Positions 1-64,000 of a stretch of 64,000 bases of DNA are shown here, piece by piece (position 1 is the first letter of the stretch; each line of letters opens with the position of its first letter). Source of the stretch: Bacillota bacterium (GTDB lineage Bacteria; Bacillota; Sulfobacillia; Sulfobacillales; JAIMBI01). The stretch is from NCBI GenBank assembly GCA_021846565.1, contig JAJZWS010000006.1:1-64000 (forward strand), given 5' to 3'. The notes under the pieces are model-generated. The model searched no databases, had not been told where the DNA came from, and saw nothing but the letters and a program-made list of their open reading frames with translations. Made by a program: the position numbers and the translations under genes.

Positions 1-614
1 CCCTCGGCTTTCACGGCGCCATCGTGCATGGTCACGCGCATGGCCGCTTTTTGGACCACCCCGACTTCTGGCCCCTCTTTGAGGCGGCCGAAGCGCTCGC
101 CGTGCCGCTGTACCTGCACCCCACCCCCCCGACCCCGGCCGTGTTTGACGCCTACTTCGGTGGCCTGACGCCGGATGTGGCGCGGGTTTTGGCCACCAGC
201 GGCTGGGGCTGGCATGCGGAGACGGGTCTCCATGCGCTTCGCCTCATCGTCTCGGGCGTATTCGACCGGTTTCCGCGCCTCAGGGTCATCGTTGGCCACA
301 TGGGCGAGAACCTGCCTTTTTCGCTGGCCCGGGCCGAGGACACGCTGGGCCGGGTGGCCACCAGCCTGCGCCGCTCCATCAGCGAATACTTCACGGAGAA
401 CTTCTATGTCACGACCAGCGCGTACTTCACCCTCCCACCGTTCCTGTGCGCGCTCATGGTGGTGGGGGTCGACCGCATCCTCTTCTCGGTTGACTACCCG
501 TTTTCGGAAAACGGACCCGGCCGTGCCTTTCTGGACGCCCTCCCGGTGAGTGCAGCGGACCGCCACAAGGTCGCGCACGGCAATGTGGAGCGGCTGCTGC
601 GCCTTCCGCGCTGA
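1..614 (+). CDS. Amidohydrolase family 2 (ACMSD-like) protein, C-terminal part
   Basis: The reading frame is open from the left edge (frame of base 3), so the gene starts outside the window and only about 203 codons are present. What remains is the C-terminal half of an amidohydrolase-2 TIM barrel, the family of 2-amino-3-carboxymuconate-semialdehyde and resorcylate-type decarboxylases. Visible signatures are FHGAIVHG...G.FLD near the edge, YLHP, GHMGE (metal-ligand His in the family) and FSVDYPFS, whose Asp is the conserved catalytic or metal residue. These enzymes are cytosolic, Zn-dependent decarboxylases or hydrolases of cyclic or aromatic acids; the substrate cannot be told. The stop is TGA at 612-614. 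A degraded paralogous fragment lies at 2268-2440. Confidence 0.85.
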   Translation, partial: LGFHGAIVHGHAHGRFLDHPDFWPLFEAAEALAVPLYLHPTPPTPAVFDAYFGGLTPDVARVLATSGWGWHAETGLHALRLIVSGVFDRFPRLRVIVGHMGENLPFSLARAEDTLGRVATSLRRSISEYFTENFYVTTSAYFTLPPFLCALMVVGVDRILFSVDYPFSENGPGRAFLDALPVSAADRHKVAHGNVERLLRLPR

Positions 615-820
615 TGGGGTGCCGTATGGCTCGGCTCCAGCAGGTGCTCCGTGGTGGTACCGTCCAACGTTGCTGGGCCACCTGAGTCCCACATTCCCGG
701 ACCGCAGGATCGGGAGCAAAGAGCGGGGGCGGCCATGGCCGAGACGGGGTTCACGCCAGATCACCGAGGCGGGTGGCTGACCCCGTGCCCATCCTTCCGT
801 CAGCTCTCGGACGCCAATCG

Positions 821-1462
821 TCATCCCGCGGTGAGCACCGGTGGAGGCACATCCACGAAACTAGAGTCGGCGTCAGGCCGCGCAGCCCCTTGGCGAGACG
901 CGTGGACGCCTCCATGACCGACCGCCGTCGGGACCACCCACCGTGCGAGGTTGACCTGGGCGTCATCCCGGCCAGGTGGGTGGCGAGGACGAGTGGATGG
1001 CGCATGAGCGAGCGAGTTGGCTGGCAGTGGGGTTGACCGGTCGGCGGACGCTGAGCCCACCGGGGAAGACGGGCTGGCCGCGCGCCGGGAATCCGCGCTC
1101 GGCGTGAGCATCTCCCGACTGTCCGCCACCAAAGCCTCTGTGACCGGGTGGGAGGGCGGCAACACAACCTGGTGGAGCAGGATCAAGGGCTGCACGGAGG
1201 CGGTTTCGAACGCGGAGAGGGCGGAGTGGGTCCAGATCACCGTGAGACCCCGCGCCAAATCCAGGGTCTGGTCCGCGAGCCGCAACCGTCCCACCCCTTC
1301 CAGGACGAGGATCCGGTGTTCGCACTCGGCCGCGAAGTCCACCACGGCCTCTCCCACCACCCGTAAAATCTCCGTGCCGTCCCACACGGGCTGGCAGTGC
1401 ACGCGGTCCTGGGCGGCTTCAGGAACCCGGGTCCCTCTCACAACCTCTGCTGACGAATTCAC
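821..1462 (-). CDS. Cupin-fold protein, possibly truncated or run-on
   Basis: The GTG start at 1462 has a good ribosome site (GGGGGAG, 7 nt upstream). The first 115 or so residues look like a single cupin barrel: a strand-rich stretch around RILVLEGVGRLRL followed by a hydrophobic second half ending near ILLHQVVL. The remaining 100 residues are rich in S, P, R and A, have no recognisable fold and look like read-through into non-coding DNA, so the native stop may have been lost. A cupin with a missing C-terminal half could be the sensor part of a former AraC-type regulator, but this is inference. No substrate or partner can be named. Confidence 0.45.
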   Translation of the reverse strand: MNSSAEVVRGTRVPEAAQDRVHCQPVWDGTEILRVVGEAVVDFAAECEHRILVLEGVGRLRLADQTLDLARGLTVIWTHSALSAFETASVQPLILLHQVVLPPSHPVTEALVADSREMLTPSADSRRAASPSSPVGSASADRSTPLPANSLAHAPSTRPRHPPGRDDAQVNLARWVVPTAVGHGGVHASRQGAARPDADSSFVDVPPPVLTAG

Positions 1463-1671
1463 GGCAAGCTCCCCCTGTCGGTGCTACGGCCCGCAGTCGT
1501 CGCCCGTCTGTCCAACTATTGCCCCGAGCGCGTGTCGAGGCTGCCACGCTCACTGCCCGAGCCGCTGGCCGCATGCCTCTGGGAAAGGTTGTCGGCGCCG
1601 AGGCACCAGCGTGAACCGGTGCTCGCCACGCACTGGCCCACGCCTCGGACGGGTCCGGGGGCTAAGTCCTA

Positions 1672-2118
1672 CTAGTCCCGAACCTTGCTCAATAGTTCTT
1701 GCAGCTCCCGGACTGTCTTGTGCCGATCGCTGTCCTTGTCCAGAGCCAGCAGGAGGAGCAGCACCTGTACTTGGAACTGCCACTGCGCCTGCGCCTGCGC
1801 CTGCATCTGCGCTTCCCACTGACCCTGGTGCTGGCGTTGATCCTGATACTGCCCCTGCTGCTCATGCACAAGCTGCAACATGAACTGATGCAGCTCCTGC
1901 CACTGAGCCTGGGCTTGCGCCTGCCACTGGCTCATCCACTGCCGCTGGTCCTGAAGTTGTCGCTGCGACTGCGACTCAGCCTGCGCCTGCAAGTTTACTT
2001 GGATGGCTCCCTGATGCCCGGGTGGCGGCTTGACCGAGACATGGCGGGAACCCGCCCGAGTCGTTTCAGGGTCTTCGCCGAGCGACACGGTACCCACTTC
2101 AACATCGTCTTCACTCAC
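1672..2118 (-). CDS. Glutamine-rich low-complexity protein
   Basis: A 148-residue protein starts at GTG 2118 with a strong AGGAGG 10 nt upstream and ends at TAG 1672. Residues 1-40 are acidic then basic. About residues 40-118 are dominated by Gln with Ala, Trp and Arg in short repeats such as QAQAQAQWQ, present twice. The C-terminal 30 residues have a leucine run followed by a charged helix (TVRELQELLSKVRD). The DNA carries a CTGCGC hexamer repeat in the first QAQA block. No family is recognised. The composition suggests an extended coiled coil or a self-associating protein; no membrane segment or signal peptide is obvious apart from the leucine run. The surrounding DNA is decayed, yet this frame and its ribosome site are intact. 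Confidence 0.6.
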   Translation of the reverse strand: MSEDDVEVGTVSLGEDPETTRAGSRHVSVKPPPGHQGAIQVNLQAQAESQSQRQLQDQRQWMSQWQAQAQAQWQELHQFMLQLVHEQQGQYQDQRQHQGQWEAQMQAQAQAQWQFQVQVLLLLLALDKDSDRHKTVRELQELLSKVRD

Positions 2119-2267
2119 GCGCCTTACGCCTCCTCACGTCGCTTATCCGAGCCCGACGCGGGCGTCGGATGCGATCGGTGCATCCTACGGAGACGACCGC
2201 CGGGGGTTACAGCACAGCATCCCATGTCATGCCACATGGCGCTCGACCCCACAGAGCCGTACGCCGT

Positions 2268-2440
2268 CACGACGGTGGAGCCGACCGCACCATCTTCTCG
2301 GTCGAGGACCCGTCTTTTCAAAGCGGACCCGCGTGTTGCCTTCTGGGGCTGCACCTCGCACCCCGGACGCCCGACACCGGAGCGTGGTCATGTGGAGTGT
2401 GGGCCGCCAGCTGGCCAACCGCGCTCTCCGGTTGACCGGT
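2268..2440 (+). pseudogene. Decayed fragment of an amidohydrolase paralogue
   Basis: The translation GADRTIFSVEDPSFQSGPA matches the segment GVDRILFSVDYPFSENGPG of the amidohydrolase at the left edge, and the DNA is also visibly similar. After a frame change the end (RHRSVVMWSVGRQLANRALRL) lines up with the C-terminus of the same protein (RHKVAHGNVERLLRL). No start, no upstream half and at least one frameshift are seen, so this is a relic of a second copy of the gene. Confidence 0.6.
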
Positions 2441-2444
2441 ACGC

Positions 2445-2804
2445 ATGGATGATGTGGTCACGGCTTGGGTAGGGTGTCGGTCCGCGCCAGCTTCGGCGGT
2501 CGCCAACAACGCGCAGGCACTTTCCGTGGACGTGTTGAATGAGGTTGATGCCTTCGTGTCGATGACGTCCGGCACATACACGGGCGGCGTTCCCACCTAC
2601 ATGGCGGCGACTAATTCCAGCCTGCCGCTGCTCCAGTCCACGGAAAACACGGTGGTCCAATCGGAGGCGGCGGTGGTCGGATACGAAACCGGCGTCCTCG
2701 GAAAGCTGGTGGGCACGTCCTCCAATCTCGAGGCGTTGATCACCCCCCTCAGGGTTGACGTTGCGTGCGGCGGCGAACTCCTGCCGAGGCGGCCTAACAG
2801 GTGA
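2445..2804 (+). CDS. Hypothetical protein, probably a gene remnant
   Basis: This 119-codon frame has strongly GC-biased third positions between about 2500 and 2780, as expected of real coding DNA here. The protein is rich in Ser, Thr, Val and Ala, without charged clusters, signal peptide or known motif. There is no convincing ribosome site before the ATG and both ends read as non-coding, so it may be the middle of a decayed gene. No family is recognised and no function is proposed. Confidence 0.35.
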   Translation: MDDVVTAWVGCRSAPASAVANNAQALSVDVLNEVDAFVSMTSGTYTGGVPTYMAATNSSLPLLQSTENTVVQSEAAVVGYETGVLGKLVGTSSNLEALITPLRVDVACGGELLPRRPNR

Positions 2805-2900
2805 CAGGCCCCCGGGTGCGCGGGAGCGGATGACTGCCGTGCCATGCCTCGCCGCCGGGCTTATTTTCCGCCACCGCGGCGGACATCGACACAATTTCTC

Positions 2901-2933
2901 TTGACCGGCCCGTCCGTCGGTGTTACATGTAAC
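2901..2933 (+). promoter_or_regulatory. Promoter with palindromic operator for the mazEF-like pair
   Basis: A -35 TTGACC (2901-2906) is followed at 16-17 bp by a -10-like TTACAT/TACATG. The -10 lies inside the perfect 12-bp palindrome GTTACATGTAAC (2922-2933), only 5 bp before the antitoxin ribosome site. This position suits autorepression by the antitoxin, as is usual in type II toxin-antitoxin loci. Operator function is inferred. Confidence 0.55.
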
Positions 2934-2953
2934 GCCACAAGGAGGGCCCTGCC

Positions 2954-3157
2954 GTGCACACATCCCAACGCGTGTCTGAACATCGCCGCCGGCTCTACGC
3001 CGCAGGCCTGCGCCCTGTGCAGATCTGGGTGCCCGATGCGCGCCGGCCGGGATTTGCTGAGGAGTGCCGCCGACAGTCGCGGAGCCTACGGGCCGATCCG
3101 GCGGAACGCGAGGCCATTCGGGTGGCTGAGGACCTGGGCGCTTGGACGGGCCGCTGA
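2954..3157 (+). CDS. MazE-like antitoxin, DUF3018 family
   Basis: A 67-residue protein starts at GTG 2954, 8 nt after AAGGAGG. It carries the hallmark of the DUF3018 antitoxin-MazE-like family: an N-terminal basic helix, then LRPVQIWVPDARRPGFAEECRR. Such proteins bind DNA and neutralise a MazF-type RNase encoded immediately downstream. Here the toxin frame begins inside the antitoxin gene (16-bp overlap), which implies translational coupling. A palindrome in the promoter suggests autoregulation. The pair is intact, unlike most of the surrounding DNA. Confidence 0.85.
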   Translation: MHTSQRVSEHRRRLYAAGLRPVQIWVPDARRPGFAEECRRQSRSLRADPAEREAIRVAEDLGAWTGR

Positions 3158-3477
3158 CCCGCGGTGCCGTGGTCACGGTGGCTGCTCCCGGCGAGTATGG
3201 GAAACCTCGCCCTGCACTCCGCATACAGTCAGACCTCTTTGACGAGCATCCCAGCGTCACGCTGTGCCTAATCACACCAGACCTAAGGGACGCTCCCCTC
3301 TTTCGTCTCGACGTGCACCCCAGTGCCGAGAATGGACTGCATCATCTCTCGCAGGTCATGGTCGACAAGGTCGTGACGGTGTCGCGTGGCAGAATAGGGT
3401 CACGGCTCGGTTCTTTGGAAGCGAACATCATGTTGCGGGTCAGCCGAGCCCTGGCTTTGTGGATTGGATTAGCGTAG
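3142..3477 (+). CDS. MazF/PemK-type toxin
   Basis: This 111-residue protein belongs to the MazF/PemK/CcdB-fold endoribonucleases, which cleave mRNA when the antitoxin is lost. Family features are the opening strand RGAVVTVAAPGEYGKPRPALRIQ (GxYGKPRPxL is typical), a central CLITPDL strand and the VMVDKVVTVSRGRIG segment, close to the usual end of MazF (QVDQIRTVDRSRIG-like). The start is TTG 3142 overlapping the antitoxin gene. The last 20 residues are hydrophobic. It should act in the cytosol with the partner encoded at 2954-3157. Confidence 0.85.
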   Translation: MDGPLTRGAVVTVAAPGEYGKPRPALRIQSDLFDEHPSVTLCLITPDLRDAPLFRLDVHPSAENGLHHLSQVMVDKVVTVSRGRIGSRLGSLEANIMLRVSRALALWIGLA

Positions 3478-3577
3478 CTCTCTTCGTCTAACGCGCGTGT
3501 CTTTGGAGAAATCGTCCGATGCCTTTGGACTCACCCAGCCGGGCAACCGCCAGGGTTCATGACAAGGGGGCACCATC

Positions 3578-4078
3578 ATGGCAGCCACCGACATTGTCGC
3601 TATGACGCCGGCCGACGCCGACGGCGTGCTGGCCATCTATGCGGAGGGACTCGAGACGGGCGAGGCCACGTTTGAGACCGAGGTGCCGACATGGCCGGCG
3701 TGGAACGCCGGCCACCTCCAGGTCTGTCGACTAGTGGCGCGCGTCGGCGGCACGCTCGCCGGGTGGGCGGCGCTGTCGCCGGTGAGCGGCCGGTGCATCT
3801 ACGCGGGGGTGGCCGAGGTGAGCGTGTACGTGGCGGCCGCGGCCCGCGGCCAGGGGGTGGGGCGCGAACTGCTGCGCCACCTCGTCGCCGCCAGCGAAGG
3901 GGCCGGCTTGTGGACACTGCAGGCGAGCATCTTTCCTGAAAACGCGGCCAGTCTTCGGCTTCACGAGCGGTGTGACTTTCGCGTGGTGGGACGTCGCGAG
4001 CGCATCGGCCAGCTCCACGGCGTCTGGCGGGACACGCTGCTGCTGGAGCGCCGAAGCACGACGGTTGGGGTGAGATGA
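3578..4078 (+). CDS. GNAT N-acetyltransferase, phosphinothricin acetyltransferase-like
   Basis: A 166-residue GNAT protein starts at ATG 3578 after AAGGGGG. It resembles the Pat/Bar group (165-180 residues): the N-terminal AIYAEGLETGEATFE matches the family IYNEAVxxxxATFE, and the acetyl-CoA loop is the variant RGQGVGRELLRHL. The C-terminal SLRLHERCDFRVVGRRERIG also fits. Such enzymes acetylate the amino group of phosphinothricin-like or other small amines; the true substrate is unknown. It stands alone, convergent to the pepC genes. Confidence 0.85.
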   Translation: MAATDIVAMTPADADGVLAIYAEGLETGEATFETEVPTWPAWNAGHLQVCRLVARVGGTLAGWAALSPVSGRCIYAGVAEVSVYVAAAARGQGVGRELLRHLVAASEGAGLWTLQASIFPENAASLRLHERCDFRVVGRRERIGQLHGVWRDTLLLERRSTTVGVR

Positions 4079-4104
4079 GGGGCCGCGTATCACCGCAGCC
4101 CCTC
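4077..4104. terminator. Stem-loop between convergent genes
   Basis: GAGGGGC (4077-4083) pairs with GCCCCTC (4098-4104) around a 14-nt loop. It overlaps the stop of the acetyltransferase and lies 28 bp past the stop of the minus-strand pepC gene. There is no clear T tract, so it is a probable bidirectional transcript end only by position. Confidence 0.4.
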
Positions 4105-4132
4105 CCACAGCTTCTGTGACGGGTCGGATGCG

Positions 4133-5482
4133 CTAAATCGCGTCCCCCACGGGGCTCCACAGCGGCAACACCCCGGGCGGCGACGCCAGCGCCGCCTGTT
4201 GTCGCGCCGAAAGTTGCCGTCTCCGCACAATCACGTGGTACGTGTGCTCGGCAAACCACGCGTCGCTCATCACGAACCAGCCCTGGCGGCCCCGCTCGGT
4301 GCCCCAGCTGTTTTCCACCTTCCAGCGGGTGGGCCGGCCCTCGACCAGGTTCACCCCGGTGATGAGCATAGCGTGGGTGGGCCGGCTTTCGCCCGACACC
4401 AGCCGGTCGGCCTTGCTCATGGCCAAGGGCACGCCCAGCGCCGTCTCGTAGTCGTACAGCGCGGTGTCCATCACCCCAGACTCCCGGTCGGAGTCTTTGC
4501 CCACCTCACAGGCGAACCACACCGGCTGGCCGGCCTCCAGCTCCGCCAGGGTCAGCGCTCGGAGCGCATCAATGTCCACGTTCAGATAGCGCACCTCGCG
4601 TCCGCCCTGGGTGCGGGGACCAAACCGCACGGTGTAGCTTTGGTCATAGGGCGTGTCATCCAAGGGCGAGCTCATGACGGTCACGTACTCGCCCAAGTCC
4701 ACCCCGACATGCTCCTGAAAGAAGCGTTGGGGCGTCAGATTGGGCACCCAGTGAAACGCATGGTCGCGATCCCGGTATTCGAAGTCGAACGTCTCAGGCG
4801 GCTCACCGAGGAAGTGCACCAGCATGCGATAAATCTCGGCCAGCTGGTCGGCCTTCAACGCAGCCAGCCGCTCCGCATCCGCGCCGGCCCCGTGTGCACG
4901 GCGCAGCGCCATCCCGAGGGCATGCAACTTCAGGCCCAGCACCTGGTTCATTCCCTGGGACTGACTCGAGTGAAACGTTTCCGGCATCACGGTCTTGGGC
5001 ACCACACCGTACTTCTCCACCAGGTCGACAAACATGCCCCACCAGCCGCCGTCGCCGGCGGGCCCGCGAAACACCCAGCGTGAAAGCTCGCTGTCCATCG
5101 GCTCGTCCGCGGTGGCCAGCACGTTCTGAAGAAAGTAGTTAGCCTTCTCCAGTTTGTCCCAGAACATCTGGTACGCCTGCGAAAACTCGAATTCTTTGAG
5201 GTTGTGGCTCTTGCAGATGGCGGCCTTCAGCAGATTGAACCCCGCAAAGGCCCAGCACCGGCCGCTCTGCTTCTGGTTGGTGATAAGCTCGCTCGTGAGC
5301 TCCAAGGAGAACGTGTGCGGGGCGGTGGTCGCCACCGCCTGGTTCATCGCCACGGCCTGGATGCCGTTCTTTTTGACCGCGTTCATAATAGCCCGATGCT
5401 CCCGCTCCCGGCGAAATGCCGCGGCCTGTTTGGCCGCCCACTCGGCGGACAGCGTGGGGGTTTCCGTCAAACTCACGCCCAT
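4133..5482 (-). CDS. pepC: Aminopeptidase C (bleomycin hydrolase family, C1B)
   Basis: A 449-residue papain-fold aminopeptidase, full length for the family (about 445-450). The start ATG 5482 is chosen because AGGAGG lies 6 nt upstream; a longer frame to 5599 has no ribosome site. The catalytic Cys is C76 in SGRCWAFAG, the His lies in THAMLITGV and the Asn in VENSWG. These cytosolic enzymes form hexameric barrels and remove N-terminal residues from peptides. The gene lies downstream of, and is about 55% identical by eye to, a second copy at 5609-6964, with a terminator-like hairpin between them. Confidence 0.93.
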   Translation of the reverse strand: MGVSLTETPTLSAEWAAKQAAAFRREREHRAIMNAVKKNGIQAVAMNQAVATTAPHTFSLELTSELITNQKQSGRCWAFAGFNLLKAAICKSHNLKEFEFSQAYQMFWDKLEKANYFLQNVLATADEPMDSELSRWVFRGPAGDGGWWGMFVDLVEKYGVVPKTVMPETFHSSQSQGMNQVLGLKLHALGMALRRAHGAGADAERLAALKADQLAEIYRMLVHFLGEPPETFDFEYRDRDHAFHWVPNLTPQRFFQEHVGVDLGEYVTVMSSPLDDTPYDQSYTVRFGPRTQGGREVRYLNVDIDALRALTLAELEAGQPVWFACEVGKDSDRESGVMDTALYDYETALGVPLAMSKADRLVSGESRPTHAMLITGVNLVEGRPTRWKVENSWGTERGRQGWFVMSDAWFAEHTYHVIVRRRQLSARQQAALASPPGVLPLWSPVGDAI

Positions 5483-5555
5483 GACATGCCTCCTGCTCGT
5501 AACTTGCGGTATGTTCTCGGTGCTGCGACATCGCGGATGGCCCATGGGGCAATAA

Positions 5556-5605
5556 GCACAAGGGTGGGGCGCCCTCCCGTAAAAGGGGCGGCGCCCCACT
5601 TGTGC
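5556..5605 (-). terminator. Hairpin after the upstream pepC copy
   Basis: A long inverted repeat: GCACAAG..TGGGGCGCC on one arm and GGCGCCCCACTTGTGC on the other, 16 paired positions with a 2-nt bulge and a 16-nt loop. It starts 4 bp after the TAG of the 5609-6964 gene and is followed on the minus strand by TTATT. It probably ends or attenuates the transcript before the second pepC gene. Confidence 0.65.
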
Positions 5606-5608
5606 GTC

Positions 5609-6964
5609 CTACGCCAGCGACCCCATGGGGTCCCACGGCTTCAGCACGATGGGATCGCCCTTCATGGCATCCTGCAGAGCGGTGGACAGGTACTTCCGCT
5701 GCACCACCACCTGGTACATGTGCTCGTCGAACCAGCTGTCGCTCATCACGAAGAAACCCTTTTGGCCCGGCTCAGTGCCCCAGCTGTTCTCAACCTTCCA
5801 GCGGTTCGGCCGCCCGTCGACGACGTTCACGCCGGTGAACACCATGGCGTGGGTCATCTGGCTCTCGCCGTAGTCCAGCCGCTCCGCCTTGCTCAGATGA
5901 AACGGCACCCCGAGCGCGGTCTCGTAGTCGTACAGGCGCGTGTCCATCACGCCGGAGGTACGGTCCGAGTCTTTGCCGACGTCGCAGCCAAACCACACCA
6001 CTTCGCCGTCCTGGAGCTGCGCCAGCGCCAGCTGCCGCAGGGTTTCGCTCTCCACGTTGAGATAAAGGACATCCCGGCCGCCCTTCACGTTGCCCAGGTA
6101 CTGCACCGTGTAGGTGCGGCCATACGGCTTGTCGGCGGTGGGCGCGTTGATCACGCTGACGTAGTCGTCCAAGGCGATCCCCACATGCTGGTGGTAAAAC
6201 TCCTGGGGGGTGAGGCCACGGTCGGCGTGAAAGGCGTTGTCCTTGTCGCGATACTCGAAGTCGAAGCGGGTCGGCGGCTCGCCCAAAAAGTGCGCCAAGA
6301 GCCGGTAGATCTCCGCCAACATTTCTTCCTTGTGGCTCCGCAGCACGTCGACCGAGTGCTCGCCGTTTTGATACAGGCGGCGCAGCGCGACGGCGTCTTC
6401 ACGCAGCTTCGCGGTGATGAGGCTGTTCATCCCCCGCGACTGACTGGAGTGAAAGGTTTCGGGCATCACGGTCTTGGGCACCACGCCGTACTTCTCCACG
6501 AGGTTCACAAACATGTCCCACTGGCCCCCGTCGTTGACCGGCGCCTGCAGCAGCCAGGCAATCACCCGACCGTCGGTGGGCTCCTCCAGGGTGTCCAGGA
6601 TGTTCTCCAGGAAATAGTTGGACTTCTCGAACTTGTCCCAGAACATTTGGTACGTCTGCGACAACTCGAATTCTTTCAGGTTGTGGGTCTTGCAGATGGC
6701 CACCTTCATGGTGTTCAGCCCGGCAAACAGCCAGCAGCGGCCGCTGGCCTTCTGGCTGGTGATGGGGTCTGAGGGCAGGTCGATGGAGAACGTGTACGGC
6801 GTCGTGGTGGCCACCGCCTGGTCCATCGCGACCGATTGGATGCCGTTTTTCTTGACGGCATTCATCAAGGTTTTGTGCTCGCGCTCCTGGGAAAACGTTT
6901 CAGCCAGCTTCTTTACCAGATCGGGCGAAATCGCGGCCGAGTAATCGAGACGGATGCTCATCAT
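5609..6964 (-). CDS. pepC: Aminopeptidase C (bleomycin hydrolase family, C1B), second copy
   Basis: A 451-residue paralogue of the neighbouring pepC, with all catalytic elements: C77 in SGRCWLFAG, His in THAMVFTGV and Asn in VENSWG. The start is taken at ATG 6964 (MMSIRL), with a G-rich site just upstream; ATG 6961 is equally possible. The N-terminal MNAVKKNGIQ..A motif and the family's conserved FWDKFEK are present. Tandem duplication followed by divergence suggests two peptide preferences, possibly for use of external peptides; this is inference. Confidence 0.93.
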   Translation of the reverse strand: MMSIRLDYSAAISPDLVKKLAETFSQEREHKTLMNAVKKNGIQSVAMDQAVATTTPYTFSIDLPSDPITSQKASGRCWLFAGLNTMKVAICKTHNLKEFELSQTYQMFWDKFEKSNYFLENILDTLEEPTDGRVIAWLLQAPVNDGGQWDMFVNLVEKYGVVPKTVMPETFHSSQSRGMNSLITAKLREDAVALRRLYQNGEHSVDVLRSHKEEMLAEIYRLLAHFLGEPPTRFDFEYRDKDNAFHADRGLTPQEFYHQHVGIALDDYVSVINAPTADKPYGRTYTVQYLGNVKGGRDVLYLNVESETLRQLALAQLQDGEVVWFGCDVGKDSDRTSGVMDTRLYDYETALGVPFHLSKAERLDYGESQMTHAMVFTGVNVVDGRPNRWKVENSWGTEPGQKGFFVMSDSWFDEHMYQVVVQRKYLSTALQDAMKGDPIVLKPWDPMGSLA

Positions 6965-7081
6965 CGGAGCCCCCCGGCTTCTCCCGCGCCAGCATGACCG
7001 GCGCCGGTCGTTAATGAGGTAAACGACCTCATCATACACCAACGGCCGCGGGCTCCGCTACGACTTTAGACCGAGAGACGC

Positions 7082-7651
7082 TCAGGCCAACAGCATCCAC
7101 AGCCCGACGGCCGCCATGGCAACCGCCCCAATGCGGGAAAGCGCCTGCAGCGTCAGCCAGCGGCGCAACAGCACCCCCGCGGTGGCGCTCACGTAGGCCG
7201 CAGCCACCAACGCGGCCGACGCCACCGCCCACACCAGCGGCGCCACGGGGAGCCTGGTGCTCCAGGACAAGATCGCCACCTGGGTCAGGTCGCCAAATTC
7301 CGCGACAAACACCGCCAGGAACGCCGACACCAAGAGACGCCGCCGCACCGCTATCCGCGCGGCTTCCCGATCTTCGTCCTCGTCATCGTCGTCGGGGGGC
7401 TTGAACCACAGCCAGGCGGCAAACCCCAGCAGCAACAGCACCTCCGCCATGTGCACCCACGGGCTTGTCCACCCGGCCAGCAGGCGACCGACGGCCACCG
7501 CTAGCGCGGCCTGCAACGACAGCGCCACACTGGCTCCCAGCCATACCACGCGCTTCTGCCGCGGCGCCAGGGTCATCACCAGCAACGAGGTTTTGTCAGG
7601 GAGCTCCGCCAGGAACACCGAGATAAAGCAAAGCCCATATGCCCACGTCAT
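7082..7651 (-). CDS. GDT1/TMEM165-family (UPF0016) cation transporter
   Basis: A 189-residue membrane protein with six predicted helices in two similar halves. Each half carries the family motif E-x-G-D-(K/R)-(T/S) in a recognisable form: ELPDKT near residue 17 and EFGDLT in the second half. The loop between the halves is a run of acidic residues (PPDDDDEDED). UPF0016 proteins export Mn2+ or Ca2+, or act as cation/proton antiporters. The start ATG 7651 (MTWAYG) is chosen because the preceding frame is not membrane-like. The first motif has Pro in place of Gly, which is unusual. Confidence 0.85.
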   Translation of the reverse strand: MTWAYGLCFISVFLAELPDKTSLLVMTLAPRQKRVVWLGASVALSLQAALAVAVGRLLAGWTSPWVHMAEVLLLLGFAAWLWFKPPDDDDEDEDREAARIAVRRRLLVSAFLAVFVAEFGDLTQVAILSWSTRLPVAPLVWAVASAALVAAAYVSATAGVLLRRWLTLQALSRIGAVAMAAVGLWMLLA

Positions 7652-7700
7652 GAGACATCGTTCGCTATACGACGAGCGATTCCCTGCCGGACCGGGCGCG

Positions 7701-8024
7701 CTACTGGGGTGCCCGCCCGCACCAGGTTTGGACGTGCGGATTTTCGACCACAAACCCGGTGTGCATCAGATCGTCGCTGAAGTCGACCGTGCTGCCGTCA
7801 ACATAGGGGCGGGAGGCTGGCGACACCAAGAGCCCAATGGAACCGTCGCCCGCCACCCGCACCACTTCATCCTCCGCACTCGGCGCCTCCGCCAGCTCCA
7901 CCCGAAAGCCAATTTTGCCGCATTCGCAGTCCTGAGCGCCATCCACCCGAAACCACTCGGTGCCTTGCCGCGCCGCCAGCCGCTCGAAGCGCCGCACAGC
8001 TTTCGGCGTCACTGTCAATTCCAT
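7701..8024 (-). CDS. HesB/IscA-like iron-sulfur biogenesis family protein
   Basis: A 107-residue protein starting at ATG 8024 behind GGGAGGG. It has the HesB/IscA outline: MELTVTPKAVRRFERL, a central strand with DCECGKIGF, the segment SIGLLVSPASRPYVDGSTVDF typical of the family, and the late FVVENPHVQTWCG. The Cys pattern (CEC and a single later Cys) is not the canonical C-x(60-80)-CGC of IscA, so it may be one of the divergent Gram-positive members (YqkB/YneR type) that may not carry a cluster. It is divergent from the P1 peptidase gene. Confidence 0.7.
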   Translation of the reverse strand: MELTVTPKAVRRFERLAARQGTEWFRVDGAQDCECGKIGFRVELAEAPSAEDEVVRVAGDGSIGLLVSPASRPYVDGSTVDFSDDLMHTGFVVENPHVQTWCGRAPQ

Positions 8025-8157
8025 CGCAGTCCCTCCCTCGCTCGCCCTTATTGTCGCCGATACGGGGCGCGAACGGTAGTACCGGTGGACGCCGCGCTTG
8101 GCGTGGCCCTCCGCGACCCCTATGCTGGGACCGGAACATGAGAAAGGGGCGCTGCCG

Positions 8158-9168
8158 ATGCGCGGAAGCCTGCAAGACTTGGGGATTTGTGTGGGGCGGC
8201 TTTCGCCCGGTCCCACCGACTCCATCGTGGACGTGCCGGGTGTCAAGGTGGGGCACGTCACGCTCGCGCGCGGCGATGGCGCACTCCGGGTGGGTGCCGG
8301 TCCGGTGCGGACCGGCGTCACGGTCGTCGTGCCGCCCGGCGAGGTGGGCCCGTGGCCCGCCGCCGTGCACGTGATCAACGGATACGGCAAATCCGTCGGT
8401 CTGCTGCAGGTGGCCGAGCTGGGCCAGCTGGAGAGCCCCATCTTTTTGACCAACACCCTGTCCGTGGCGCCCGTCCTTCAGGGATACCTCGAACACCTCC
8501 GGGCCCGCGGCCGGTTTCACCCCGGTCAGAGCCGCAACGTGGTGGTCGGCGAATGCAACGACGGCTACTTGAACGACCTGTGGGGATTTGCCGTAAAGCC
8601 CGAGCATGCGGTGGCGGCCCTGGCCGCCGCGTCAAGCGCTCCGCCGACCCAGGGTTCGGTGGGCGCCGGCACCGGGATGGCCGGCTTCGGCCACAAAGGA
8701 GGCATTGGCACCGCCTCGCGGCGGCACCCGGACGGCCACGTGATTGGCGTGCTGGTGTTGCTGAACTGCGGCGAATCCGAGGACTTGGTGACTTTTCCTG
8801 GCCGGCCCCGTGCGGGCGGGCCATCCGATGTGCCGGACGGATCGATCATCATCGTGGTGGCCACCAACGCCGGCGTGGATCGATGGGATCTGGCCCGGGT
8901 CGCCCGCCGGGCCAGCCATGGGTTGGCCCGGGTCGGCGGCCATTCGGCCCCCGGCAGCGGCGACGTGGTGGTTGCGGTCGACGTGGGCGGGCCCAGCGGC
9001 GCAACCCCGCGTGACTTGGATCCGCTGTTCCAGGCGGTGGCAGAAACGACCGAGGCCGCCATCTGGAATGCCCTGCTGACGGCCGACACTGTCGTGGGCC
9101 GCGATGGCCATGTGCTGAAGGCACTGCCCACCGAGTGGGCGCCCGGAACCCCGATGCGTCCCTCGTGA
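8158..9168 (+). CDS. P1 family peptidase (DmpA/BapA-like, S58)
   Basis: A 336-residue member of the DmpA aminopeptidase/beta-peptidase family, autoproteolytic N-terminal-nucleophile-like enzymes that release N-terminal D-, beta- or small L-amino acids. Family signatures are DSIVDVPGVKVGHVT at the start, INGYGKSVGLLQVAELGQLESPI, GECNDGYLND and the glycine-rich GAGTGMAGFGHKGGIGTASR before the hydrophobic strand GVLVLLNCGES. The start ATG 8158 follows AAAGGGG; earlier in-frame ATGs lack a site. It lies alone between a divergent HesB-like gene and a convergent beta-helix gene. Confidence 0.9.
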   Translation: MRGSLQDLGICVGRLSPGPTDSIVDVPGVKVGHVTLARGDGALRVGAGPVRTGVTVVVPPGEVGPWPAAVHVINGYGKSVGLLQVAELGQLESPIFLTNTLSVAPVLQGYLEHLRARGRFHPGQSRNVVVGECNDGYLNDLWGFAVKPEHAVAALAAASSAPPTQGSVGAGTGMAGFGHKGGIGTASRRHPDGHVIGVLVLLNCGESEDLVTFPGRPRAGGPSDVPDGSIIIVVATNAGVDRWDLARVARRASHGLARVGGHSAPGSGDVVVAVDVGGPSGATPRDLDPLFQAVAETTEAAIWNALLTADTVVGRDGHVLKALPTEWAPGTPMRPS

Positions 9169-9205
9169 TGCCGGGGATCCTCTCGAGCCCGCGCGCGCCT
9201 CATCA

Positions 9206-9244
9206 GGCCGCCAGGCGGGGGAGTGCCTCCCTCGCCTGGCGGCC
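9206..9244. terminator. Strong bidirectional hairpin
   Basis: GGCCGCCAGGCG plus GGGGAG pairs with CTCCCT plus CGCCTGGCGGCC around the loop TGC, an 18-bp stem with one G-T pair. It sits between the stop of the P1 peptidase (9168) and the stop of the minus-strand beta-helix gene (9266), as expected for a shared terminator. Confidence 0.7.
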
Positions 9245-9265
9245 CGGCCCCATGCGGGAGAGCTC

Positions 9266-10501
9266 CTAGCGGTGCCCGAAGCCAGCTTGGCCGATCCCGA
9301 CGGGATGGTTCAGGTACGGCGTCGCGTTGACGGCCCCCACGACGTCGCTCGCCGTCGGCCCGTGATGGCTCCCCCACCAGTTCTGGGTGGCGTTGAGGGT
9401 GCCGCTGGTAGCGTTGTTCACCGCGTCGCCGCCCGGGTTGTCCACCAGGTTGTTGTCGACGACGCGAATGCCGGTGCCTACCGCACCCAGCGTGGACTGG
9501 GCACTCGGCTGCCCCAACTCCACGCCCTGGTAGTTCCGGTACAGCGTGTTGTGCGCCACCCAGACGTTGGTCTGGCTGGTGTTGTACAGCGAGATGGCCG
9601 CATCCATCGAGAGCCCGGGGGTGGTATAGCCGGCGAGACCGGCCTGGGTCACCCAGTTGTACTCCACCTGGACGTCGTGACCATACGCCACCTGGATGCC
9701 CTCGTGGGGCACTTGGCTCACTCGATTGCCCGCGATAAGGTCGTGGGCGACATCCCCCTGGCTCGTGCCCGTGACCAGCATGCCGGCCCATCCGGTGTTC
9801 TCAATCGTGTTGCCAACAATCTGGCTGTCTTGGAGGTTGCCCAAGAACATGCCCGACTGCCCGTTGGTGGTCACGTTCATGATGCGGTTGTTGGCAATCC
9901 TCCACTGCGTGCCGAGCGGAGCGGCCAGTCCCGGATTGCCGTGGTAGCCAATGGCCTGCCCGGCCGTGTCACGGAACGTGTTGCCCAGGATCGCCACCTC
10001 ACCGGCACCGTAGCCGCCGGCCGTGATGACGCCGTTCGCATAGGCGTTGCTGATGTTGTCGAATGCCAGCCCACGGATGGTGACGTGAGTCACACCGGCG
10101 CTGCTGTTGCCTAGGACGAAGATCGGGGCGCTTCCGGTAATGACCGAATGACCGGCGCCTCGAGCCGCGGTGATGGTTACCGCTTCTGTGAGGACAATCG
10201 GCACGGTCACATCGTACGTGCCCTGCATAATCCGAATGGTCGCCCCGGGCGGCGCGGCCGCCACGGCTTCGGCAATCGTTTGATACGGGGCCCTGACGGT
10301 GCCGGGCCCCGAGGCCGTTCCGTGCACTGAGACGTAGAGCGTCATGGGTGGGGGCGCCGCCACCGCCGGGGCGGCGGCCACCAGACCCAGGGCGGCGGCT
10401 CCCAGCAGGGCGGGCCACAGCAACCGACGGGAGGACCGTCGAGGCGGCAACGATGAAGATGAAGATGAAGATGAGGATAACGCCGACGGCGAAGTCAACA
10501 T
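9266..10501 (-). CDS. Secreted right-handed beta-helix (NosD-like) protein
   Basis: A 411-residue protein starting at ATG 10501 after GGGGAGGG. Residues 1-55 form a signal region: a poly-serine stretch of nine Ser, then basic RRSSRR, then a hydrophobic segment ending AAPAVAA. The rest is a parallel beta-helix repeat protein of the NosD/pectate-lyase-like type, with an opening YVSVHGTASGPGTVRAPYQTIAEAVAAA and many coils with N-ladder residues (GNTFRDTAG, ANNRIMNVT, GNTIENTG, AGNRVSQV, AHNTLYRN). Such proteins usually act on or bind polysaccharides outside the cell; no catalytic site is identifiable. The Ser run is encoded by a period-6 repeat. Confidence 0.85.
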   Translation of the reverse strand: MLTSPSALSSSSSSSSSLPPRRSSRRLLWPALLGAAALGLVAAAPAVAAPPPMTLYVSVHGTASGPGTVRAPYQTIAEAVAAAPPGATIRIMQGTYDVTVPIVLTEAVTITAARGAGHSVITGSAPIFVLGNSSAGVTHVTIRGLAFDNISNAYANGVITAGGYGAGEVAILGNTFRDTAGQAIGYHGNPGLAAPLGTQWRIANNRIMNVTTNGQSGMFLGNLQDSQIVGNTIENTGWAGMLVTGTSQGDVAHDLIAGNRVSQVPHEGIQVAYGHDVQVEYNWVTQAGLAGYTTPGLSMDAAISLYNTSQTNVWVAHNTLYRNYQGVELGQPSAQSTLGAVGTGIRVVDNNLVDNPGGDAVNNATSGTLNATQNWWGSHHGPTASDVVGAVNATPYLNHPVGIGQAGFGHR

Positions 10502-10542
10502 GGATACCCTCCCCTTTGCTTCCCTCTGCTTCCCTCTGCTTC
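10447..10542 (-). repeat. Period-6 and period-10 tandem repeats at the start of the beta-helix gene
   Basis: Inside the gene, GATGAA-type hexamers (about 10450-10480, plus strand) encode the Ser run. Just upstream of the start, the leader has TGCTTCCCTC repeated two and a half times (10517-10542). Both could change copy number by slippage, altering the signal region in frame or the leader length. Confidence 0.6.
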
Positions 10543-11560
10543 CTTGGCTCTGGGTTCCCGTACGCGTCCGTTCGCAGACTTTTGACATTCCAGGCGGATG
10601 CTGGAGTCGATTCATTGTACCACCAAGTGCCGTCCCATCCTCTGTCATCTCCCCTGGCCCGCCAAAGCGGCGCCCATTTTCCGCTGACCCGGCATCGGTC
10701 CATGGGTGACGGAGACAGGTTTAAGGAGACGGGGTCCACGGTGGCACTGACCTCTCGCCCCGGTCCCCGCCTCGACACCGCAGTGAGCGCGCTGGCGCCC
10801 TTCGAGCCTCGCCTGTCGACCCTGGGGCGGGACGGACGCGGCGGTGGGTGGCGTGCCGCGGGGGCGCGTTGAACGTGCCTCACCGGGTACTTCTTGGTGG
10901 CCCACGCCTTTGCGCCCGCGGCGCTCCAAGCCGGTTGGGGCAAGTTCAACATCTCCATGAACCCTGAGACCATGCCCCGGCGGAGCTTTGCCCCCTAAGG
11001 GCCGTCGCACGCGGGCGCGGAGTCCCTCTCGTACATCATGACGGAGGATCGGCCCAGCACCGGGGTCACCGTGAACTCCTGCGGCCGAGGAATGCTGTCG
11101 AGACCGGCATGATTCCCCACGACACGCGGGCCGAACTGACCCGGCCGTTGCTGGGCCCAAGATTATGGCTGCCCCCATTCGGTTCTTGGCGTCGGCCGCG
11201 TCAGACGGCGTCACCGGACAGCGATTCATCGCCATCGAATTTCCTGGTCACCCGGGCGCATAGGCCCACCAGACCGGGCGTGTCCGCTGGGCCGGGGCAC
11301 GTCGGGATCGGCCCTCACCCGTCCACGTAGCGAGCGCCGGCCCCTCACGACCGCGGCAGTCGCGGGGGTGCGTGACAACAGGCAGAGCGCGAGAACGGTC
11401 GCCGAGGTGAGTGCCGGAGTGGGGAGCCCTGACTCGGAACCCAACCAGTTGACCTGCACCAACCAGAAGTCCACCACCAGGTGATTGGGCAGGATCTGGA
11501 GCGGGCGCCCGATTCGTCGCGGTTTCCACTTTACGCCCTAACAACGCCGAATCGTCACGG
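10543..11560. other. Gene-poor stretch with relics of a decayed gene
   Basis: No intact gene is seen. On the plus strand about 10875-10998 reads LTGYFLVAHAFAPAALQAG onward to a stop, and about 11009-11110 reads AESLSYIMTEDRPSTGVTVN onward; both have strongly GC-rich third codon positions like real genes here. They look like two pieces of one decayed gene of unrecognised family. The rest (11110-11560) shows no clear coding signal. Confidence 0.35.
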
Positions 11561-11590
11561 TTGTCGCGCGCGTCTGGGCTGCGCTATGAT
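11561..11590 (+). promoter_or_regulatory. Promoter of the selenoprotein gene
   Basis: TTGTCG (11561-11566), 18-bp spacer, TATGAT (11585-11590), about 70 bp before the AAGGAGG of the SelW-like gene. Both boxes fit the sigma-A consensus at four to five positions. Confidence 0.55.
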
Positions 11591-11679
11591 GGCGTAGCGG
11601 TCCCACGCGGGCCGTGGTTCGGATGCGCATAACATAACGACTCACGAAATCCCCAGCCAAGCGAAGGAGGCGGCCCATC

Positions 11680-11916
11680 ATGAAAGTCCAGATCCGCTAC
11701 TGCACGGCCTGAGGGTACTTGGAACACGCCACCCGGGTGGTGGCCGAAGTCTTGAAGGCGCTTGTCGCCGACGTATCGGCGGCGGAGCTGGTCCCCGGCT
11801 CCAATGGGGTGTTCGTGGTCTCAGCTGACGGAACGCCGATTTTTTCCAAATCGGAGGAGCAGCGATTCCCCGAACCCGGCGAGATTGTCGCCCGACTTAA
11901 GGCGCGGCCGTCCTGA
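11680..11916 (+). CDS. SelW/Rdx-family selenoprotein with in-frame UGA (Sec)
   Basis: Reading from ATG 11680 (GAAGGAGG 9 nt upstream) gives MKVQIRYCTA, then TGA at 11710-11712, then GYLEHATRVVAEVLKALV and so on to the stop at 11916, 78 residues with Sec. The CxxU motif (C-T-A-U) sits exactly where SelT/SelW/SelH thioredoxin-like Rdx proteins have their CxxC/CxxU redox site, after the first beta strand. The rest matches the family (TPIFSKSEEQRFPEPGEIVARLK). A conventional call would start at TTG 11719 and lose the active site. Rdx proteins are small cytosolic thiol/selenol redox proteins of uncertain partner. The gene is followed directly by a CPBP-protease frame. Confidence 0.88.
11728..11744 (+). 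promoter_or_regulatory. bSECIS-like hairpin downstream of the UGA
   Basis: GCCACC (11728-11733) pairs with GGTGGC (11739-11744) around the loop CGGGT. The loop begins 21 nt after the UGA and has a G among its first two bases. This fits the published description of bacterial SECIS elements, which lie a short distance past the UGA and bind SelB. The role is inferred from position and shape. Confidence 0.6.
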
Positions 11917-11996
11917 CGACGCCCCTCACCCCGCCGGCCGCCGCCGCCAGCGGCTTAGCAGCCGGAAGCGTCCTGTTCCTGGCGACGTGGGCTCTG

Positions 11997-12503
11997 TTGG
12001 CGGGCGTGGGCGCCGTATCGCCGTCCGCGCCCACGCGGGCCCGCCACCGGTTTGGGGCCACCATTGCCCTCCTCGTGCTCCTGTCCGCGGTGGAGGAAGT
12101 GGTGTTCCGCGGAGGCGTACTGGGCTGGGGCGGGCAGGTGCTGGGCACACCCGCAGCCTTGGCCGTCTCCTCGATCGGGTTTGCTGCCAGCCACGCCTTC
12201 CCCACCCGTCTCTCCCTCACGACATGGGTCAACCTGACGTTGTACGGCCTCTTCTTTGGATTGGCGTATCTGGTGGGAGGGCTGCCCGCCTCCGTCGCGT
12301 TGCACGGCAGTTGGAACGTGTGGGAGTGGGGCCTCGGGTTTACCGTGAGTGGCCCCACCACCTCGCACCTGCTGCCCACGCCCCCCGTAAGGCGCCCGCT
12401 GCGGCAGACTCCCTATGGACCCGAGGGGCACTGGGCGGCCACCGTCACCTGCCTATTGGCGGTGGGAACCACCCTGGTCGTGCTGCGGCCCGGCGGGCTC
12501 TAA
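11997..12503 (+). CDS. CPBP-family intramembrane metalloprotease
   Basis: The protein carries the three CPBP/Abi motifs in transmembrane helices: EEVVFRG, FAASHAF and HGSWN, which provide the glutamate and histidine metal ligands of the Rce1-like glutamic or metallo protease fold. The conventional start is TTG 11997 (168 residues), but the same frame is open back to 11901 and encodes another hydrophobic segment (LAAGSVLFLATWALLAGV). Translation may therefore begin near CTG 11913, whose last two bases overlap the TGA of the selenoprotein gene and would couple the two. The function of bacterial CPBP proteases is often in bacteriocin immunity or prenyl-protein-like processing; here it is unknown. 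Confidence 0.75.
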   Translation: MAGVGAVSPSAPTRARHRFGATIALLVLLSAVEEVVFRGGVLGWGGQVLGTPAALAVSSIGFAASHAFPTRLSLTTWVNLTLYGLFFGLAYLVGGLPASVALHGSWNVWEWGLGFTVSGPTTSHLLPTPPVRRPLRQTPYGPEGHWAATVTCLLAVGTTLVVLRPGGL

Positions 12504-12604
12504 ACGCGCGTCTCCTCGCTCGGGGCAGAAGGAACCTCGTGGCGCGCAGCGAATGGGGCCGGGTGTGCCCACGGCGCAGGTGACCGCGTGAACGGAGGTT
12601 CGCC

Positions 12605-13663
12605 ATGATGACCTGGCTGGTGTGCGGGCTGTTTCCATGGGAGGACCGCACGCTGCCGGGGTCCCCCCGCCTCATGGCCAACACGCTGGCACGGCTGCAC
12701 CCGCATACGCCACTCTATTATCTGGACCCGGTGCACCTGCTCGACGCGTCGCAGGTGACCCGGTATCGAAGCAGCCACCAGGGCCCCCTCTGGCACCTCA
12801 CCGGCCCCGGTCAGGCAGAGCCTGCCACGACGGAGGACTATCGCCGCTTGGCCACCGCACATCCACTGGTGCTTTATTCCACGTCATATCACCACGTAAA
12901 CCCCGGGTCGTGGATGAATCACCTGCGTCCCGATGTGTGGGTGTACAACGTCCTGGAGAATGCCGTCGTCCTGGACGGCACGGCGCTTTCTGCGCACCAG
13001 CGGGCGCTCGGGGCGGCGCAGCACGTGGTATCCAACTCGGCCGCTGTCACGAACACCCTCGTCGGGCGGGTCGACCCCGGCAAAGTCTTAGAGTGGGGCA
13101 TGGCCGTCGACGCAGCGTTCTGGCACCGGGATCCCGCTCCCCCGCGCTGGACCTTCGGCTTTTTCGGCCATCTCATGCCGTGGATTGACTACGACGCGGT
13201 GGAGCACCTAGCCGAGGCGGTGCCCCACGAGCCCATCGTGCTCATTGGTCCGGTGCACAGCGCCTCCCAATCGCGCCTCTCCGCGCTCATCCAGCGCCGC
13301 GCGAACGTACACTGGATCGGACCCCAGCCCTACGCGCGGCTACCGGACCTCACGCGGTCCATCCGGGTGATGCTGTTGCCGCGCGTGGCCGCGGCCTTGT
13401 CGGACGCCTGCGACCCGCTGAAGCTTTACGAATACTTGGCGGCCGGAAAGCCGGTGGCCACCACCTTTCCCGTTTCGCCGGCGATGGCCCCGTTTGTCCA
13501 CCATGGCCCGAGCCAAGAATTCGTGGCGTGCTGTCAGGCGGCCCTGATTGACGCGCTTCGCGGCCAGGGGCGCCACACAGATCCCTCCCTGGCCCCGTTT
13601 CTCGCCATCCGGTCGTGGGCGGCGCGGGCCGAGGCGATTTGGGGGTTGACGACCAGGGCATAA
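12605..13663 (+). CDS. Glycosyltransferase, GT4-like
   Basis: A 352-residue protein starting at ATG 12605 after CGGAGG. The layout is that of GT-B transferases: an N-terminal domain with VYNVLENAV, a middle GFFGHLMPWIDYDAVEHL strand like those binding the sugar nucleotide, VHWIGPQPYARLPDL and the GT4 signature DPLKLYEYLAAGKPVATT. Such proteins transfer a sugar from a nucleotide donor to cell-surface glycans; TuaH-like teichuronic acid enzymes look similar. No glycan operon surrounds it. Confidence 0.8.
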   Translation: MMTWLVCGLFPWEDRTLPGSPRLMANTLARLHPHTPLYYLDPVHLLDASQVTRYRSSHQGPLWHLTGPGQAEPATTEDYRRLATAHPLVLYSTSYHHVNPGSWMNHLRPDVWVYNVLENAVVLDGTALSAHQRALGAAQHVVSNSAAVTNTLVGRVDPGKVLEWGMAVDAAFWHRDPAPPRWTFGFFGHLMPWIDYDAVEHLAEAVPHEPIVLIGPVHSASQSRLSALIQRRANVHWIGPQPYARLPDLTRSIRVMLLPRVAAALSDACDPLKLYEYLAAGKPVATTFPVSPAMAPFVHHGPSQEFVACCQAALIDALRGQGRHTDPSLAPFLAIRSWAARAEAIWGLTTRA

Positions 13664-13751
13664 AATGTCTTGGCACCGGGCTCGTGACCCTGGCCCATGG
13701 GTGCTGGAGGGGGTCGGCTGGCCCGAACCAGGCACCGGGCGTCCGGCGAGC

Positions 13752-14149
13752 GGGACGTTCCATACTTGTCCCCGCAACCTCTCGATGTGCGCAAACTCCC
13801 TCGTGTTGTTGGTGACCGAAACCCCGTCCCGGGAAAGTGCATGGGCTGCGATCGGCAGGTCGAGCGGACCGATGGGCGTCCCGCCCGCTCCAGGGCAGAT
13901 CCGATGTTGCCAGGAACGGACGCGACGTCCACGGACAGCTCCACGACCGCAAGAGGGAGCAGCAATGCCCCGAGGACTGCCCCATTTTGGTCTGGCCGTT
14001 GGCCTTGCACCACCATATTGCAGTGCCGCCACGGCGACCACAAAAACCCCGTTCTCTCCCGTGTGACATCGACGCAAGCCGTCAGCACGTCGGCTGCGAT
14101 CTCGGATAAGGCAGAGGCAGATGTTGGTGTCCAACATATACCTCATCAC
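13752..14149 (-). pseudogene. VapC-type PIN toxin, frameshifted
   Basis: The start GTG 14149 overlaps the vapB stop and gives MRYMLDTNICLCLI, the PIN-domain opening with the first Asp. The frame is then lost. The middle (ALLLPLAVVELSVDVASVP) is in a second frame and the end (GTPIGPLDLPIAAHALSRD, then VTNNTREFAHIERL) is again in the first. At least two frameshifts break the gene, so the toxin is probably inactive while its antitoxin frame is intact. The family is VapC of the FitB-like group, about 130 residues. Confidence 0.75.
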
Positions 14150-14379
14150 GGCAGGCCGTCACGCTGCTCTTCGGCCGCCGGCTGTCGGCGTTCCGCCAGA
14201 TAGTCCTCCGAGAAGGCATGCAGCGCCTCGGCCCATGAGTCCCAGGTGTCGTCCAGCGGCAACGGCACGACGGCTTTCCCCACCCGCTTCATCGGCACTT
14301 CGGATCCCCCACACCGGAATTGCCGGGGCAAGCGCACCGCCTGACGGCGTCTGGATTGGAACCGTTTCGCGCGCTCCAC
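14146..14379 (-). CDS. vapB: VapB-type antitoxin, SpoVT/AbrB fold
   Basis: A 77-residue antitoxin starting at GTG 14379. The N-terminus ERAKRFQSRRRQAVRLPRQF followed by KRVGKAVVPLPL matches the VapB group that opens with AKxFxNGRSQAVRLPKEFRF; the C-terminal DTWDSWAEALHAFSEDYLAE is the toxin-binding part. The stop overlaps the vapC start by 4 bp (GTGA). The toxin gene is frameshifted, so this antitoxin is an orphan or in decay. Confidence 0.75.
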   Translation of the reverse strand: MERAKRFQSRRRQAVRLPRQFRCGGSEVPMKRVGKAVVPLPLDDTWDSWAEALHAFSEDYLAERRQPAAEEQRDGLP

Positions 14380-14500
14380 GGCATTGCCCCTGCCGCCGTT
14401 GGTCGATATCCAGCATATATCCCGCGCCCGTGCAGGAGCCGCGTGGCCCGCAGCGCCCAGCCGGCTGAGCGCCCTGCGGCCGGTCGGGCCCTTGCCGCGC

Positions 14501-14529
14501 TTGACCAAACCGCTTGACGCTCCTACCAT
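14501..14529 (+). promoter_or_regulatory. Promoter of the TPR-like gene
   Basis: TTGACC (14501-14506), 17-bp spacer, TACCAT (14524-14529), about 88 bp before the start at 14617. It is one of the better sigma-A matches in the window. Confidence 0.55.
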
Positions 14530-14616
14530 GAGGCCAAGTGGCCCGGCCGGCCACGCGGCCCGAAGTCGCATCTCCCCTGGCCAGCAGGTCGGAGGTCAGC
14601 CCCGAGGAGGTTCGCC

Positions 14617-15924
14617 ATGGGGTTTCGGCAGTCTCACGTCCTGTCTCTGGATGAGCACACCTGGGTGCGCCAAAATGTCTTGCGTCTGCGGCTGGCTCAT
14701 GGGCCGCGGGAGCGGAATGCGGTCGCCGTGCCTCGCGGGGAGGGCCAGCTGGATGAGCTGTCCCTGGCGCGCTTGGCCCTGCTGTTGGATGTGTCGCCCC
14801 GCGAATTGGCCACCAGACCCGAGGACTTGGCCGCGCGCCTGCGTGAAAAGCTGTCGCACGCAGCCCAGTTGGCGGGAGCCGAGGCGGAGGAAGACGCCTG
14901 CACGCAGGCCGAGGCGGCGTGGCAAGAGGCGTTGCGGCTGGCCTTTCCTCTATTTGCCGGCCAGGCCGCCGATTTCTTGGCCCGCCAAGCGCTTCGGGCC
15001 CGACGGCCCCTGGACGCCATCACCTGGGTATTGCGCGCGCTCACCACGCCCCTGGGCGCCGACGCCGCCCACCGCAGCGACATGGTGTCCCGGCTGGGCG
15101 CTGCGCTCATGCTCACGGAGCGGTACGACGTGGCCAATGCGGTGCTGTGCAGCGTCGCGGATCGGCACTCGCCGGCCGACAGCCAGGTGCTCATCGCCCA
15201 CGCCGCCAGTCTCCTGTTGCAGGGCCGCTTTGATGAGTCGGTACAAGCCTACAGCCGCGTACTGGAGGCATCGGGCAATCTCGCCCCGCGGGCCGAGGCC
15301 CAGGCGTGGATCGGGTACGGGGCGGCACTGGGGCTGGTCGGAAACGTCTCCGGTGTGCTGACCGCCTCTCTTAGAGTCGATGAGATCCGCCAACGCGAAC
15401 TCATGCCCGATCTGCTCACGGGCCTGAATGCCAACGAGTTGTGGTGCGCGGCATTGGCGGCGCCTTGGCGCGACGCACGCCGCCTGATCCTGGAGGTGCT
15501 GCACGACACGCACGACCCATTCGCTCGCGCCAATCTCTACGACACGCTGGTGTTCGTGCTGTGCCGCGGGCGTGACTGGCCAGCCGTGTGGAGCACTTGT
15601 ACGGAGGGCTTGGCCATCCTGCGCCAAGGAGGTGGCGGCTCGCGTATGTTAAAGGCGCGGTTCCTGTGGGCGCGGGCCGTCGCGGCCCGACATCTGGGCC
15701 GCGACGGGGCGCTGCAGGATCGCGAATGGGCCGAAGACCTGTTTGACCTCGTGGGATCGCGCGGACACTTGTCGGCCTTGCCGCTGTGGCCCGACGACCC
15801 TCGTTCAGCCGGCGCGGCAAGCCTCCTCGATGGCCCGGACGACGCGCTGGATCTCTGCCAGGGTGTTGTACGGTGCGAGTCCGAGCCGCACCGCGCCCGT
15901 CCCCCCCTGGGCTTCGAGCCGTAG
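14617..15924 (+). CDS. TPR-like helical repeat protein
   Basis: A 435-residue protein starting at ATG 14617, 6 nt after AGGAGG. Residues 1-85 are a charged helical region with LDELSLARLALLLDVSPREL, which resembles the second half of a small helix-turn-helix domain. From about residue 105 onward it is built of paired helices with A/L/W patterns of tetratricopeptide repeats (ALNxLxLxGRFDESVQAYSRVLEAS, ARHLGRDGA). Proteins of this plan often act as regulators or scaffolds that bind peptides. The last 40 residues run antisense into the end of the convergent desulfurase-like gene, so the native C-terminus may be shorter. No closer family is recognised. Confidence 0.65.
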   Translation: MGFRQSHVLSLDEHTWVRQNVLRLRLAHGPRERNAVAVPRGEGQLDELSLARLALLLDVSPRELATRPEDLAARLREKLSHAAQLAGAEAEEDACTQAEAAWQEALRLAFPLFAGQAADFLARQALRARRPLDAITWVLRALTTPLGADAAHRSDMVSRLGAALMLTERYDVANAVLCSVADRHSPADSQVLIAHAASLLLQGRFDESVQAYSRVLEASGNLAPRAEAQAWIGYGAALGLVGNVSGVLTASLRVDEIRQRELMPDLLTGLNANELWCAALAAPWRDARRLILEVLHDTHDPFARANLYDTLVFVLCRGRDWPAVWSTCTEGLAILRQGGGGSRMLKARFLWARAVAARHLGRDGALQDREWAEDLFDLVGSRGHLSALPLWPDDPRSAGAASLLDGPDDALDLCQGVVRCESEPHRARPPLGFEP

Positions 15925-17049
15925 ATCCCAATTATGCGCATAAAATGTCCCCGCGGACACGAAGATGCCTTGGTCCCCCAAGCGGCGGCCCAGCGTGGGG
16001 GTGGGCACATGTTCCACGGCGAACGACACGGTCGGCGTGCGCGGGGCACCATTGGGGGCACGGCCATACCGCGTGAGCCCGGGCACACCGCCTAGACCCT
16101 CCCACAGAACGTCAAACAGCTCGGCTTCGTAGGCGGCGATGCGCTCCATGGCCGTGGTAAGGGCCGTGCGCCGGTCGGTCGGCGCCCCCGGCGCCCAGCC
16201 GGCGATGAAGTCAATCGCCGCCACCAGCGCCGCGAGCCCCTCGTGGTTCTTGGTGCCGGTCTCGATGCACTCGGGCGGGGTGTCTGCCTGCGGGCGCACA
16301 TGCGCGGGCGCGAGCCCGTGGAACGCTCCCGGCGCGGCATACAAAAGGCCGACCCCGTGGGGGCCGAAGAACTTGTACGCCGAGCAGAGCAAGAAGTCCG
16401 GCTGGAGCGCCGCGGCGTCCACCGGCAGATGCGGCGCCCAGTGCACCGCATCCACCACCAGCCGTGCGCCCACCTCACGGGTGCGGGCCCGAATCGGCGC
16501 CAGGGGCGTGATGGATCCTGTCGCATTCGATGCGCCCACCACCGCCACCACCTTGGTATGCGGGCCAATCAGGGCCAAGAGGGCGTCTAGGTCCAGCGTG
16601 CCGCCTTCGGGCAGCATGGGGGCCCACCGCACGATGAGGCCCAGGCGTTGCGCCACCCGAAGCCACGGCGCGACGTTGCCGTCGTGGTCCAGGTCCGTGA
16701 GCACGATTTCGTCCCCCGGCGTGAGAACGCCGCTCATTGCTTCGGCCAGTGCAAACGACAAAGTGGTCATGTTGGCGCCAAACGAAATCGTGGCGCCGGG
16801 CTGCGCATGGAGAAAATCCGCCGCCGCCGCGCGAGCGTCGGCGATGAGGCGGTCGGTCAGCTCGCTGGTGATAAAGGCGCCGTGGGTGTTGGCGCTGCCC
16901 TGTCGCCAGTAGTTGGCCAAGGCGTCTATCACCGGTTCGGGCATCTGCGAGCCGCCGGGACCATCCAGGTACACCACCGGTTGCCCGGCCACCGTTCGGG
17001 CCAGCGCCGGAAACTGCCGGCGCACGTCGTCAATCGGCCATGAAGTCAT
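15805..17049 (-). CDS. Cysteine desulfurase-like PLP enzyme (class V aminotransferase fold)
   Basis: A 414-residue class V aminotransferase-fold protein starting at ATG 17049 behind GGAGG. The PLP lysine is in CSAYKFFGPHGVG, preceded by VVDAVHWAPH, in which the Asp that holds the pyridine N is visible. Other features are the opening FPALARTVAGQPVVYLDGPGGSQMP and the late PTVSFAVEHVPTPTLGRRLGDQGIFVSAGTFYA region. It fits the VC1184-like branch of cysteine desulfurase-like proteins rather than SufS or NifS, and the usual Cys loop is not evident, so the substrate is uncertain. It is convergent with the TPR-like gene (120-bp overlap). Confidence 0.85.
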   Translation of the reverse strand: MTSWPIDDVRRQFPALARTVAGQPVVYLDGPGGSQMPEPVIDALANYWRQGSANTHGAFITSELTDRLIADARAAAADFLHAQPGATISFGANMTTLSFALAEAMSGVLTPGDEIVLTDLDHDGNVAPWLRVAQRLGLIVRWAPMLPEGGTLDLDALLALIGPHTKVVAVVGASNATGSITPLAPIRARTREVGARLVVDAVHWAPHLPVDAAALQPDFLLCSAYKFFGPHGVGLLYAAPGAFHGLAPAHVRPQADTPPECIETGTKNHEGLAALVAAIDFIAGWAPGAPTDRRTALTTAMERIAAYEAELFDVLWEGLGGVPGLTRYGRAPNGAPRTPTVSFAVEHVPTPTLGRRLGDQGIFVSAGTFYAHNWDLRLEAQGGTGAVRLGLAPYNTLAEIQRVVRAIEEACRAG

Positions 17050-17234
17050 GCTTGTCCTCCGTTCTCGGGGCGGCCCAAGGCATCCCGCGGGTGTCGCCCC
17101 ATTGCAGCCCGTATGTTCAGAAACCTTCCGCAAACATCCGGCCGCCCGTGCTACAGTAGCACCACCGCCACGCCTAGGCGACGCCTTGAGGCATTGCGGG
17201 ACGCGGTGTAAGTCGATTTGCCCAGGAGGTGCCC

Positions 17235-17843
17235 ATGCCCCACACAGCCCTGGTGGTGGTGGATGTCCAGAACGATTTTTGTCCCGGAGGCGCGCTGGGC
17301 GTCCCCGAGGGCGACCAAGTGGTGCCGGTGATCAACGGGTGGATCGCCCGGGCCCTTCGGGAGGGATGGGCTCTCGCCTTCACCCAAGACTGGCATCCGC
17401 CCCACCACGTGTCGTTCCAGCAGCGCGGGGGACCGTGGCCGCCGCACTGCGTGCAGAACACGTGGGGGGCGGCCCTGCGCGACGATTTGGAGGTCCCTCC
17501 CCGTGCCTCCCGCTTTGTGAAAGGTTATGAGCCGGACGTCGATGCGTACAGTGGCTTCGGCAGCCGCCAGGCCGATGGAGGCGCGGCGGTGGGCCCGCGC
17601 CTCTTGGAGTGGCTGGTGGCCGAGGGCGTCCACCGCCTCGTGGTGTTGGGCCTGGCCACGGACTACTGCGTCGCGGCCACGGTGCAAGACGCGCTGGCCG
17701 CCGGCTTTCCCGTAGTGGTGGACCCCCGTGGCTGCCGCGCCGTGAACGTCGCGCCGTCGGATGGCGCGGCGGCCCTCGCCCGGTTGGCGGAGGCCGGCGC
17801 CACGGTCTTGACGGACCTCCAGATGTCTGACCCCCAGCGGTGA
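17235..17843 (+). CDS. pncA: Nicotinamidase / isochorismatase-family hydrolase
   Basis: A 202-residue PncA-type protein. ATG 17235 is chosen over GTG 17229 because the latter lies in the AGGAGG itself. The catalytic triad is visible: Asp in VVVDVQNDFCPGGALGV, Lys in FVKGYEPDVDAYSGF and Cys in GLATDYCVAATVQDAL. Metal ligands D and H occur in TQDWHPPHHVSF. It hydrolyses nicotinamide to nicotinate in the NAD salvage pathway. Its stop overlaps the start of the EamA transporter gene (GTGA), so the two are probably co-translated. Confidence 0.92.
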   Translation: MPHTALVVVDVQNDFCPGGALGVPEGDQVVPVINGWIARALREGWALAFTQDWHPPHHVSFQQRGGPWPPHCVQNTWGAALRDDLEVPPRASRFVKGYEPDVDAYSGFGSRQADGGAAVGPRLLEWLVAEGVHRLVVLGLATDYCVAATVQDALAAGFPVVVDPRGCRAVNVAPSDGAAALARLAEAGATVLTDLQMSDPQR

Positions 17844-18673
17844 CGGCCGTGGCGGCGGTGCTGGCCCTCTCGTCGGCGGTGCTGCATGTGACGTGGAACG
17901 CGCTGGTGCGAACAGCCCAGGGGTCGCTCGCGTTCGTCGCCGCCCAGCTCGCGGCCGGCGCCCTGGCGGCGGGCCTGTTTGCGGAACTCACCGGGCCCTG
18001 GCGCATCCCCGCCCCCGTGTGGCCCCTGGTACTCACCACCGTGGCCGTTCATGGCGTATATTTCCGCGCCTTGGCCGCCGCGTACCGGCAGGGGACGCTC
18101 AGCACCGTCTATCCGGCCGCCCGCGGTCTCGGCCTCATGGTCACGGCGCCCCTGGCCGCCTGGCTCTTGGGCCAACACCTGCCGATCCTGGGCTGGCTAG
18201 GTGTGGGGCTGGTGACGTTGGGCGTCGCCGCGCCGGCCGCCAGCGGCGCCCTGGCTCCGCGCGCCCGGGCGAGCGTAGTGGCGGTGGGCTTAGCCGTCGG
18301 CGTGTACTCTCTGGTGGACAGTCATGCCGTGAGCCTCATCTCCCCGGCCGTGTACATCAGTCTGCAGTTTGCCGGCGCCGCCGTCGTGCTGCTCCCAGGG
18401 TCCGGCATCGTCGCGTGGACCCGCAGGACCAGCATCCGATCCGTGGGTCGGGCGGCCGCGGCTGGCGTTGCCAGCTGGGGCTCTTATCTCCTGCTTCTTT
18501 ATGCCTTTCGCCTGGCGCCAGCCGGCCCCGTCCTGGCGCTGAGACAAACCGCGCCCGCGCTGGCGCCTCTCCTAGGCGGCCGATGGCTCGGTGAGGCGCG
18601 CGGCGCCCACCGCTGGGTCTGGGCCGGGGCGCTCGTCGTCGCCGCCGGTGGGGCGGTGGCCGCATGGCACTGA
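17840..18673 (+). CDS. EamA-family (DMT) transporter
   Basis: A 277-residue protein of about ten transmembrane helices in two EamA-like halves, starting at GTG 17840 within the pncA stop. The conserved TVYPAARGLGLMV and the loop VVLALRQTAPALAPLLG are typical of drug/metabolite transporters. Overlap with pncA suggests it moves nicotinate or a related metabolite, which is an inference. It overlaps the next EamA gene by 10 bp. Confidence 0.85.
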   Translation: MTAVAAVLALSSAVLHVTWNALVRTAQGSLAFVAAQLAAGALAAGLFAELTGPWRIPAPVWPLVLTTVAVHGVYFRALAAAYRQGTLSTVYPAARGLGLMVTAPLAAWLLGQHLPILGWLGVGLVTLGVAAPAASGALAPRARASVVAVGLAVGVYSLVDSHAVSLISPAVYISLQFAGAAVVLLPGSGIVAWTRRTSIRSVGRAAAAGVASWGSYLLLLYAFRLAPAGPVLALRQTAPALAPLLGGRWLGEARGAHRWVWAGALVVAAGGAVAAWH

Positions 18674-19563
18674 CGCCACGCTGGGTGGGCCTCGTGTACC
18701 TGGCAGCGGCCGCCGCCCTCTTTGGCGGCATGTACGTGGTGAGCCGCTGGGCCCTCACCCAGGTGCCGCTCCTGGCCCTGATGTGGCTCCGCTACGCCAC
18801 CGCGCTCGGGGTGCTGGGGGCTTATGGCCTCGCCACCCACCGCCGGTTCACCCTCACCCGGTCGCAACTGGGGCGGGTCGCGGGCATTGGGCTCGTGGGC
18901 ATGGGGCTGGCTGGCGCTGGGCAGCTCTGGGGCACCGCGCTCACGAGCGCGGGTTGGGCCAGCGTCGCCACCGCCAGCACGCCCGTATTCATGATTCTCT
19001 GGGCGCGCGGCGCATCGCCAGCCGGCCAGCGGCGCGGCTGGCTCGGTCTCGGGTGCGCTGGCGTGGGCACGGCGGCGCTGGTGCTTGGGGCCCCGGCGGT
19101 GCCGGCCTTTCGCTGGGGGGTCGTCGTCCTCGTGGCCGCGGCGCTCGGGTGGGCCCTGTCATCGATCTGGGCCAGCCACATCCCGCGCCGCGATCAGGTT
19201 TTTGGCATCACGTGGGGCGCGCTGGTGTTGGCCACGCTGGTGCTGGCGCCCGTAGCGGCCATCACGTGGCATCCCCGCGACACGACGTGGTCTTGGGGAT
19301 TGGTGTGGGCCGTGCTGTACCTGGGCGGCGCCAGCACGGCCGCGGCGCTTTTGCTGTGGCACCGGGGCGTCATGCTGGCCGGCCCGGCCGCCGGGGCCGC
19401 CGTCTTCTTTGCCCAGCCGCTGGTGGGCGTGGTCCTGGGCGGCTGGTTCCTGGGGGAAGCCGCACCCGTCGCACTGCTGCTGGGTGCCGCGCTGCTGCTC
19501 CTGGGGGCCCGGTGGCTGACCGACCCGGGCGGACCCCCGCTGCGGGTCACGGTCCCCCGCTGA
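18664..19563 (+). CDS. EamA-family (DMT) transporter
   Basis: A 299-residue, ten-helix EamA protein starting at ATG 18664 inside the end of the previous transporter gene. The features are FGGMYVVSRWAL, a first half ending near ASPVFMILWA-like sequence, and the second EamA repeat with VFFAQPLVGVVLGGWFLGE. Two adjacent DMT genes overlapping each other may form a heteromeric pair of the SMR-like kind or simply a duplicated exporter. The substrate is unknown. Confidence 0.85.
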   Translation: MALTPRWVGLVYLAAAAALFGGMYVVSRWALTQVPLLALMWLRYATALGVLGAYGLATHRRFTLTRSQLGRVAGIGLVGMGLAGAGQLWGTALTSAGWASVATASTPVFMILWARGASPAGQRRGWLGLGCAGVGTAALVLGAPAVPAFRWGVVVLVAAALGWALSSIWASHIPRRDQVFGITWGALVLATLVLAPVAAITWHPRDTTWSWGLVWAVLYLGGASTAAALLLWHRGVMLAGPAAGAAVFFAQPLVGVVLGGWFLGEAAPVALLLGAALLLLGARWLTDPGGPPLRVTVPR

Positions 19564-19603
19564 TGCCTGCCCCAAGCCCCATCCGTCCACCGGGAGGCCT
19601 GCC

Positions 19604-20317
19604 ATGACCCCAAAGGTGTCCCAACGGTGGTCCGCGCACGACGCCGCGCTCACCGCCTGCCGACGCTGCCCGCGTCTGGTGGACCACCGGGAACACGCCG
19701 CCGGCACCCGCGCCCGGTTTCGCGGCGAGATGTACTGGGCCCGGCCGGTGCCCGGGCTGGGCGACCGCGAGGCGCGAATCCTGGTGGTTGGCCTGGCTCC
19801 TGCCGCGCACGGGGCCAATCGCACCGGACGCCTGTTCACCGGCGACCGGTCAGGCGACTTTCTGTTTGCCTCCCTCGCGCGGGCCGGGTTCGCGAGCCAG
19901 CCCACCAGTGTGGCCGCCGACGACGGACTCACCCTCCGGGATGTGTTCATCACGGCCGCGGTGCGCTGCGCCCCGCCCGACAACCGCCCCACGCCGGAGG
20001 AGCTGCACGCCTGCGCGCCCTATCTCGCGGAGGAAGCGCGACTGCTGGCCCAGGCGCGGGTATACGTCTGCCTGGGGGGACTGGCCTGGGCCAGCGTACG
20101 CCGGCTGCTGGCAGCCGCCGGGGCGCCGCGACCGTCTCCCCAGGTGTCGTTTGGCCACCTCGCGGAATGGCAGCCGCGCGGCCCCTGGCCCACCGTGCTG
20201 GGCAGCTACCACCCGAGCCAGCAAAACACGTTCACGGGCCGGCTCACCCCCGCCATGATGGACCGCGTGTGGGCGCGGGCGCTCACGCTGGCGCTGGGGC
20301 CCAGCGATGAGGGCTGA
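19604..20317 (+). CDS. Uracil-DNA glycosylase, family 5 (UDGb)
   Basis: A 237-residue glycosylase starting at ATG 19604. The family 5 motif 1 GLAPAAHGANRTGRLFTGD and the motif 2 region SYHPSQQNTFTGRL are clear; motif 1 lacks the acidic catalytic residue of other families, as is normal for UDGb. Four Cys that can hold a 4Fe-4S cluster are seen: two in CRRCPRL, one in VRCAPPDN and one in HACAPYL. It excises uracil and other deaminated bases, and is typical of thermophiles and actinobacteria. It follows the EamA genes by 40 bp on the same strand. Confidence 0.92.
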   Translation: MTPKVSQRWSAHDAALTACRRCPRLVDHREHAAGTRARFRGEMYWARPVPGLGDREARILVVGLAPAAHGANRTGRLFTGDRSGDFLFASLARAGFASQPTSVAADDGLTLRDVFITAAVRCAPPDNRPTPEELHACAPYLAEEARLLAQARVYVCLGGLAWASVRRLLAAAGAPRPSPQVSFGHLAEWQPRGPWPTVLGSYHPSQQNTFTGRLTPAMMDRVWARALTLALGPSDEG

Positions 20318-20381
20318 CGGTCTCTCGCCTGAAAGGGTCGGCGAGCGTATGCTCACCGCGACGGACGTCGGATCGGCCCCC

Positions 20382-20819
20382 TCACTCGGGGTCCGAGAGC
20401 TCTGTCGGTCCCATCCATTCGACGCGGAGGCTCCGGTCACGCTCAAGCAGCCGAAACTCGGAATCCCCCGTGAGCAGCACCGCATCCAGTTCCAACGCCA
20501 GCGCTGCCGCGAACGCATCTGCCAGCGACAGCCTCCCCAGCGCCTTGATGTCGCCGGCCGCGCGCACGCGATCACGTCCGGCCTCCGCGATTCGGACTCG
20601 AGGGTGGTCATAAAGAACGCCTTCCACCTCACGGGCCTGATCCCGTCCTCGCCGGCGGCACAACAGGTAGTACACCTCACCGACATTGATCGCACTCATA
20701 TACAGGGAAGCGGACGGCGTGGTCAACAAACGCGCCACCTGATCGGAGCCGGGTTCGTTCGCCAGCCAGGCCATGATGGCGTACGAGTCCAAGACCCAAC
20801 GGCCGCCGCCCTCATTCAT
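20382..20819 (-). CDS. vapC: VapC-type PIN toxin
   Basis: A 145-residue intact PIN-domain RNase. It opens with WVLDSYAIMAWLANEPGSD (first Asp), has SAINVGEVYYLL (Glu) and ends with LSLADAFAAALALELDAVLLTGDSEF, which carries the two late Asp residues of the Mg2+ site. It belongs to the VapC group with a Ser after the first Asp. It overlaps its antitoxin gene by 4 bp. It should cleave RNA when VapB is lost. It is convergent to the uracil-DNA glycosylase gene. Confidence 0.9.
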   Translation of the reverse strand: MNEGGGRWVLDSYAIMAWLANEPGSDQVARLLTTPSASLYMSAINVGEVYYLLCRRRGRDQAREVEGVLYDHPRVRIAEAGRDRVRAAGDIKALGRLSLADAFAAALALELDAVLLTGDSEFRLLERDRSLRVEWMGPTELSDPE

Positions 20820-21046
20820 GCAAACTCTCGTCGCCTCTCCGCCAGCAACGCGGCCGTCAGGGACTCTTCACCCTGGTAGGCGCCCCGAAGCGCCATCAGA
20901 GGATCGGGAGGTAACCGTTGCAAGAGAATGCGCCCGTCCGCCAGCGACTGAACGGAAAACCGGTCTCCCGGGTGCAGACCCGCTTCCGTGCGCACACTCA
21001 CCGGCAACACCAACTGGCCCTTGGACGACAGCACCGTCGTAGCCAC
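20816..21046 (-). CDS. vapB: VapB-type antitoxin, AbrB fold
   Basis: A 76-residue AbrB-type antitoxin starting at GTG 21046 behind a G-rich site. The swapped-hairpin signature is TTVLSSKGQLVLPVSVRTEAGLHPGDRF, and the C-terminal helix ALRGAYQGEESLTAALLAERR wraps the toxin. The promoter just upstream carries an inverted repeat over the -10, consistent with autorepression by the VapBC complex. Confidence 0.88.
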   Translation of the reverse strand: MATTVLSSKGQLVLPVSVRTEAGLHPGDRFSVQSLADGRILLQRLPPDPLMALRGAYQGEESLTAALLAERRREFA

Positions 21047-21069
21047 TCGCGTCTTACCCCCCCCTGTGT

Positions 21070-21104
21070 GGTGTAATTGTAAGACACCGACGAAGCCTCG
21101 TCAA
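21070..21104 (-). promoter_or_regulatory. vapBC promoter with inverted repeat
   Basis: On the minus strand TTGACG (21099-21104), 17-bp spacer, TACAAT (21076-21081), 30 bp before the vapB start. GGTGT (21070-21074) and ACACC (21084-21088) form an inverted repeat around the -10, a likely autoregulatory operator. Confidence 0.65.
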
Positions 21105-21267
21105 CCGAACCAAACAGGGCTTACCACGACTTCGTCGTCTTACGAGAAGGTCTGTCCGGTGTCAGCCCCAGACGGCGCTTGCCACGATAGGGACGGGCGA
21201 CCATCGGGGCACCTGCTGGAGCCTGGTTCGTCGGCTGGGTCGCATACGGACCTTCGTGGATCGCGGG

Positions 21268-21296
21268 GCGTCCTGCCCCCTCGACGGGCAGGACGC
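21268..21296 (-). terminator. Hairpin downstream of rho
   Basis: GCGTCCTGCCC and GGGCAGGACGC form a perfect 11-bp stem with a 7-nt loop, starting 17 bp past the rho stop. No T tract follows, so termination strength is uncertain. Confidence 0.5.
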
Positions 21297-21312
21297 GTGG
21301 GGCTCAGGGTTA

Positions 21313-23292
21313 TCAGCCCCCGCCGTTTTCCACCATGGCGGCGAAGCCGCGGAAGAAGTCGGCGTTGGACCGCGTGCGCTTTAAGTTTTTCATCAGGAGT
21401 TCGGTAGCTTCGTTGGTCTCCAGCTTGTGAACGGCTTTGCGAATCACCCACATGGACTCAAGCTCTTCGGACGACAGCAGCAATTCTTCCTTGCGGGTTC
21501 CTGAACGCTTGATGTCGATCGCCGGGAACAGCCGCCGTTCCGCGAGCTTGCGGTCCAGATGCAGCTCCATGTTGCCAGTGCCCTTGAATTCCTCGTAGAT
21601 GAGGTCGTCCATTCGGGAACCGGTCTCGATCAGCGCCGTGGCCAGAATCGTCAGGCTGCCGCCCCCCTCGATGTTGCGGGCCGCCCCAAAAAACCGTTTG
21701 GGCTTGTGCAGCGCGGCGGGATCCATGCCACCAGAGAGTGTGCGGCCCGACGGCGGGATGGTGAGGTTGTAGGCGCGAGCCAACCGCGTGATGGAGTCCA
21801 GCATGATCACCACGTCGGTTCCGGTTTCCACCAGCCGCTTGGCGCGCTCCAACACCATCTCTGCCACTCGGATGTGGTCTTCCGGGGTTTCGTCAAACGT
21901 CGAGGACGCCACCTCGCCCCGTACCGAGCGCTGCATGTCTGTAACCTCTTCCGGCCGCTCATCCACCAGCAGCACGATAAGGTGCACGTCGGGGTGGTTC
22001 GCCACGATGGCATTGGCCAGCTTCTTCAAGAGCACCGTCTTCCCGGCCTTCGGGGGAGACACCAAAAGTCCCCGCTGCCCCATCCCGATCGGAGCCACCA
22101 CATCCACCAGCCGCGTGGCGAGTTCGTCGCGGCCCGTCTCCAACCGAAAACGCCGGTTGGGGAAAATCGGGGTCAGCGCATCAAAGTCCACCCGCTCACT
22201 GGCCTTCTCTGGCAGCTGCCCGTTGACCGCTTCCACGCGCAAGAGCGCAAAGTAGCGCTCGCCCTCTTTGGGCGGCCGGGCCTGGCCCGAGACCAAGTCG
22301 CCGGGTCGCAGGTCGAACCGTCGAATCTGCGAGCCGGACACGTACACGTCCTCCCGGCTGCGCGCAAAGTCGGCCGGTCGGAGAAAGCCAAACTCCCCCA
22401 CCACGTCCAACAGGCCCTGAGCAAAAATCAGCCCGTCGCGCTTGGTGCGGGCGCGCAGGATCTCCCAAATCAACTCGGCCTTGTTGAGGGCGCGGTAGTT
22501 TTCCAGCTCAAACGACTTGGCCAGCGTGTGCAGGTCCATGAGCGTCATGGATTCCAGTTCCTTGAGGGTGAGCTGCGGTTCCTTCGGCGGCGGCGGTGTG
22601 GGGCGGCGGTCTTCCACCGGTGGCCGGCGCTCTTCACCGGACGCGGCGCTGGCGGGAGTGGGCGCTGGAACGGAGTGCGGCCGCCGCTCATCGGGACTGC
22701 CCAGCCGGCGATTGTCAAAGCGGCTCGGGGCGGCGGGCCGGCCACCGCGACGATTGTCGAAGCGGTTGTCGGGCCGGCCGGGCCCCCGGCCGTCGGGACG
22801 GCCGCGCCCGGGTCGGACGGCGGGCGCCGGCGTCCGGAGCGGCTGCGGTGCCGGTGGCGCCCGAAAGGCGGTTTCCACGACGTGCGACGACGGAGCCAGC
22901 GCGGCCACCTGCGGAGCGGGAGCCTCGGCGGCGGGCTCGGAGGCCGCCTCCTCCTTGGCCGCCGGCGGTGCCGGGACATAGAGCCGCTCCACCTCGGGCG
23001 GCTCGACCGGAGCCGGAACGGTGGGGCGTGGACTGCGGCGCTTCTTGGCCGGTGGGACTGCCGGTTCCGCTGAACCCTGGACCCCCGCGTCGGCCGCGGC
23101 CGTCGCTTTGGAACGCGCAGACCGGCGCGCCGGCGCCTTGGCTTCTGGGGTGGCGGCGTCGCCGGAATCTGCGCTGTCGGCCTTCTTGGCCCGGGGCCGG
23201 CGCTTTTTGGGTGCGTCTTTCGTGGCGGGGGTGGACCCCGCTGCCCCTTCGGGGCTTGCCAGGTTGGTCAGCGGCTCTTGGTCATTGGTCAT
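21313..23292 (-). CDS. rho: Transcription termination factor Rho with long disordered N-terminus
   Basis: A 659-residue Rho. The C-terminal 419 residues are a complete Rho: the N-terminal helical domain [18 protein letters not shown], the RNA-binding cold-shock domain ([21 protein letters not shown]), the Walker A region [14 protein letters not shown], Walker [18 protein letters not shown] and the R-loop region. Residues 1-240 are low complexity, rich in A, P, R, K and E, with basic clusters (KKRRPRAKK) and two RFDNRR repeats next to RG-rich DNA/RNA-binding-like sequence. Such insertions occur in high-GC Gram-positive Rho proteins and are thought to help bind RNA or drive condensation. It is transcribed after glpX. 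Confidence 0.95.
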
Positions 23293-23448
23293 GATGCGTC
23301 ATGGGGCCTCCTCGATGATTGTGATGGCGGGGCTGGATGCCAGCTTCGCCGGATGCCTTTGGTCAAGTGCGAAAACTTTGTCGCCACCGGTTACGCAGAC
23401 CGGGCGGTATGGATGCCACAACCGCCGGCAATGCCCAAGGGACGAGGC

Positions 23449-24429
23449 TCACCGGTCGGCGGCCGCCCGTTTGCCATATTGCGCTTTGCGCTCCAGCCGA
23501 TGCTCGGCTTCGACAAACCGCACGGTGCCGGTGAGCGAGCGCATCACCACCGAATGCGTGGTCACCGCGTCGGCCCCGTAGCGCACGCCCTTCAAAATCT
23601 CGCCGTCGGTAATGCCGGTGGCCACGAACAGCGCATCGTTGCCGCGCACCAGGTCGTCCAAGGTCAACAGGCGATCCACCGGATCAATGCCCATCGAACG
23701 CGCTCGGTCCACTTCGGCAGCTTCCTCGGGGTACAGGCGGGCCACCATGCTGCCCCCCAGGCAGCGCACCGCGGCTGCCGCCAGCACGCCCTCGGGTGCA
23801 CCGCCGATGCCCGCCAAGAGGTCCACCCCGGCCCCGGGCAGGCACGCCGCCACCGCGGGCGACACGTCACCATCCGAAATGAGTTGAATCCGGGCCCCGA
23901 CCTTCCGCACGCCTGCAATCAGCTCGGCGTGGCGCGGGCGATCCAGCACCACCACCGTGATGTCCTCCACGGGCCGGTCCTGCGCCTTGGCGAGAGCCGC
24001 CACATTCTCCCCGATCGGGGCGTCCAAGTCCAGCACCCCTCGGCCGGCTGGCCCCGCCACCAATTTATCCATGTACATGTCGGGCGCGTGCAAAAGATGC
24101 CCCGACGGCGCCAGTGCCATGACGGCAATGGCACCGGGGCGTCCTTGCGCCACCAGATTGGTTCCCTCCAGCGGGTCCACCGCCACGTCGACGGGGTCCC
24201 CCTGGCCGCTTCCCACCCGCTCGCCAATGTACAGCATGGGTGCCTCGTCCATCTCGCCCTCGCCAATCACGACGGTGCCGGCGATGGCCACCGTGTCCAA
24301 CATGCGCCGCATGGCATCGACGGCAGCCTGGTCGGCCGCGATTTTGTCGCCGCGTCCCATCCAGCGACCCGCCAAAATTGCGGCCGCCTCAGTGACGCGC
24401 ACCATTTCTAGCGCAAGCTCTCGATCCAC
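23449..24429 (-). CDS. glpX: Class II fructose-1,6-bisphosphatase
   Basis: A 326-residue GlpX-type phosphatase, full length. Visible motifs are GRGDK near the start, VVIGEGEMDEAPMLYIGE, the metal site VDPLEGTNL, DKL in the MYMDKL segment, and LISDGDVSPAVA with GIGGAPEGVLAAAA. It dephosphorylates fructose 1,6-bisphosphate in gluconeogenesis. The start is GTG 24429 with GAGGGAG upstream. It lies 156 bp upstream of rho on the same strand and may share its transcript. Confidence 0.93.
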   Translation of the reverse strand: MDRELALEMVRVTEAAAILAGRWMGRGDKIAADQAAVDAMRRMLDTVAIAGTVVIGEGEMDEAPMLYIGERVGSGQGDPVDVAVDPLEGTNLVAQGRPGAIAVMALAPSGHLLHAPDMYMDKLVAGPAGRGVLDLDAPIGENVAALAKAQDRPVEDITVVVLDRPRHAELIAGVRKVGARIQLISDGDVSPAVAACLPGAGVDLLAGIGGAPEGVLAAAAVRCLGGSMVARLYPEEAAEVDRARSMGIDPVDRLLTLDDLVRGNDALFVATGITDGEILKGVRYGADAVTTHSVVMRSLTGTVRFVEAEHRLERKAQYGKRAAADR

Positions 24430-24812
24430 ATGTCACGCTCCCTCGGCAAGGAGAAAGTTGCTGGTCGCGGTGGGCGTTAGCAAGCTGTGTGCGCGGACAA
24501 CCCTCTGCTCTGGGCTCATGTCTCCGGTAGCTCCCGGCGGCGCCCTTGGTCCTATTCTACACCTTTTTCCCAGCCGCCGCCGAATCATGCGGGTTGGGGC
24601 GCGAGGGCGGTCGGCCGGAGCACGGCCACATGCAGTATGCCACCCGAACGGCGTCCCCGTCCACCCCCCGGCGCCATGCCTGCGCGCGATGCCTGATAGT
24701 ATGGATTCCGAACCGACCGACTGCATCCTCGGCGCACCTGAGGCTCCTGCACGCTCGTCCGAAGGCGGCCGCTCGAGGAGGAGAGCCCTGCCGAGGTTAA
24801 AAGGCCGTCGCA
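24430..24812. other. Intergenic leader of glpX
   Basis: No gene is seen. On the minus strand a -10-like TAGAAT lies near 24555, preceded by TG, with no good -35. The distance to the glpX start (about 120 bp) leaves room for a structured leader, but no known riboswitch could be recognised by eye. Confidence 0.3.
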
Positions 24813-25580
24813 CCTGGGTCCACAGTACGCCGCGCAGTTTCAGGATCCCTCCGTGGTCTCGGTCTGCCACCACCACCCGCCCGCGCCTGACGAGGTGCTG
24901 ACATGTCCAACGGCTCTGCTGGCGAATGCCCCGAGCGCCCGCGTGCGGGATATTGGATGCGGGCAGGGGGAACTGGATCCCTTGGCCGCGCAGGTGCAGT
25001 CCGTCGATGCGGTGGACTGGTCGTGAGTCATGGTCGCGGCGGGCATGCGCCGGCCCGGCAGCCGCCACTCCAATCTTCGGTGGATCCCCGCCAAGGCGGA
25101 AGAGGCGCCACTCTACCCGCCATATGACTGGGTCACCGCGGAGCAAAGCCTCCACGGGATGGACTGCCCCACCTGGCGTCGTGCTCTCCCCCGGCGGCCT
25201 GCCGGCCCTCGTGGACTGGGATGCCGCCCTGCCGCCGTGGGCCGACTCGCTCTACGCGGTGATACGGCGCCTGTCCACCAATCAGCAGTTCCGGCGCTAC
25301 GACCTCGTAAACGAATTGGTGGGGGCGCGGCCTGTTCGCGCCCATCGACTAACGCCAGACGCAGCCGGTGCTGTTTCGCCAAGCGACGGCCGACGACATC
25401 GAGTCGCTCCATGCTCGCAACGGCCTCTCGCGAGACCGCATGAGCCGCCAAGCGGCGCAGGTCTTTGACGGCGAGGTCGCCCAAATGACGGCGCCTTTCG
25501 AAGACGACGGCCATCTGCACCTCGCCACAGTGGGCGTGATGGTGCGGAGGCTCCCGCTGGCTCCAGAAGGCACCTGGTGA
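24813..25580 (+). pseudogene. Class I SAM-dependent methyltransferase, broken
   Basis: Pieces in three frames follow the order of one methyltransferase. First comes QYAAQFQDPSVVSV with a CHHHPPAPDEVL segment, then VRDIGCGQGELDPLAAQV (SAM-binding glycine motif) and SVDAVDWS followed by a stop at about 25024. The next piece is AEEAPLYPPYDWVTAEQSLHG, then LSPGGLPALVDWD. The last piece is FRQATADDIESLHARNGLSR with FDGEVAQMTAPFEDDGHL, typical of the C-terminus of such enzymes. At least three frameshifts or stops disrupt it. Confidence 0.7.
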
Positions 25581-25662
25581 CCCGGAGGCGGCGCCCCCAG
25601 GCACCGCAGGGAGCGACGACGCCCGCCGACCGGCGCGTCGTGGCCCAGGGTCTCCTGCTCCC

Positions 25663-26460
25663 TCAGGCGCGACGAAACAGGTAGAGGGCCCACCCCAGGA
25701 CATCGCGGCCGTCCCGCAGGTAGGCATCACGGCTCCGGCGCGTTCGTTTCAGCAGCTCCGGCACATCCGGATCGTCAGGATGGTCCACCGCATACCGCTC
25801 GGCGGCGCGCCACTGCAGCCCCTCGTACCGGTCCCAGTCGTTCGGGCTCGACACCAGCGTGTAAAGCGGCACTAGGCCAACATCCTCGCCCGCGGCGACA
25901 TTGCCTGCGTGGGTGAGGAACGCGCCCGGCGCAAGCTGCATGGCGGCCAGGTACTCCTTGGGCGGGTCCGCTCGCCAGTAGGGCTCCCCCACCAGAACCT
26001 GGCCGCCCGCCCGCGTCCGGTCGCGGAGGGCCGCGAGTGTGCCGCGGTGGCCCCCGAACACCCAGCTGGCCCCGATGCACAGGGTGAGGTCAAAGGGATC
26101 CGGGCCGGGATCGAAGGTGGCCCCGTCCGCCAGCACGAACGCGAGGCTGGCCTCTACCCCCCGACGGCTCGCCTTCGTCCGGGCGTCCCGGATGCAGTAC
26201 GGTGAGAGGTCCACGCCAACGCCGCGCACCCTGGTGCGCTCAGCCAGACGGACCAACAGCTCGGCCTTGCCGGTCGCCATGTCAAGCACGCGCGCATCCG
26301 CGGGAAGGCCCAAGAGGCCAATTAGCTCATCAAGGTTCGTGAGGTCGAGCGGGTTGCAAAGCATGTGGTCACGGTGCGTGATGTCAAAATACTTCCAGCG
26401 CTCCAATATGGCTACCGCCTTTCGCCGTCCAGATAGGGACCCCGTGGCGTCCAGCTGCAA
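25663..26460 (-). CDS. Class I SAM-dependent methyltransferase
   Basis: A 265-residue methyltransferase with an intact Rossmann fold: motif I is VLDMATGKAELLVRLAE, followed by GVGVDLSPYCIRDAR, FVLADGATFD and the LTLCIGASWVFGG strand. The C-terminal part (YEGLQWRAAERYAVDHPDDP) resembles the small-molecule methyltransferases of the UbiE/ubiquinone group found in Gram-positives. TTG 26460 is the furthest start; GGAGG lies 14 nt before it, and TTG at ILERWKYFD is possible too. The substrate is unknown. Confidence 0.8.
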   Translation of the reverse strand: MQLDATGSLSGRRKAVAILERWKYFDITHRDHMLCNPLDLTNLDELIGLLGLPADARVLDMATGKAELLVRLAERTRVRGVGVDLSPYCIRDARTKASRRGVEASLAFVLADGATFDPGPDPFDLTLCIGASWVFGGHRGTLAALRDRTRAGGQVLVGEPYWRADPPKEYLAAMQLAPGAFLTHAGNVAAGEDVGLVPLYTLVSSPNDWDRYEGLQWRAAERYAVDHPDDPDVPELLKRTRRSRDAYLRDGRDVLGWALYLFRRA

Positions 26461-26588
26461 CCGTCATCAAAACACCTCCATCCATGCCAGGTGGTAAGTT
26501 TATCATGGAGCACACGGCGGATTAAGGGAGACGCCCACGCGGCCCCGCGCGATAAGGCGCCAGACCCTCTGAGATAGGAGCCCGGCCG

Positions 26589-27170
26589 ATGCTGATGTGC
26601 TCCGGCGACCGCTTCGTATTCTTCGGTGACAGCATCACTGAAGCGGATCCCGGCTACACGCGCCTATTGGCCGCCATGGTGGGGGTACGCCACCCCGATC
26701 TCGCGATTGACTGGGTTTATCGCGGTGCTGGCAGCCGAGCCCACATGGGTTGCCGTGAGCGTCGGCATGAACGATGTATGGCACCGGCGCGAGGGGAGAG
26801 GTGGCGTGCCGCTCGGCACGTTTCGCACCGCGTACCGGGAGTTGCTCCGCCGATTGCGCTCCAGAGATATTCACATCGCGTGCCTCACGCCCACGGTGCT
26901 GGGAGAGGACCGGAACTCGGATGCCAACCGAGAGCTTGGCCGCGCCGCCGCAGTCATTGGGGCGGAAGCACTGGCCGCGGGAGCACGTGTGGCCGACATG
27001 CACCGAGCCTTTCTGCCCATCTTGGGCCATCGCCGCCTCACCCTGGACGGGGTCCGCATGAACCTCCTCGGCAACGTCCTGATGGCCGACACCCTGTACG
27101 ACGTATTGCGGGAACCTCGCGCTGTAGACTCGGCCCTCGGTCCCTGGAGGGCTCTCGCCGCCAGGCTCGG
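26589..27170 (+). pseudogene. SGNH/GDSL hydrolase with internal deletion
   Basis: From ATG 26589 the frame reads MLMCSGDRFVFFGDSITEAD, the GDSL block with its Ser, and continues to VYRGAG. The frame then changes at about 26735 to VLAAEPTWVAVSVGMNDVW (block with the Asn), followed by LGTFRTAYRELLRRLRSRD and LTLDGVRMNLLGNVLMADTL, the late block. The loop that normally joins the first two parts (about 15-20 residues) is missing, so a deletion of that length with a frameshift has occurred. Confidence 0.65.
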
Positions 27171-27249
27171 GCGTTGCTGCCAGGCCTGCCCGCACGATGG
27201 AGCCTGGGACCACCGCGCCTCGGTGCGCTGCTGCACGTCGGAGCGGGGT

Positions 27250-27700
27250 GGCCCGCGCTTGTCACGCACCGTTCCGGACGCCGTGCCGTTCCATGGCGAC
27301 CGCCCGCGTTCACGGCGACACCAGGCTCGGGTGTGCGCCGTATCGCCCGATGCCTGGCGGCGAAAGCCGGCGGTGTCGCCCCAATAGGCGAACCCGGCGG
27401 GCGCCGAGACGGGGCCGAGACGAGGGCCGGGTCCACAAAGGTCTCCCACGCCCACACCGGGTGCCCATGCACCGCCGCCCCGTCGGGGCTGGGCCGGCAC
27501 CGTGTGAGCCTAGCCCGGGCGAGCCCCGGTTCGCGCCCGGGAAGGCCGAAACAATGCCGAACCCTGCGTTGTGGACCACAGAGCGGAGGCGCCGGGCCTG
27601 TGGGTCCGGCGAGCAGCAGCGGCGCGGGCACACCCGAGCTGGGCCACCGGCTCGCCGTCCACGACCGCCATGTACCGCAACGCTCGCCCGCCAGCCGGGA
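27250..27700 (-). pseudogene. DUF4338/DruA-like gene remnant
   Basis: On the minus strand, in several frames, the order of fragments matches DUF4338 proteins: RYMAVVDGEPVAQLG, then SVVHNAGFGIVSAFPGAN (family VxNNxRFLILP), then HPVWAWETFVDPAL and FAYWGDTAGFRRQ. Many frameshifts separate them. DUF4338 is the DruA domain of Druantia but is also common in transposon-associated proteins; next to a transposase relic, the latter origin is more likely. Confidence 0.5.
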
Positions 27701-27945
27701 GCGGCCTAAATCATGGTGGCGGGCCAACCGCACGTCCTGCGCCCGCGCCGCGGCGCCCCTCCACGCGGTGACTTTGCACGCCGCGCACCGTTCCATACGC
27801 TGCGCGCGCGAGGCCGCGTGGCTTCGTTGGGGATCATGTCCCCGGCCCATCACCGCTGCGGCGAAAAAGTCAGCCCCCGACCCCAACGGACCCGCTCTCG
27901 CAGCCTCGCCCGACTTTGGGTTAGTCCTGCGTTGGCGCCCCAGTC

Positions 27946-28216
27946 TTCCCCGTAATCCCCGCCCCATCAGCAGCGCAGGGTCAGTCACCCGGCGGGCATC
28001 GTCCACTTGGTACAAGCCTCGCTGCGTGAGCAAATTCAGGAGGAGGGCCAGGATCCGTTCCCCCGGAGAGAGCCGGCAGCGCGTCGCGCCCCGGGGCCCC
28101 ATCTGGTCGATCGGGGCCACCAGCCCGATGTGGCGGGCCACAGCCGCGCGAATCGGGCCAGCGCCGACCACGGCACCAGCCCGCGGCGACGTGTTCATGG
28201 GCGCAGCCTTCGCCAC
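27946..28216 (-). mobile_element. IS1634-like transposase, N-terminal remnant
   Basis: The minus-strand frame reads VGAGPIRAAVARHIGLVAPI, then LSPGERILALLLNLLTQR and LYQVDDARRVTDPALLMG. This is the DUF4277 N-terminal part of IS1634-family transposases. The catalytic domain and terminal inverted repeats are not found, so it is a relic. Confidence 0.6.
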
Positions 28217-28371
28217 CGGGCCTGCGATTCCTTTGCGACACGATGGCGCCTATAGACCCGCACAAATTGCTCCGGCTTCCACAGCTTGTGTGCGGACACG
28301 TGGCCATACTGGCGTGAGTCCCGAACCCGAGCTACGTCCGCCTCGTCCCGTCTTACAACCCACAAAGTCCG

Positions 28372-28659
28372 CTAGACGTCCGTGCTGCCCGTGATTATCT
28401 CCCGAGCCGCTTCCCCGGACAGCATGCAGCGAACGAGCTGGACGAATTCAGAGGTGTTCAAGCAGAGTTGTCGGGCCATAGCCGCGACTCGCGGGGCCGC
28501 CAAATCATGCTTGCCGCCGTGCGATAACCGTGTATAGCACAGCGTGCGGCCAGCAGCGTCGTAGACCACGTAGCGGATGTCCGCGTGATCCGCCTCTTCT
28601 TCGCGCCCCAGTTTGCGCATCAATGCGGCGCGTACCTTGTCCGATCCCAAGGAGGGCAC
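28372..28659 (-). CDS. HicA-like small protein of a putative toxin-antitoxin cassette
   Basis: A 95-residue protein starting at GTG 28659, which overlaps the stop of the preceding gene by one base (TAGTG). It contains RYVVYDAAGRTLCYTRLSHGG, then KHDLAAPRVAAMARQLCLNT and SEFVQLVRCMLSGEAA. The strand with an SHG and the following helix pair recall HicA-type double-stranded-RNA-binding-fold RNases and related archaeal/bacterial small proteins with TxxSHG. The assignment is by pattern only. It is the third gene of a compact cassette with two overlapping neighbours. Confidence 0.5.
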   Translation of the reverse strand: MPSLGSDKVRAALMRKLGREEEADHADIRYVVYDAAGRTLCYTRLSHGGKHDLAAPRVAAMARQLCLNTSEFVQLVRCMLSGEAAREIITGSTDV

Positions 28660-29069
28660 TATCGGTCCGCCTCAATGGACTGGCTCAGCCACGCCAACAT
28701 ACGCTGAAGGCGAGCACTGAGGGAGTCTTCCCGGCGCTTCAGCCACTGCATCTCGCGGATCAGACGAGTGCCAAAGGCACGCCGGGCCTCGTCCAAGGTC
28801 TGACCCGCCTCATACAGACCAAAGACCGGGTCACTGACGCCGATCCCTGCGTCTTCAACGCATGCCACGGCCCGGATGGGGGTCGCCATGTGAAAACCGT
28901 CCGGGAGGTCCGCGTCAGTGACGGAGAACACCTGCATCGGAGGATTTCGGCTATCACGGGCCCCGTTCGTCGCCACCGGAGGATGCCCCCCACGGGCGCG
29001 CAGTGCCCCGCTCGCGCTGGGGGCGCGGTTGCGCGCGGAAGGCCTGTTCGTAGCCGTCGGGCTAGCCAT
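28659..29069 (-). CDS. HicB-like small protein of the same cassette
   Basis: A 136-residue protein starting at ATG 29069 after AGAGAGGA, overlapping the end of the upstream gene by 8 bp. Residues 1-44 are Ser/Pro/Arg-rich and may be disordered. From about residue 45 a domain reads QVFSVTDADLPDGF, then DPVFGLYEAGQTLDEARRAFGTRLI and a long charged helix. The LYEAGQTLDEA segment is like the G(D/T)Tx-EEA segment of HicB-type antitoxins, which have a partial RNase H fold. It probably pairs with the next gene's product. An internal ATG at 28937 is an alternative start. Confidence 0.5.
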   Translation of the reverse strand: MASPTATNRPSARNRAPSASGALRARGGHPPVATNGARDSRNPPMQVFSVTDADLPDGFHMATPIRAVACVEDAGIGVSDPVFGLYEAGQTLDEARRAFGTRLIREMQWLKRREDSLSARLQRMLAWLSQSIEADR

Positions 29070-29808
29070 GATGGAGTCCTCTCTGGGAGCGCGAGCGCTG
29101 CAGGGCCATGGCCGTTGACTCTAGGACACTGTAGCCCCGAGACGTCAAGGCGTCGACCTCCGTTGCCACGTCGTCGACCACCGTCACTTGTGGAAGAGCC
29201 ACCGTCAGTTCCAGATACAGCGCGGTTGGGTCCATGAACAGTGGCTCGATCTTCAGATCCGTCAGGCCAACCTGGTCGTCTCGCTCGACAATTCGCAGGC
29301 CGATGCCCGGACGCGTGAACCCCTCCAAATTCAGTCGATCCAACAACTGCGTGGTCGAGGCCAAGAATTCGTAGGCATCCGTGTCCACTGAGGGCCACCC
29401 GGCGGTAAGCAAGAACTGCGGCGTCCACACCGACCCCACATCCATCAGTCGGAGCACCACCTGGACGACCGCCGCAATTTCGCGGCTTACCGCCTCTTGG
29501 CTCGCGAGGGTACTTCCGCTGTTCCGCTCGATGGTCAACTGCTGGGACAGCTGCAGCCCGACGCGGACGTCGGTCCCCTGCCACTGAACGCTGTTTACGA
29601 ACGCCCCATTAGGCGACACGTCCAACCGTGTTAGGCCTAACGGCGTTCCCAACTCCGCGAAAACGTTCGCTGCGCCACTTACCGATACCGTCGTTGGTCC
29701 CGGCGGCAACCCAAACGTGCAGCGGTAGGAGAAAAGGGACGGACTGCCCCCGGCAGCACCGCCAACCCCCTTGCTGGGCCATCCAGTTTGTTTGCCCTTG
29801 CATCGCAT
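29062..29808 (-). CDS. First gene of the three-gene cassette, unknown family
   Basis: A protein of up to 248 residues, start uncertain (ATG 29808 or later, since the first 40 residues look unordered). The body has alternating strands: VSVSGAANVFAELGTPLGLT, VNSVQWQGTDVRVGLQLSQQ, a helix EIAAVVQVVLRLMDV, and LKIEPLFMDPTALYLELTVAL near the end. The strand LKIEPLF.D...LYLEL is like that of TIGR04255-type proteins, but this cannot be confirmed without a search. No catalytic motif is seen. It overlaps the next gene by 8 bp, so the three genes form one translation unit. Confidence 0.5.
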   Translation of the reverse strand: MRCKGKQTGWPSKGVGGAAGGSPSLFSYRCTFGLPPGPTTVSVSGAANVFAELGTPLGLTRLDVSPNGAFVNSVQWQGTDVRVGLQLSQQLTIERNSGSTLASQEAVSREIAAVVQVVLRLMDVGSVWTPQFLLTAGWPSVDTDAYEFLASTTQLLDRLNLEGFTRPGIGLRIVERDDQVGLTDLKIEPLFMDPTALYLELTVALPQVTVVDDVATEVDALTSRGYSVLESTAMALQRSRSQRGLHHG

Positions 29809-30050
29809 TCCTCGCGGCCGCGCTCCCCGGAACAGCGAGTCGCGAGCCGGCATTCGTGGCACGCCAGGGTGTATGTGACCGGGACGCCGTGGAAACGGCG
29901 CGGCCGTCCACTCGCTGCTTCCCTGTCCGCGGACCCCCACCGCATGCCGATCACGCTCGTCCCCTGTGCCACCGGTTGGCGGGCGACGCGGCAGCCAGGC
30001 CCCACGAGGAAATGTGGAATAATGGGGCGGATTCAGCGGGGGGTGGCGGG

Positions 30051-31646
30051 ATGGCGGCGGAGTCGGGCGACTGGCGTGCCCGCGACCTGATGTGGGCCGC
30101 CACCCTGATCAGCACCGCCACCATCGTGTCGCGGCTGTTGGGTTTCTTTCGCAATTCTCTTATTGCCGCCTTCTACGGCCAGACGGCCATCGTCGACCAG
30201 TACAATGCGGCGTACGTGGTGCCCGACACGATTTACCTGCTGCTCATCGGCGGGGCCATTAGTTCGGCCTTTGTTCCCGTGCTGTCGGCGTATCTGACGC
30301 GCCACCAGCACGAGGAAGCGGCGCGCATTGTCAACAGCGCGCTGTCGCTGGTGCTGGTCGTCTTTGTGCCGCTGCTGCTCGTGGGCGAGCTGTTGGCGCC
30401 CCTGTTGGTGCGCATCGTGGCGGTGGGCTTTGCCGGCCATCCCGCCGCCATCGCCGCCACCGCGTATCTGACCCGGATCATGCTGGCAGCCGTGCTGTTC
30501 CACGCCTTAAACGGCGTGCTGGTGGGCCAGCAGTATGCCAAGAAGACGTTTTGGGCCACCGCCATCGGCCCGTTGGGGTACAACGTGGCCATCATTGCCT
30601 GCGGATGGCTGTGGGGCCACCAGATTGGGATTGCCGCCTTTGCCTGGGGAGTGCTCGCCGGGGCTTTCCTGAACTTCGTCATCCAAGTGGTGGGGGTTGC
30701 GGCGTACGGCCATCCGTTCCAGTGGGTCCACGACTGGGCCCACCCGGGCTTAAAGCGCGTGGGCAAGCTCATGATCCCGGTCGCCGTGGGGGTGGGACTG
30801 GGGCAAATCAACCTGGTAATGAACCAGACGGTCCTGGCATCGCTGCTGCCGGTGGGCAGCATCAACGCGCTGCAGCTGGCGAGCCGCATCATGATGACCC
30901 CCGAAAGCCTGGCCGCGTCGCTCGCCATCGCCCTCTTGCCCAGCTTGTCCGAAGTGGTGCAGCAGCGAGACTTTCAGAGCTTTCGCCGGTATCTGTCGCG
31001 GGGCTTTCGGGTGGTGATGGCGCTCACGGTGCCGGCGTCGGTGCTGCTCATGCTGCTCGCCTACCCCCTCGTCGCGCTCCTGTTTCTGCACGGCCGGTTC
31101 GATTTGCACAACGCGGCGGTCACGGCTGGCGCCCTGGTGTTCTACGCCATCGGGATCGTGGCGTGGGGCGGCATCGAGGTCGTGTCGCGGGGCTTTTATG
31201 CCTTGCACGACACCAAAAGTCCCGTCCTGGTGTCGGCGGTCACGATTGTGGTGGGCTTCGTCCTGGACCTGTGGCTGCTTCATACCATGAAGCAAGATGG
31301 CCTAGCGCTGGCGTATTCGCTGACCGGGTTCATCAACCTGGGATTGCTGTTCTGGGTGCTGCACTTCAAAGTGCACTATCTTGATGGGCGACAGATGGCG
31401 CGCACCGCCGTGCGCACGGGAATCATCACGGTTCTCATGGCAGGCGGAGTGTTGCTGGCCCGCGCGCCCCTGGGCGCCTGGCTCGAGGCGCCGCGCGTGC
31501 CGTTCGCGGAGCGGGCGGTCGCCCTCCTTTTGGTTACGGCGGTCGCCGCGGCCGTCTACCTGTGGGCGGCCGAACGTTTTCACCTAGAAGAGTGGCACTG
31601 GATCGCCAACCGCTTGTGGCGGCGGCGGGCCGCCTCCTCGGGCTAA
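30051..31646 (+). CDS. murJ: Lipid II flippase MurJ (MviN)
   Basis: A 531-residue protein with about 14 transmembrane helices. The start is ATG 30051 behind a G-rich site; the longer frame upstream is not coding-like. MurJ features are the early FGFFRNSLIAAFYG-like helix with the conserved Arg, VVPDTIYLLLIGGAISSAFVPVLS, and LLPSLSEVVQQRDFQSFRRYLSRGFR, a signature of MviN. It flips lipid-linked peptidoglycan precursors across the membrane. It is convergent with an acetyltransferase gene, their stops overlapping. Confidence 0.92.
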   Translation: MAAESGDWRARDLMWAATLISTATIVSRLLGFFRNSLIAAFYGQTAIVDQYNAAYVVPDTIYLLLIGGAISSAFVPVLSAYLTRHQHEEAARIVNSALSLVLVVFVPLLLVGELLAPLLVRIVAVGFAGHPAAIAATAYLTRIMLAAVLFHALNGVLVGQQYAKKTFWATAIGPLGYNVAIIACGWLWGHQIGIAAFAWGVLAGAFLNFVIQVVGVAAYGHPFQWVHDWAHPGLKRVGKLMIPVAVGVGLGQINLVMNQTVLASLLPVGSINALQLASRIMMTPESLAASLAIALLPSLSEVVQQRDFQSFRRYLSRGFRVVMALTVPASVLLMLLAYPLVALLFLHGRFDLHNAAVTAGALVFYAIGIVAWGGIEVVSRGFYALHDTKSPVLVSAVTIVVGFVLDLWLLHTMKQDGLALAYSLTGFINLGLLFWVLHFKVHYLDGRQMARTAVRTGIITVLMAGGVLLARAPLGAWLEAPRVPFAERAVALLLVTAVAAAVYLWAAERFHLEEWHWIANRLWRRRAASSG

Positions 31647-32116
31647 ACCGAGCGCTCCATCTCGTACCGCACCGTGCGATAGCCCAACTGCTCATACAGC
31701 GCCACCGCCTGCCGGTTGGCGACTGTCACATACAGGCGCGCGTAGGGCACCGAGGCTTCGTCAAGATAGTCGTGCGCGGCCCGCATCAAGAGGGCGCCCA
31801 CGCCCTGGCCCCGATACGGGGCGGCCACGTATACCTGATCCACCGACCCAAACAAGCCCTGCAGGTCCATGCGCAAAGCCACCCAAATGAACCCCACCGC
31901 CCCCTGGCCGTTGTCGGCCACCAGCAGATGGTGTTCGTAGGGCCGCCGGGCGGCTTGCCGAATGCGCACCGCCTGCTCTGCCCGAAACTCCGCCGTGGCT
32001 TTGAACCGCGGAAAGTTGAGCTCGTACAGGTCTCCCTGGCTGTCCAGTACCATGCGAAAGTCTGTGCTGGCGCGATACGGGCGCACCACCACACCCGGCT
32101 CCACCGCTTCCGCCAC
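31643..32116 (-). CDS. GNAT N-acetyltransferase
   Basis: A 157-residue GNAT protein. The acetyl-CoA signature is YRGQGVGALLMRAAHDYL, preceded by SVDQVYVAAPYRG and followed by LYVTVANRQAVALYEQLGYR. The N-terminal half has the usual helix and strand pair and no other domain. The substrate is unknown. It lies downstream of the NCS1 permease gene on the same strand, separated by a hairpin. Confidence 0.88.
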   Translation of the reverse strand: MAEAVEPGVVVRPYRASTDFRMVLDSQGDLYELNFPRFKATAEFRAEQAVRIRQAARRPYEHHLLVADNGQGAVGFIWVALRMDLQGLFGSVDQVYVAAPYRGQGVGALLMRAAHDYLDEASVPYARLYVTVANRQAVALYEQLGYRTVRYEMERSV

Positions 32117-32135
32117 ATCCCCACCTCCACGATGC

Positions 32136-32163
32136 GAAGAGCCGAGACCGATCTCGGCTCTTC
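32136..32163 (-). terminator. Hairpin after the NCS1 permease gene
   Basis: GAAGAGCCGAG (32136-32146) and CTCGGCTCTTC (32153-32163) form a perfect 11-bp stem with a 6-nt loop, 43 bp past the permease stop. No T tract is present. Confidence 0.55.
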
Positions 32164-32205
32164 CATTGTGCTACAGTCGGCGCGGCCGCTCTACCCCCCG
32201 GCACC

Positions 32206-33594
32206 TTATCCGACGGCCGGCGTCTCTGCGGCCGCCGCGCGTCGTCCCAGCATCCAGTACAGGGCACCAGCCACCACGAAGCTCACGTAATACGACAAGT
32301 CGCCCAACTGCGGGTTGTGCAGGGCAATGACGCCCGTGTACAGGCTCTGGTTGAAGAACGGCACCGAGGCTGCCACCCCTACCAGCCAGACCCACAAGCC
32401 CGGCCGCAGCACTCGCCGCGGATCGTACAGCCGGTCGGTGTCATACCGCCCGCGATGCAGCACAAAGTAGTCCACCAGCACGATGGCCACCCAGGGCGCA
32501 ATCCAGTAGCCCAGCAGAAACAGGAAGTTCTCGTAGTTGAGATAGTATGCCGTGTGGCCGAGCCACGCCACCACCGCGCCGAGGAGGCCCACCAGCACCG
32601 CTGCCGTCCAGCGCTTCAGCGGCACCTTGACCACCAGCGCGGACAGCGAGCTGGAGTAGATGTTCAGCACGTTCGCCGTAATGGTGCCCAGGGCCACCGC
32701 CACCAGCGCCACGATCACCAGCCAGTGCGGCGACATGCCGTTTAAGACGCCCACCGGATTGGCGCCCGCGGCGGCCTTCGGAAACTCGGAGGCGAGCGCC
32801 ACCCCCACCAGCTCCAGCCACAGCGACGCGACGAAGTTGGCGCCCCCGGCGAGGCCCGCCACCCGACGGGGCGAGGTGCCCGGCGGCAGGTACCGGGTGT
32901 AGTCGGACGCAAACGCGGTCCAGCCCAGGATGTAGGAAAACGCCAAGCCTACCGCCTCGATCATGCCGCCACTCACGCCCTCGAAGCCCAGAAACGCCTT
33001 GGGGTTGAACGCCGCCGCATAAGGCGCGTGAGCGAAGGCGTACAGGGACACCCCGAAAAACACCAGGGTCAGCACGCCCACCAGCCAGCGCTCCAGCGCA
33101 TGAATCATGTTGTGACCGTAGACCGCCACGGCCACCTGAATGGCGGCCATAATCACCAGCCCTACGATGAACGGCATGCCCGTCAGCTCCACCAGGGCGA
33201 ATACGCCCAACACCGTGTTGACGGCGAACCACATCACGCCCGCAATGGTATTGAGCCCTCCCGGTACGAAGTTGCCGAAAAAGCCAAACGCCGACCGAGA
33301 CTGGACCATCTGCGGCACCCCCAGGCGGGGCCCGTACGTGGAAAGCGCGCCAATCACCAGCGCTCCCAGCAGATTGCCGATCACCAAGCCGATGGCGGCT
33401 TCGGTGAAGTTCAGGCCGAACAACACGACGGCGGCCACCCCGGTGGACAGCGTGGCCAGCTCCACATTGGCGCCAAACCACAAACTAAAGACCGATCCGG
33501 GCCGGCCATGCCGCTCCGCATCCTGCACCCGCTCAATGCCCTTGGGTTCAATCTTGACCACTTCGTCGCGGTATTCCATCCGCTCCGTTGCCAC
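32206..33594 (-). CDS. NCS1-family nucleobase:cation symporter
   Basis: A 462-residue, 12-helix NCS1 transporter starting at GTG 33594 after GGAGG. Family features are FSLWFGANVELATLSTG, SRSAFGFFGNFVPG in helix 3, the helix 6 region SYILGWTAFASDYTRYLPP and, near the end, NYENFLFLLGYWIAPWVAIVLVDYF. It imports purines, cytosine or thiamine-precursor-like compounds together with H+ or Na+. The conserved Asp-Tyr-Thr-Arg of the cytosine/purine branch is intact; the exact substrate is not fixed by this. Confidence 0.9.
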   Translation of the reverse strand: MATERMEYRDEVVKIEPKGIERVQDAERHGRPGSVFSLWFGANVELATLSTGVAAVVLFGLNFTEAAIGLVIGNLLGALVIGALSTYGPRLGVPQMVQSRSAFGFFGNFVPGGLNTIAGVMWFAVNTVLGVFALVELTGMPFIVGLVIMAAIQVAVAVYGHNMIHALERWLVGVLTLVFFGVSLYAFAHAPYAAAFNPKAFLGFEGVSGGMIEAVGLAFSYILGWTAFASDYTRYLPPGTSPRRVAGLAGGANFVASLWLELVGVALASEFPKAAAGANPVGVLNGMSPHWLVIVALVAVALGTITANVLNIYSSSLSALVVKVPLKRWTAAVLVGLLGAVVAWLGHTAYYLNYENFLFLLGYWIAPWVAIVLVDYFVLHRGRYDTDRLYDPRRVLRPGLWVWLVGVAASVPFFNQSLYTGVIALHNPQLGDLSYYVSFVVAGALYWMLGRRAAAAETPAVG

Positions 33595-33854
33595 GGCACG
33601 CCTCCTTGCGTCTTGTGCGCCACTCTGCGTCAGCTATGGGCGTCAGACGAATTTGATTTCGGGCCATTCTGCTCGTCTCGTCGGAGGGGTCATCGTCGGC
33701 CGGGTGCCATGCGCCGTTTTTCTAAGATACGAACAATCCGCTATCATGATCGCCTGCTTGTTCGGGTCGTGTCAAGCGGGTGCGGCCATCTCGGCGCGGC
33801 ATTTTCCAAAAATCTAGTACACTGACTCAATCATGACCGAGAGGGTGGCCGGCG

Positions 33855-35237
33855 ATGAATCCCAGCGTGTTTCGCGAATATGACATCCGTGGAGTGGCAG
33901 GCACCGACATCACCGCGGCGGACGCCCGGCGCTTGGCGCAGGCGTTCGCCACGTATGTGCATCGGCAGCATCCCGAGCAAAAAGAGTGTGTGCTCGGGTA
34001 CGACACCCGGGCGTCGTCCCCCGAGTTCCGGGACGCAGTCGCCGAGGGCCTCATGGCCAGCGGGTTCAACGTGATTGACATTGGCCAGGTGGTGACGCCC
34101 ATCTTTTACTGGGCCCGGCTGCACTATTCGTGCGACGCAGGCATCATGATCACCGCCAGCCACAATCCCGCGGAGTACAACGGGTTCAAGCTGGCTCTGG
34201 GTCATGCGACGCTGTACGGCGAAGACATTCAGCGCGTGCGCCGCTTGATGGACCAGGGCCAGTTCACAGCGGGCTCGGGCCGGCTGGTGAAGCAGGACCC
34301 GGTGCCGGCCTACCTGGCCATGCTGCGCGAGAAAATCAAGCTGGGCCCCCGGCCCTTGAAAGTGGTGGTGGACGCCGGCAACGGGACGGCGGCACTGTTT
34401 GCCGAAGATGTGATGCGCGGGCTTGGCGTGGAGACGGTCCCGCTGTTTTGCACCCCCGACCCCACGTTTCCGAACCACCACCCCGACCCGGTGGTGGCCA
34501 AGAACCTGCAAGACCTCATCCGCGCCGTAAAGCAGGAACACGCGGACATTGGCATTGCTTTTGACGGTGACGGCGACCGCATCGGCGTGGTGGACGAGTC
34601 CGGCGGCATCGTTTGGGGCGACCGCCTCATGATCCTGTACTGGCGCGAAATCCTAAAGCGCCATCCCGGGGCCCGCGCCATCGTCGAGGTGAAGTGCTCC
34701 GAAAGCCTGGTGGACGAATTAAAGCGCCTGGGCGCGCGGCCCGAGTTTTACAAAACCGGCCACTCATTGATCAAAGCGCGCATGCGCGAGGTGGGAGCCG
34801 TGTTCACCGGCGAAATGTCGGGGCACATGTTTTTCGCGGACGAGTACTACGGCTTTGACGATGCCTTTTATGCCGCGGGTCGCATTCTGCGCATCCTCTC
34901 CCACGCCGAAGGGCCGCTGTCCGGCCTGTGGGACGGCGTCCCCGAACGGCCCAGCACCCCCGAAGTGCGCATCGACTGCCCCGATGACAAGAAATTTCAG
35001 GTGGTTCAGGATCTGACCGCACACTTCCGCCAGCACTACGACGTCATCGACGTCGACGGGGTGCGCATCCAACATCCCCATGGCTGGGGGCTGGTGCGGG
35101 CCTCCAACACTCAGCCGGCGCTGGTCGTCCGCGCGGAGGCCGACACCGCGGACCACCTCACCGCGCTCACCGAGGAGATGGACCAGGCGCTGGCCCGCTT
35201 TCCCTATCTGCCCCCGGCGGTGTGGAGCGGGGAGTAG
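33855..35237 (+). CDS. manB: Phosphomannomutase/phosphoglucomutase
   Basis: A 460-residue alpha-D-phosphohexomutase starting at ATG 33855. All four family motifs are present: the phosphoserine loop in GIMITASHNP, the metal loop FDGDGDRIGV, the sugar loop GEMSGHMFF and the phosphate loop VRASNTQPALVV. It converts mannose-6- or glucose-6-phosphate to the 1-phosphate for nucleotide-sugar synthesis. The mannosyl-transfer operon at 59.8-61.8 kb would use such products. Confidence 0.93.
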   Translation: MNPSVFREYDIRGVAGTDITAADARRLAQAFATYVHRQHPEQKECVLGYDTRASSPEFRDAVAEGLMASGFNVIDIGQVVTPIFYWARLHYSCDAGIMITASHNPAEYNGFKLALGHATLYGEDIQRVRRLMDQGQFTAGSGRLVKQDPVPAYLAMLREKIKLGPRPLKVVVDAGNGTAALFAEDVMRGLGVETVPLFCTPDPTFPNHHPDPVVAKNLQDLIRAVKQEHADIGIAFDGDGDRIGVVDESGGIVWGDRLMILYWREILKRHPGARAIVEVKCSESLVDELKRLGARPEFYKTGHSLIKARMREVGAVFTGEMSGHMFFADEYYGFDDAFYAAGRILRILSHAEGPLSGLWDGVPERPSTPEVRIDCPDDKKFQVVQDLTAHFRQHYDVIDVDGVRIQHPHGWGLVRASNTQPALVVRAEADTADHLTALTEEMDQALARFPYLPPAVWSGE

Positions 35238-35264
35238 CGCCACCCTCCCGCCCTCCGGCCCGCG

Positions 35265-36480
35265 CTTGCGGCTAACCAGGGAGCCGGGTTTCTGGCATCT
35301 GTTCGGACTGTCGGGCGGGTTGGAGACTACGAAGCTGCTGTGGTTCGTCCTCACGCCGCTCTGGATGTACCGGGTGTCCCACTCGGCGACGGACGTGGCG
35401 CTGGTCCCGTTGGCGAACATGCTGGCGATGGGCATCGCGGGACTGGTGGGGGGGCGCCTGGCCGACCGGGATCCCGCCAGGTTGCTCGTGGGCAGCCTGA
35501 GCGGTGTCGCGGTGCTTGCGCTGGTGGGTGCCCTGGTGGCTACCCAATTCGCGATGGCGGTGGGCTCCATCTTGGGGTGGACGTTTGGTCTAGATGGCGG
35601 ATTCCACCTGGCGTCTCTGGGCCGAACCGTCCTTACCAACCAAGCTTTTCGGCACCGCTTGGTGGATATCAACAGTGCGGTCGGCCTGGTGCATTCGCTG
35701 GTCAAGGCGCTGGGGCCCTTGCTGGCTGGCGTATTGGCGCTGTGGCTGTCCGTACCGGCCGGCATGCTGCTGACGCTGGCCGTGGCCGCTGGGCTGTCGG
35801 GGACGGCCTGGGGCATACCCTCCGTGCGCACCGTCCGGTCAGGACGGCGGGACGCCTCCGAACCCCAGCCCGCCAATCCCACGGTGGGGCGATACGTGCA
35901 GCCGCACCGGGGACTCGCCGCCGGCATAGGGTACTTCATCCTGTGGAGGCTGTCGGCCGGCGTATACAGCAGCCTCTTTTGTGTTCTCTTGCTGCGGGTC
36001 GCCCACGGCACCCCCGCGACCTATCCCTTGGCGATGGCGCTGCAAGGTGCGGGCAACCTCGCGGTCGCGAGCACCGTTCCGGCGCTCCACCGCCGGTGGC
36101 GAGGCTCCGTGCTGGTGGGAGCCGCCACGCTCCTCATTGTGGGGGCGGAGGAGCCTATCGGGCATCGCCATCGATCCCACTGATTCCCCGATTGTGGGCG
36201 CGGCCACGCAGGTGGCCATGGGCGGCGTTTCAGCGGGCCACCGACACCGCCTGGGTCGGGCGCACGGCTTGGCGTCAGAGCGTCGCTGGCCAGCCAAGTG
36301 CTGCTATTGCTCGGCTTAATCCCGCGGACCGCGGCCACCGTGCTCAGCCGCGTGGACAGCGCCCCCACCTCCGGCCCACCACACAACCGGGCCCTTGCAC
36401 CCGCCCGCTCCGCCGCGCTCGGGGCGCGGGTCATTCCTGACTGTCGCAAAACAGGAATAAGGGCCCGGTCCCGCGAATAG
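35265..36480 (+). pseudogene. MFS transporter, broken
   Basis: A membrane-protein frame starts in the DNA just after the mutase gene without a ribosome site: LTREPGFWHLFGLSGGLETT, then LANMLAMGIAGLVGGRLADRD (the MFS loop motif GxLADRxxR), continuing to about 36150. The text then moves to other frames (DSPIVGAATQVAMGGVS, then QVLLLLGLIPRTAATVLSR) that carry the last helices. At least two frameshifts break the C-terminal third. It is a former 12-helix exporter of the major facilitator superfamily. Confidence 0.65.
36433..36458. promoter_or_regulatory. Inverted repeat upstream of the VirD4-like gene
   Basis: ATTCCTG (36433-36439) and CAGGAAT (36452-36458) are perfect arms spaced by 12 bp, 29 bp before the ATG. 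It may be an operator or a weak stem-loop from the preceding decayed gene. Confidence 0.35.
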
Positions 36481-36486
36481 CGCCGC

Positions 36487-38007
36487 ATGAACATCGTGCG
36501 GCGCGATCCCAGGTCGGCTCCGTCGGCGGGGCGACGTCCGCCTGGCCGCTGGTGGTGGCTGGCGCACCCGGCATGGCGTCCCATCGGGGTGGGCGTGGCG
36601 CTATTTGTCGCCTTCGTCTCGCTGGCGGCCGGGGCGTGGCAGGTCCTGCACCCGCTGACGCCCGCGCCATGGCACTGGGGGACCGCGTTGGCCGTGACCC
36701 TGCTGGTGGCGGCCTTGGCCCGCGGCTCGCCCTATGCCCTGCCGGTGCTGCTGGTGTGGTGGCCGGTGTGGTTGCCGTCGGGCCTTTTCCTGGCGCTGGC
36801 GGCGGCCGGGGTGCTCGGGCGAAGGTTCTGGCCCCCGCGCGGCGGACGCCAGATCCTGCTGGGGCGGACCGTCTGGGGCCGTCCGCTCACCGTGGCGGAG
36901 ACCGACCGCCTGATGCACTTGCACGTCCTCGGGCCGACCGGAAGCGGCAAGTCCACCACGGTGCTGGCCCCCTTGATGCGCCAGGACATTTCGGCGGGGG
37001 TGCCGTTCACGCTCATCGAACCCAAGGGGGACTTGGCCAACGCCGTACGACGCGACCTGATTTGGGCCCGCCGGGCCGTGATTCCTTTCAACCCCACCGA
37101 CCCCGCGGTGCCCCACCTGAATCCCCTGTCCGGCCCGCCAGCGGCGGCCGCCGAGGGCCTGGCGCTGGCGCTGGACCAATTGGAGCCCGGTACACCCTCG
37201 TTCTATCGGACGGTGTCGCGGGTGCTTCTGGTACAGGCCGTGCAGGCGGTCACCACGGCGCTGGGCGCCGAGGCCGACTTGCCCGCGGTGCTGCGATTTC
37301 TCCGCAGCGACGGCTTTCGCACCGAGGTGTTGGCTCAGCACCAAGACCCAGAGGTAGCCGCCTACTTTCGTCAGGAGTGGGGCGGCGTCGGCCGGGGCCG
37401 CCAGCAGGAATGGCAGATGGGACTGGTCAATCGACTCCGCAGCTTTCTCCTGCATCCCGGCCTGCGCCGCGCGCTCACCCCGCCCTATGACTTCACCATC
37501 GACGACGTGTGGGCCGGCCCCTCGCTGGTGGCCACGCTGCCCGCGGGGGAACTGGGGCTCGGCGCGCGCGCTACGGGGGCATTGTTGTGGCACCTCCTGG
37601 TCCAGACGGCCTTTCGCCATGGACCGCAGGAGCGGCTTGGCCACGCCCTGTACCTGGACGAGTTCCACCAGTATGTGGCGCCGGACCTGTCGGACGTGCT
37701 GGCCATGGTGCGCGGGTTCGGATTGAGTGTGGTGCTGGCGCATCAGGACATGAGCCAACTGTCGGTCCCCTTGCAGCAAGCCGTCGAGGCCAACGCCCGC
37801 ACGCACATTCTGTTGGCGGGCACCGCCGCCGACGACGTGGCGCGGTTCAGCCGTTCAGCGGCGCCCCATCTCCTGGTCAACCCCCGTTATGCGATGCGCG
37901 GCCGCGCGACCATCCTGCTCACCCGCTATGGCCGGCTGATGCCACCGGTCGCCGCGCGGCTGCCGCATCCCCGCCCAAGCCCCCCGCTGGCGCTGTGGAC
38001 GCCATGA
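36487..38007 (+). CDS. VirD4/TraG-like membrane-anchored ATPase
   Basis: A 506-residue protein starting at ATG 36487. Two or more hydrophobic helices occupy residues 30-120, then a P-loop ATPase: Walker A is LGPTGSGKSTTVL, followed by FTLIEPKGDLANAVRRDL (TraG/VirD4 specific), Walker B ALYLDEFHQYVAPDL and LAHQDMSQL with the sensor Gln. It is the coupling-protein type that pumps DNA or selects substrates for type IV secretion. No relaxase, pilus or other transfer genes are in the window. It overlaps the next gene by 4 bp (ATGA). Confidence 0.85.
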   Translation: MNIVRRDPRSAPSAGRRPPGRWWWLAHPAWRPIGVGVALFVAFVSLAAGAWQVLHPLTPAPWHWGTALAVTLLVAALARGSPYALPVLLVWWPVWLPSGLFLALAAAGVLGRRFWPPRGGRQILLGRTVWGRPLTVAETDRLMHLHVLGPTGSGKSTTVLAPLMRQDISAGVPFTLIEPKGDLANAVRRDLIWARRAVIPFNPTDPAVPHLNPLSGPPAAAAEGLALALDQLEPGTPSFYRTVSRVLLVQAVQAVTTALGAEADLPAVLRFLRSDGFRTEVLAQHQDPEVAAYFRQEWGGVGRGRQQEWQMGLVNRLRSFLLHPGLRRALTPPYDFTIDDVWAGPSLVATLPAGELGLGARATGALLWHLLVQTAFRHGPQERLGHALYLDEFHQYVAPDLSDVLAMVRGFGLSVVLAHQDMSQLSVPLQQAVEANARTHILLAGTAADDVARFSRSAAPHLLVNPRYAMRGRATILLTRYGRLMPPVAARLPHPRPSPPLALWTP

Positions 38008-39107
38008 TCCCGCGTCACGTCGGCGTCCGCCCGGGTGCTCTCGCCGCCCTGTTGGCCGTCGTGGGCCGGCTCACCGTAGATCAGGCCGCACGGTACCAGT
38101 CGGCGACGGCCACGCGCGCGACACGGGAGTTGGAGGCGGCCGTCCAGGAAGGCGCCGCCGTGAAGTTTCAGGGCGCCTACTGGCATCCCGCGTGCCCGCG
38201 GCGTCAGGCGCGCCACCGGGAACTCACGGCAGATGCTTATCTGGCGATTCTGGCGTGGCCAGACCCCGTCGCGGTGGTGCCCAACCCGCCGGGTCCAGCC
38301 GAACCCGACCTCACGCTCCGCATCGGCGCCAACGGCCGGGTCATGGCACTGGAAGCCGACACCGGCACGGAGTCGGGACGGCAGTGGCGCGAGAAGGCGG
38401 CCCGCTACAGCGGGGGTGACCAGGGTTTTGACGTGGTGGTGGCGGTCACCACCAGCGCCAAGCGCGCGCAACACATCCTCGCGTGGTGGCGGACGGAGCC
38501 CTTGGCGCCCCCCGCCGTCGCCTGGGCGCTGGCCGACTTCCCCAAAACGCCGCCCGAGTGGCCGGGCGCCGCACTGGTCGCGGAAAGCCGCCCGGGGCTC
38601 CCCCTCAGCCCCACGGCCGCCGACTGGGCGCGCTGGGGAGATCACCGGCCATGGTTTCACGCGATTGACGGCACCCTGTACCTCCCCTCGGTGGGCGACC
38701 GGCTGGTCCGGCAGCTGCATCTGTTGCCGCTTGGCCACGAGCGCCGGCAGGGATTTGACATTCGGTATTGGGCGCGGCTGCGGCGAGCCACGCTCATGAC
38801 CACGAGCCGTGCCGATCCGCCAATGGGTCTGACAACCGCAGGGGGCCCGAGGTGCAACTGGAGCCTATTTGTGAGCGCGTGGAGGCTGCGAACTGTAGGT
38901 TCCCTCGGGTTCAGCAGGTGGTGCGGCCCGAGGCCGAATCAGTTCGCCTTGCCCGCCGCCGCCACCGTGTCTCACGCGACCAACCGGCTTACCGGGGCAC
39001 GCTCCCCGGGGGCCAGCTCCACCGATAGGGGGTGGTGGTCGACACCTTCAGGAGGCCCGACCGCTCCAAGATGGGACGCGAGTATTCCGTGGAATCGCTC
39101 TGGATGA
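38004..39107 (+). CDS. Replication-relaxation-like protein
   Basis: A protein of up to 367 residues starting at ATG 38004 inside the stop of the ATPase gene. The N-terminal 80 residues look like a winged helix (LLAVVGRLTVDQAARYQS). The middle has LRIGANGRVMALEADTGTES followed by REKAARYSGGDQGFDVVVAV, which resembles the EvDxGTE...Kl.rY segment of replication-relaxation (PF13814) proteins, whose fold is close to restriction-endonuclease-like nucleases. The last 95 residues overlap a convergent gene and probably are not native. The pair with a VirD4-like ATPase recalls mobile elements. Confidence 0.65.
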   Translation: MIPRHVGVRPGALAALLAVVGRLTVDQAARYQSATATRATRELEAAVQEGAAVKFQGAYWHPACPRRQARHRELTADAYLAILAWPDPVAVVPNPPGPAEPDLTLRIGANGRVMALEADTGTESGRQWREKAARYSGGDQGFDVVVAVTTSAKRAQHILAWWRTEPLAPPAVAWALADFPKTPPEWPGAALVAESRPGLPLSPTAADWARWGDHRPWFHAIDGTLYLPSVGDRLVRQLHLLPLGHERRQGFDIRYWARLRRATLMTTSRADPPMGLTTAGGPRCNWSLFVSAWRLRTVGSLGFSRWCGPRPNQFALPAAATVSHATNRLTGARSPGASSTDRGWWSTPSGGPTAPRWDASIPWNRSG

Positions 39108-39798
39108 GCGTCTTGCCCATCGCCAAGGCTGCCCGGGCCCGCGCGGCGGTCAGGGCCCGGTAGAGGCCTCGGCGACGCCATGCCGGTAGGCTGGCCCCTC
39201 CCCAGAGCCCGGCAAAGTCCGTTCCCGCCACGGGTTCGATGCGACCGGCACTGACGATCTGTCCATCCACCTCGGCCACCCACACCTCCATCCCGTCTTG
39301 GTGCCCCAGCCGCGCGAGAATGTGCTGGGCCATGTCGCCGTCATCGATCCGGGGACCGAACACCTGGCTCTGCATAGCGACCATGGCCCATACGTCCGCT
39401 TCTCCCGTGATGCGGCGCAGGGCGACTCCTGGGGGCAGAGGGACGTCCACCGCCAGCATCTGGGCCTCGCCCACCATGATCGACTCCGGTTCCTCGCGCT
39501 CAAACCCGTGGGCCACCAGCGCTTCATGAAGTCCGGCGATTTCGTCATGGTCGCGGGTTTTCCACTCCACCTGCGTGATGGCCGGGTCCGCGCGATAAAG
39601 GGCGAGAACACGCGGGATTAGGGCGGGGATATGCTCCGCCACCGTGCGGTCAGGGCGCGCATAGGTCACGAACCCACGCCCCCCGGCAAATGTGGCAAGG
39701 TTGAGCGGGCCCAGGCGGGAGACCCCCGCGGCGCCCAACATCTCGGCGTCGGTTCTGAGCTGTTGGTCATAGGCCGCCAACAATTCGCACGCGCCCAT
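38989..39798 (-). CDS. GNAT-family acetyltransferase
   Basis: A 269-residue protein with two half-domains. The C-terminal half is a standard GNAT: VWVAEVDGQIVSAGRIEPV, then a modified acetyl-CoA loop PAWRRRGLYRALTAARARAAL, then QSDSTEYSRPILERSGL. The N-terminal half (RDHDEIAGLHEALVAHGF) may be a degenerate GNAT. Start ATG 39798 is preferred because the longer frame to 39849 has no ribosome site, though the site at 39798 is also weak. The substrate is unknown. Confidence 0.75.
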   Translation of the reverse strand: MGACELLAAYDQQLRTDAEMLGAAGVSRLGPLNLATFAGGRGFVTYARPDRTVAEHIPALIPRVLALYRADPAITQVEWKTRDHDEIAGLHEALVAHGFEREEPESIMVGEAQMLAVDVPLPPGVALRRITGEADVWAMVAMQSQVFGPRIDDGDMAQHILARLGHQDGMEVWVAEVDGQIVSAGRIEPVAGTDFAGLWGGASLPAWRRRGLYRALTAARARAALAMGKTLIQSDSTEYSRPILERSGLLKVSTTTPYRWSWPPGSVPR

Positions 39799-40054
39799 CA
39801 CCACCGGCCGCCGCCCAGCCGCGACGCGAAAAAGGAGCAACGTCCGCACAGGCTACTCGGCACCGCCCATGCGACCACTTCGGTGTCGAGAGTTCGAATC
39901 GCCACCAATGTCCTCCTCTGCCATCTCCCATGTGGCCGCAGACACGGTCCCCCGAGTCAGGACCCAATCATAGAGGGACCGGAGCACGCGGCGCAAACCG
40001 GTTGTGCCGGCTGCTGCTCTCGACGTGTACAATCGTCACAGGGAGGGTTCCGTT

Positions 40055-40240
40055 CTGGCCATTCCCCAGGAGCACTTGCATCGACTGATCGAGGCGCTTT
40101 CGGATTCCGCTGCCGAACCAGCCCAACGGTTCCTTCAATAGACCTTGGACGAAGAGGCCGAGATGGACTTAGTCGCACTCACGGCCGAGGATTGGGATGC
40201 GGTGCGCCAAGGCGAGGAGGAATTGGCCCGCGGTGACTAG
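40055..40240 (+). pseudogene. Antitoxin gene interrupted by TAG
   Basis: Read from CTG 40055 (GGGAGG 8 nt upstream; probably a mutated ATG) the frame gives LAIPQEHLHRLIEALSDSAA, then a TAG at 40139-40141, then LDEEAEMDLVALTAEDWDAVR to the stop at 40240. The acidic tail is like small RelB/AbrB-independent antitoxins that precede RelE toxins. Two changes, start and stop, suggest decay. Confidence 0.55.
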
Positions 40241-40265
40241 GTGCGCTTAGCCGATTTAGATCCCG

Positions 40266-40513
40266 GTGTATGATGTGCGGTTGTCGCACGCGGCGGTTGC
40301 ATATTTTCGGCGCCAGGATCAGTCCGCCCAGCGCCGCTTGCTGGTCAAGCTTCATGCCTTGGCCGATGACCCGTTGGCCGCCTCGAAGACCCTCCGGGAT
40401 GGCCGGGGTCGCCGCAGCGCCCGTGTTGGCGCTTGATCCTGACGGTCGACGTCGAGGCTCACATCGCAGTCAGCCACATCGGCCCCCGAGGTCAAGTTTA
40501 TCAGCGGATGTAG
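40266..40513 (+). pseudogene. RelE-like toxin, frameshifted
   Basis: From GTG 40266 the frame gives MYDVRLSHAAVAYFRRQDQS, then LLVKLHALADDPLAASKTLRD and a stop at 40434-40436. In the next frame LTVDVEAHIAVSHIGPRGQV then YQRM runs to the stop at 40513. Together they cover a whole RelE/ParE-fold toxin of about 82 residues with one frameshift near 40400-40430. It follows the broken antitoxin by 25 bp. Confidence 0.6.
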
Positions 40514-40629
40514 CAGATCATGGTGGCTAGCATGGCATCCCCCGGGGGCTTCACCTCGCCTTCTCGATCCTCACAGCTCGTCGCGGTCGCTCGCATTGAC
40601 GCCAGGTAGCCGCGCCGGCCGCCCAAAAT

Positions 40630-40800
40630 GGGGGCGTGGGTGCGCAGTCACGGACGCATCGAAATTCCGTGCATGGGGAACGCGACGGGAGCGACCACGA
40701 GGCCTGGTCGCAAATCCTGACGGGGCACGGCCTGCGGGTCATGGCCACCTTGCGCAATACGGCGCTGAGCCTCCTCCATCGCTAGGCCGTCCCCAATCTC
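40630..40800 (+). mobile_element. ISAs1-family transposase, C-terminal remnant
   Basis: The plus strand reads RSHGRIEI in one frame, the family (H)GRIE block, and then in another frame LTGHGLRVMATLRNTALSLL, which matches the ISAs1/H-repeat C-terminal region (RxGxGPxVMATLRNLAIxLL). The rest of the element and its ends are missing. Confidence 0.5.
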
Positions 40801-40962
40801 CAACGGCCGTGCGGACGTACTTCTCGGCGCCTGACGGCGTCGAGTGCCCATGCCGGGCTCGTTCGCGCGGCGCGGCCCACCTTCGACGGCTTTCCCTCGC
40901 GGCGCCACCCGCAAATCGCCGGCCACTTTGACGTTATCGTGGCGCCCGCGCGCTGCCATTGA

Positions 40963-44133
<3,171 letters not shown>

Positions 44134-44154
44134 GCCGGGATGATCTGGGGTGGA

Positions 44155-44643
44155 TTAGCCAACCGGGACGCTGGGATCGTACACCACCAGATTCGCGAAG
44201 TACGCGCCGTAGAAGCCGCGGTCACGCGTCAGCAAGCGGTCGGCTTGGTGCAGCGCGTGGCCGCCGATCAGAAAGTCGGACAGGATGTGCTGGCGGATCC
44301 GCAGCGACGCGCCGCACTGGGGGCACGAGACGAGGGTGTTCGTTCCACAACGCGGACATGTCAGCGATGCGCGTCGGTTCTTCGTGTACGTCTGCCAGAC
44401 GCGCGCCGATTCCATGAGACAGGGCCAGCCCAGGGCATCCTCGGTCACGCCGACGTCATAGAAGAACCCCCGAGCGTCTTCGGCCGAGGAAAACCAGCCC
44501 AACGTTTCCGCGACGACCACGGGGCAGGCCACGACTGGGCCTGCCGCGACCGATTCCCTGAGGGCCACCTCTGATGCGTCACCATGTTCCCGGTCGTCGG
44601 TGAGGATGTCCAACAAGATATTGGTGTCAACGGCGGTCTTCAT
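44155..44643 (-). CDS. vapC: VapC-type PIN toxin with inserted zinc ribbon
   Basis: A 162-residue protein starting at ATG 44643, about 25 residues longer than usual VapC. It opens with [14 protein letters not shown] (first Asp), has VVVAETLGWF (Glu) and ends with LSDFLIGGHALHQADRLLTRDRGFY (late Asp residues) plus FANLVVYDPS. Between helix 4 and the late motif it carries CPRCG and CPQCG, spaced as in a zinc ribbon, with basic residues on both sides. PIN proteins with zinc ribbons exist (Nob1) and bind RNA; in toxins this could alter target choice. It overlaps its antitoxin gene by 17 bp. Confidence 0.85.
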   Translation of the reverse strand: MKTAVDTNILLDILTDDREHGDASEVALRESVAAGPVVACPVVVAETLGWFSSAEDARGFFYDVGVTEDALGWPCLMESARVWQTYTKNRRASLTCPRCGTNTLVSCPQCGASLRIRQHILSDFLIGGHALHQADRLLTRDRGFYGAYFANLVVYDPSVPVG

Positions 44644-44866
44644 CAACGTCTCCCCGCAGCTCGGCGAGCATGTCATCGGTCGAAGGACCGCCCTCTGTCT
44701 TAAGATAGCCTCGCCATCGGCGGATGGCGTCGGTGGGCGGCACCTTTTCCAGAACAACCCGGTCCTCTTGGATCGTGAAGGTGACCTGGGACCCCGCTTG
44801 GAGCCCCAAAGCCGTTCGGACCGCCTTGGGCAAGGTCACCTGCCCCTTCCGCGTCACCGTGGCCAT
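44627..44866 (-). CDS. vapB: AbrB-type antitoxin
   Basis: A 79-residue antitoxin starting at ATG 44866 after GGGGGCGGAG. It has the AbrB swapped hairpin [39 protein letters not shown], and a C-terminal acidic helix ([16 protein letters not shown]) that should bind the PIN partner. The promoter is immediately upstream. Confidence 0.9.
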
Positions 44867-44885
44867 GCTCCGCCCCCTTGACATA

Positions 44886-44914
44886 ATGGTATGCCGCACG
44901 TGGTACGACGTCAA
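44886..44914 (-). promoter_or_regulatory. Promoter of the AbrB/PIN toxin-antitoxin pair
   Basis: On the minus strand TTGACG (44909-44914), 17-bp spacer, TACCAT (44886-44891), 20 bp before the antitoxin start. CATA and TATG arms flank the -10 region (CATACCATTATG) and may be part of an operator. Confidence 0.55.
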
Positions 44915-45083
44915 GCGCCTTGCTCTCATCGCATTACCACGCTCTTGCCTTCGACCGCCGGCCGGCCCCCGCAGGATTCTGGCGCTGGGGACCAAACTGC
45001 GGTACGTTGTCGGGAAACCGATGTGTCGACCCAGGCACCCGACGCGGGTGGCCGTGCGCACGGGCCGATGGGGAGGGTCAAGG

Positions 45084-45953
45084 ATGCCGGCAAAGAAACC
45101 CGGGCGGCCGAAAGCGCCGCCAGACCCACGGGCATGGCTCCTGTGGGGCATTTTAGGACTCGTGGGCGCCGCGCTGGTTGCGGTGGTCCTGGTGGCGCTG
45201 GTTTTTCCCAGCAGCTCCAAGCCCACGCCGAAGCTGTTGGGCCACGTGGGCGAAAAGGCCCCGGCCAGCATCATGAAGAATCTCACCCAGATTCCCTATA
45301 CGGTGTGGGGCCCGGTGGGCACGGCGGCCGCGTCGCCGCCCCAAATTGTGAAGACGGTGGCCCATCTGCCCAAGGCGCCGGAGTTTTTGTACATCGGGGC
45401 GGAGTGGTGCCCCTTCTGCGCCGCGGAACGGTGGGCGATGACCATTGCGCTGTCCCGATTTGGCACGCTCTCCAACATGCACCTCATGCAGTCCAGCAGC
45501 AGCGACGTGTACCCCGGCACCAAGACGCTCACGTTTTATGGCAGCCACTATCAGAGTGCGTTCATTCACATCGCCATGGTGGAGATGGCCACCAACACCC
45601 CGAATGCGTCCGGAACCTATCCGACCCTCGAGACGCCGACTGCGTCCGAAAGTGCCATTCAGGCCGCGTACGACCAACCCCCCTATGTGCCGACGGGCAG
45701 CAATGGGTCCATTCCGTTCGTGCTGGTGGGAGGCAAGTACCTCTGGATCGGCGCCCAGTATCAGCCGACGGTCTTGGCGGGGCTCTCCTGGAGCCAGATT
45801 GCGTCCGATGCCCGGCACCCCACCAACACGGTGGGCCAGTCGATTCTCTCGGCGGCCAATGAGCTCACCGCGGCGATATGCGCCACGGATGGCAACCAGC
45901 CGGCATCGGTGTGTCAGACGCCCATCATTCGGGGCGCGGAAACACGCCTGTGA
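45084..45953 (+). CDS. Membrane-anchored thioredoxin-fold protein, DUF929 family
   Basis: A 289-residue protein starting at ATG 45084 after GGGAGGG. A basic N-terminus (KKPGRPK) precedes one transmembrane helix at residues 18-45, so the rest lies outside the membrane. The domain has [17 protein letters not shown] with the CPFC redox pair, then [17 protein letters not shown] and [17 protein letters not shown] with the cis-Pro of thioredoxin folds. This is the DUF929 family. Its stop overlaps by one base the start of a VKOR gene, so it is most likely the periplasm-side DsbA-like partner that VKOR reoxidises. Confidence 0.88.
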
Positions 45954-46396
45954 TGACTGCCCAGGGATCCGCCCTGCGCCGAGTAGCGCTCGTGCTGGGC
46001 ACTATTGGCCTCCTGATCGCCCTGTATCTCACGGTCCTGCACTATTCGACCGTCGTGCCGCTGGTGTGCAGCCAGAGTGGCTTGGTGAACTGCGAGCGGG
46101 TCATCACGTCGCCGCAGTCGGTGTGGTTTGGCGCGCCGGTAGCTGGGGTGGGATTTGCCTGGTTTGTCGTGACGCTCGTGTGGTGGCTCCGCAGTGGGCC
46201 CGCGGCGCCGCCCTGGCTGGCCGGGGTCCGGCTGGGCTGGGCGGTGCTGGGGGCCGTGACGGTCGTGTATCTGGTTTACGTCGAACTGGTCGAACTTCGG
46301 CACCTGTGCCTCTGGTGCAGTGGGCTTCATGTCATCATCCTGACGCTATTGGTCCTGTCCATCCTGGCTCACCCCACCCGGCGTCCGGCGTCTTAG
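45953..46396 (+). CDS. Vitamin K epoxide reductase family protein (VKOR)
   Basis: A 147-residue, four-helix VKOR starting at ATG 45953 in the TGA of the thioredoxin-fold gene (TGATG). The loop Cys pair is in CSQSGLVNCERV and the active-site CxxC is CLWCSGLH in the last helices; the conserved Ser/Thr region is SPQSVWFGAPVAG. VKOR oxidises the thioredoxin-like partner and passes electrons to quinone, replacing DsbB. The pair is a complete oxidative protein folding unit. Confidence 0.93.
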   Translation: MTAQGSALRRVALVLGTIGLLIALYLTVLHYSTVVPLVCSQSGLVNCERVITSPQSVWFGAPVAGVGFAWFVVTLVWWLRSGPAAPPWLAGVRLGWAVLGAVTVVYLVYVELVELRHLCLWCSGLHVIILTLLVLSILAHPTRRPAS

Positions 46397-46424
46397 AGAA
46401 GGCGCCCCACCTTGGGGAAACCCG

Positions 46425-48278
46425 TCACCGGTGGGCATCCAGGAACTGAATCACCCGGGAGTACGCTTCGATCTCGTTGGCCTTGTGCATAAAGCCATGA
46501 CCCTCGTCGGGAAACACCACATAGTCAACCGGAACGCCGCGCTCGCGAAGGGCGGCCACGACTTGGTCCGACTCCGCCTGCACGACGCGCGGGTCGTTCG
46601 CCCCCTGAATCACGAGCATGGGCTTGGTCATCCGATCCACGTACGTGATGGGCGACTCCGCCAACAGGCGCTGGGCATCCGCCGGATCCTCGGGGTCTCC
46701 GAGCCACTCCCGCATCATGGGCTTCCAAAACTCGGGCGCGCTGTTCGCAAACGTGATGAGATTGGAGGGACCAAACAGGTCCACAAACGCCCTAAAGCGC
46801 TCCCCGTCCCGACCATGCAGCAGCAGCGTCATGTAGCCGCCGTAGCTCCCGCCGACGCAATAGAGCCGGTTGGGATCGGCCCGGCCGGTTTCCACCAACC
46901 AATCGATGCCCGTCAGCATGTCGCGCCGCGGCGCCCCGCCCCAGTCCCGGTTGACGCGTTGCATGAAGTCCGCGCCGTAGCCCGTCGACCCCCGATAATT
47001 GGGCGCCCACACGTTGTAGCCACGGGCCAGGGCGAACTGGAAAAATGCCCGAAACATCTTGCGCTCGGCCGCCTGCGGTCCCCCGTGGGGCCAGACAATG
47101 GTGAATCCGTTGGCGACGTCCGCGCGAGCGGCAAACCACAGCGCCTCGATGGGCGTGCCGTCGTCGGCTGGGTAGGTGACCACCTCCGCCGGCACCAGGT
47201 CCTCGGGCGTCATGCCCATCACCCGATTGTTCGTGAGCCGCTCCCAGGCGCCTCCCGACGGGCGGCGCCAGAGATTCAGCGGTTCCACGTCGCTGCGCCC
47301 CAAGAGATAGAGGCTTCCGCTCGGCTTCACCACCAAGCCCTCCACAATCCCCACCGGCAGCGGCTCGGCAGACAGCGCCCCGGTGGCCAGCTCGCACCGG
47401 TGCAGCACGTCCCGCACCCCCTCCTGGGTGATGACGTACGCCGTCCCTGTGGCGCGGTGGACCGCCAGGTGACTGGCATCGTGGGCGAAGTGCGCCACGG
47501 CGCGAAACTGGCCGGTGCGCCGGGAATACTGCGCGAGATACGCCACGTCCGCCCCGTAGTTGGTGGTGAACACAATCTCGTCAGGGTTCACGTACGCCCC
47601 GTCCAAGAGCCGGTATGGCACCGAGGGGTCGGGCACCAGGGGGGTCAGCTGTCCATCGGCGCTCATGAGAAATGCCGGCTGGTTGGTGTTGACGTACGAC
47701 TTCACCACCACAAACGAGGACTCGTCGGGCGACACCACGGCCACCACGGTGGGTGCGTCTTCCCCGCGCATGAGCTGGCGCTCTTCGCCGGTGGCCAGCT
47801 CGCGGCAGTGCACCGACAGATGCTGCGGATCCACCCGATCCGTCGAGTAGTACACCCGATTGCCGTCCTCGGACAGCAGGGGCAGCAGCATGCGGTGTCC
47901 ATCCGGCGCCAGCAATGGCGTGAGCGCGCCGCCGCCTGGCGGCAGCAGATACAGCTGCGTCAGCTCGTCCCCGTCATGGTCAAACGACGCAAGAATATAG
48001 CGGCCCTGCGGGTCCAGCCGCACGTCGTGCGCCACCTGGTTTTGGTGGGACAGCGGATACGGGTACGCGCTGCCCCTGAGACTCATGCCCCAGAGATTAT
48101 AATGTTCGCTGCCCAGATTGCTGGTGAACACGATGCGGCTTTCGGCATCGTCCACATCGAAGTTCAGGATCACATGGGTGCGAAAGAATTCGGCCAGGTC
48201 GGGGCGGGGAAACTTCCAAGCCGGTGCGGACGCGGTCCCCGGTTCTTTCATTGGCGTTGGTGCGGCGGCGTTGTTCAT
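46425..48278 (-). CDS. S9-family serine peptidase (acylaminoacyl-peptidase-like)
   Basis: A 617-residue prolyl-oligopeptidase-family protein starting at ATG 48278 after GGGAGG. The first 370 residues form a beta-propeller; the last 250 are an alpha/beta hydrolase. The catalytic Ser is in GGSYGGYM, the Asp in QGANDPRVV and the His in DEGHGFMH; YRGSTGYG is a family block before the Ser. It probably cleaves N-terminal acyl-amino acids or short peptides in the cytosol. No signal peptide is seen. It is convergent with the VKOR gene. Confidence 0.92.
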   Translation of the reverse strand: MNNAAAPTPMKEPGTASAPAWKFPRPDLAEFFRTHVILNFDVDDAESRIVFTSNLGSEHYNLWGMSLRGSAYPYPLSHQNQVAHDVRLDPQGRYILASFDHDGDELTQLYLLPPGGGALTPLLAPDGHRMLLPLLSEDGNRVYYSTDRVDPQHLSVHCRELATGEERQLMRGEDAPTVVAVVSPDESSFVVVKSYVNTNQPAFLMSADGQLTPLVPDPSVPYRLLDGAYVNPDEIVFTTNYGADVAYLAQYSRRTGQFRAVAHFAHDASHLAVHRATGTAYVITQEGVRDVLHRCELATGALSAEPLPVGIVEGLVVKPSGSLYLLGRSDVEPLNLWRRPSGGAWERLTNNRVMGMTPEDLVPAEVVTYPADDGTPIEALWFAARADVANGFTIVWPHGGPQAAERKMFRAFFQFALARGYNVWAPNYRGSTGYGADFMQRVNRDWGGAPRRDMLTGIDWLVETGRADPNRLYCVGGSYGGYMTLLLHGRDGERFRAFVDLFGPSNLITFANSAPEFWKPMMREWLGDPEDPADAQRLLAESPITYVDRMTKPMLVIQGANDPRVVQAESDQVVAALRERGVPVDYVVFPDEGHGFMHKANEIEAYSRVIQFLDAHR

Positions 48279-48565
48279 GGCCTTGCGGCCTCCCTCACTG
48301 AGATTGGATGGCGCGGGCTCTCTCCAAACGTTACCACAATCGGAGTGGGGCGACCGGGGCAGCGCGGGCCAAATCAGCGGAACCCGGTGCGAACATGCCA
48401 ACGTACGCCTGACACACCGCGCAGATGCCGCACCAATGAAAACGGATAATAAAGGGGGTAACTCGTAGTTTTCCAGGCGTCACCGCGCACCAGGTGGAAG
48501 CGATCCGGAGGGATGCTGGTCTGGCACCAGAGGTGGCCTGGCCGTGTTTCCACGCCGGGCCGGCC

Positions 48566-49190
48566 ATGCGGTCGGGGCAGTTCCTCATCTTGGTCCTCTT
48601 ACTGTTGGCGCTCCTACTGGGGAGGGCGGCGGCCAGGCTCACGGTAGGCGCCGTCTACTTGGCCCAGGCGACGCTTCAAAACGGCGTCGATGCGCCCGCT
48701 GCCGGGGGACAGGCACGGGCCACGGGCACACCCAGGCACCGGCCGACCAGGCATGCGTTATCCAGACCAACGATCCAACAACGCAGGGCGCAATGGGGGC
48801 AACCAAACCCCAAGCCAGCAGGTTCCTCCCTTTTTGCCGCGCTGTCTCGGTATAAATCTTTCATGGTGACCACCATGACCGCGACCGGCTCCGGGCTCCG
48901 TCTTCGCCGACAGGGTCAACGTGGTCCTCCACCGGGGTGCTCCAGCAAGCAGGGGCCCTGCCGCCCCCCTCTCCCGGCGTTTCCAGGCGCCAGCGTGGGG
49001 GGCGAGGGCAGCGCCCTCTCTACGGTGTCATCTACGCGCCCATGGCCAGAACTACCTCCGCGGCAGCTGTGATGTCATCCAGGGGTCGGCCGTGAGCCGG
49101 TGGACCCACAGACCCGGCGGCAGCGACTCGGTCACCTGGAATCAGAAGATCGTGGACTCGGTCGCGGGCGAAAAGGTGCTCGCCCCTACC
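48566..49190 (+). pseudogene. PilX-like prepilin-related gene, decayed
   Basis: From ATG 48566 the frame gives MRSGQFLILVLLLLALLLG followed by a polar helix, the outline of a type IV prepilin or PilX N-terminus. The coding signal fades after about 48700. A second piece in another frame near 49023-49170 reads GVIYAPMA and LRGSCDVIQGSAVSRWTH then GGSDSVTWNQKIVDSVAGE, like the DUF7305 domain of PilX-like proteins (iYaPnaxvxLsG...GaivA). Several frameshifts separate the two. Confidence 0.45.
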
Positions 49191-49279
49191 CCCAAAAATT
49201 TTTCACATCGCTTGGCATCCGTCATGGTCCGGTCACACTCACCGGATACGCTGGCATGGGCTTGCACCCTCGGTGCCCA

Positions 49280-49309
49280 TTGACAGCGGGAAACCGATCG
49301 AACCATCAA
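49280..49309 (+). promoter_or_regulatory. Possible promoter of the PepSY operon
   Basis: A perfect -35 TTGACA (49280-49285) is followed at 18 bp by CATCAA, a weak -10, 27 bp before the TTG start at 49336. Confidence 0.35.
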
Positions 49310-49335
49310 ATCATCCAACGAACGGAGGATTCCGA

Positions 49336-50202
49336 TTGAAGCACCTATGGAGCATCATGGCGGCAGTCGCGATGACTGCCACACCCGTGGCGATGGCAGC
49401 GGCACACGTGTCGCTGAGCGCCACGCGGGCCGTGCATCTCACCAGCGCCAGCGGCATCTCCGCCACTGCGGCCGGCCAAGACGCCGCAGCGGCGGTGGGC
49501 GGCGGTGCGGTCATAGACACGTCGGCCGACACCTATCAGGGACAATCCGTGTGGGATGTGCACGTGCTGGAGCAGGGACAGGTGTGGGACGTAAAAGTAG
49601 GGATGACCGGCAGCATCTTGCTGAAGAAGCTGTCGTCCGAGCAGCCCAAGCACCCGTCGTCCTCGCCGCCGAGTGGCTCGACGCCCGCCATGTCGGCCCC
49701 CCAGGCGGATGCTCTGGCCATCAAGGCAGTGGGGGGAGGGACGGCCACCCACACGTCGACGGACCAAGCGGGCGGCGTCGCGGTGTACGATATCCATGTG
49801 CTGTACCAGAACCAGGTGTGGGATGTGAAGGTCAATCAGACGTCTGGCGCCATCGTGCAGAAGACGCTCTCGTCTGAGCAGCCGGGATCCGGTTCCTCGG
49901 GATCCTCCACAGACAAGACAGCAGAGCACCAGTCCGAGAGCGGCGGTCAGAGCATCTCCACACCGCCGGCCGGCGTGGTGTTCGGTCAAAAGATGTCGGC
50001 GGCGCCCAGTGCCTTTCAGTCGTGGGTGACCCAGGCCATCTCCCAGGTGCACGGTGTGTCCCTCAAGTGGGTCAAGTTCCAGGCCAAAAGCCAGGGCGGA
50101 TACCAAATGAACATCAAGATCCACCTGGCCCAGGGTACCACCAAGGTGATCGATGTGTTCAACGCGCAGGGTCAGCTGGTGAGCCAGCACGTCAGCAGCT
50201 GA
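49336..50202 (+). CDS. Secreted protein with two PepSY-like repeats
   Basis: A 288-residue protein. The start TTG 49336 is chosen because CGGAGG is 7 nt upstream. Residues 1-24 are a signal peptide. Two PepSY-like repeats follow (SATAAGQDAAAAVGGGAV...YQGQSVWDVHVL and APQADALAIKAVGGGTA...VAVYDIHVL), joined by Ser/Pro linkers, and a third domain near the C-terminus (VTQAISQVHGVSLKWVKFQ). PepSY domains bind or inhibit proteases or act as envelope sensors; here they may report to the two-component system encoded downstream. Confidence 0.75.
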   Translation: MKHLWSIMAAVAMTATPVAMAAAHVSLSATRAVHLTSASGISATAAGQDAAAAVGGGAVIDTSADTYQGQSVWDVHVLEQGQVWDVKVGMTGSILLKKLSSEQPKHPSSSPPSGSTPAMSAPQADALAIKAVGGGTATHTSTDQAGGVAVYDIHVLYQNQVWDVKVNQTSGAIVQKTLSSEQPGSGSSGSSTDKTAEHQSESGGQSISTPPAGVVFGQKMSAAPSAFQSWVTQAISQVHGVSLKWVKFQAKSQGGYQMNIKIHLAQGTTKVIDVFNAQGQLVSQHVSS

Positions 50203-50236
50203 CGCAGATTGGACTCGGGAATAGGGGGCGGCACAC

Positions 50237-50950
50237 ATGGCCGGCCGACAGTGGCGATACGGTGCGTTCGCGGCGGTGGTGCTGGGTCTGGGTGCGATGG
50301 GCTACGTGCTGGCGCAGGCGGAGCCGGCCCCCGTGCCGACGTCCCGCCACGGATTGGCCGCCGCGGTTCAGCTGGCGCGCCTCCATGTGCCCGGCCAAGT
50401 GCTGGCCGTCGGCCCCACCACGGTCGACGGCCAGCCTGCATGGATGGTGCGCCTGCGCGGCCACGGCGGACTGTGGGTGGTCACGGTGGCCACCACCTCC
50501 GGTCAGGTTCGTGTCGCTCCGATCTCACCGTCTTCCCCCACGCCCGTCAGCATCGCGGCGGCGGACCAGGCGGCGACCGGAGCGGTGCCGCACAGCGTGG
50601 TGTCCCGCACCACGGCGGCGGTTGTGAACGGACACGCCGTCTACGACGTGGTGGTCACGGTGTCGGACGGCGCCGACTGGATGGTGGCGGTCTCGCGCAC
50701 GTCGGGCGCCATTGTGAGCGTGCAGACGCTCAGCACGCCGGGCCCGGGGATTTCCGCCACGCGTGCGGACCAGCTGGCGGTGGCCGCCGTGGGCGGCGGG
50801 CAAGCCATCCGCACGCAACGCTCAGAACCCACCGACGCCGGTGGGTGGCACTACGATGTGACGGTGCTGCTGCCCACCTCGACCCACATGGTGGTCACCG
50901 TGTCTCAGTCCGGCACGGTGACCGCAGTGCACCCGGCCTCGGGGTCGTGA
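50237..50950 (+). CDS. Membrane-anchored protein with PepSY-like repeats
   Basis: A 237-residue protein starting at ATG 50237. An N-terminal helix (GAFAAVVLGLGAMGYVLA) anchors or exports it. The rest holds three weak PepSY-like units, including AAADQAATGAVPHSVV with YDVVVTVSDG and ADQLAVAAVGGGQAI with YDVTVLLPTS, which match the repeats in the upstream neighbour. The gene is 34 bp after that gene and 7 bp before the response regulator, so all four genes are probably one operon. Confidence 0.7.
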   Translation: MAGRQWRYGAFAAVVLGLGAMGYVLAQAEPAPVPTSRHGLAAAVQLARLHVPGQVLAVGPTTVDGQPAWMVRLRGHGGLWVVTVATTSGQVRVAPISPSSPTPVSIAAADQAATGAVPHSVVSRTTAAVVNGHAVYDVVVTVSDGADWMVAVSRTSGAIVSVQTLSTPGPGISATRADQLAVAAVGGGQAIRTQRSEPTDAGGWHYDVTVLLPTSTHMVVTVSQSGTVTAVHPASGS

Positions 50951-50957
50951 GCTCGCA

Positions 50958-51626
50958 ATGACCGTGCTGTTGGTCGAAGATCACCGCGCCCTGGCCCAGT
51001 GGCTCACGGGCGAACTCCAGCACGCGGGGTGGACCGTGGTCAGAGCCGGCACGGCGGCCGAGGCGCAGCAGCTGGTGCGGCGACGCACCTATGATGTGCT
51101 CTTGGTGGACATCGGCCTGCCCGATGCTGACGGGGTGGATTTGTGCCAAGAACTGCGCACCATCACGCCGGCTCCGATTCTCATGATCACCGCCCGCCAC
51201 GACATCCCTGAGCGGGTGCGGGCGTTGGACCACGGCGCAGACGACTACCTGCCCAAACCGTTCGCGATTGAAGAGCTGGTGGCGCGCATGCGGGCCATTC
51301 TGCGCCGCACGCGGGGCGAGCCAGGTCCCGTTCTGGAGTGCGGCCCGGCGCGAATCTTTGTGGAAGAGCGCCGAGTCGAAGTGGAGGGACAAACGCTGAC
51401 GCTGACCCGCCGAGAGTTTGACCTGCTGGTGGTGCTGGCGCGTCACCCCGGCCGCGTCTTTGCACGCGACGCACTCCTGGAGTCGGCCTGGGGCTACGAT
51501 TTCTATGGCGAATCCAACGTGGTGGACGTGACCATCCGTCGGCTTAGAAGCCGCCTCGAGCCTTTCCCGGCGCTGGACGTCCAGGCGGTGCGCGGAGTGG
51601 GCTACCGGCTGATGGTGGTCGCGTGA
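50958..51626 (+). CDS. OmpR/PhoB-family response regulator
   Basis: A 222-residue regulator starting at ATG 50958. The receiver domain (1-118) has the acidic pair ED at 7-8, the phosphorylated Asp51 in LLVDIGLPDADG, Thr in MITAR and Lys in YLPKPF. The winged-helix DNA-binding domain (about 125-222) has LTLTRREFDLLVVLARHPGRVFARDALLESAWG and DVTIRRLRSRLE. Its stop overlaps the start of the kinase gene (GTGA). Confidence 0.95.
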   Translation: MTVLLVEDHRALAQWLTGELQHAGWTVVRAGTAAEAQQLVRRRTYDVLLVDIGLPDADGVDLCQELRTITPAPILMITARHDIPERVRALDHGADDYLPKPFAIEELVARMRAILRRTRGEPGPVLECGPARIFVEERRVEVEGQTLTLTRREFDLLVVLARHPGRVFARDALLESAWGYDFYGESNVVDVTIRRLRSRLEPFPALDVQAVRGVGYRLMVVA

Positions 51627-53026
51627 AGTCGACCGGGTCCTGGCCTCTGGCCGCCACCCTGATCGTGGCGCTGGGTGTCCTGTTGCTCGTGGGGTTCGTG
51701 GCGGCGGGCGCCGGGGTGTCAAGCCTCGTGCAGTCGGGATTGGTAAACCGTGCTTTGTCCGCCGCCAGCGCCACGGCAGCGGCGGCGCGCTCCGATCTTC
51801 TGCGGGAACAGCGGGTCCGCCATACCCGCCCCTTGTCGGAGGACCTCGCGGATCTGGCCAGCGGCGGCACCTATATCCTGGTGCAAAACCCTCATGGAGC
51901 GTTTCAGGTGTCTGTCGGCCCCATTCCCCCCGTGATGCCGGCTGCCGGGTTTCTCCGCGCGCCGACCCAGGGTTGGTACACGGCTGACCGATCGGTCTAC
52001 GCCTACGCCCGAACGAGCCTCCCGGCAGCGGGTGGCGGATTCCTGTGGCTGGTGGTGGTCCAGCCTCACGGTCGCCTCCTCGGCTTCATGGGCGCCCTCA
52101 ACCGCATTCTCTGGATCGTGGGCGGCATCCTGCTCCTTGCCCTGCTGTTGGCTCTGGCAGCGGTGGTCCGGGAGGTGACCGGACCGCTGGCCGACTTGCG
52201 TCGCCTCGCCGACCGGGTCTCCGAAACCCCCATGCTGGCCGACCGCGTGCCCGCCCGCGTCAGCGTTCAGGAGGTGGAGGCGCTGGCGCGAGCCTTCAAC
52301 CGTATGCTCGACCGCCTCGACCAAGCCCAGCAGCGCGAGCGCCGCTTTGCCAGCGACGCGGCCCACGCGCTCAGAACCCCGGTCCAGGTCATTCAGGGGT
52401 ACGCCGCCACCCTGGGCCGCTGGGGCAGGCTGGATCCCGCCGTCCGAGCCGAGGCACTCTCCGCCATCAGTCAAACCGCCGCCGGCCTGGAGCGATTGAT
52501 TCAACGGCTGCTGGAACTGGCGCGGCTGGAGATCCACACGCCGGCCACAGAATTCCAACGCGTGGAGCTGGGTCCTTGGATGGAGCGCCTCCGCCCCACA
52601 TGGGAAGACGTCGTGGCCCACCACCCTTTGGAGGTGGCGCCGCTCTCAGCGATCTGGACGTGGACGGACCCCGAACTTTTGGGTGTAGTCCTAGCCATTC
52701 TCTTGGAGAATGCCGACGTGTACGCCACTGCCAACAGTCCGGTGCGGGTCGAAGTGCAATCCACCGCGGCTGGTCCGCTGCTGGCGGTCGTCAACAGCGC
52801 CCCCCCGATCCCAGAGTCCGTGCGACAGCATCTGTTTGAGCGCTTTTATCGAGGGCAACCGGACGATGCCAGCCACTTTGGGCTCGGTTTGGCGCTGGCC
52901 GACCGGATGGTGGAGGCCCTCCAGGCCCAGTGGAAGATCGCGAGCCCACCGGGTCGGGTGCAGTTCGGCATCCTGCTCCCCGCAGCCCCCCGGACGCCTC
53001 TCCCGTCGCCCCCGCTCAGGGACTAA
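51623..53026 (+). CDS. Sensor histidine kinase
   Basis: A 467-residue kinase starting at GTG 51623, overlapping the regulator gene. Two transmembrane helices (about 7-35 and 160-190) bracket an external sensor of about 125 residues. A HAMP linker follows, then the dimerisation domain with His248 in DAAHALRTPVQ (usually SHELRTP, so Ala-Ala-His-Ala is a variant) and the ATPase domain with an N-box LLENADVYA and GLGLALADRM. The ATPase has LFERFYRG. It probably phosphorylates the partner regulator in response to an envelope signal; the two PepSY proteins upstream are candidate sensors. Confidence 0.93.
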   Translation: MKSTGSWPLAATLIVALGVLLLVGFVAAGAGVSSLVQSGLVNRALSAASATAAAARSDLLREQRVRHTRPLSEDLADLASGGTYILVQNPHGAFQVSVGPIPPVMPAAGFLRAPTQGWYTADRSVYAYARTSLPAAGGGFLWLVVVQPHGRLLGFMGALNRILWIVGGILLLALLLALAAVVREVTGPLADLRRLADRVSETPMLADRVPARVSVQEVEALARAFNRMLDRLDQAQQRERRFASDAAHALRTPVQVIQGYAATLGRWGRLDPAVRAEALSAISQTAAGLERLIQRLLELARLEIHTPATEFQRVELGPWMERLRPTWEDVVAHHPLEVAPLSAIWTWTDPELLGVVLAILLENADVYATANSPVRVEVQSTAAGPLLAVVNSAPPIPESVRQHLFERFYRGQPDDASHFGLGLALADRMVEALQAQWKIASPPGRVQFGILLPAAPRTPLPSPPLRD

Positions 53027-54071
53027 TGAGACGCGCCGCGCGGTCAACGGCGGCCAGCGCGCGCACGTCGCCGGTGCGGCCAAACACCTCGATGGCGGTG
53101 TCGGCAAACTTGATCACGTGCTCGTCGCCGTGCTCCACCGCCCGTGCGAAGGCGGTATCAGCGCCGGCCACCCACGGGGTGCCCAGCAAAGAATCCTCCG
53201 CGGGCATTGGGGGCGCGTAAATGGCGGTGAGCGCCGCGACCGCCACCCAGGCCGCGACGACGCTCTCGCGCCACCAGCGCCGGTCCAGCGCGGGCAGGGT
53301 CCGCCACACCGCGTTCGGCGCCGTCACCGAATGCACCAGCATGATGGGCTCTCCGTGCCCGTGCGTCAGATAGCGCGCGACCGACCCCTGCACCAGGTCG
53401 GCGAGCCAGTCCCGAGCCGCATCCGGCCCTTGAGGAATGTGAACGGTCGCCACCGCCGCCTCCCACCCGGGGACCGCGTTCATGCGCCCGACCCATTCAC
53501 GGATCCCCCCGGTTGGTGATGCCACCAGGGGAATGTCCGTCAGAGCCTCGCCCAGCGCGCGCGAGCCCGCGCCGATATCCCACCCACGGCTGGGCGCGGA
53601 AACCGGCAGCCAGCGCGCCGCCCAATACGCGAGACCGTGGCCCAGCTCCTCAATGCGTGCCGGCGTCTCTCCGTCGACCAGCAGCGTGCGCACCGCATGT
53701 CCCACGCGGATCACGCCATGGGTCGCCCCCGCCGCGATGCCCGGCAGCAGCCGCGGCCACCACTCATTCAGCACCACCCGCCACGTCCGCTCCTGGAGAT
53801 CCGTCGTAAACTGCACGGTCCAGTCGGCCACCCGGCGCACGTCCCCCAGCGCGTGCTGCCAGTCGGCCCCTATCGGCGACACCGGCCGCGGAAACGGCTC
53901 GAGGCGCCGCACATAGTCGTCGAGCCAGTGCTGCACCTGGTCCCCGTGGCCGTGGCGCACCATGGCCTCGGCCGCCATGGGCCCGTGGTTGGACAGATAC
54001 CCCTGGAACTCGGGGCCAGTCCGATGCAGCCGCTGATAAACCTCATCGATGAGCGACGCGTCGCTATCCAC
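53016..54071 (-). CDS. Questin oxidase-like protein
   Basis: A 351-residue protein starting at GTG 54071, close to GGGGGGA. The outline fits the questin-oxidase-like family (PF14027): an early EVYQRLHRTGPEFQGYLSNHGPMAAEAMVRHGHGD, the HGVIRVGHAVRTL segment and the late GHGEPIMLVHSVTAPNA. Histidines recur in HGPM, RHGHGD, HGVIRVGHA, HGHGE and VHSVTAP, as for a metal or flavin-free monooxygenase of the Baeyer-Villiger type. Bacterial members are uncharacterised. The end overlaps the end of the kinase gene by 11 bp on the opposite strand. Confidence 0.7.
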   Translation of the reverse strand: MDSDASLIDEVYQRLHRTGPEFQGYLSNHGPMAAEAMVRHGHGDQVQHWLDDYVRRLEPFPRPVSPIGADWQHALGDVRRVADWTVQFTTDLQERTWRVVLNEWWPRLLPGIAAGATHGVIRVGHAVRTLLVDGETPARIEELGHGLAYWAARWLPVSAPSRGWDIGAGSRALGEALTDIPLVASPTGGIREWVGRMNAVPGWEAAVATVHIPQGPDAARDWLADLVQGSVARYLTHGHGEPIMLVHSVTAPNAVWRTLPALDRRWWRESVVAAWVAVAALTAIYAPPMPAEDSLLGTPWVAGADTAFARAVEHGDEHVIKFADTAIEVFGRTGDVRALAAVDRAARLISP

Positions 54072-54306
54072 GCCTCTCCCCCCTTTGTGAGTCGGACCCC
54101 TTTGCCGCGTGGTGGGGTCGACGCCCATGGCGTCTGGATCCAAGGGTAGGACCGCGCCATCGCAGGGTCATCGTGCGGGGGTCCGAAGGGTGATGCGACT
54201 TTCGCCCGAGGCCGGGGCCCGGGCTCGGATGGGCCGACTATGCGCCTCGCCCGTCAGCCGCCGCTCGTGGCCCGGCGGATCGTGCTGTTACACGGTGGTC
54301 CGTGCG

Positions 54307-54675
54307 TCACTCCCCAGCGAATATCGCTTGAAGCGCCGTCCTCACACGGTCAGATCCGTCTCGGTCCAGTTTCCCGATCCGCGCTCGAATCCGACTGAGG
54401 TCGCAAGCCCGAATCTGGTCCATCAGGACGATGGACGGCTTGCGCAAACCCAAGCTGTCCGCGCCGACGGATGGGTAAAGCTCGGGATGGGCTTCTGCCC
54501 ATGGCCCCCGCTGACTGGTGAGTGGTGCCAGGAGAAGGAGAGGGAAGCGGAGCGGCTGAGGCGGGATCCCAACCACCACGGCGGGCCGTAGTCCCTCCTG
54601 CTCTCGCCCTCGAGGATGCTGTCCCGGCAGCACCACCAGCACAATGTCTCCCCACCGCAAGGGCGCTGACGTCAT
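54307..54675 (-). CDS. MazF/PemK-like toxin
   Basis: A 122-residue protein starting at ATG 54675, overlapping the antitoxin gene by 4 bp (ATGA). It has the MazF outline: RWGDIVLVVLPGQHPRGREQ, LRPAVVVGIP, LLAPLTSQRG and SIVLMDQIRACDLSRIRARIG, the last matching the DQxRxxDxxR segment of the active-site strand. It should be an endoribonuclease held by the RHH antitoxin upstream. Length and motifs look intact. Confidence 0.8.
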   Translation of the reverse strand: MTSAPLRWGDIVLVVLPGQHPRGREQEGLRPAVVVGIPPQPLRFPLLLLAPLTSQRGPWAEAHPELYPSVGADSLGLRKPSIVLMDQIRACDLSRIRARIGKLDRDGSDRVRTALQAIFAGE

Positions 54676-54986
54676 GGTCGCTTCCCGACCGTGACGAAGC
54701 CCACACCTGGCTCAAAGGAGACGGGGTCACCGTCGGGCGGGCCCTCCGAGCCCCAGTCGAACGGTTCAAGGTCTGCCAGGCCGCTCAGATCCTCGCCCAA
54801 CCACTGGGCGTCCGGGTCCTCACGGGGAGTGGGGGGCTCTAGGTGTCGCTCGGACTCCACGGCGCGCCGCAACGCATCGCTGGCGTACGCTTGAACAGAC
54901 ATCCCGCGCCGCCTGGCCGCTGTCTGCACCTTCTCGAACAAGGCGGGATCCAATCTCCACGTGACGGGAACCACTGCCCGAGCCAT
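54672..54986 (-). CDS. Ribbon-helix-helix-type antitoxin
   Basis: A 104-residue protein starting at ATG 54986 behind GGGAGG. Residues 6-50 read VVPVTWRLDPALFEKVQTAARRRGMSVQAYASDALRRAVE, which fits the ribbon-helix-helix fold (strand, helix, turn with G(M/L)S). The acidic C-terminus (EDPDAQWLGEDLSGLADLEPFDWG) should bind the MazF-like toxin encoded next. Confidence 0.75.
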   Translation of the reverse strand: MARAVVPVTWRLDPALFEKVQTAARRRGMSVQAYASDALRRAVESERHLEPPTPREDPDAQWLGEDLSGLADLEPFDWGSEGPPDGDPVSFEPGVGFVTVGKRP

Positions 54987-55014
54987 GCGCCCACCTCCCA
55001 TACGACGAACGTAA

Positions 55015-55050
55015 CGCAAAGCAAGCAAGCACGCAAGCACGCAAGTCAGC
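55015..55050. repeat. CAAGCACG-type tandem repeat upstream of the antitoxin
   Basis: The plus strand has GCAAAGCAAGCAAGCACG then CAAGCACGCAAG, overlapping units of 4 and 8 bp, 30-60 bp before the antitoxin start. It overlaps the expected -35 region (minus strand TTGCTT, 16 bp, TATGGG). Copy number changes could affect promoter spacing. Confidence 0.5.
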
Positions 55051-55155
55051 CCACCAGCCGACTTTCTCCTGGGAGCCTCTACGGCAGGCGCTGTGGCCTC
55101 GCGTCCGCATGAGGAGCGATCGCCGCCAAGCCCCGCCACCACCCCGCGGATCACG

Positions 55156-56046
55156 CTATCGGCAACGAAACCGGCTGTCCCCCAGCCACGCCGTGATGGC
55201 GGCGCCCACAATGGCCTGGGCTTCCGGCAGCACCTCGTGGCTCACGCCGGGCAGCATCACCAATCGGGCCTCAGGGCCCCGGCGAAACCGCTCCAGCATC
55301 CGCTGCTGCTGGGCGTGGAAGTCCTCGTCCCGACCAGGCACCCCGTCCATCCCCACCGCGGCGAACAGCAGGGTCGGGCCGGCGGTGTCCAGATAGTTCT
55401 CCACGGGCACCTCCGCCAGCGACTGCATGGCCGCCTCGAATGCGGCCGGGTGCACGGCCAGCCGAAACCGCCCATCGTCTTGGCGCACGTAGCCGGACCT
55501 CAGCGCCGCGACCACCGCCAGGCTCACGTCCACGCCGGTTGCCTCCAGGCGTGCCTGTTCGATGGCCACGGCCTCGTCGGCGTCCTCGGTCACCGCCTGT
55601 GCCATAAACTCGCGCCCTTGGGCAATCTCTTCGGCCAGCGGCCGTTTCGGGTCCACCCAGGGGAAGTAGCCCCCGTCGAGCAAGACCGCACCCGCCACGG
55701 GAAGCTCGGGCTGACCAAGCGCCAAGCGGGCCAAGTAGCCGCCCCAGGAGTGTCCGACGGCCACCACCCACCCGCTGTGTTCCGCCCCGAAGCGAAGCGC
55801 GTCCGGCCACACCCGATCCACCGTGACCCGGTCAGGAAGCCCCGTGCTGACCCGGCCGACCCCGGGGGGATCCAGCGCCACCAGGCGAAACGGGATGCTG
55901 TCCGCCAACATCCCGAAATACTCGGCAGTGCCCCCCAGCCCAGGCCACGCGACGAGCGTGGGCGCCTCCCCCGGCCACTCCAACACGCGCACCTGTTCGC
56001 CGCCCAGTGCGAGGATGTGCGTCAGCGGCATGGTTCCTCGCGACAT
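55156..56046 (-). CDS. Alpha/beta hydrolase
   Basis: A 296-residue hydrolase starting at ATG 56046 after GGGAGGG. The fold is clear: VAWPGLGGTAEYFG (oxyanion region), DPPGVGRVSTG, the nucleophile elbow VGHSWGGYLARL, and the late His in LPGVSHEVLPEA; the acid lies in the segment after the helical lid (FAAVGMDGVPGRDEDF). Substrate unknown; a lactonase or esterase is likely. The gene stands alone. Confidence 0.88.
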   Translation of the reverse strand: MSRGTMPLTHILALGGEQVRVLEWPGEAPTLVAWPGLGGTAEYFGMLADSIPFRLVALDPPGVGRVSTGLPDRVTVDRVWPDALRFGAEHSGWVVAVGHSWGGYLARLALGQPELPVAGAVLLDGGYFPWVDPKRPLAEEIAQGREFMAQAVTEDADEAVAIEQARLEATGVDVSLAVVAALRSGYVRQDDGRFRLAVHPAAFEAAMQSLAEVPVENYLDTAGPTLLFAAVGMDGVPGRDEDFHAQQQRMLERFRRGPEARLVMLPGVSHEVLPEAQAIVGAAITAWLGDSRFRCR

Positions 56047-56211
56047 GACGTCCCTCCCTTCTCCTCGGAGTCCCCAGAGCGCCAAGCACTTGTCCCACCA
56101 CTCTACCCGACCAGGTGATGGCGGGAATCCGGGGGGCGAGCGCCGTCCAGCAGGGATTTCCCCGGGTCTCGTGGAATTACTCCATGAATCGACACGACAG
56201 GAGTGGGCCGG

Positions 56212-56877
56212 ATGGAACTGAAGGGAGATCGGCGGGGACTGCGCCTTTTGGCGAAGGGGTACCCCGACGAGGCCGCACTGCTCGAGGATTTGGAGCGCAC
56301 GCTCGCGCGGCAGCGCAGGTTTTTGGGTCAGTCGCCGCTGGAACTGGAGGTGCTGGACCGGGCACTGACGCCCTCCCTGCTGGCGGGCGCGGCAGAGGTT
56401 TTTGAGCGGTTTCCCGAGTTGGACCTGGTGTCCGTCGGCCGGGGAGGCGCACGCCGACCCACCGCGGTTGCGGCCGCGCCGTCGGCGAGCCCGCTTTTAA
56501 TCCGCACGCCGCTACGCAGCGGCCAAGTCATTGAGCATGCCGGAGACGTCGTCATTTTGGGCGACGTCAACCCCGGGGCGCGGGTGGTGGCGGGCGGGGA
56601 CTTGTTTGTCCTGGGTCGGTTGCGCGGCCAGGCCCTGGTAGGTCAGCCGGATCACGAGGATCGGAGCATCTACGCGGTCGCGTTCGAACCGAGCCAGGTG
56701 CGCATCGCCACCGTGTGGGCGGTGCCGGCCGCCGCCGAACCGGTGCGGGGGCCCGAACGCGCCGACCTTGAGGACGGGGCCATCGTCGTGGGGCCGTGGG
56801 CGACAGCCCCCGGCAGCATCCCCGCCGACCGGCCGCGCCGGATACGGAGCCGCATTCGCGCGGCTAGTCCGGACTGA
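56212..56877 (+). CDS. minC: Septum site-determining protein MinC
   Basis: A 221-residue protein starting at ATG 56212 after AGGAG. The N-terminal half (1-90) has the strand-helix pattern of the MinC N-domain (ELKGDRRGLRLLAKGYPDEAALL). The C-terminal half has the beta-helix with IRTPLRSGQVIEHAGDVVILGDVNPGARVVAGGDLFVLGRLRGQA, the signature of MinC. It inhibits FtsZ ring formation away from midcell, normally with MinD; no minD is in the window. Confidence 0.9.
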   Translation: MELKGDRRGLRLLAKGYPDEAALLEDLERTLARQRRFLGQSPLELEVLDRALTPSLLAGAAEVFERFPELDLVSVGRGGARRPTAVAAAPSASPLLIRTPLRSGQVIEHAGDVVILGDVNPGARVVAGGDLFVLGRLRGQALVGQPDHEDRSIYAVAFEPSQVRIATVWAVPAAAEPVRGPERADLEDGAIVVGPWATAPGSIPADRPRRIRSRIRAASPD

Positions 56878-57364
56878 CGGGCGCAAAAAAGTCCCGCAGC
56901 GCGTCGCGGGTGCTGTCGAAGGCCAAGTCGTCCCACGGCACCTCCCCTTGGTGAAATCCCCGTGCTTCAAAGCTTTCGCCATCCTGAGGGGCCGGCGCAT
57001 CCGGTCCCTCCGGGATGGCATGGTACACCACCACCGCCACGCGGGACCGCGGGTAAGAATACACGCCCACCAGCCGCACGAGGCGCACCCGGATCCCCAC
57101 CTCTTCGGCGGTTTCGCGGATGGCCGCCGTCGCCACGGTCTCCCCGGCTTCGACAAAGCCGCCGGGAATGACCCACAAGCCATACCCGGGTCGGATCGCT
57201 CGGCGCGCCAACACCACCTGGCCGGCGGCCACCTCGGTCACGGTGGCCGCCGCCACGGCCAGATCCCGATACTCCACGTGCCCGCAACGTGAACAACGCC
57301 CCCGGGGTTTGGCCAAGATCTGCACGGTATCCAGCGGGCCACCGCAGCGCCGACAGTATTCCAT
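56864..57364 (-). CDS. Nudix hydrolase with zinc ribbon
   Basis: A 166-residue protein starting at ATG 57364. Residues 4-28 hold two CxxC pairs (CRRCGG and CSRCGH) as a zinc ribbon. The Nudix box is GGFVEAGETVATAAIRETAEEVGI (G-x5-E-x7-REUxEExGU intact). The closest layout is that of NUDT12/NudC-like and ADP-ribose pyrophosphatase-like enzymes of short length. It probably hydrolyses a nucleotide diphosphate compound. It overlaps the end of minC by 14 bp on the opposite strand. Confidence 0.9.
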   Translation of the reverse strand: MEYCRRCGGPLDTVQILAKPRGRCSRCGHVEYRDLAVAAATVTEVAAGQVVLARRAIRPGYGLWVIPGGFVEAGETVATAAIRETAEEVGIRVRLVRLVGVYSYPRSRVAVVVYHAIPEGPDAPAPQDGESFEARGFHQGEVPWDDLAFDSTRDALRDFFAPVSPD

Positions 57365-57411
57365 AACGCGCCTCCCTCCGCCCAGCGTACAATGGCGCGG
57401 GAGGGAGCGCC

Positions 57412-57708
57412 ATGCCGCGGAAGTTTCGCCACCACAAGGTGAAGCGGGAACACCACGTGCTCGAAGCCCTGGAGGTGGGTCTGGCGCTCTTGGCCGACCA
57501 AGCGGCCGTCGACGCCATCATTCCTGGGCCCATCACGCGCAAGCGCGGGCCCTCCACCGGGTTCAGCGTGCAATACGCGACGCCCACCGGCTTGAAGCTC
57601 TTGGGCCGGTCACCGGGCGCGGTCCAGGAAGTGTTCGTGGTCACCAAGGACCCCGACGGCATCCGGGCTCTGCTGGCGAGCCAGGGGCTTTTAACCGCTA
57701 GCCGCTGA
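57412..57708 (+). CDS. DUF2103 protein
   Basis: A 98-residue protein starting at ATG 57412 after GGAGGGAG. The basic N-terminus KFRHHKVKREHHVLEAL with its three-His stretch and the SVQYATPTGLKLLGRSPGAVQEVFVV strand pair fit DUF2103, described as a predicted metal-binding family with no assigned role. It is divergent from the Nudix gene and overlaps the 76-residue minus-strand gene by 11 bp. Confidence 0.75.
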   Translation: MPRKFRHHKVKREHHVLEALEVGLALLADQAAVDAIIPGPITRKRGPSTGFSVQYATPTGLKLLGRSPGAVQEVFVVTKDPDGIRALLASQGLLTASR

Positions 57709-57928
57709 CCGTCTCGCCGTCGCCGTCGGCGGCGCCCACCGGTTCCACGGCCAAACCGAAGTTGGCGGCCACTTCTTTAAACGGGTCCAGATAGTCGGCC
57801 GTCACCTGGTAGTGCTCCACCGACTCCGGCTGCACCCATCCCTCGCGGCGTGCGGGGCTGTCTCCCATGTAGCGGTGAAATCGCTCCGATGTAGCCGGAT
57901 CCACCGCGCCCTTCACTTTAACCCGCAT
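57698..57928 (-). CDS. Small conserved-looking protein of unknown function
   Basis: A 76-residue protein starting at ATG 57928 with AAGGAG 7 nt upstream. The sequence has RVKVKGAVDPATSERFHRYMGDS near the start, VEHYQVTADYLDPFKEVAANFGLAVEPVG in the middle and an acidic tail. No known motif, signal or membrane segment. A promoter with perfect TATAAT lies about 70 bp upstream, so it is expressed by itself. Confidence 0.6.
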   Translation of the reverse strand: MRVKVKGAVDPATSERFHRYMGDSPARREGWVQPESVEHYQVTADYLDPFKEVAANFGLAVEPVGAADGDGETVSG

Positions 57929-57993
57929 CACGCAGCTCCTTCCCTTCGTCGCGCGTTGCCGCCGCCATCTGTTGAGGTTGTCAGCCAAGAATC

Positions 57994-58022
57994 CATTATA
58001 TCCCGTTACAGGCGGCAGGGCA
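57994..58022 (-). promoter_or_regulatory. Promoter of the 76-residue protein gene
   Basis: On the minus strand TATAAT (57994-57999) with a weak -35 TGGCCC (58017-58022) 17 bp upstream. This is the only perfect -10 noticed in the window. Confidence 0.5.
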
Positions 58023-58094
58023 CGCGGCGTGTCTTCAGCATGCCCGACTTTTTACCCTGCAATTCCTTCCAGGGGCCGTACGCCGCGTGCCCTA
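58016..58094 (-). terminator. Inverted repeat downstream of the thrE-like genes
   Basis: CACGCGGCGT (58021-58030) and ACGCCGCGTG (58080-58089) are perfect arms, extended by AGGG/CCCT after a one-base bulge, with a 49-nt spacer. It lies just past the stop of the last gene of the six-gene operon and may end its transcript. Confidence 0.4.
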
Positions 58095-58099
58095 GCCCA

Positions 58100-58555
58100 T
58101 CAGCGGCCCCCGACGGGACCCGGCAGTCGGCGCCGGTGAACCAAGGGACGCACGACCGCGGTGGCCAGCGCCAGCCCCACCGCCAGGCTGCCGGCAATCA
58201 CAATGGCCGACAACCCCAGGCCCAAGCCACTGACGAGGTGCCCCTGAATCAGGGTCAGCATGCTTTGATACGCCGTGTAGCCGGGCACGAACGGAATGAT
58301 CGCCGGCACGACGAACAGCGATACGGGCTGACGGCGCCACACTGCGGCCACTTCGGCCAGCGCTCCCACGGCCAGCGCGCCGGCGAAGTCCGGCAGGATC
58401 ATGAGGTGAGCCACCTTGGCCAGCGCCGCATACACACCCCAGCCGACGGCGGCCATGAGGCCGGCCAACAGGACCGCGCGCCACGGACACTGATAGACCA
58501 CGCCAAACAGCAACGCGGACCCGGCCGCCAGCGCGACGGCGGTCACACCGGCCAC
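58100..58555 (-). CDS. ThrE-like exporter subunit, DUF3815 part
   Basis: A 151-residue, four-helix protein matching the C-terminal half of ThrE threonine/serine exporters (ThrE_2/DUF3815): LLFGVVYQCPWRAVLLAG, LPDFAGALAVGALAEV and VPAIIPFVPGYTAYQSMLTLI (the PxxxxPG block). Start GTG 58555 overlaps the first subunit gene; GTG 58546 (GTGA overlap) is possible. The two halves are separate genes here, as in many Firmicutes. Confidence 0.85.
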   Translation of the reverse strand: MAGVTAVALAAGSALLFGVVYQCPWRAVLLAGLMAAVGWGVYAALAKVAHLMILPDFAGALAVGALAEVAAVWRRQPVSLFVVPAIIPFVPGYTAYQSMLTLIQGHLVSGLGLGLSAIVIAGSLAVGLALATAVVRPLVHRRRLPGPVGGR

Positions 58556-59322
58556 CGCCCGTGGCCCAAGAGGTACAGGTACAGCGGCAGCGCGGCCCCG
58601 GCTGCTACGGCGGCCGCCACCACGGCGGCCTCCAACAGCCGCGACACCGACGCCAAGAGGTCCCCGGCGATGCCGTCGCGCACACCCGTGGTCATCATGA
58701 CGCCCGGGACCAGCACCATGAGGCCCCCGGCCAACACCGCTCCGCCATGCCCCAGCCCCAGCCCTGCATCCAACAGCGCCGGCAGGGCAGCCAGCATGGC
58801 GCCCACAAAATCCGTCACGCCTGGCGACACCGCGTGGGCACGCAAGACGGCGCGCAGCCCTTGCGCGACAGCCCCGGCCAGCAAGGCAAACGGCATATTG
58901 AGCCACCCGGCCCCAAACAGCACGGCCAAGAGTGCGGCGGCCACCCCGGCCGCGGCCACCTCCAGCACCGGGGGGTAGCGCCGGTACCCGGACACCCCCG
59001 ACAACCGCTCGGCAAAGTCCCCGAGCGTAAGACGCCCCGCAGCCACGTCGCGCGACCACGCATTGACGAGCTCAACCACGGCAAGATTGGTGCCACGCCG
59101 CCGCACCCGCTGCATCACCGTGGAGCCGCCCGCCTGGTGCAGGAACAGCGCGGTGGGCATCACCATGGTCTGCGCCGGCACGCCAAACGCGTCCGCCAGC
59201 CGCCCCATGGTGTCTTCGACACGCGACGTTTCCGCGCCGGAGGTGAGAAGCAGGACGCCTGCCTCAGCGACGACGGTCAGCGGATCCGACCAGAGGTTCG
59301 GGGTCCGGTCGCTCATCGTCAT
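58543..59322 (-). CDS. ThrE-like exporter subunit, DUF1212 part
   Basis: A 259-residue protein starting at ATG 59322. The N-terminal soluble part has the LLLTSGAETSRVEDTMGRLADAFG block of DUF1212, followed by five transmembrane helices with FVGAMLAALPAL and VLVPGVMMTTGVRDGIAGDLLASVSR, the PGxxxxxxxxD block of ThrE. With the next gene it makes a complete threonine/serine-type exporter. Its 5' end overlaps the GtrA gene by 59 bp, an unusually long same-strand overlap. Confidence 0.88.
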   Translation of the reverse strand: MTMSDRTPNLWSDPLTVVAEAGVLLLTSGAETSRVEDTMGRLADAFGVPAQTMVMPTALFLHQAGGSTVMQRVRRRGTNLAVVELVNAWSRDVAAGRLTLGDFAERLSGVSGYRRYPPVLEVAAAGVAAALLAVLFGAGWLNMPFALLAGAVAQGLRAVLRAHAVSPGVTDFVGAMLAALPALLDAGLGLGHGGAVLAGGLMVLVPGVMMTTGVRDGIAGDLLASVSRLLEAAVVAAAVAAGAALPLYLYLLGHGRWPV

Positions 59323-59815
59323 CGTCCCGCCCTTCTCGCCCTCCCCGATCACCCCGCGAGCTCGACCGGCGGACCGCCGGGACCGGCACTCCCTTGCCCG
59401 CCGGTTCCGGGCGGAACACCCACCACTGGGATAGGACGAAGCCCACGATGGTGTTGAACGGGATGGCCAACAGGTTCGCCAGCAGATAGTAAAGACCCAA
59501 ATCCACCAATAGCGTGAATACGCCCACCTGCAACAGCGAACCGCCTGCCAGCACCAAATTGTACTGAAGCAACGTACGCCAGCTGGGGCGCGATCTAAAC
59601 GTGAACCAGGTGTTCAGCCCGTAGTTGGTCAGGATGGCCACCTCGCTGGCGACGCCATCCGCCAGCGACGGGGTGCCATGCAACACCGGCCACACAGCCT
59701 TCAGGACGGCAAAGTTGACCAGTGTGCCCGTGGCCCCCACCAGCAGGTAGCGCCACAACCGGTCACCGTGGCGGGCCCACAGCGACCGGGCGCCTTCGGG
59801 GACGCGGCTCAGCAT
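59264..59815 (-). CDS. GtrA-family membrane protein
   Basis: A 183-residue protein with four helices, starting at ATG 59815 after AAGGAG. The opening RLWRYLLVGATGTLVNFAVL and FTFRSRPSWRTLLQYNLVLAG fit GtrA, which flips or helps flip polyprenol-linked sugars. The C-terminal 40 residues are acidic/basic and overlap the ThrE gene start. It follows the polyprenol-phosphate mannose synthase gene by 8 bp, a common pairing. Confidence 0.9.
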   Translation of the reverse strand: MLSRVPEGARSLWARHGDRLWRYLLVGATGTLVNFAVLKAVWPVLHGTPSLADGVASEVAILTNYGLNTWFTFRSRPSWRTLLQYNLVLAGGSLLQVGVFTLLVDLGLYYLLANLLAIPFNTIVGFVLSQWWVFRPEPAGKGVPVPAVRRSSSRGDRGGREGRDDDDERPDPEPLVGSADRRR

Positions 59816-59823
59816 GCGGCTCC

Positions 59824-60573
59824 TTAGGAACCTGCCCGCTCTTGCGAGGGTTCCGTCGCGGGGGTCTTGGAACTTACGCGCAGGCTGGCTACCATGACGA
59901 GGGCCTCCACAAAAATGCCCGGGGACATTTTGCTCTGCCCCGCGCGGCGGTCCCGGAACACGATGGGGTGCTCCACAATCTTGGCACCGGCTTGGTGCAA
60001 TCGGTAGGTCATCTCGATCTGGAACCCGTAGCCTGTGGCTTTGATGAGGCTCAGATCCATCGCCGCCAGTGCGTCCCGCCGAAACAGCTTGAACCCGCCC
60101 GTCAGGTCGCGATAGGGCAACGACAGCATGCGGCTCGCGTAAAGCGAGCCGCCGCGCGACATAACTCGTCGCGACCAGGACCAGTTGTCCACGCCCCCGC
60201 CGGGGGCATACCGGGACCCGAGCACCACGTCCGCCCCCTCGCGACGCGCGGTCTCGATGAACGCCGGCAGGTACGATGGCTCATGGGAGAAATCCGCGTC
60301 CATCTCGCATATGTAGTCGTAGCCCTTCATAATCCCATATCGAAAACCCGTCAGATACGCCGTGGCCAAGCCCAGCTTGCCCTGTCGGTGAATCACTTCC
60401 ACCCGTCCGGGATACACGGTTGCCAAATGCTCGGCCACCAGCCCGGTGCCGTCGGGCGACCCGTCGTCCACCACCAGCACATCGAACTCGTCACCCAGGC
60501 TCAAAATCTGCTCCACGATCGGGGTCAGGTTCTCCAACTCATTGTACGTGGGCAACGTTACCAAAACCGTCAC
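59824..60573 (-). CDS. Polyprenol-phosphate mannosyltransferase (DPM1-like GT2)
   Basis: A 249-residue GT2 enzyme starting at GTG 60573 after GGGGAGG. The domain has LPTYNELENL, VLVVDDGSPDGTG (DDGSPDGT typical of DPM1), YICEMDADFSHEP with the DAD metal site, LGSRYAPGGGVDNWSWSRRVMSRGG and TGGFKLFRR. It has no membrane domain, so it is the soluble type of polyprenol monophosphomannose synthase, using GDP-mannose. The product feeds the PIG-V-like transferase encoded upstream. Confidence 0.92.
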   Translation of the reverse strand: MTVLVTLPTYNELENLTPIVEQILSLGDEFDVLVVDDGSPDGTGLVAEHLATVYPGRVEVIHRQGKLGLATAYLTGFRYGIMKGYDYICEMDADFSHEPSYLPAFIETARREGADVVLGSRYAPGGGVDNWSWSRRVMSRGGSLYASRMLSLPYRDLTGGFKLFRRDALAAMDLSLIKATGYGFQIEMTYRLHQAGAKIVEHPIVFRDRRAGQSKMSPGIFVEALVMVASLRVSSKTPATEPSQERAGS

Positions 60574-60619
60574 GCCGGATCCTCCCCTGCCTCAACGATT
60601 CTTACTCGTTCGCCCGTCC

Positions 60620-61840
60620 CTACGCGACCCAACGCCACGTGGCGAAAATAGCGAAAAACATCGCTTGCATCATCGGTAGGACCCACGGCCACATGGTGCC
60701 CACGGTGCCGGCGCGCCACGCACTGGCATTTGGTTGGCTGGCGCTCTCCGTAACCAGCGCCAAGCTCACAAAGCCCGGAAACAGCACCAGCACCAATCGC
60801 GTCATGCTCAGCAGCGGACTTTCGCCGCCCAGCGCTGGTGCGCTCACATCCATCAGCCACGCGGCCCCGGCAAATGCCAGCCAAGTCCACGGCAACCGTT
60901 GCCGAACGCCCACGACCAGCAAGCCAAGAAACCCCAGCGCGGCCAGCAGGTCCATCATACTCAGGATGGTAGGCGCTTGCAATGGTCCACCGGCCAGAAC
61001 ATTGCCAATGGCTGCCACCATGCCGACCCACGGCGGCTCCACCGCCCGCCCCCAGGCGGCCTGTACCGCCAAAAACGCATCGGCCCGATGGAACACCAGC
61101 GCCTGCCACCCCGCGAACGCCAACAACCCCGCCACCGGCATGGCCAGCGCCAGCAACTCCACGCGCACCCACCGCCAGAAACGCGGTGCCGTCGTGTCGG
61201 CGTGAACCACCCGCCAATACGCACCCAAGAGTGGAACGACCAATAGCACGCCTTGGTTTCGGGTCAGAGCGGCCAAGAATCCCGTAAGGCCAGCCCACCA
61301 GATTTTCTGGCGCGGTCCCGCCAGCCAGAACGTCAGCACCACGCCCAAGAGAAACAAGGACTCGGTGTAGGCCGCCGAAAGAAAGAACGCCGTGGGAAAC
61401 AGCAGCAGCCACCGTGTCGTGCGGCTTGCCACCGGGGCGCCATAGTACTCGCGCACCAGTCGCCAAAAGACGGCCACGGTGCCCACCAGGGCTAGGTTGG
61501 ACAGAATGAGGGCGCTCCACGCGGCGCTGGCCCCGGTCAGCCACCGGACGCCCGCGATGGCCGCGGGATACAGGGGAAAAAACGCCAACGCTTTGAACCA
61601 GTAGCCCCGCCGGGCGATGTCGATGTACCACATGGCGTCCCAGCGCGTGAACATCAGGACCACCGGGTCGCGGCTCACGTTGTAGGTGGGGGAGACGTAC
61701 ACCCACGGGAAAAACGCCAAGGCGATGAAGCCTACCGCCACCAGCGCCACCCGCGACCACAACAGATCAGGCCACAGGGCCCGCCAAGCGGTGAGCCACG
61801 CCTGCCACTCACGCCGCCGCCGTGCCGGTCGCCGGGTCAC
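60620..61840 (-). CDS. PIG-V-like mannosyltransferase
   Basis: A 406-residue membrane protein with about ten helices, starting at GTG 61840. Signatures of the PIG-V/GT76-like group are FTRWDAMWYIDIARRGY near residue 65 (the DxxW loop), LAFFPLYPAAI, LLLFPTAFFLSAAYTESLFLL and NQGVLLVVPLL. It uses polyprenol-phosphate mannose outside the cell to mannosylate a lipid or protein. Genes for the donor synthase and GtrA follow on the same strand, so the three form a mannosylation unit. Confidence 0.85.
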   Translation of the reverse strand: MTRRPARRRREWQAWLTAWRALWPDLLWSRVALVAVGFIALAFFPWVYVSPTYNVSRDPVVLMFTRWDAMWYIDIARRGYWFKALAFFPLYPAAIAGVRWLTGASAAWSALILSNLALVGTVAVFWRLVREYYGAPVASRTTRWLLLFPTAFFLSAAYTESLFLLGVVLTFWLAGPRQKIWWAGLTGFLAALTRNQGVLLVVPLLGAYWRVVHADTTAPRFWRWVRVELLALAMPVAGLLAFAGWQALVFHRADAFLAVQAAWGRAVEPPWVGMVAAIGNVLAGGPLQAPTILSMMDLLAALGFLGLLVVGVRQRLPWTWLAFAGAAWLMDVSAPALGGESPLLSMTRLVLVLFPGFVSLALVTESASQPNASAWRAGTVGTMWPWVLPMMQAMFFAIFATWRWVA

Positions 61841-61847
61841 CGACTGG

Positions 61848-62732
61848 TCAACCTTCGGAGGGATTCAAGGGCAGCCGGCGCTCCAAGACCGACCCTCTCC
61901 ATGTGATTTCGGTATTGGGCACGATCGAGCGGAGCCGCTCCGCCATCCCCAGCGAGACCCCGAACCGGCAGCGGCTGGCGCCCCACGCCCGGGCCTCACT
62001 CCACAGATGATCCAACAGCGTGGACAAGCGATGCCCCAAATCTTTCAGGTACTCGATGTGCAGCACCTCGCGGGTTTGCACCCGCGTCAACGCCAACGCC
62101 TCGATGGCCCCCTCATTGGGCGACAGCGCGACGCCGCCCGCTTCCACGCGCTTTAACAACTCCGACAGCGCGAGCGATTTGACCTCGGTTTCGCGACCGC
62201 CACTCCATAAGCCCACGCCTCCCTGGGCCCTCAGAAACGCGGTCAGCCGTTCGCGGTCTACGGCCCAGGCGGGCCCGGCGTCATGGGTTGTGCCATCCGG
62301 GGCGGGGATGGGGTTGATCTCCCCCACGGCCCACTGGTCGACCACCTCGAACCCAAGTTTGTCCTGCAGCAATTGGTGCGCGGCGGCATTGTCCACATGC
62401 ACCAGTACGCGCACCACGTCCGCGCCCAGTCGCCCCGCCTCCTCGAGCTGGAATCGACCGAACTCCTCGGTGACATCCTGGTCCTGCCGCTCTGGCAGCA
62501 CGCGGATACCCGACAGATACGCCTCGTGCGCCTGGACCACCGTGATGACGCAGGTTGCAAGAATTGTACCGTCCTCGGTGGCCAGATACAGCCCACCGAT
62601 GGACCGACCATCCAAGTGCTCCGCAAACCCGTCTACCAACTCGTCGCTGATGTCCGCGACGGACGACGCTCCCTCAAGAAACGCGCGGATTCGCGCGCTG
62701 TCCTCTCGGGTCGCCCTGACAAAAGTCAACAA
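61848..62732 (-). CDS. GNAT-domain protein with C-terminal extension
   Basis: A 294-residue protein. The start TTG 62732 is chosen because GGGAGG lies 8 nt upstream; a longer frame to 63026 lacks a site. The first 165 residues are a GNAT domain: FVRATREDSARIRAFLEG, GLYLATEDGTILATCVITV, SGIRVLPERQDQDV and VHVDNAAAHQLLQDKLGFEVVDQW. The last 120 residues form a second, helical/strand domain without a motif (KDLGHRLSTLLDHLWSEARAWG). It heads the six-gene operon. The target is unknown. Confidence 0.8.
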   Translation of the reverse strand: MLTFVRATREDSARIRAFLEGASSVADISDELVDGFAEHLDGRSIGGLYLATEDGTILATCVITVVQAHEAYLSGIRVLPERQDQDVTEEFGRFQLEEAGRLGADVVRVLVHVDNAAAHQLLQDKLGFEVVDQWAVGEINPIPAPDGTTHDAGPAWAVDRERLTAFLRAQGGVGLWSGGRETEVKSLALSELLKRVEAGGVALSPNEGAIEALALTRVQTREVLHIEYLKDLGHRLSTLLDHLWSEARAWGASRCRFGVSLGMAERLRSIVPNTEITWRGSVLERRLPLNPSEG

Positions 62733-63149
62733 CCAGGAACCTCCCCTAACTCGGCGCAAGCTCATTGTAGTCCGCCGGATTGGGCGATTCAACTGCGGAC
62801 ACCGCGCCTCGGCACTCGCGGACCGGTGGGGCAACTCGGGCCGGGGGATGCCCATACTCTGGGGAAACCCGCGGTCGCAACCGCGTCGGGCGCGCACGTC
62901 AGCACGACAACCTTTCACACCCAACGCCCTGCCAACCCACCACCGGGTTGTGCATGAGCGGGTCGTTGGATCCACACTGGCCATGGGCATCCTCGATTCC
63001 GGCGGTGGGTGATGCGTACTTGTCACGAGCGACCGTACGCCGGGCCACGTTGGTCGTGTGAGGCTGATGTAGGATACAGGTCCGACAAAGGTGGAAGGAA
63101 TGAAATAAATGAAAGGAACGAAAGGAATGAAGAGAAAGGAGACACACCG
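62733..63149. other. Intergenic region with purine-rich repeats
   Basis: No gene is seen in the first 330 bp. From 63097 to 63140 the plus strand is almost pure A and G with GAAAGGAA(T/C) and AATGAA units repeated about five times, ending in the AAAGGAG ribosome site of the next gene. Confidence 0.5.
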
Positions 63150-63641
63150 ATGCGTCGTTCGTATTGGGCAGGCGTCCCGGGTTTGACCCTATTGGCCATG
63201 CTGGCCGTGGGTGCCAGCAAGACTCCCGCCTCGGTCACACCGCACCCCATTCGCGAGACGGTGGCGCGCAGCACCACGTGTCCGCATGGGGGACTTCCGT
63301 TTTCGGAGGCGGCCCAGAAGGTGCCGGTGCTCAACACCCTACCGGATGGTGGCACCATCACGTTCACTGGAACTGGCTTTCACAGTTGGTACGACCCGTG
63401 TACTTGGTCCCTGAGCTTCACGGCGCCACCCCCGATGAGCCTCGTGTCCAAGGTGCTGGCCGTGGCCCCCGGGAGGCTTCGGCTACAGTCAGGGGCCACA
63501 AACGCCGACTCGGCCGACCCGATTGGTGTTTTCTGCCGTGGTCGGGTCCTTCAGTGGCACATTGCCGACAGCGCGCTTTCCGTTTCCGCGCCTGAGCGCT
63601 GGGAAGTTGTCGGACGGAGGGTAAGCCGTGCGCCATTATGA
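63150..63641 (+). CDS. Secreted protein, first of a tandem paralogous pair
   Basis: A 163-residue protein starting at ATG 63150 behind AAAGGAG. Residues 1-24 are a signal peptide (RRSYWAGVPGLTLLAMLAVGA). The mature part has PVLNTLPDGGTITFTGTGFHSW, an immunoglobulin-like strand pair, and SLSFTAPPPMSLVSKVLAVAP, with three or four Cys that may form disulfides. The family is not recognised. The last 14 bp overlap the start of the second copy, which has the same LPxGGT and KFTAPPP features. Confidence 0.65.
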   Translation: MRRSYWAGVPGLTLLAMLAVGASKTPASVTPHPIRETVARSTTCPHGGLPFSEAAQKVPVLNTLPDGGTITFTGTGFHSWYDPCTWSLSFTAPPPMSLVSKVLAVAPGRLRLQSGATNADSADPIGVFCRGRVLQWHIADSALSVSAPERWEVVGRRVSRAPL

Positions 63642-64000
63642 TTGGTCTAAAGCAGGCTTGGCGCTGTTGGCCAGCGGGGCCCTGGTCGCCCTGCAACCCG
63701 CCGCACACGGGGGGGGTAACTAGACATTATCCAGCGACTGCTCCCGCGACTGTGTCGGGATTCTCTGCTGCCACCTCCCCCGGGTTACCCCGCTCCACCG
63801 CTGTTCCCTTGACCCAGGCTCTCCAGCAGTACCCCGCGTTACACTCGCTGCCCGCCGGAGGCACCGTCGTGTCGAACGCATCCCACACCAGCTGGTGGGT
63901 CAAGTTCACAGCGCCCCCACCGTTCAGCGCCATGACCCTGTTGGCACGGATCGGCGTGGGCTGGGGATACTCGGCGACGCGCTCCTTCCCCGCCGGGTCA
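63628..64000 (+). pseudogene. Second secreted paralogue, out of frame at a G8 tract
   Basis: GTG 63628 (CGGAGG 7 nt upstream) begins a signal peptide (DWSKAGLALLASGALVALQP) that stops at TAG 63721 after CAC and a run of eight G (63709-63716). Deleting one G would join it to the next frame, which runs open to the window edge and reads ALQQYPALHSLPAGGTVVS and WWVKFTAPPPFSAMTLLA, homologous to the upstream gene. It is either a phase-variable gene in the off state or a sequence error. The end lies outside the window. Confidence 0.65.

Follow-up and report, generated by a model that had tools for sequence, protein, structure and literature searches.

SelW-like selenoproteins carrying a CxxU motif appear in published lists of prokaryotic selenoproteins, according to the accessible parts of two such sources (PMC13188914, PMC9312934), and another, likewise accessible in part, lists members for Symbiobacterium thermophilum, Desulfotomaculum reducens and Alkaliphilus (PMC1794560). 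The functions of such prokaryotic selenoproteins are described as largely uncharacterised in the available text of a 2026 review (PMC13188914). Prokaryotic SELENOW-like proteins, as far as these partial sources define them, combine the Pfam domain PF10262 with CxxU, and both are shared by the protein described here, which was predicted from a 64,000-nucleotide stretch of Bacillota DNA (the window). In contrast to the listed proteins, the window copy and its nearest relatives occur in MAG-only or unnamed Bacillota, and the five public entries found for the window copy are truncated.

It is very probable, close to certain, that positions 11680–11916 of the forward strand encode a 78-residue Rdx/SelW-like protein with a UGA codon predicted to specify selenocysteine (Sec) in a CxxU motif, and with a likely bacterial SECIS element (bSECIS) at 11728–11744. 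This Sec reading is predicted because the Rdx frame extends on both sides of the UGA, the genome holds a sel gene set, relatives share the UGA, and the hairpin that follows it covaries. The gene family is already known; that the window gene is a further member of it, new in poorly described Bacillota genomes, is solidly supported.

Reading frame, family and genomic setting

A first-pass annotation of the window had proposed a well-placed ATG with a ribosome site, opening a frame that meets TGA exactly at the fourth position of a CxxC-type motif and then matches Rdx proteins to its end. This arrangement was found throughout: the ATG at 11680 is preceded at a distance of 9 nt by a Shine–Dalgarno-like GAAGGAGG (11663–11670, read in the sequence), the TGA at 11710–11712 completes the motif C8-T-A-U11 (11701–11712), and the frame then stays open to a terminal TGA at 11914–11916. 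With the first TGA read as U, the predicted product is MKVQIRYCTAUGYLEHATRVVAEVLKALVADVSAAELVPGSNGVFVVSADGTPIFSKSEEQRFPEPGEIVARLKARPS. Purine-rich stretches also precede the start codon in the Rdx genes of relatives. A weak sigma-70-like promoter match, which is a consensus match only, lies at 11561–11590 on the same strand and agrees with the consensus at 9 of 12 positions (one present versus 0.1 expected from shuffles).

The alignment to SelW/Rdx proteins suggested in that annotation placed the U-read frame in Pfam family Rdx (PF10262) with 67.5 bits (cut-off 22.6; E-value 1.2e-18), and the alignment covers residues 2–74 and profile positions 1–73/74, i.e., both sides of the UGA. The NCBIfam model TIGR02174 (CXXU_selWTH) scored 56.7 bits, above its cut-off of 34.2, while the best NCBIfam match, NF041051 (SelTWH_Campy), reached 75.9 bits, under its equivalog cut-off of 88. 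An Rdx score over the cut-off, an N-terminal CxxU with UGA, the predicted fold and the sel machinery, the features by which a SelW-like selenoprotein was recognised, were thus all present. This is the single Rdx match in its genome (134 contigs, 95.67% complete), with one TGA inside it. A pattern scan of the window for CxxTGA or TGAxxC with the frame open on both sides returned 12 further candidates, and no redox context was recognised by eye in these 12.

The downstream neighbour, at 11997–12503 on the forward strand, is a gene resembling membrane proteases of the Rce1/CPBP type (PF02517), with an uncertain start codon. By eye, a CPBP-like frame also lies 3' of Rdx in L021/L050 and L023/L052, relatives from the same genus. 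The comparison of downstream neighbours, made by eye, covered 55 rows (54 Sec and one Cys; none for L022/L047); the neighbours were alike within a genus or family only, and not across families. The genomic setting therefore says little about the role of the Rdx gene.

Conservation of the UGA codon and the selenocysteine machinery

A profile search found Rdx in 30 of 101 genomes (the genome itself and its 100 nearest relatives), and exactly one TGA, the predicted Sec codon, was present in every one of the 31 Rdx matches from these 30 genomes. Adding three named Bacillota MAG records (L021–L023), which match three of these genomes exactly over the stretches compared, brought the rows for reading to 34; CxxU and a start codon upstream of the UGA (ATG, GTG or TTG) were present in every row. 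The script that read the rows sought CxxTGA by pattern, so that this motif count arises partly by construction, and each of the 33 loci given to it returned a row; the pattern reading is not the sole support, since one TGA per match had been counted beforehand by the profile search, which is independent of it. One relative, G093, carries two tandem Rdx(U) genes, with matches about 110 nt apart (L027).

Among 398 genomes of the phylum, 31 had an Rdx match (eight of these, and the genome itself, also belong to the 101-genome set), with TGA in 28 of the 31 and absent in three: G442 has CGPC, G244 has Arg (CGA) in a fusion protein, and G272 is a partial match. The CGA of G244 (L070) stands where like frames have the Sec UGA, a possible loss of Sec. 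A cysteine codon mutated to TGA, or misread as such during sequencing, would also give the window's frame, TGA being one base away from both TGC and TGT; yet such a pseudogene or error would have to recur in 31 of 31 matches among the nearest genomes and in 28 of 31 across the phylum, which reduces its probability to a negligible level.

Public databases present the gene differently. A protein search of 5.8 billion sequences, which reaches only close relatives and similar lengths, yielded five relatives from 11 candidates, all of them 59–65 aa long and all starting past the UGA, without the active site. The prediction that gene calling would start at an internal TTG and lose the active site was borne out, as the mechanical list of open reading frames starts at TTG 11719 (65 aa) and the 65-aa database protein P0002 begins at the same point. 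Such short entries are expected when gene callers treat UGA as a stop. Likewise, the RefSeq coding sequence of Thermomicrobium roseum begins after its UGA, while the Rdx frame continues upstream. According to the available part of one report (PMC4607533), GenBank held most of the newly found epsilonproteobacterial Sec genes in truncated form, and SelW genes were missed especially.

Taken at face value, the open reading frame list, the five public proteins and the similar T. roseum coding sequence would be the products of a UGA that is a true stop, followed by a restart at TTG 11719 that gives an Rdx remnant of 65 residues lacking the active site. We consider this very unlikely, since every one of the 34 rows has the cysteine of CxxU and a start codon upstream, and residues 2–8, which form the first strand in the predicted fold, are encoded upstream of the UGA. 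A set of homologues all starting downstream of the UGA, named in the first-pass annotation as evidence that would overturn the Sec reading, is thus not what the relatives have.

The same annotation had reasoned that a genuine selenoprotein gene requires selA, selB, selC and selD, and that absence of selB and tRNA-Sec would speak against it. The genome search recovered the whole set, including both of these: selA (443 bits), selB (300.2 bits, or 320.9 bits with a C-terminal neighbour piece in the same frame; cut-off 242.25), tRNA-Sec (67.8 bits; identified by ARAGORN as tRNA-SeC with anticodon tca) and selD (349.8 bits), the last with its own in-frame TGA in KSGUGCKLGP. The selD gene (L018), itself a candidate selenoprotein gene, lies near a large frame that by eye resembles a molybdenum hydroxylase subunit.

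The frame would also be open under a changed code in which UGA is read as Cys, Trp or Gly. However, the gene's own terminal stop is TGA, tRNA-Sec (tca) and the sel genes are present, and the covarying hairpin described below would have no role, so that this explanation is left with almost no probability. On the conservation, the terminal TGA, the sel set and the upstream CxxU, a pseudogene, a sequencing error, a changed code and an internal start were all rejected.

Other genes of this genome have in-frame TGA codons as well. A match resembling the formate dehydrogenase alpha subunit (Fdh-alpha; 623.5 bits, under the cut-off of 666.25) has a TGA in CNRTUHAPSV; it is split on contig C55 (L075, L078), where profile positions 51–672 lie upstream of 1–49, with one TGA. 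An in-frame TGA was also found in five of eight AhpC/TSA matches, seemingly at the catalytic position (L085–L089; WTPVU, FTGGU, ATUTAC, LFUPYC and QYULSC). The genome is accordingly rich in candidate Sec peroxiredoxin-like proteins, and with selD and the Fdh-alpha-like match it appears to use Sec in several proteins. Sec-containing formate dehydrogenase and peroxiredoxin are mentioned for Sulfobacillus in the accessible portions of two papers (PMC4378227, PMC7409299).

At a line of 57 bits, picked after the scores were seen, tRNA-Sec was found in 27 of 30 Rdx genomes versus 40 of 71 non-Rdx genomes (Fisher p 0.001, with kinship ignored); at the search's own E-value limit, the counts were 28 of 30 and 53 of 71. 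The Rdx genomes without tRNA-Sec at 57 bits are G004 (97% complete), G031 (one match of 52.6 bits) and G039 (59% complete), for which assembly gaps are a possible cause.

The hairpin downstream of the UGA and its covariation

The hairpin with a G-containing loop reported in the first-pass annotation to begin 15 nt after the UGA is present at 11728–11744 of the forward strand as GCCACC-CGGGU-GGUGGC (stem 11728–11733/11739–11744, loop CGGGU at 11734–11738), starting 15 nt past the UGA. The bacterial SECIS model, as given in the available text of PMC13188914, has a stem of 4–16 bp, a loop of 3–9 nt with a G in its first two positions, a UGA-to-loop distance of 16–37 nt and an energy of -7.5 kcal/mol or lower; with a 6-bp stem, a 5-nt loop with G at position 2, a distance of 21 nt and an energy of -10.5 kcal/mol (11725–11748, 24 nt), the window hairpin agrees with the model in every one of these respects. 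Its folding energy was not exceptional in comparison with shuffles, the z-scores being -0.95, -0.58, -0.01 and +0.83 for stretches of 24, 34, 45 and 51 nt, respectively. Single-sequence energy was uninformative in this GC-rich sequence, and covariation and synonymous recoding were therefore used; the case for the hairpin consequently rests on covariation. Scanned at gathering scores, the window gave no Rfam match, and a permissive scan of 11660–11800 gave two matches, far below gathering scores.

The hairpin alignment comprised 44 distinct Sec genes without gaps, i.e., the 54 Sec rows minus six Rdx-DUF2703 fusions (L068, L069, L071–L074) and four exact 60-nt duplicates; L059 (Cys), L070 (Arg) and the partial match of G272 are outside the Sec set. 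Of the 6-bp stem of the window, five core pairs (11729–11733/11739–11743) are conserved across the 44 sequences and form exactly their consensus, four of the five showing changes on both sides, whereas the outermost pair (11728–11744) is not conserved and is unpaired in 34 of 44. For the six pairs of the window, cells with both sides changed numbered 36 versus 9.5 ± 2.4 in shuffles, and the covariation score of 0.412 exceeded both the shuffled value (0.171 ± 0.018) and that of each of six slid registers. Two other measures were not clearly above the shuffles: pairs with both-side changes (4 versus 2.4; 34 of 500 shuffles as high) and further pair types (9 versus 8.0; 154 of 500 as high). A register slid by -3 still paired 81.8% of cells, compared with 84.5% in the true register. 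Since two of the five pair measures and the -3 register come near the shuffled or true level, the recoding and Cys controls carry particular weight.

Synonymous recoding was used because the hairpin stretch is coding: the codons after the UGA were redrawn in 2000 trials according to the codon use of each locus, which was estimated crudely from all open stretches of at least 250 codons across the six reading frames, a pooled table standing in where a locus offered few data. All five core Watson–Crick pairs were present in 36 of 44 Sec sequences, versus 3.6 ± 1.8 after recoding (maximum 11); eight of the 44 hairpins are short of at least one core Watson–Crick pair, and L063 has only two. The Cys control consisted of 11 plasmid-borne homologues and L059, with codon use taken from the 60-nt stretches themselves; the plasmid sequences came from 12 of 32 records, picked for genus variety, one of which, T. 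roseum, turned out to carry UGA and was kept separate from the control. These 12 Cys homologues have a mean of 1.75 of five pairs versus 1.58 after recoding, i.e., no excess.

The T. roseum gene (plasmid NC_011961.1, L091), from another phylum, has its TGA in CTSU and forms five of five pairs. Within family f143, the CTSU form of G310 has five of five pairs, whereas the CGPC form of G442 has two, a difference that would represent an exchange between Sec and Cys in which the hairpin was lost or gained. In this family, similar enoyl-reductase-like frames, judged by eye, follow Rdx at L054 and L059. With the Cys set near the recoded level, the Sec sequences paired, T. roseum included, and the two forms in f143, pairing thus follows the UGA and not the protein family. 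The hairpin counts come from related sequences and are not independent events. Of the six fusions, counted apart, one has all five pairs and the others have four each. When any bSECIS-like hairpin was allowed (at least four pairs, free columns), one was found in 43 of the 44 Sec sequences but also in 8 of the 12 Cys sequences, and the mere presence of some hairpin is therefore weak evidence. Altogether, recoding, the consensus and most of the pair-count measures, with no excess among the Cys homologues, indicate that the pairing is kept by selection, and the hairpin at 11728–11744 likely acts as a bacterial SECIS element.

The pairing may also touch the protein. Among the 44 Sec sequences, residues 18 and 21 are Ala/Ala in 21 sequences, Thr/Val in 18, Val/Ala in three and Val/Thr in two; the first position of codon 18 pairs with the second position of codon 21 in all 44 of them and in 6 of the 12 Cys sequences. 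It may be, with the chances for and against about equal, that the recoding hairpin, and not the protein alone, sets these two residues in the helix behind the active site, which would change together because their codon bases must pair. Such a coupling to RNA pairing would be a modest addition to what is known of the family.

Predicted fold, proposed activity and related fusions

An AlphaFold2 model was built from 18 rows with Sec entered as Cys (including L049 but not L056, L058 or L063, and with altered end points for L061). It has a pLDDT of 95.1 and a pTM of 0.83, and the order of strands (E) and helices (H) is E2–8, H14–28, E34–40, E45–49, E52–56, H57–60 and H68–75, consistent with a predicted thioredoxin-like Rdx fold. 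The best PDB match to the model was 2fa8 (TM 0.90), and bacterial proteins related to SelW make up the best matches; the 21 PDB chains with E-values of 0.001 or lower belong to six entries, the same ones found by sequence. The entries 2fa8 from Agrobacterium, 2obk from Pseudomonas fluorescens and 3dex from Streptomyces are Cys-type Rdx proteins with 30–36% identity to the window protein and TM values (by query) of 0.87–0.90 for the listed chains, one 3dex chain having 0.84. In the alignments 2fa8 and 3dex have CxxC, whereas the window gene has UGA at the second Cys. In the model, C8 is at the end of the first strand and U11 after it, where a thioredoxin-type redox pair is usually found.

These features suggest how the locus could work. 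The hairpin at 11728–11744 would keep SelB and Sec-tRNA at the ribosome, Sec would be inserted at the UGA at 11710–11712, and a 78-residue protein with a CxxU active site would result. C8 and U11 could then form a selenenylsulfide, which we infer would be reduced by a cellular thiol system, and the Rdx(U) product would be a small thiol-selenol oxidoreductase.

Any Sec codon brings some selenium dependence, and one could hypothesise that the UGA serves mainly as a selenium-dependent switch, with only short peptides made without selenium and Sec being kept for the sake of regulation. No regulatory evidence was seen for the gene, and CxxU is the reported Sec position in the family in the available text of PMC13188914; we regard a switch as very unlikely, and prefer the reading of the UGA as the Sec codon of a redox active site.

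In six relatives within the phylum (L068, L069, L071, L072, L073 and L074), Rdx(U) is fused to DUF2703 (PF10865), as shown by Pfam for L069 and by eye for the other five, and the Sec codon lies at base 1528 of the strand that carries Rdx. The neighbours of these fusions include, by eye, ArsR-like frames (L069, L071), an ACR3-like pump (L068, L071) and the start of an ArsM-like frame (L074). DUF2703 is reported within a Rhodococcus arsenic cluster in the accessible part of PMC6514093, and neither 'seleno' nor 'Rdx' was found in the available main texts of two papers naming DUF2703. A selenoprotein tied to arsenic handling would be worth a separate study.

The window gene adds a well-supported predicted selenoprotein to poorly described Bacillota genomes, and a study of these genomes by their predicted proteins alone would probably miss the Rdx enzyme as well as other candidate Sec proteins of the window's genome.
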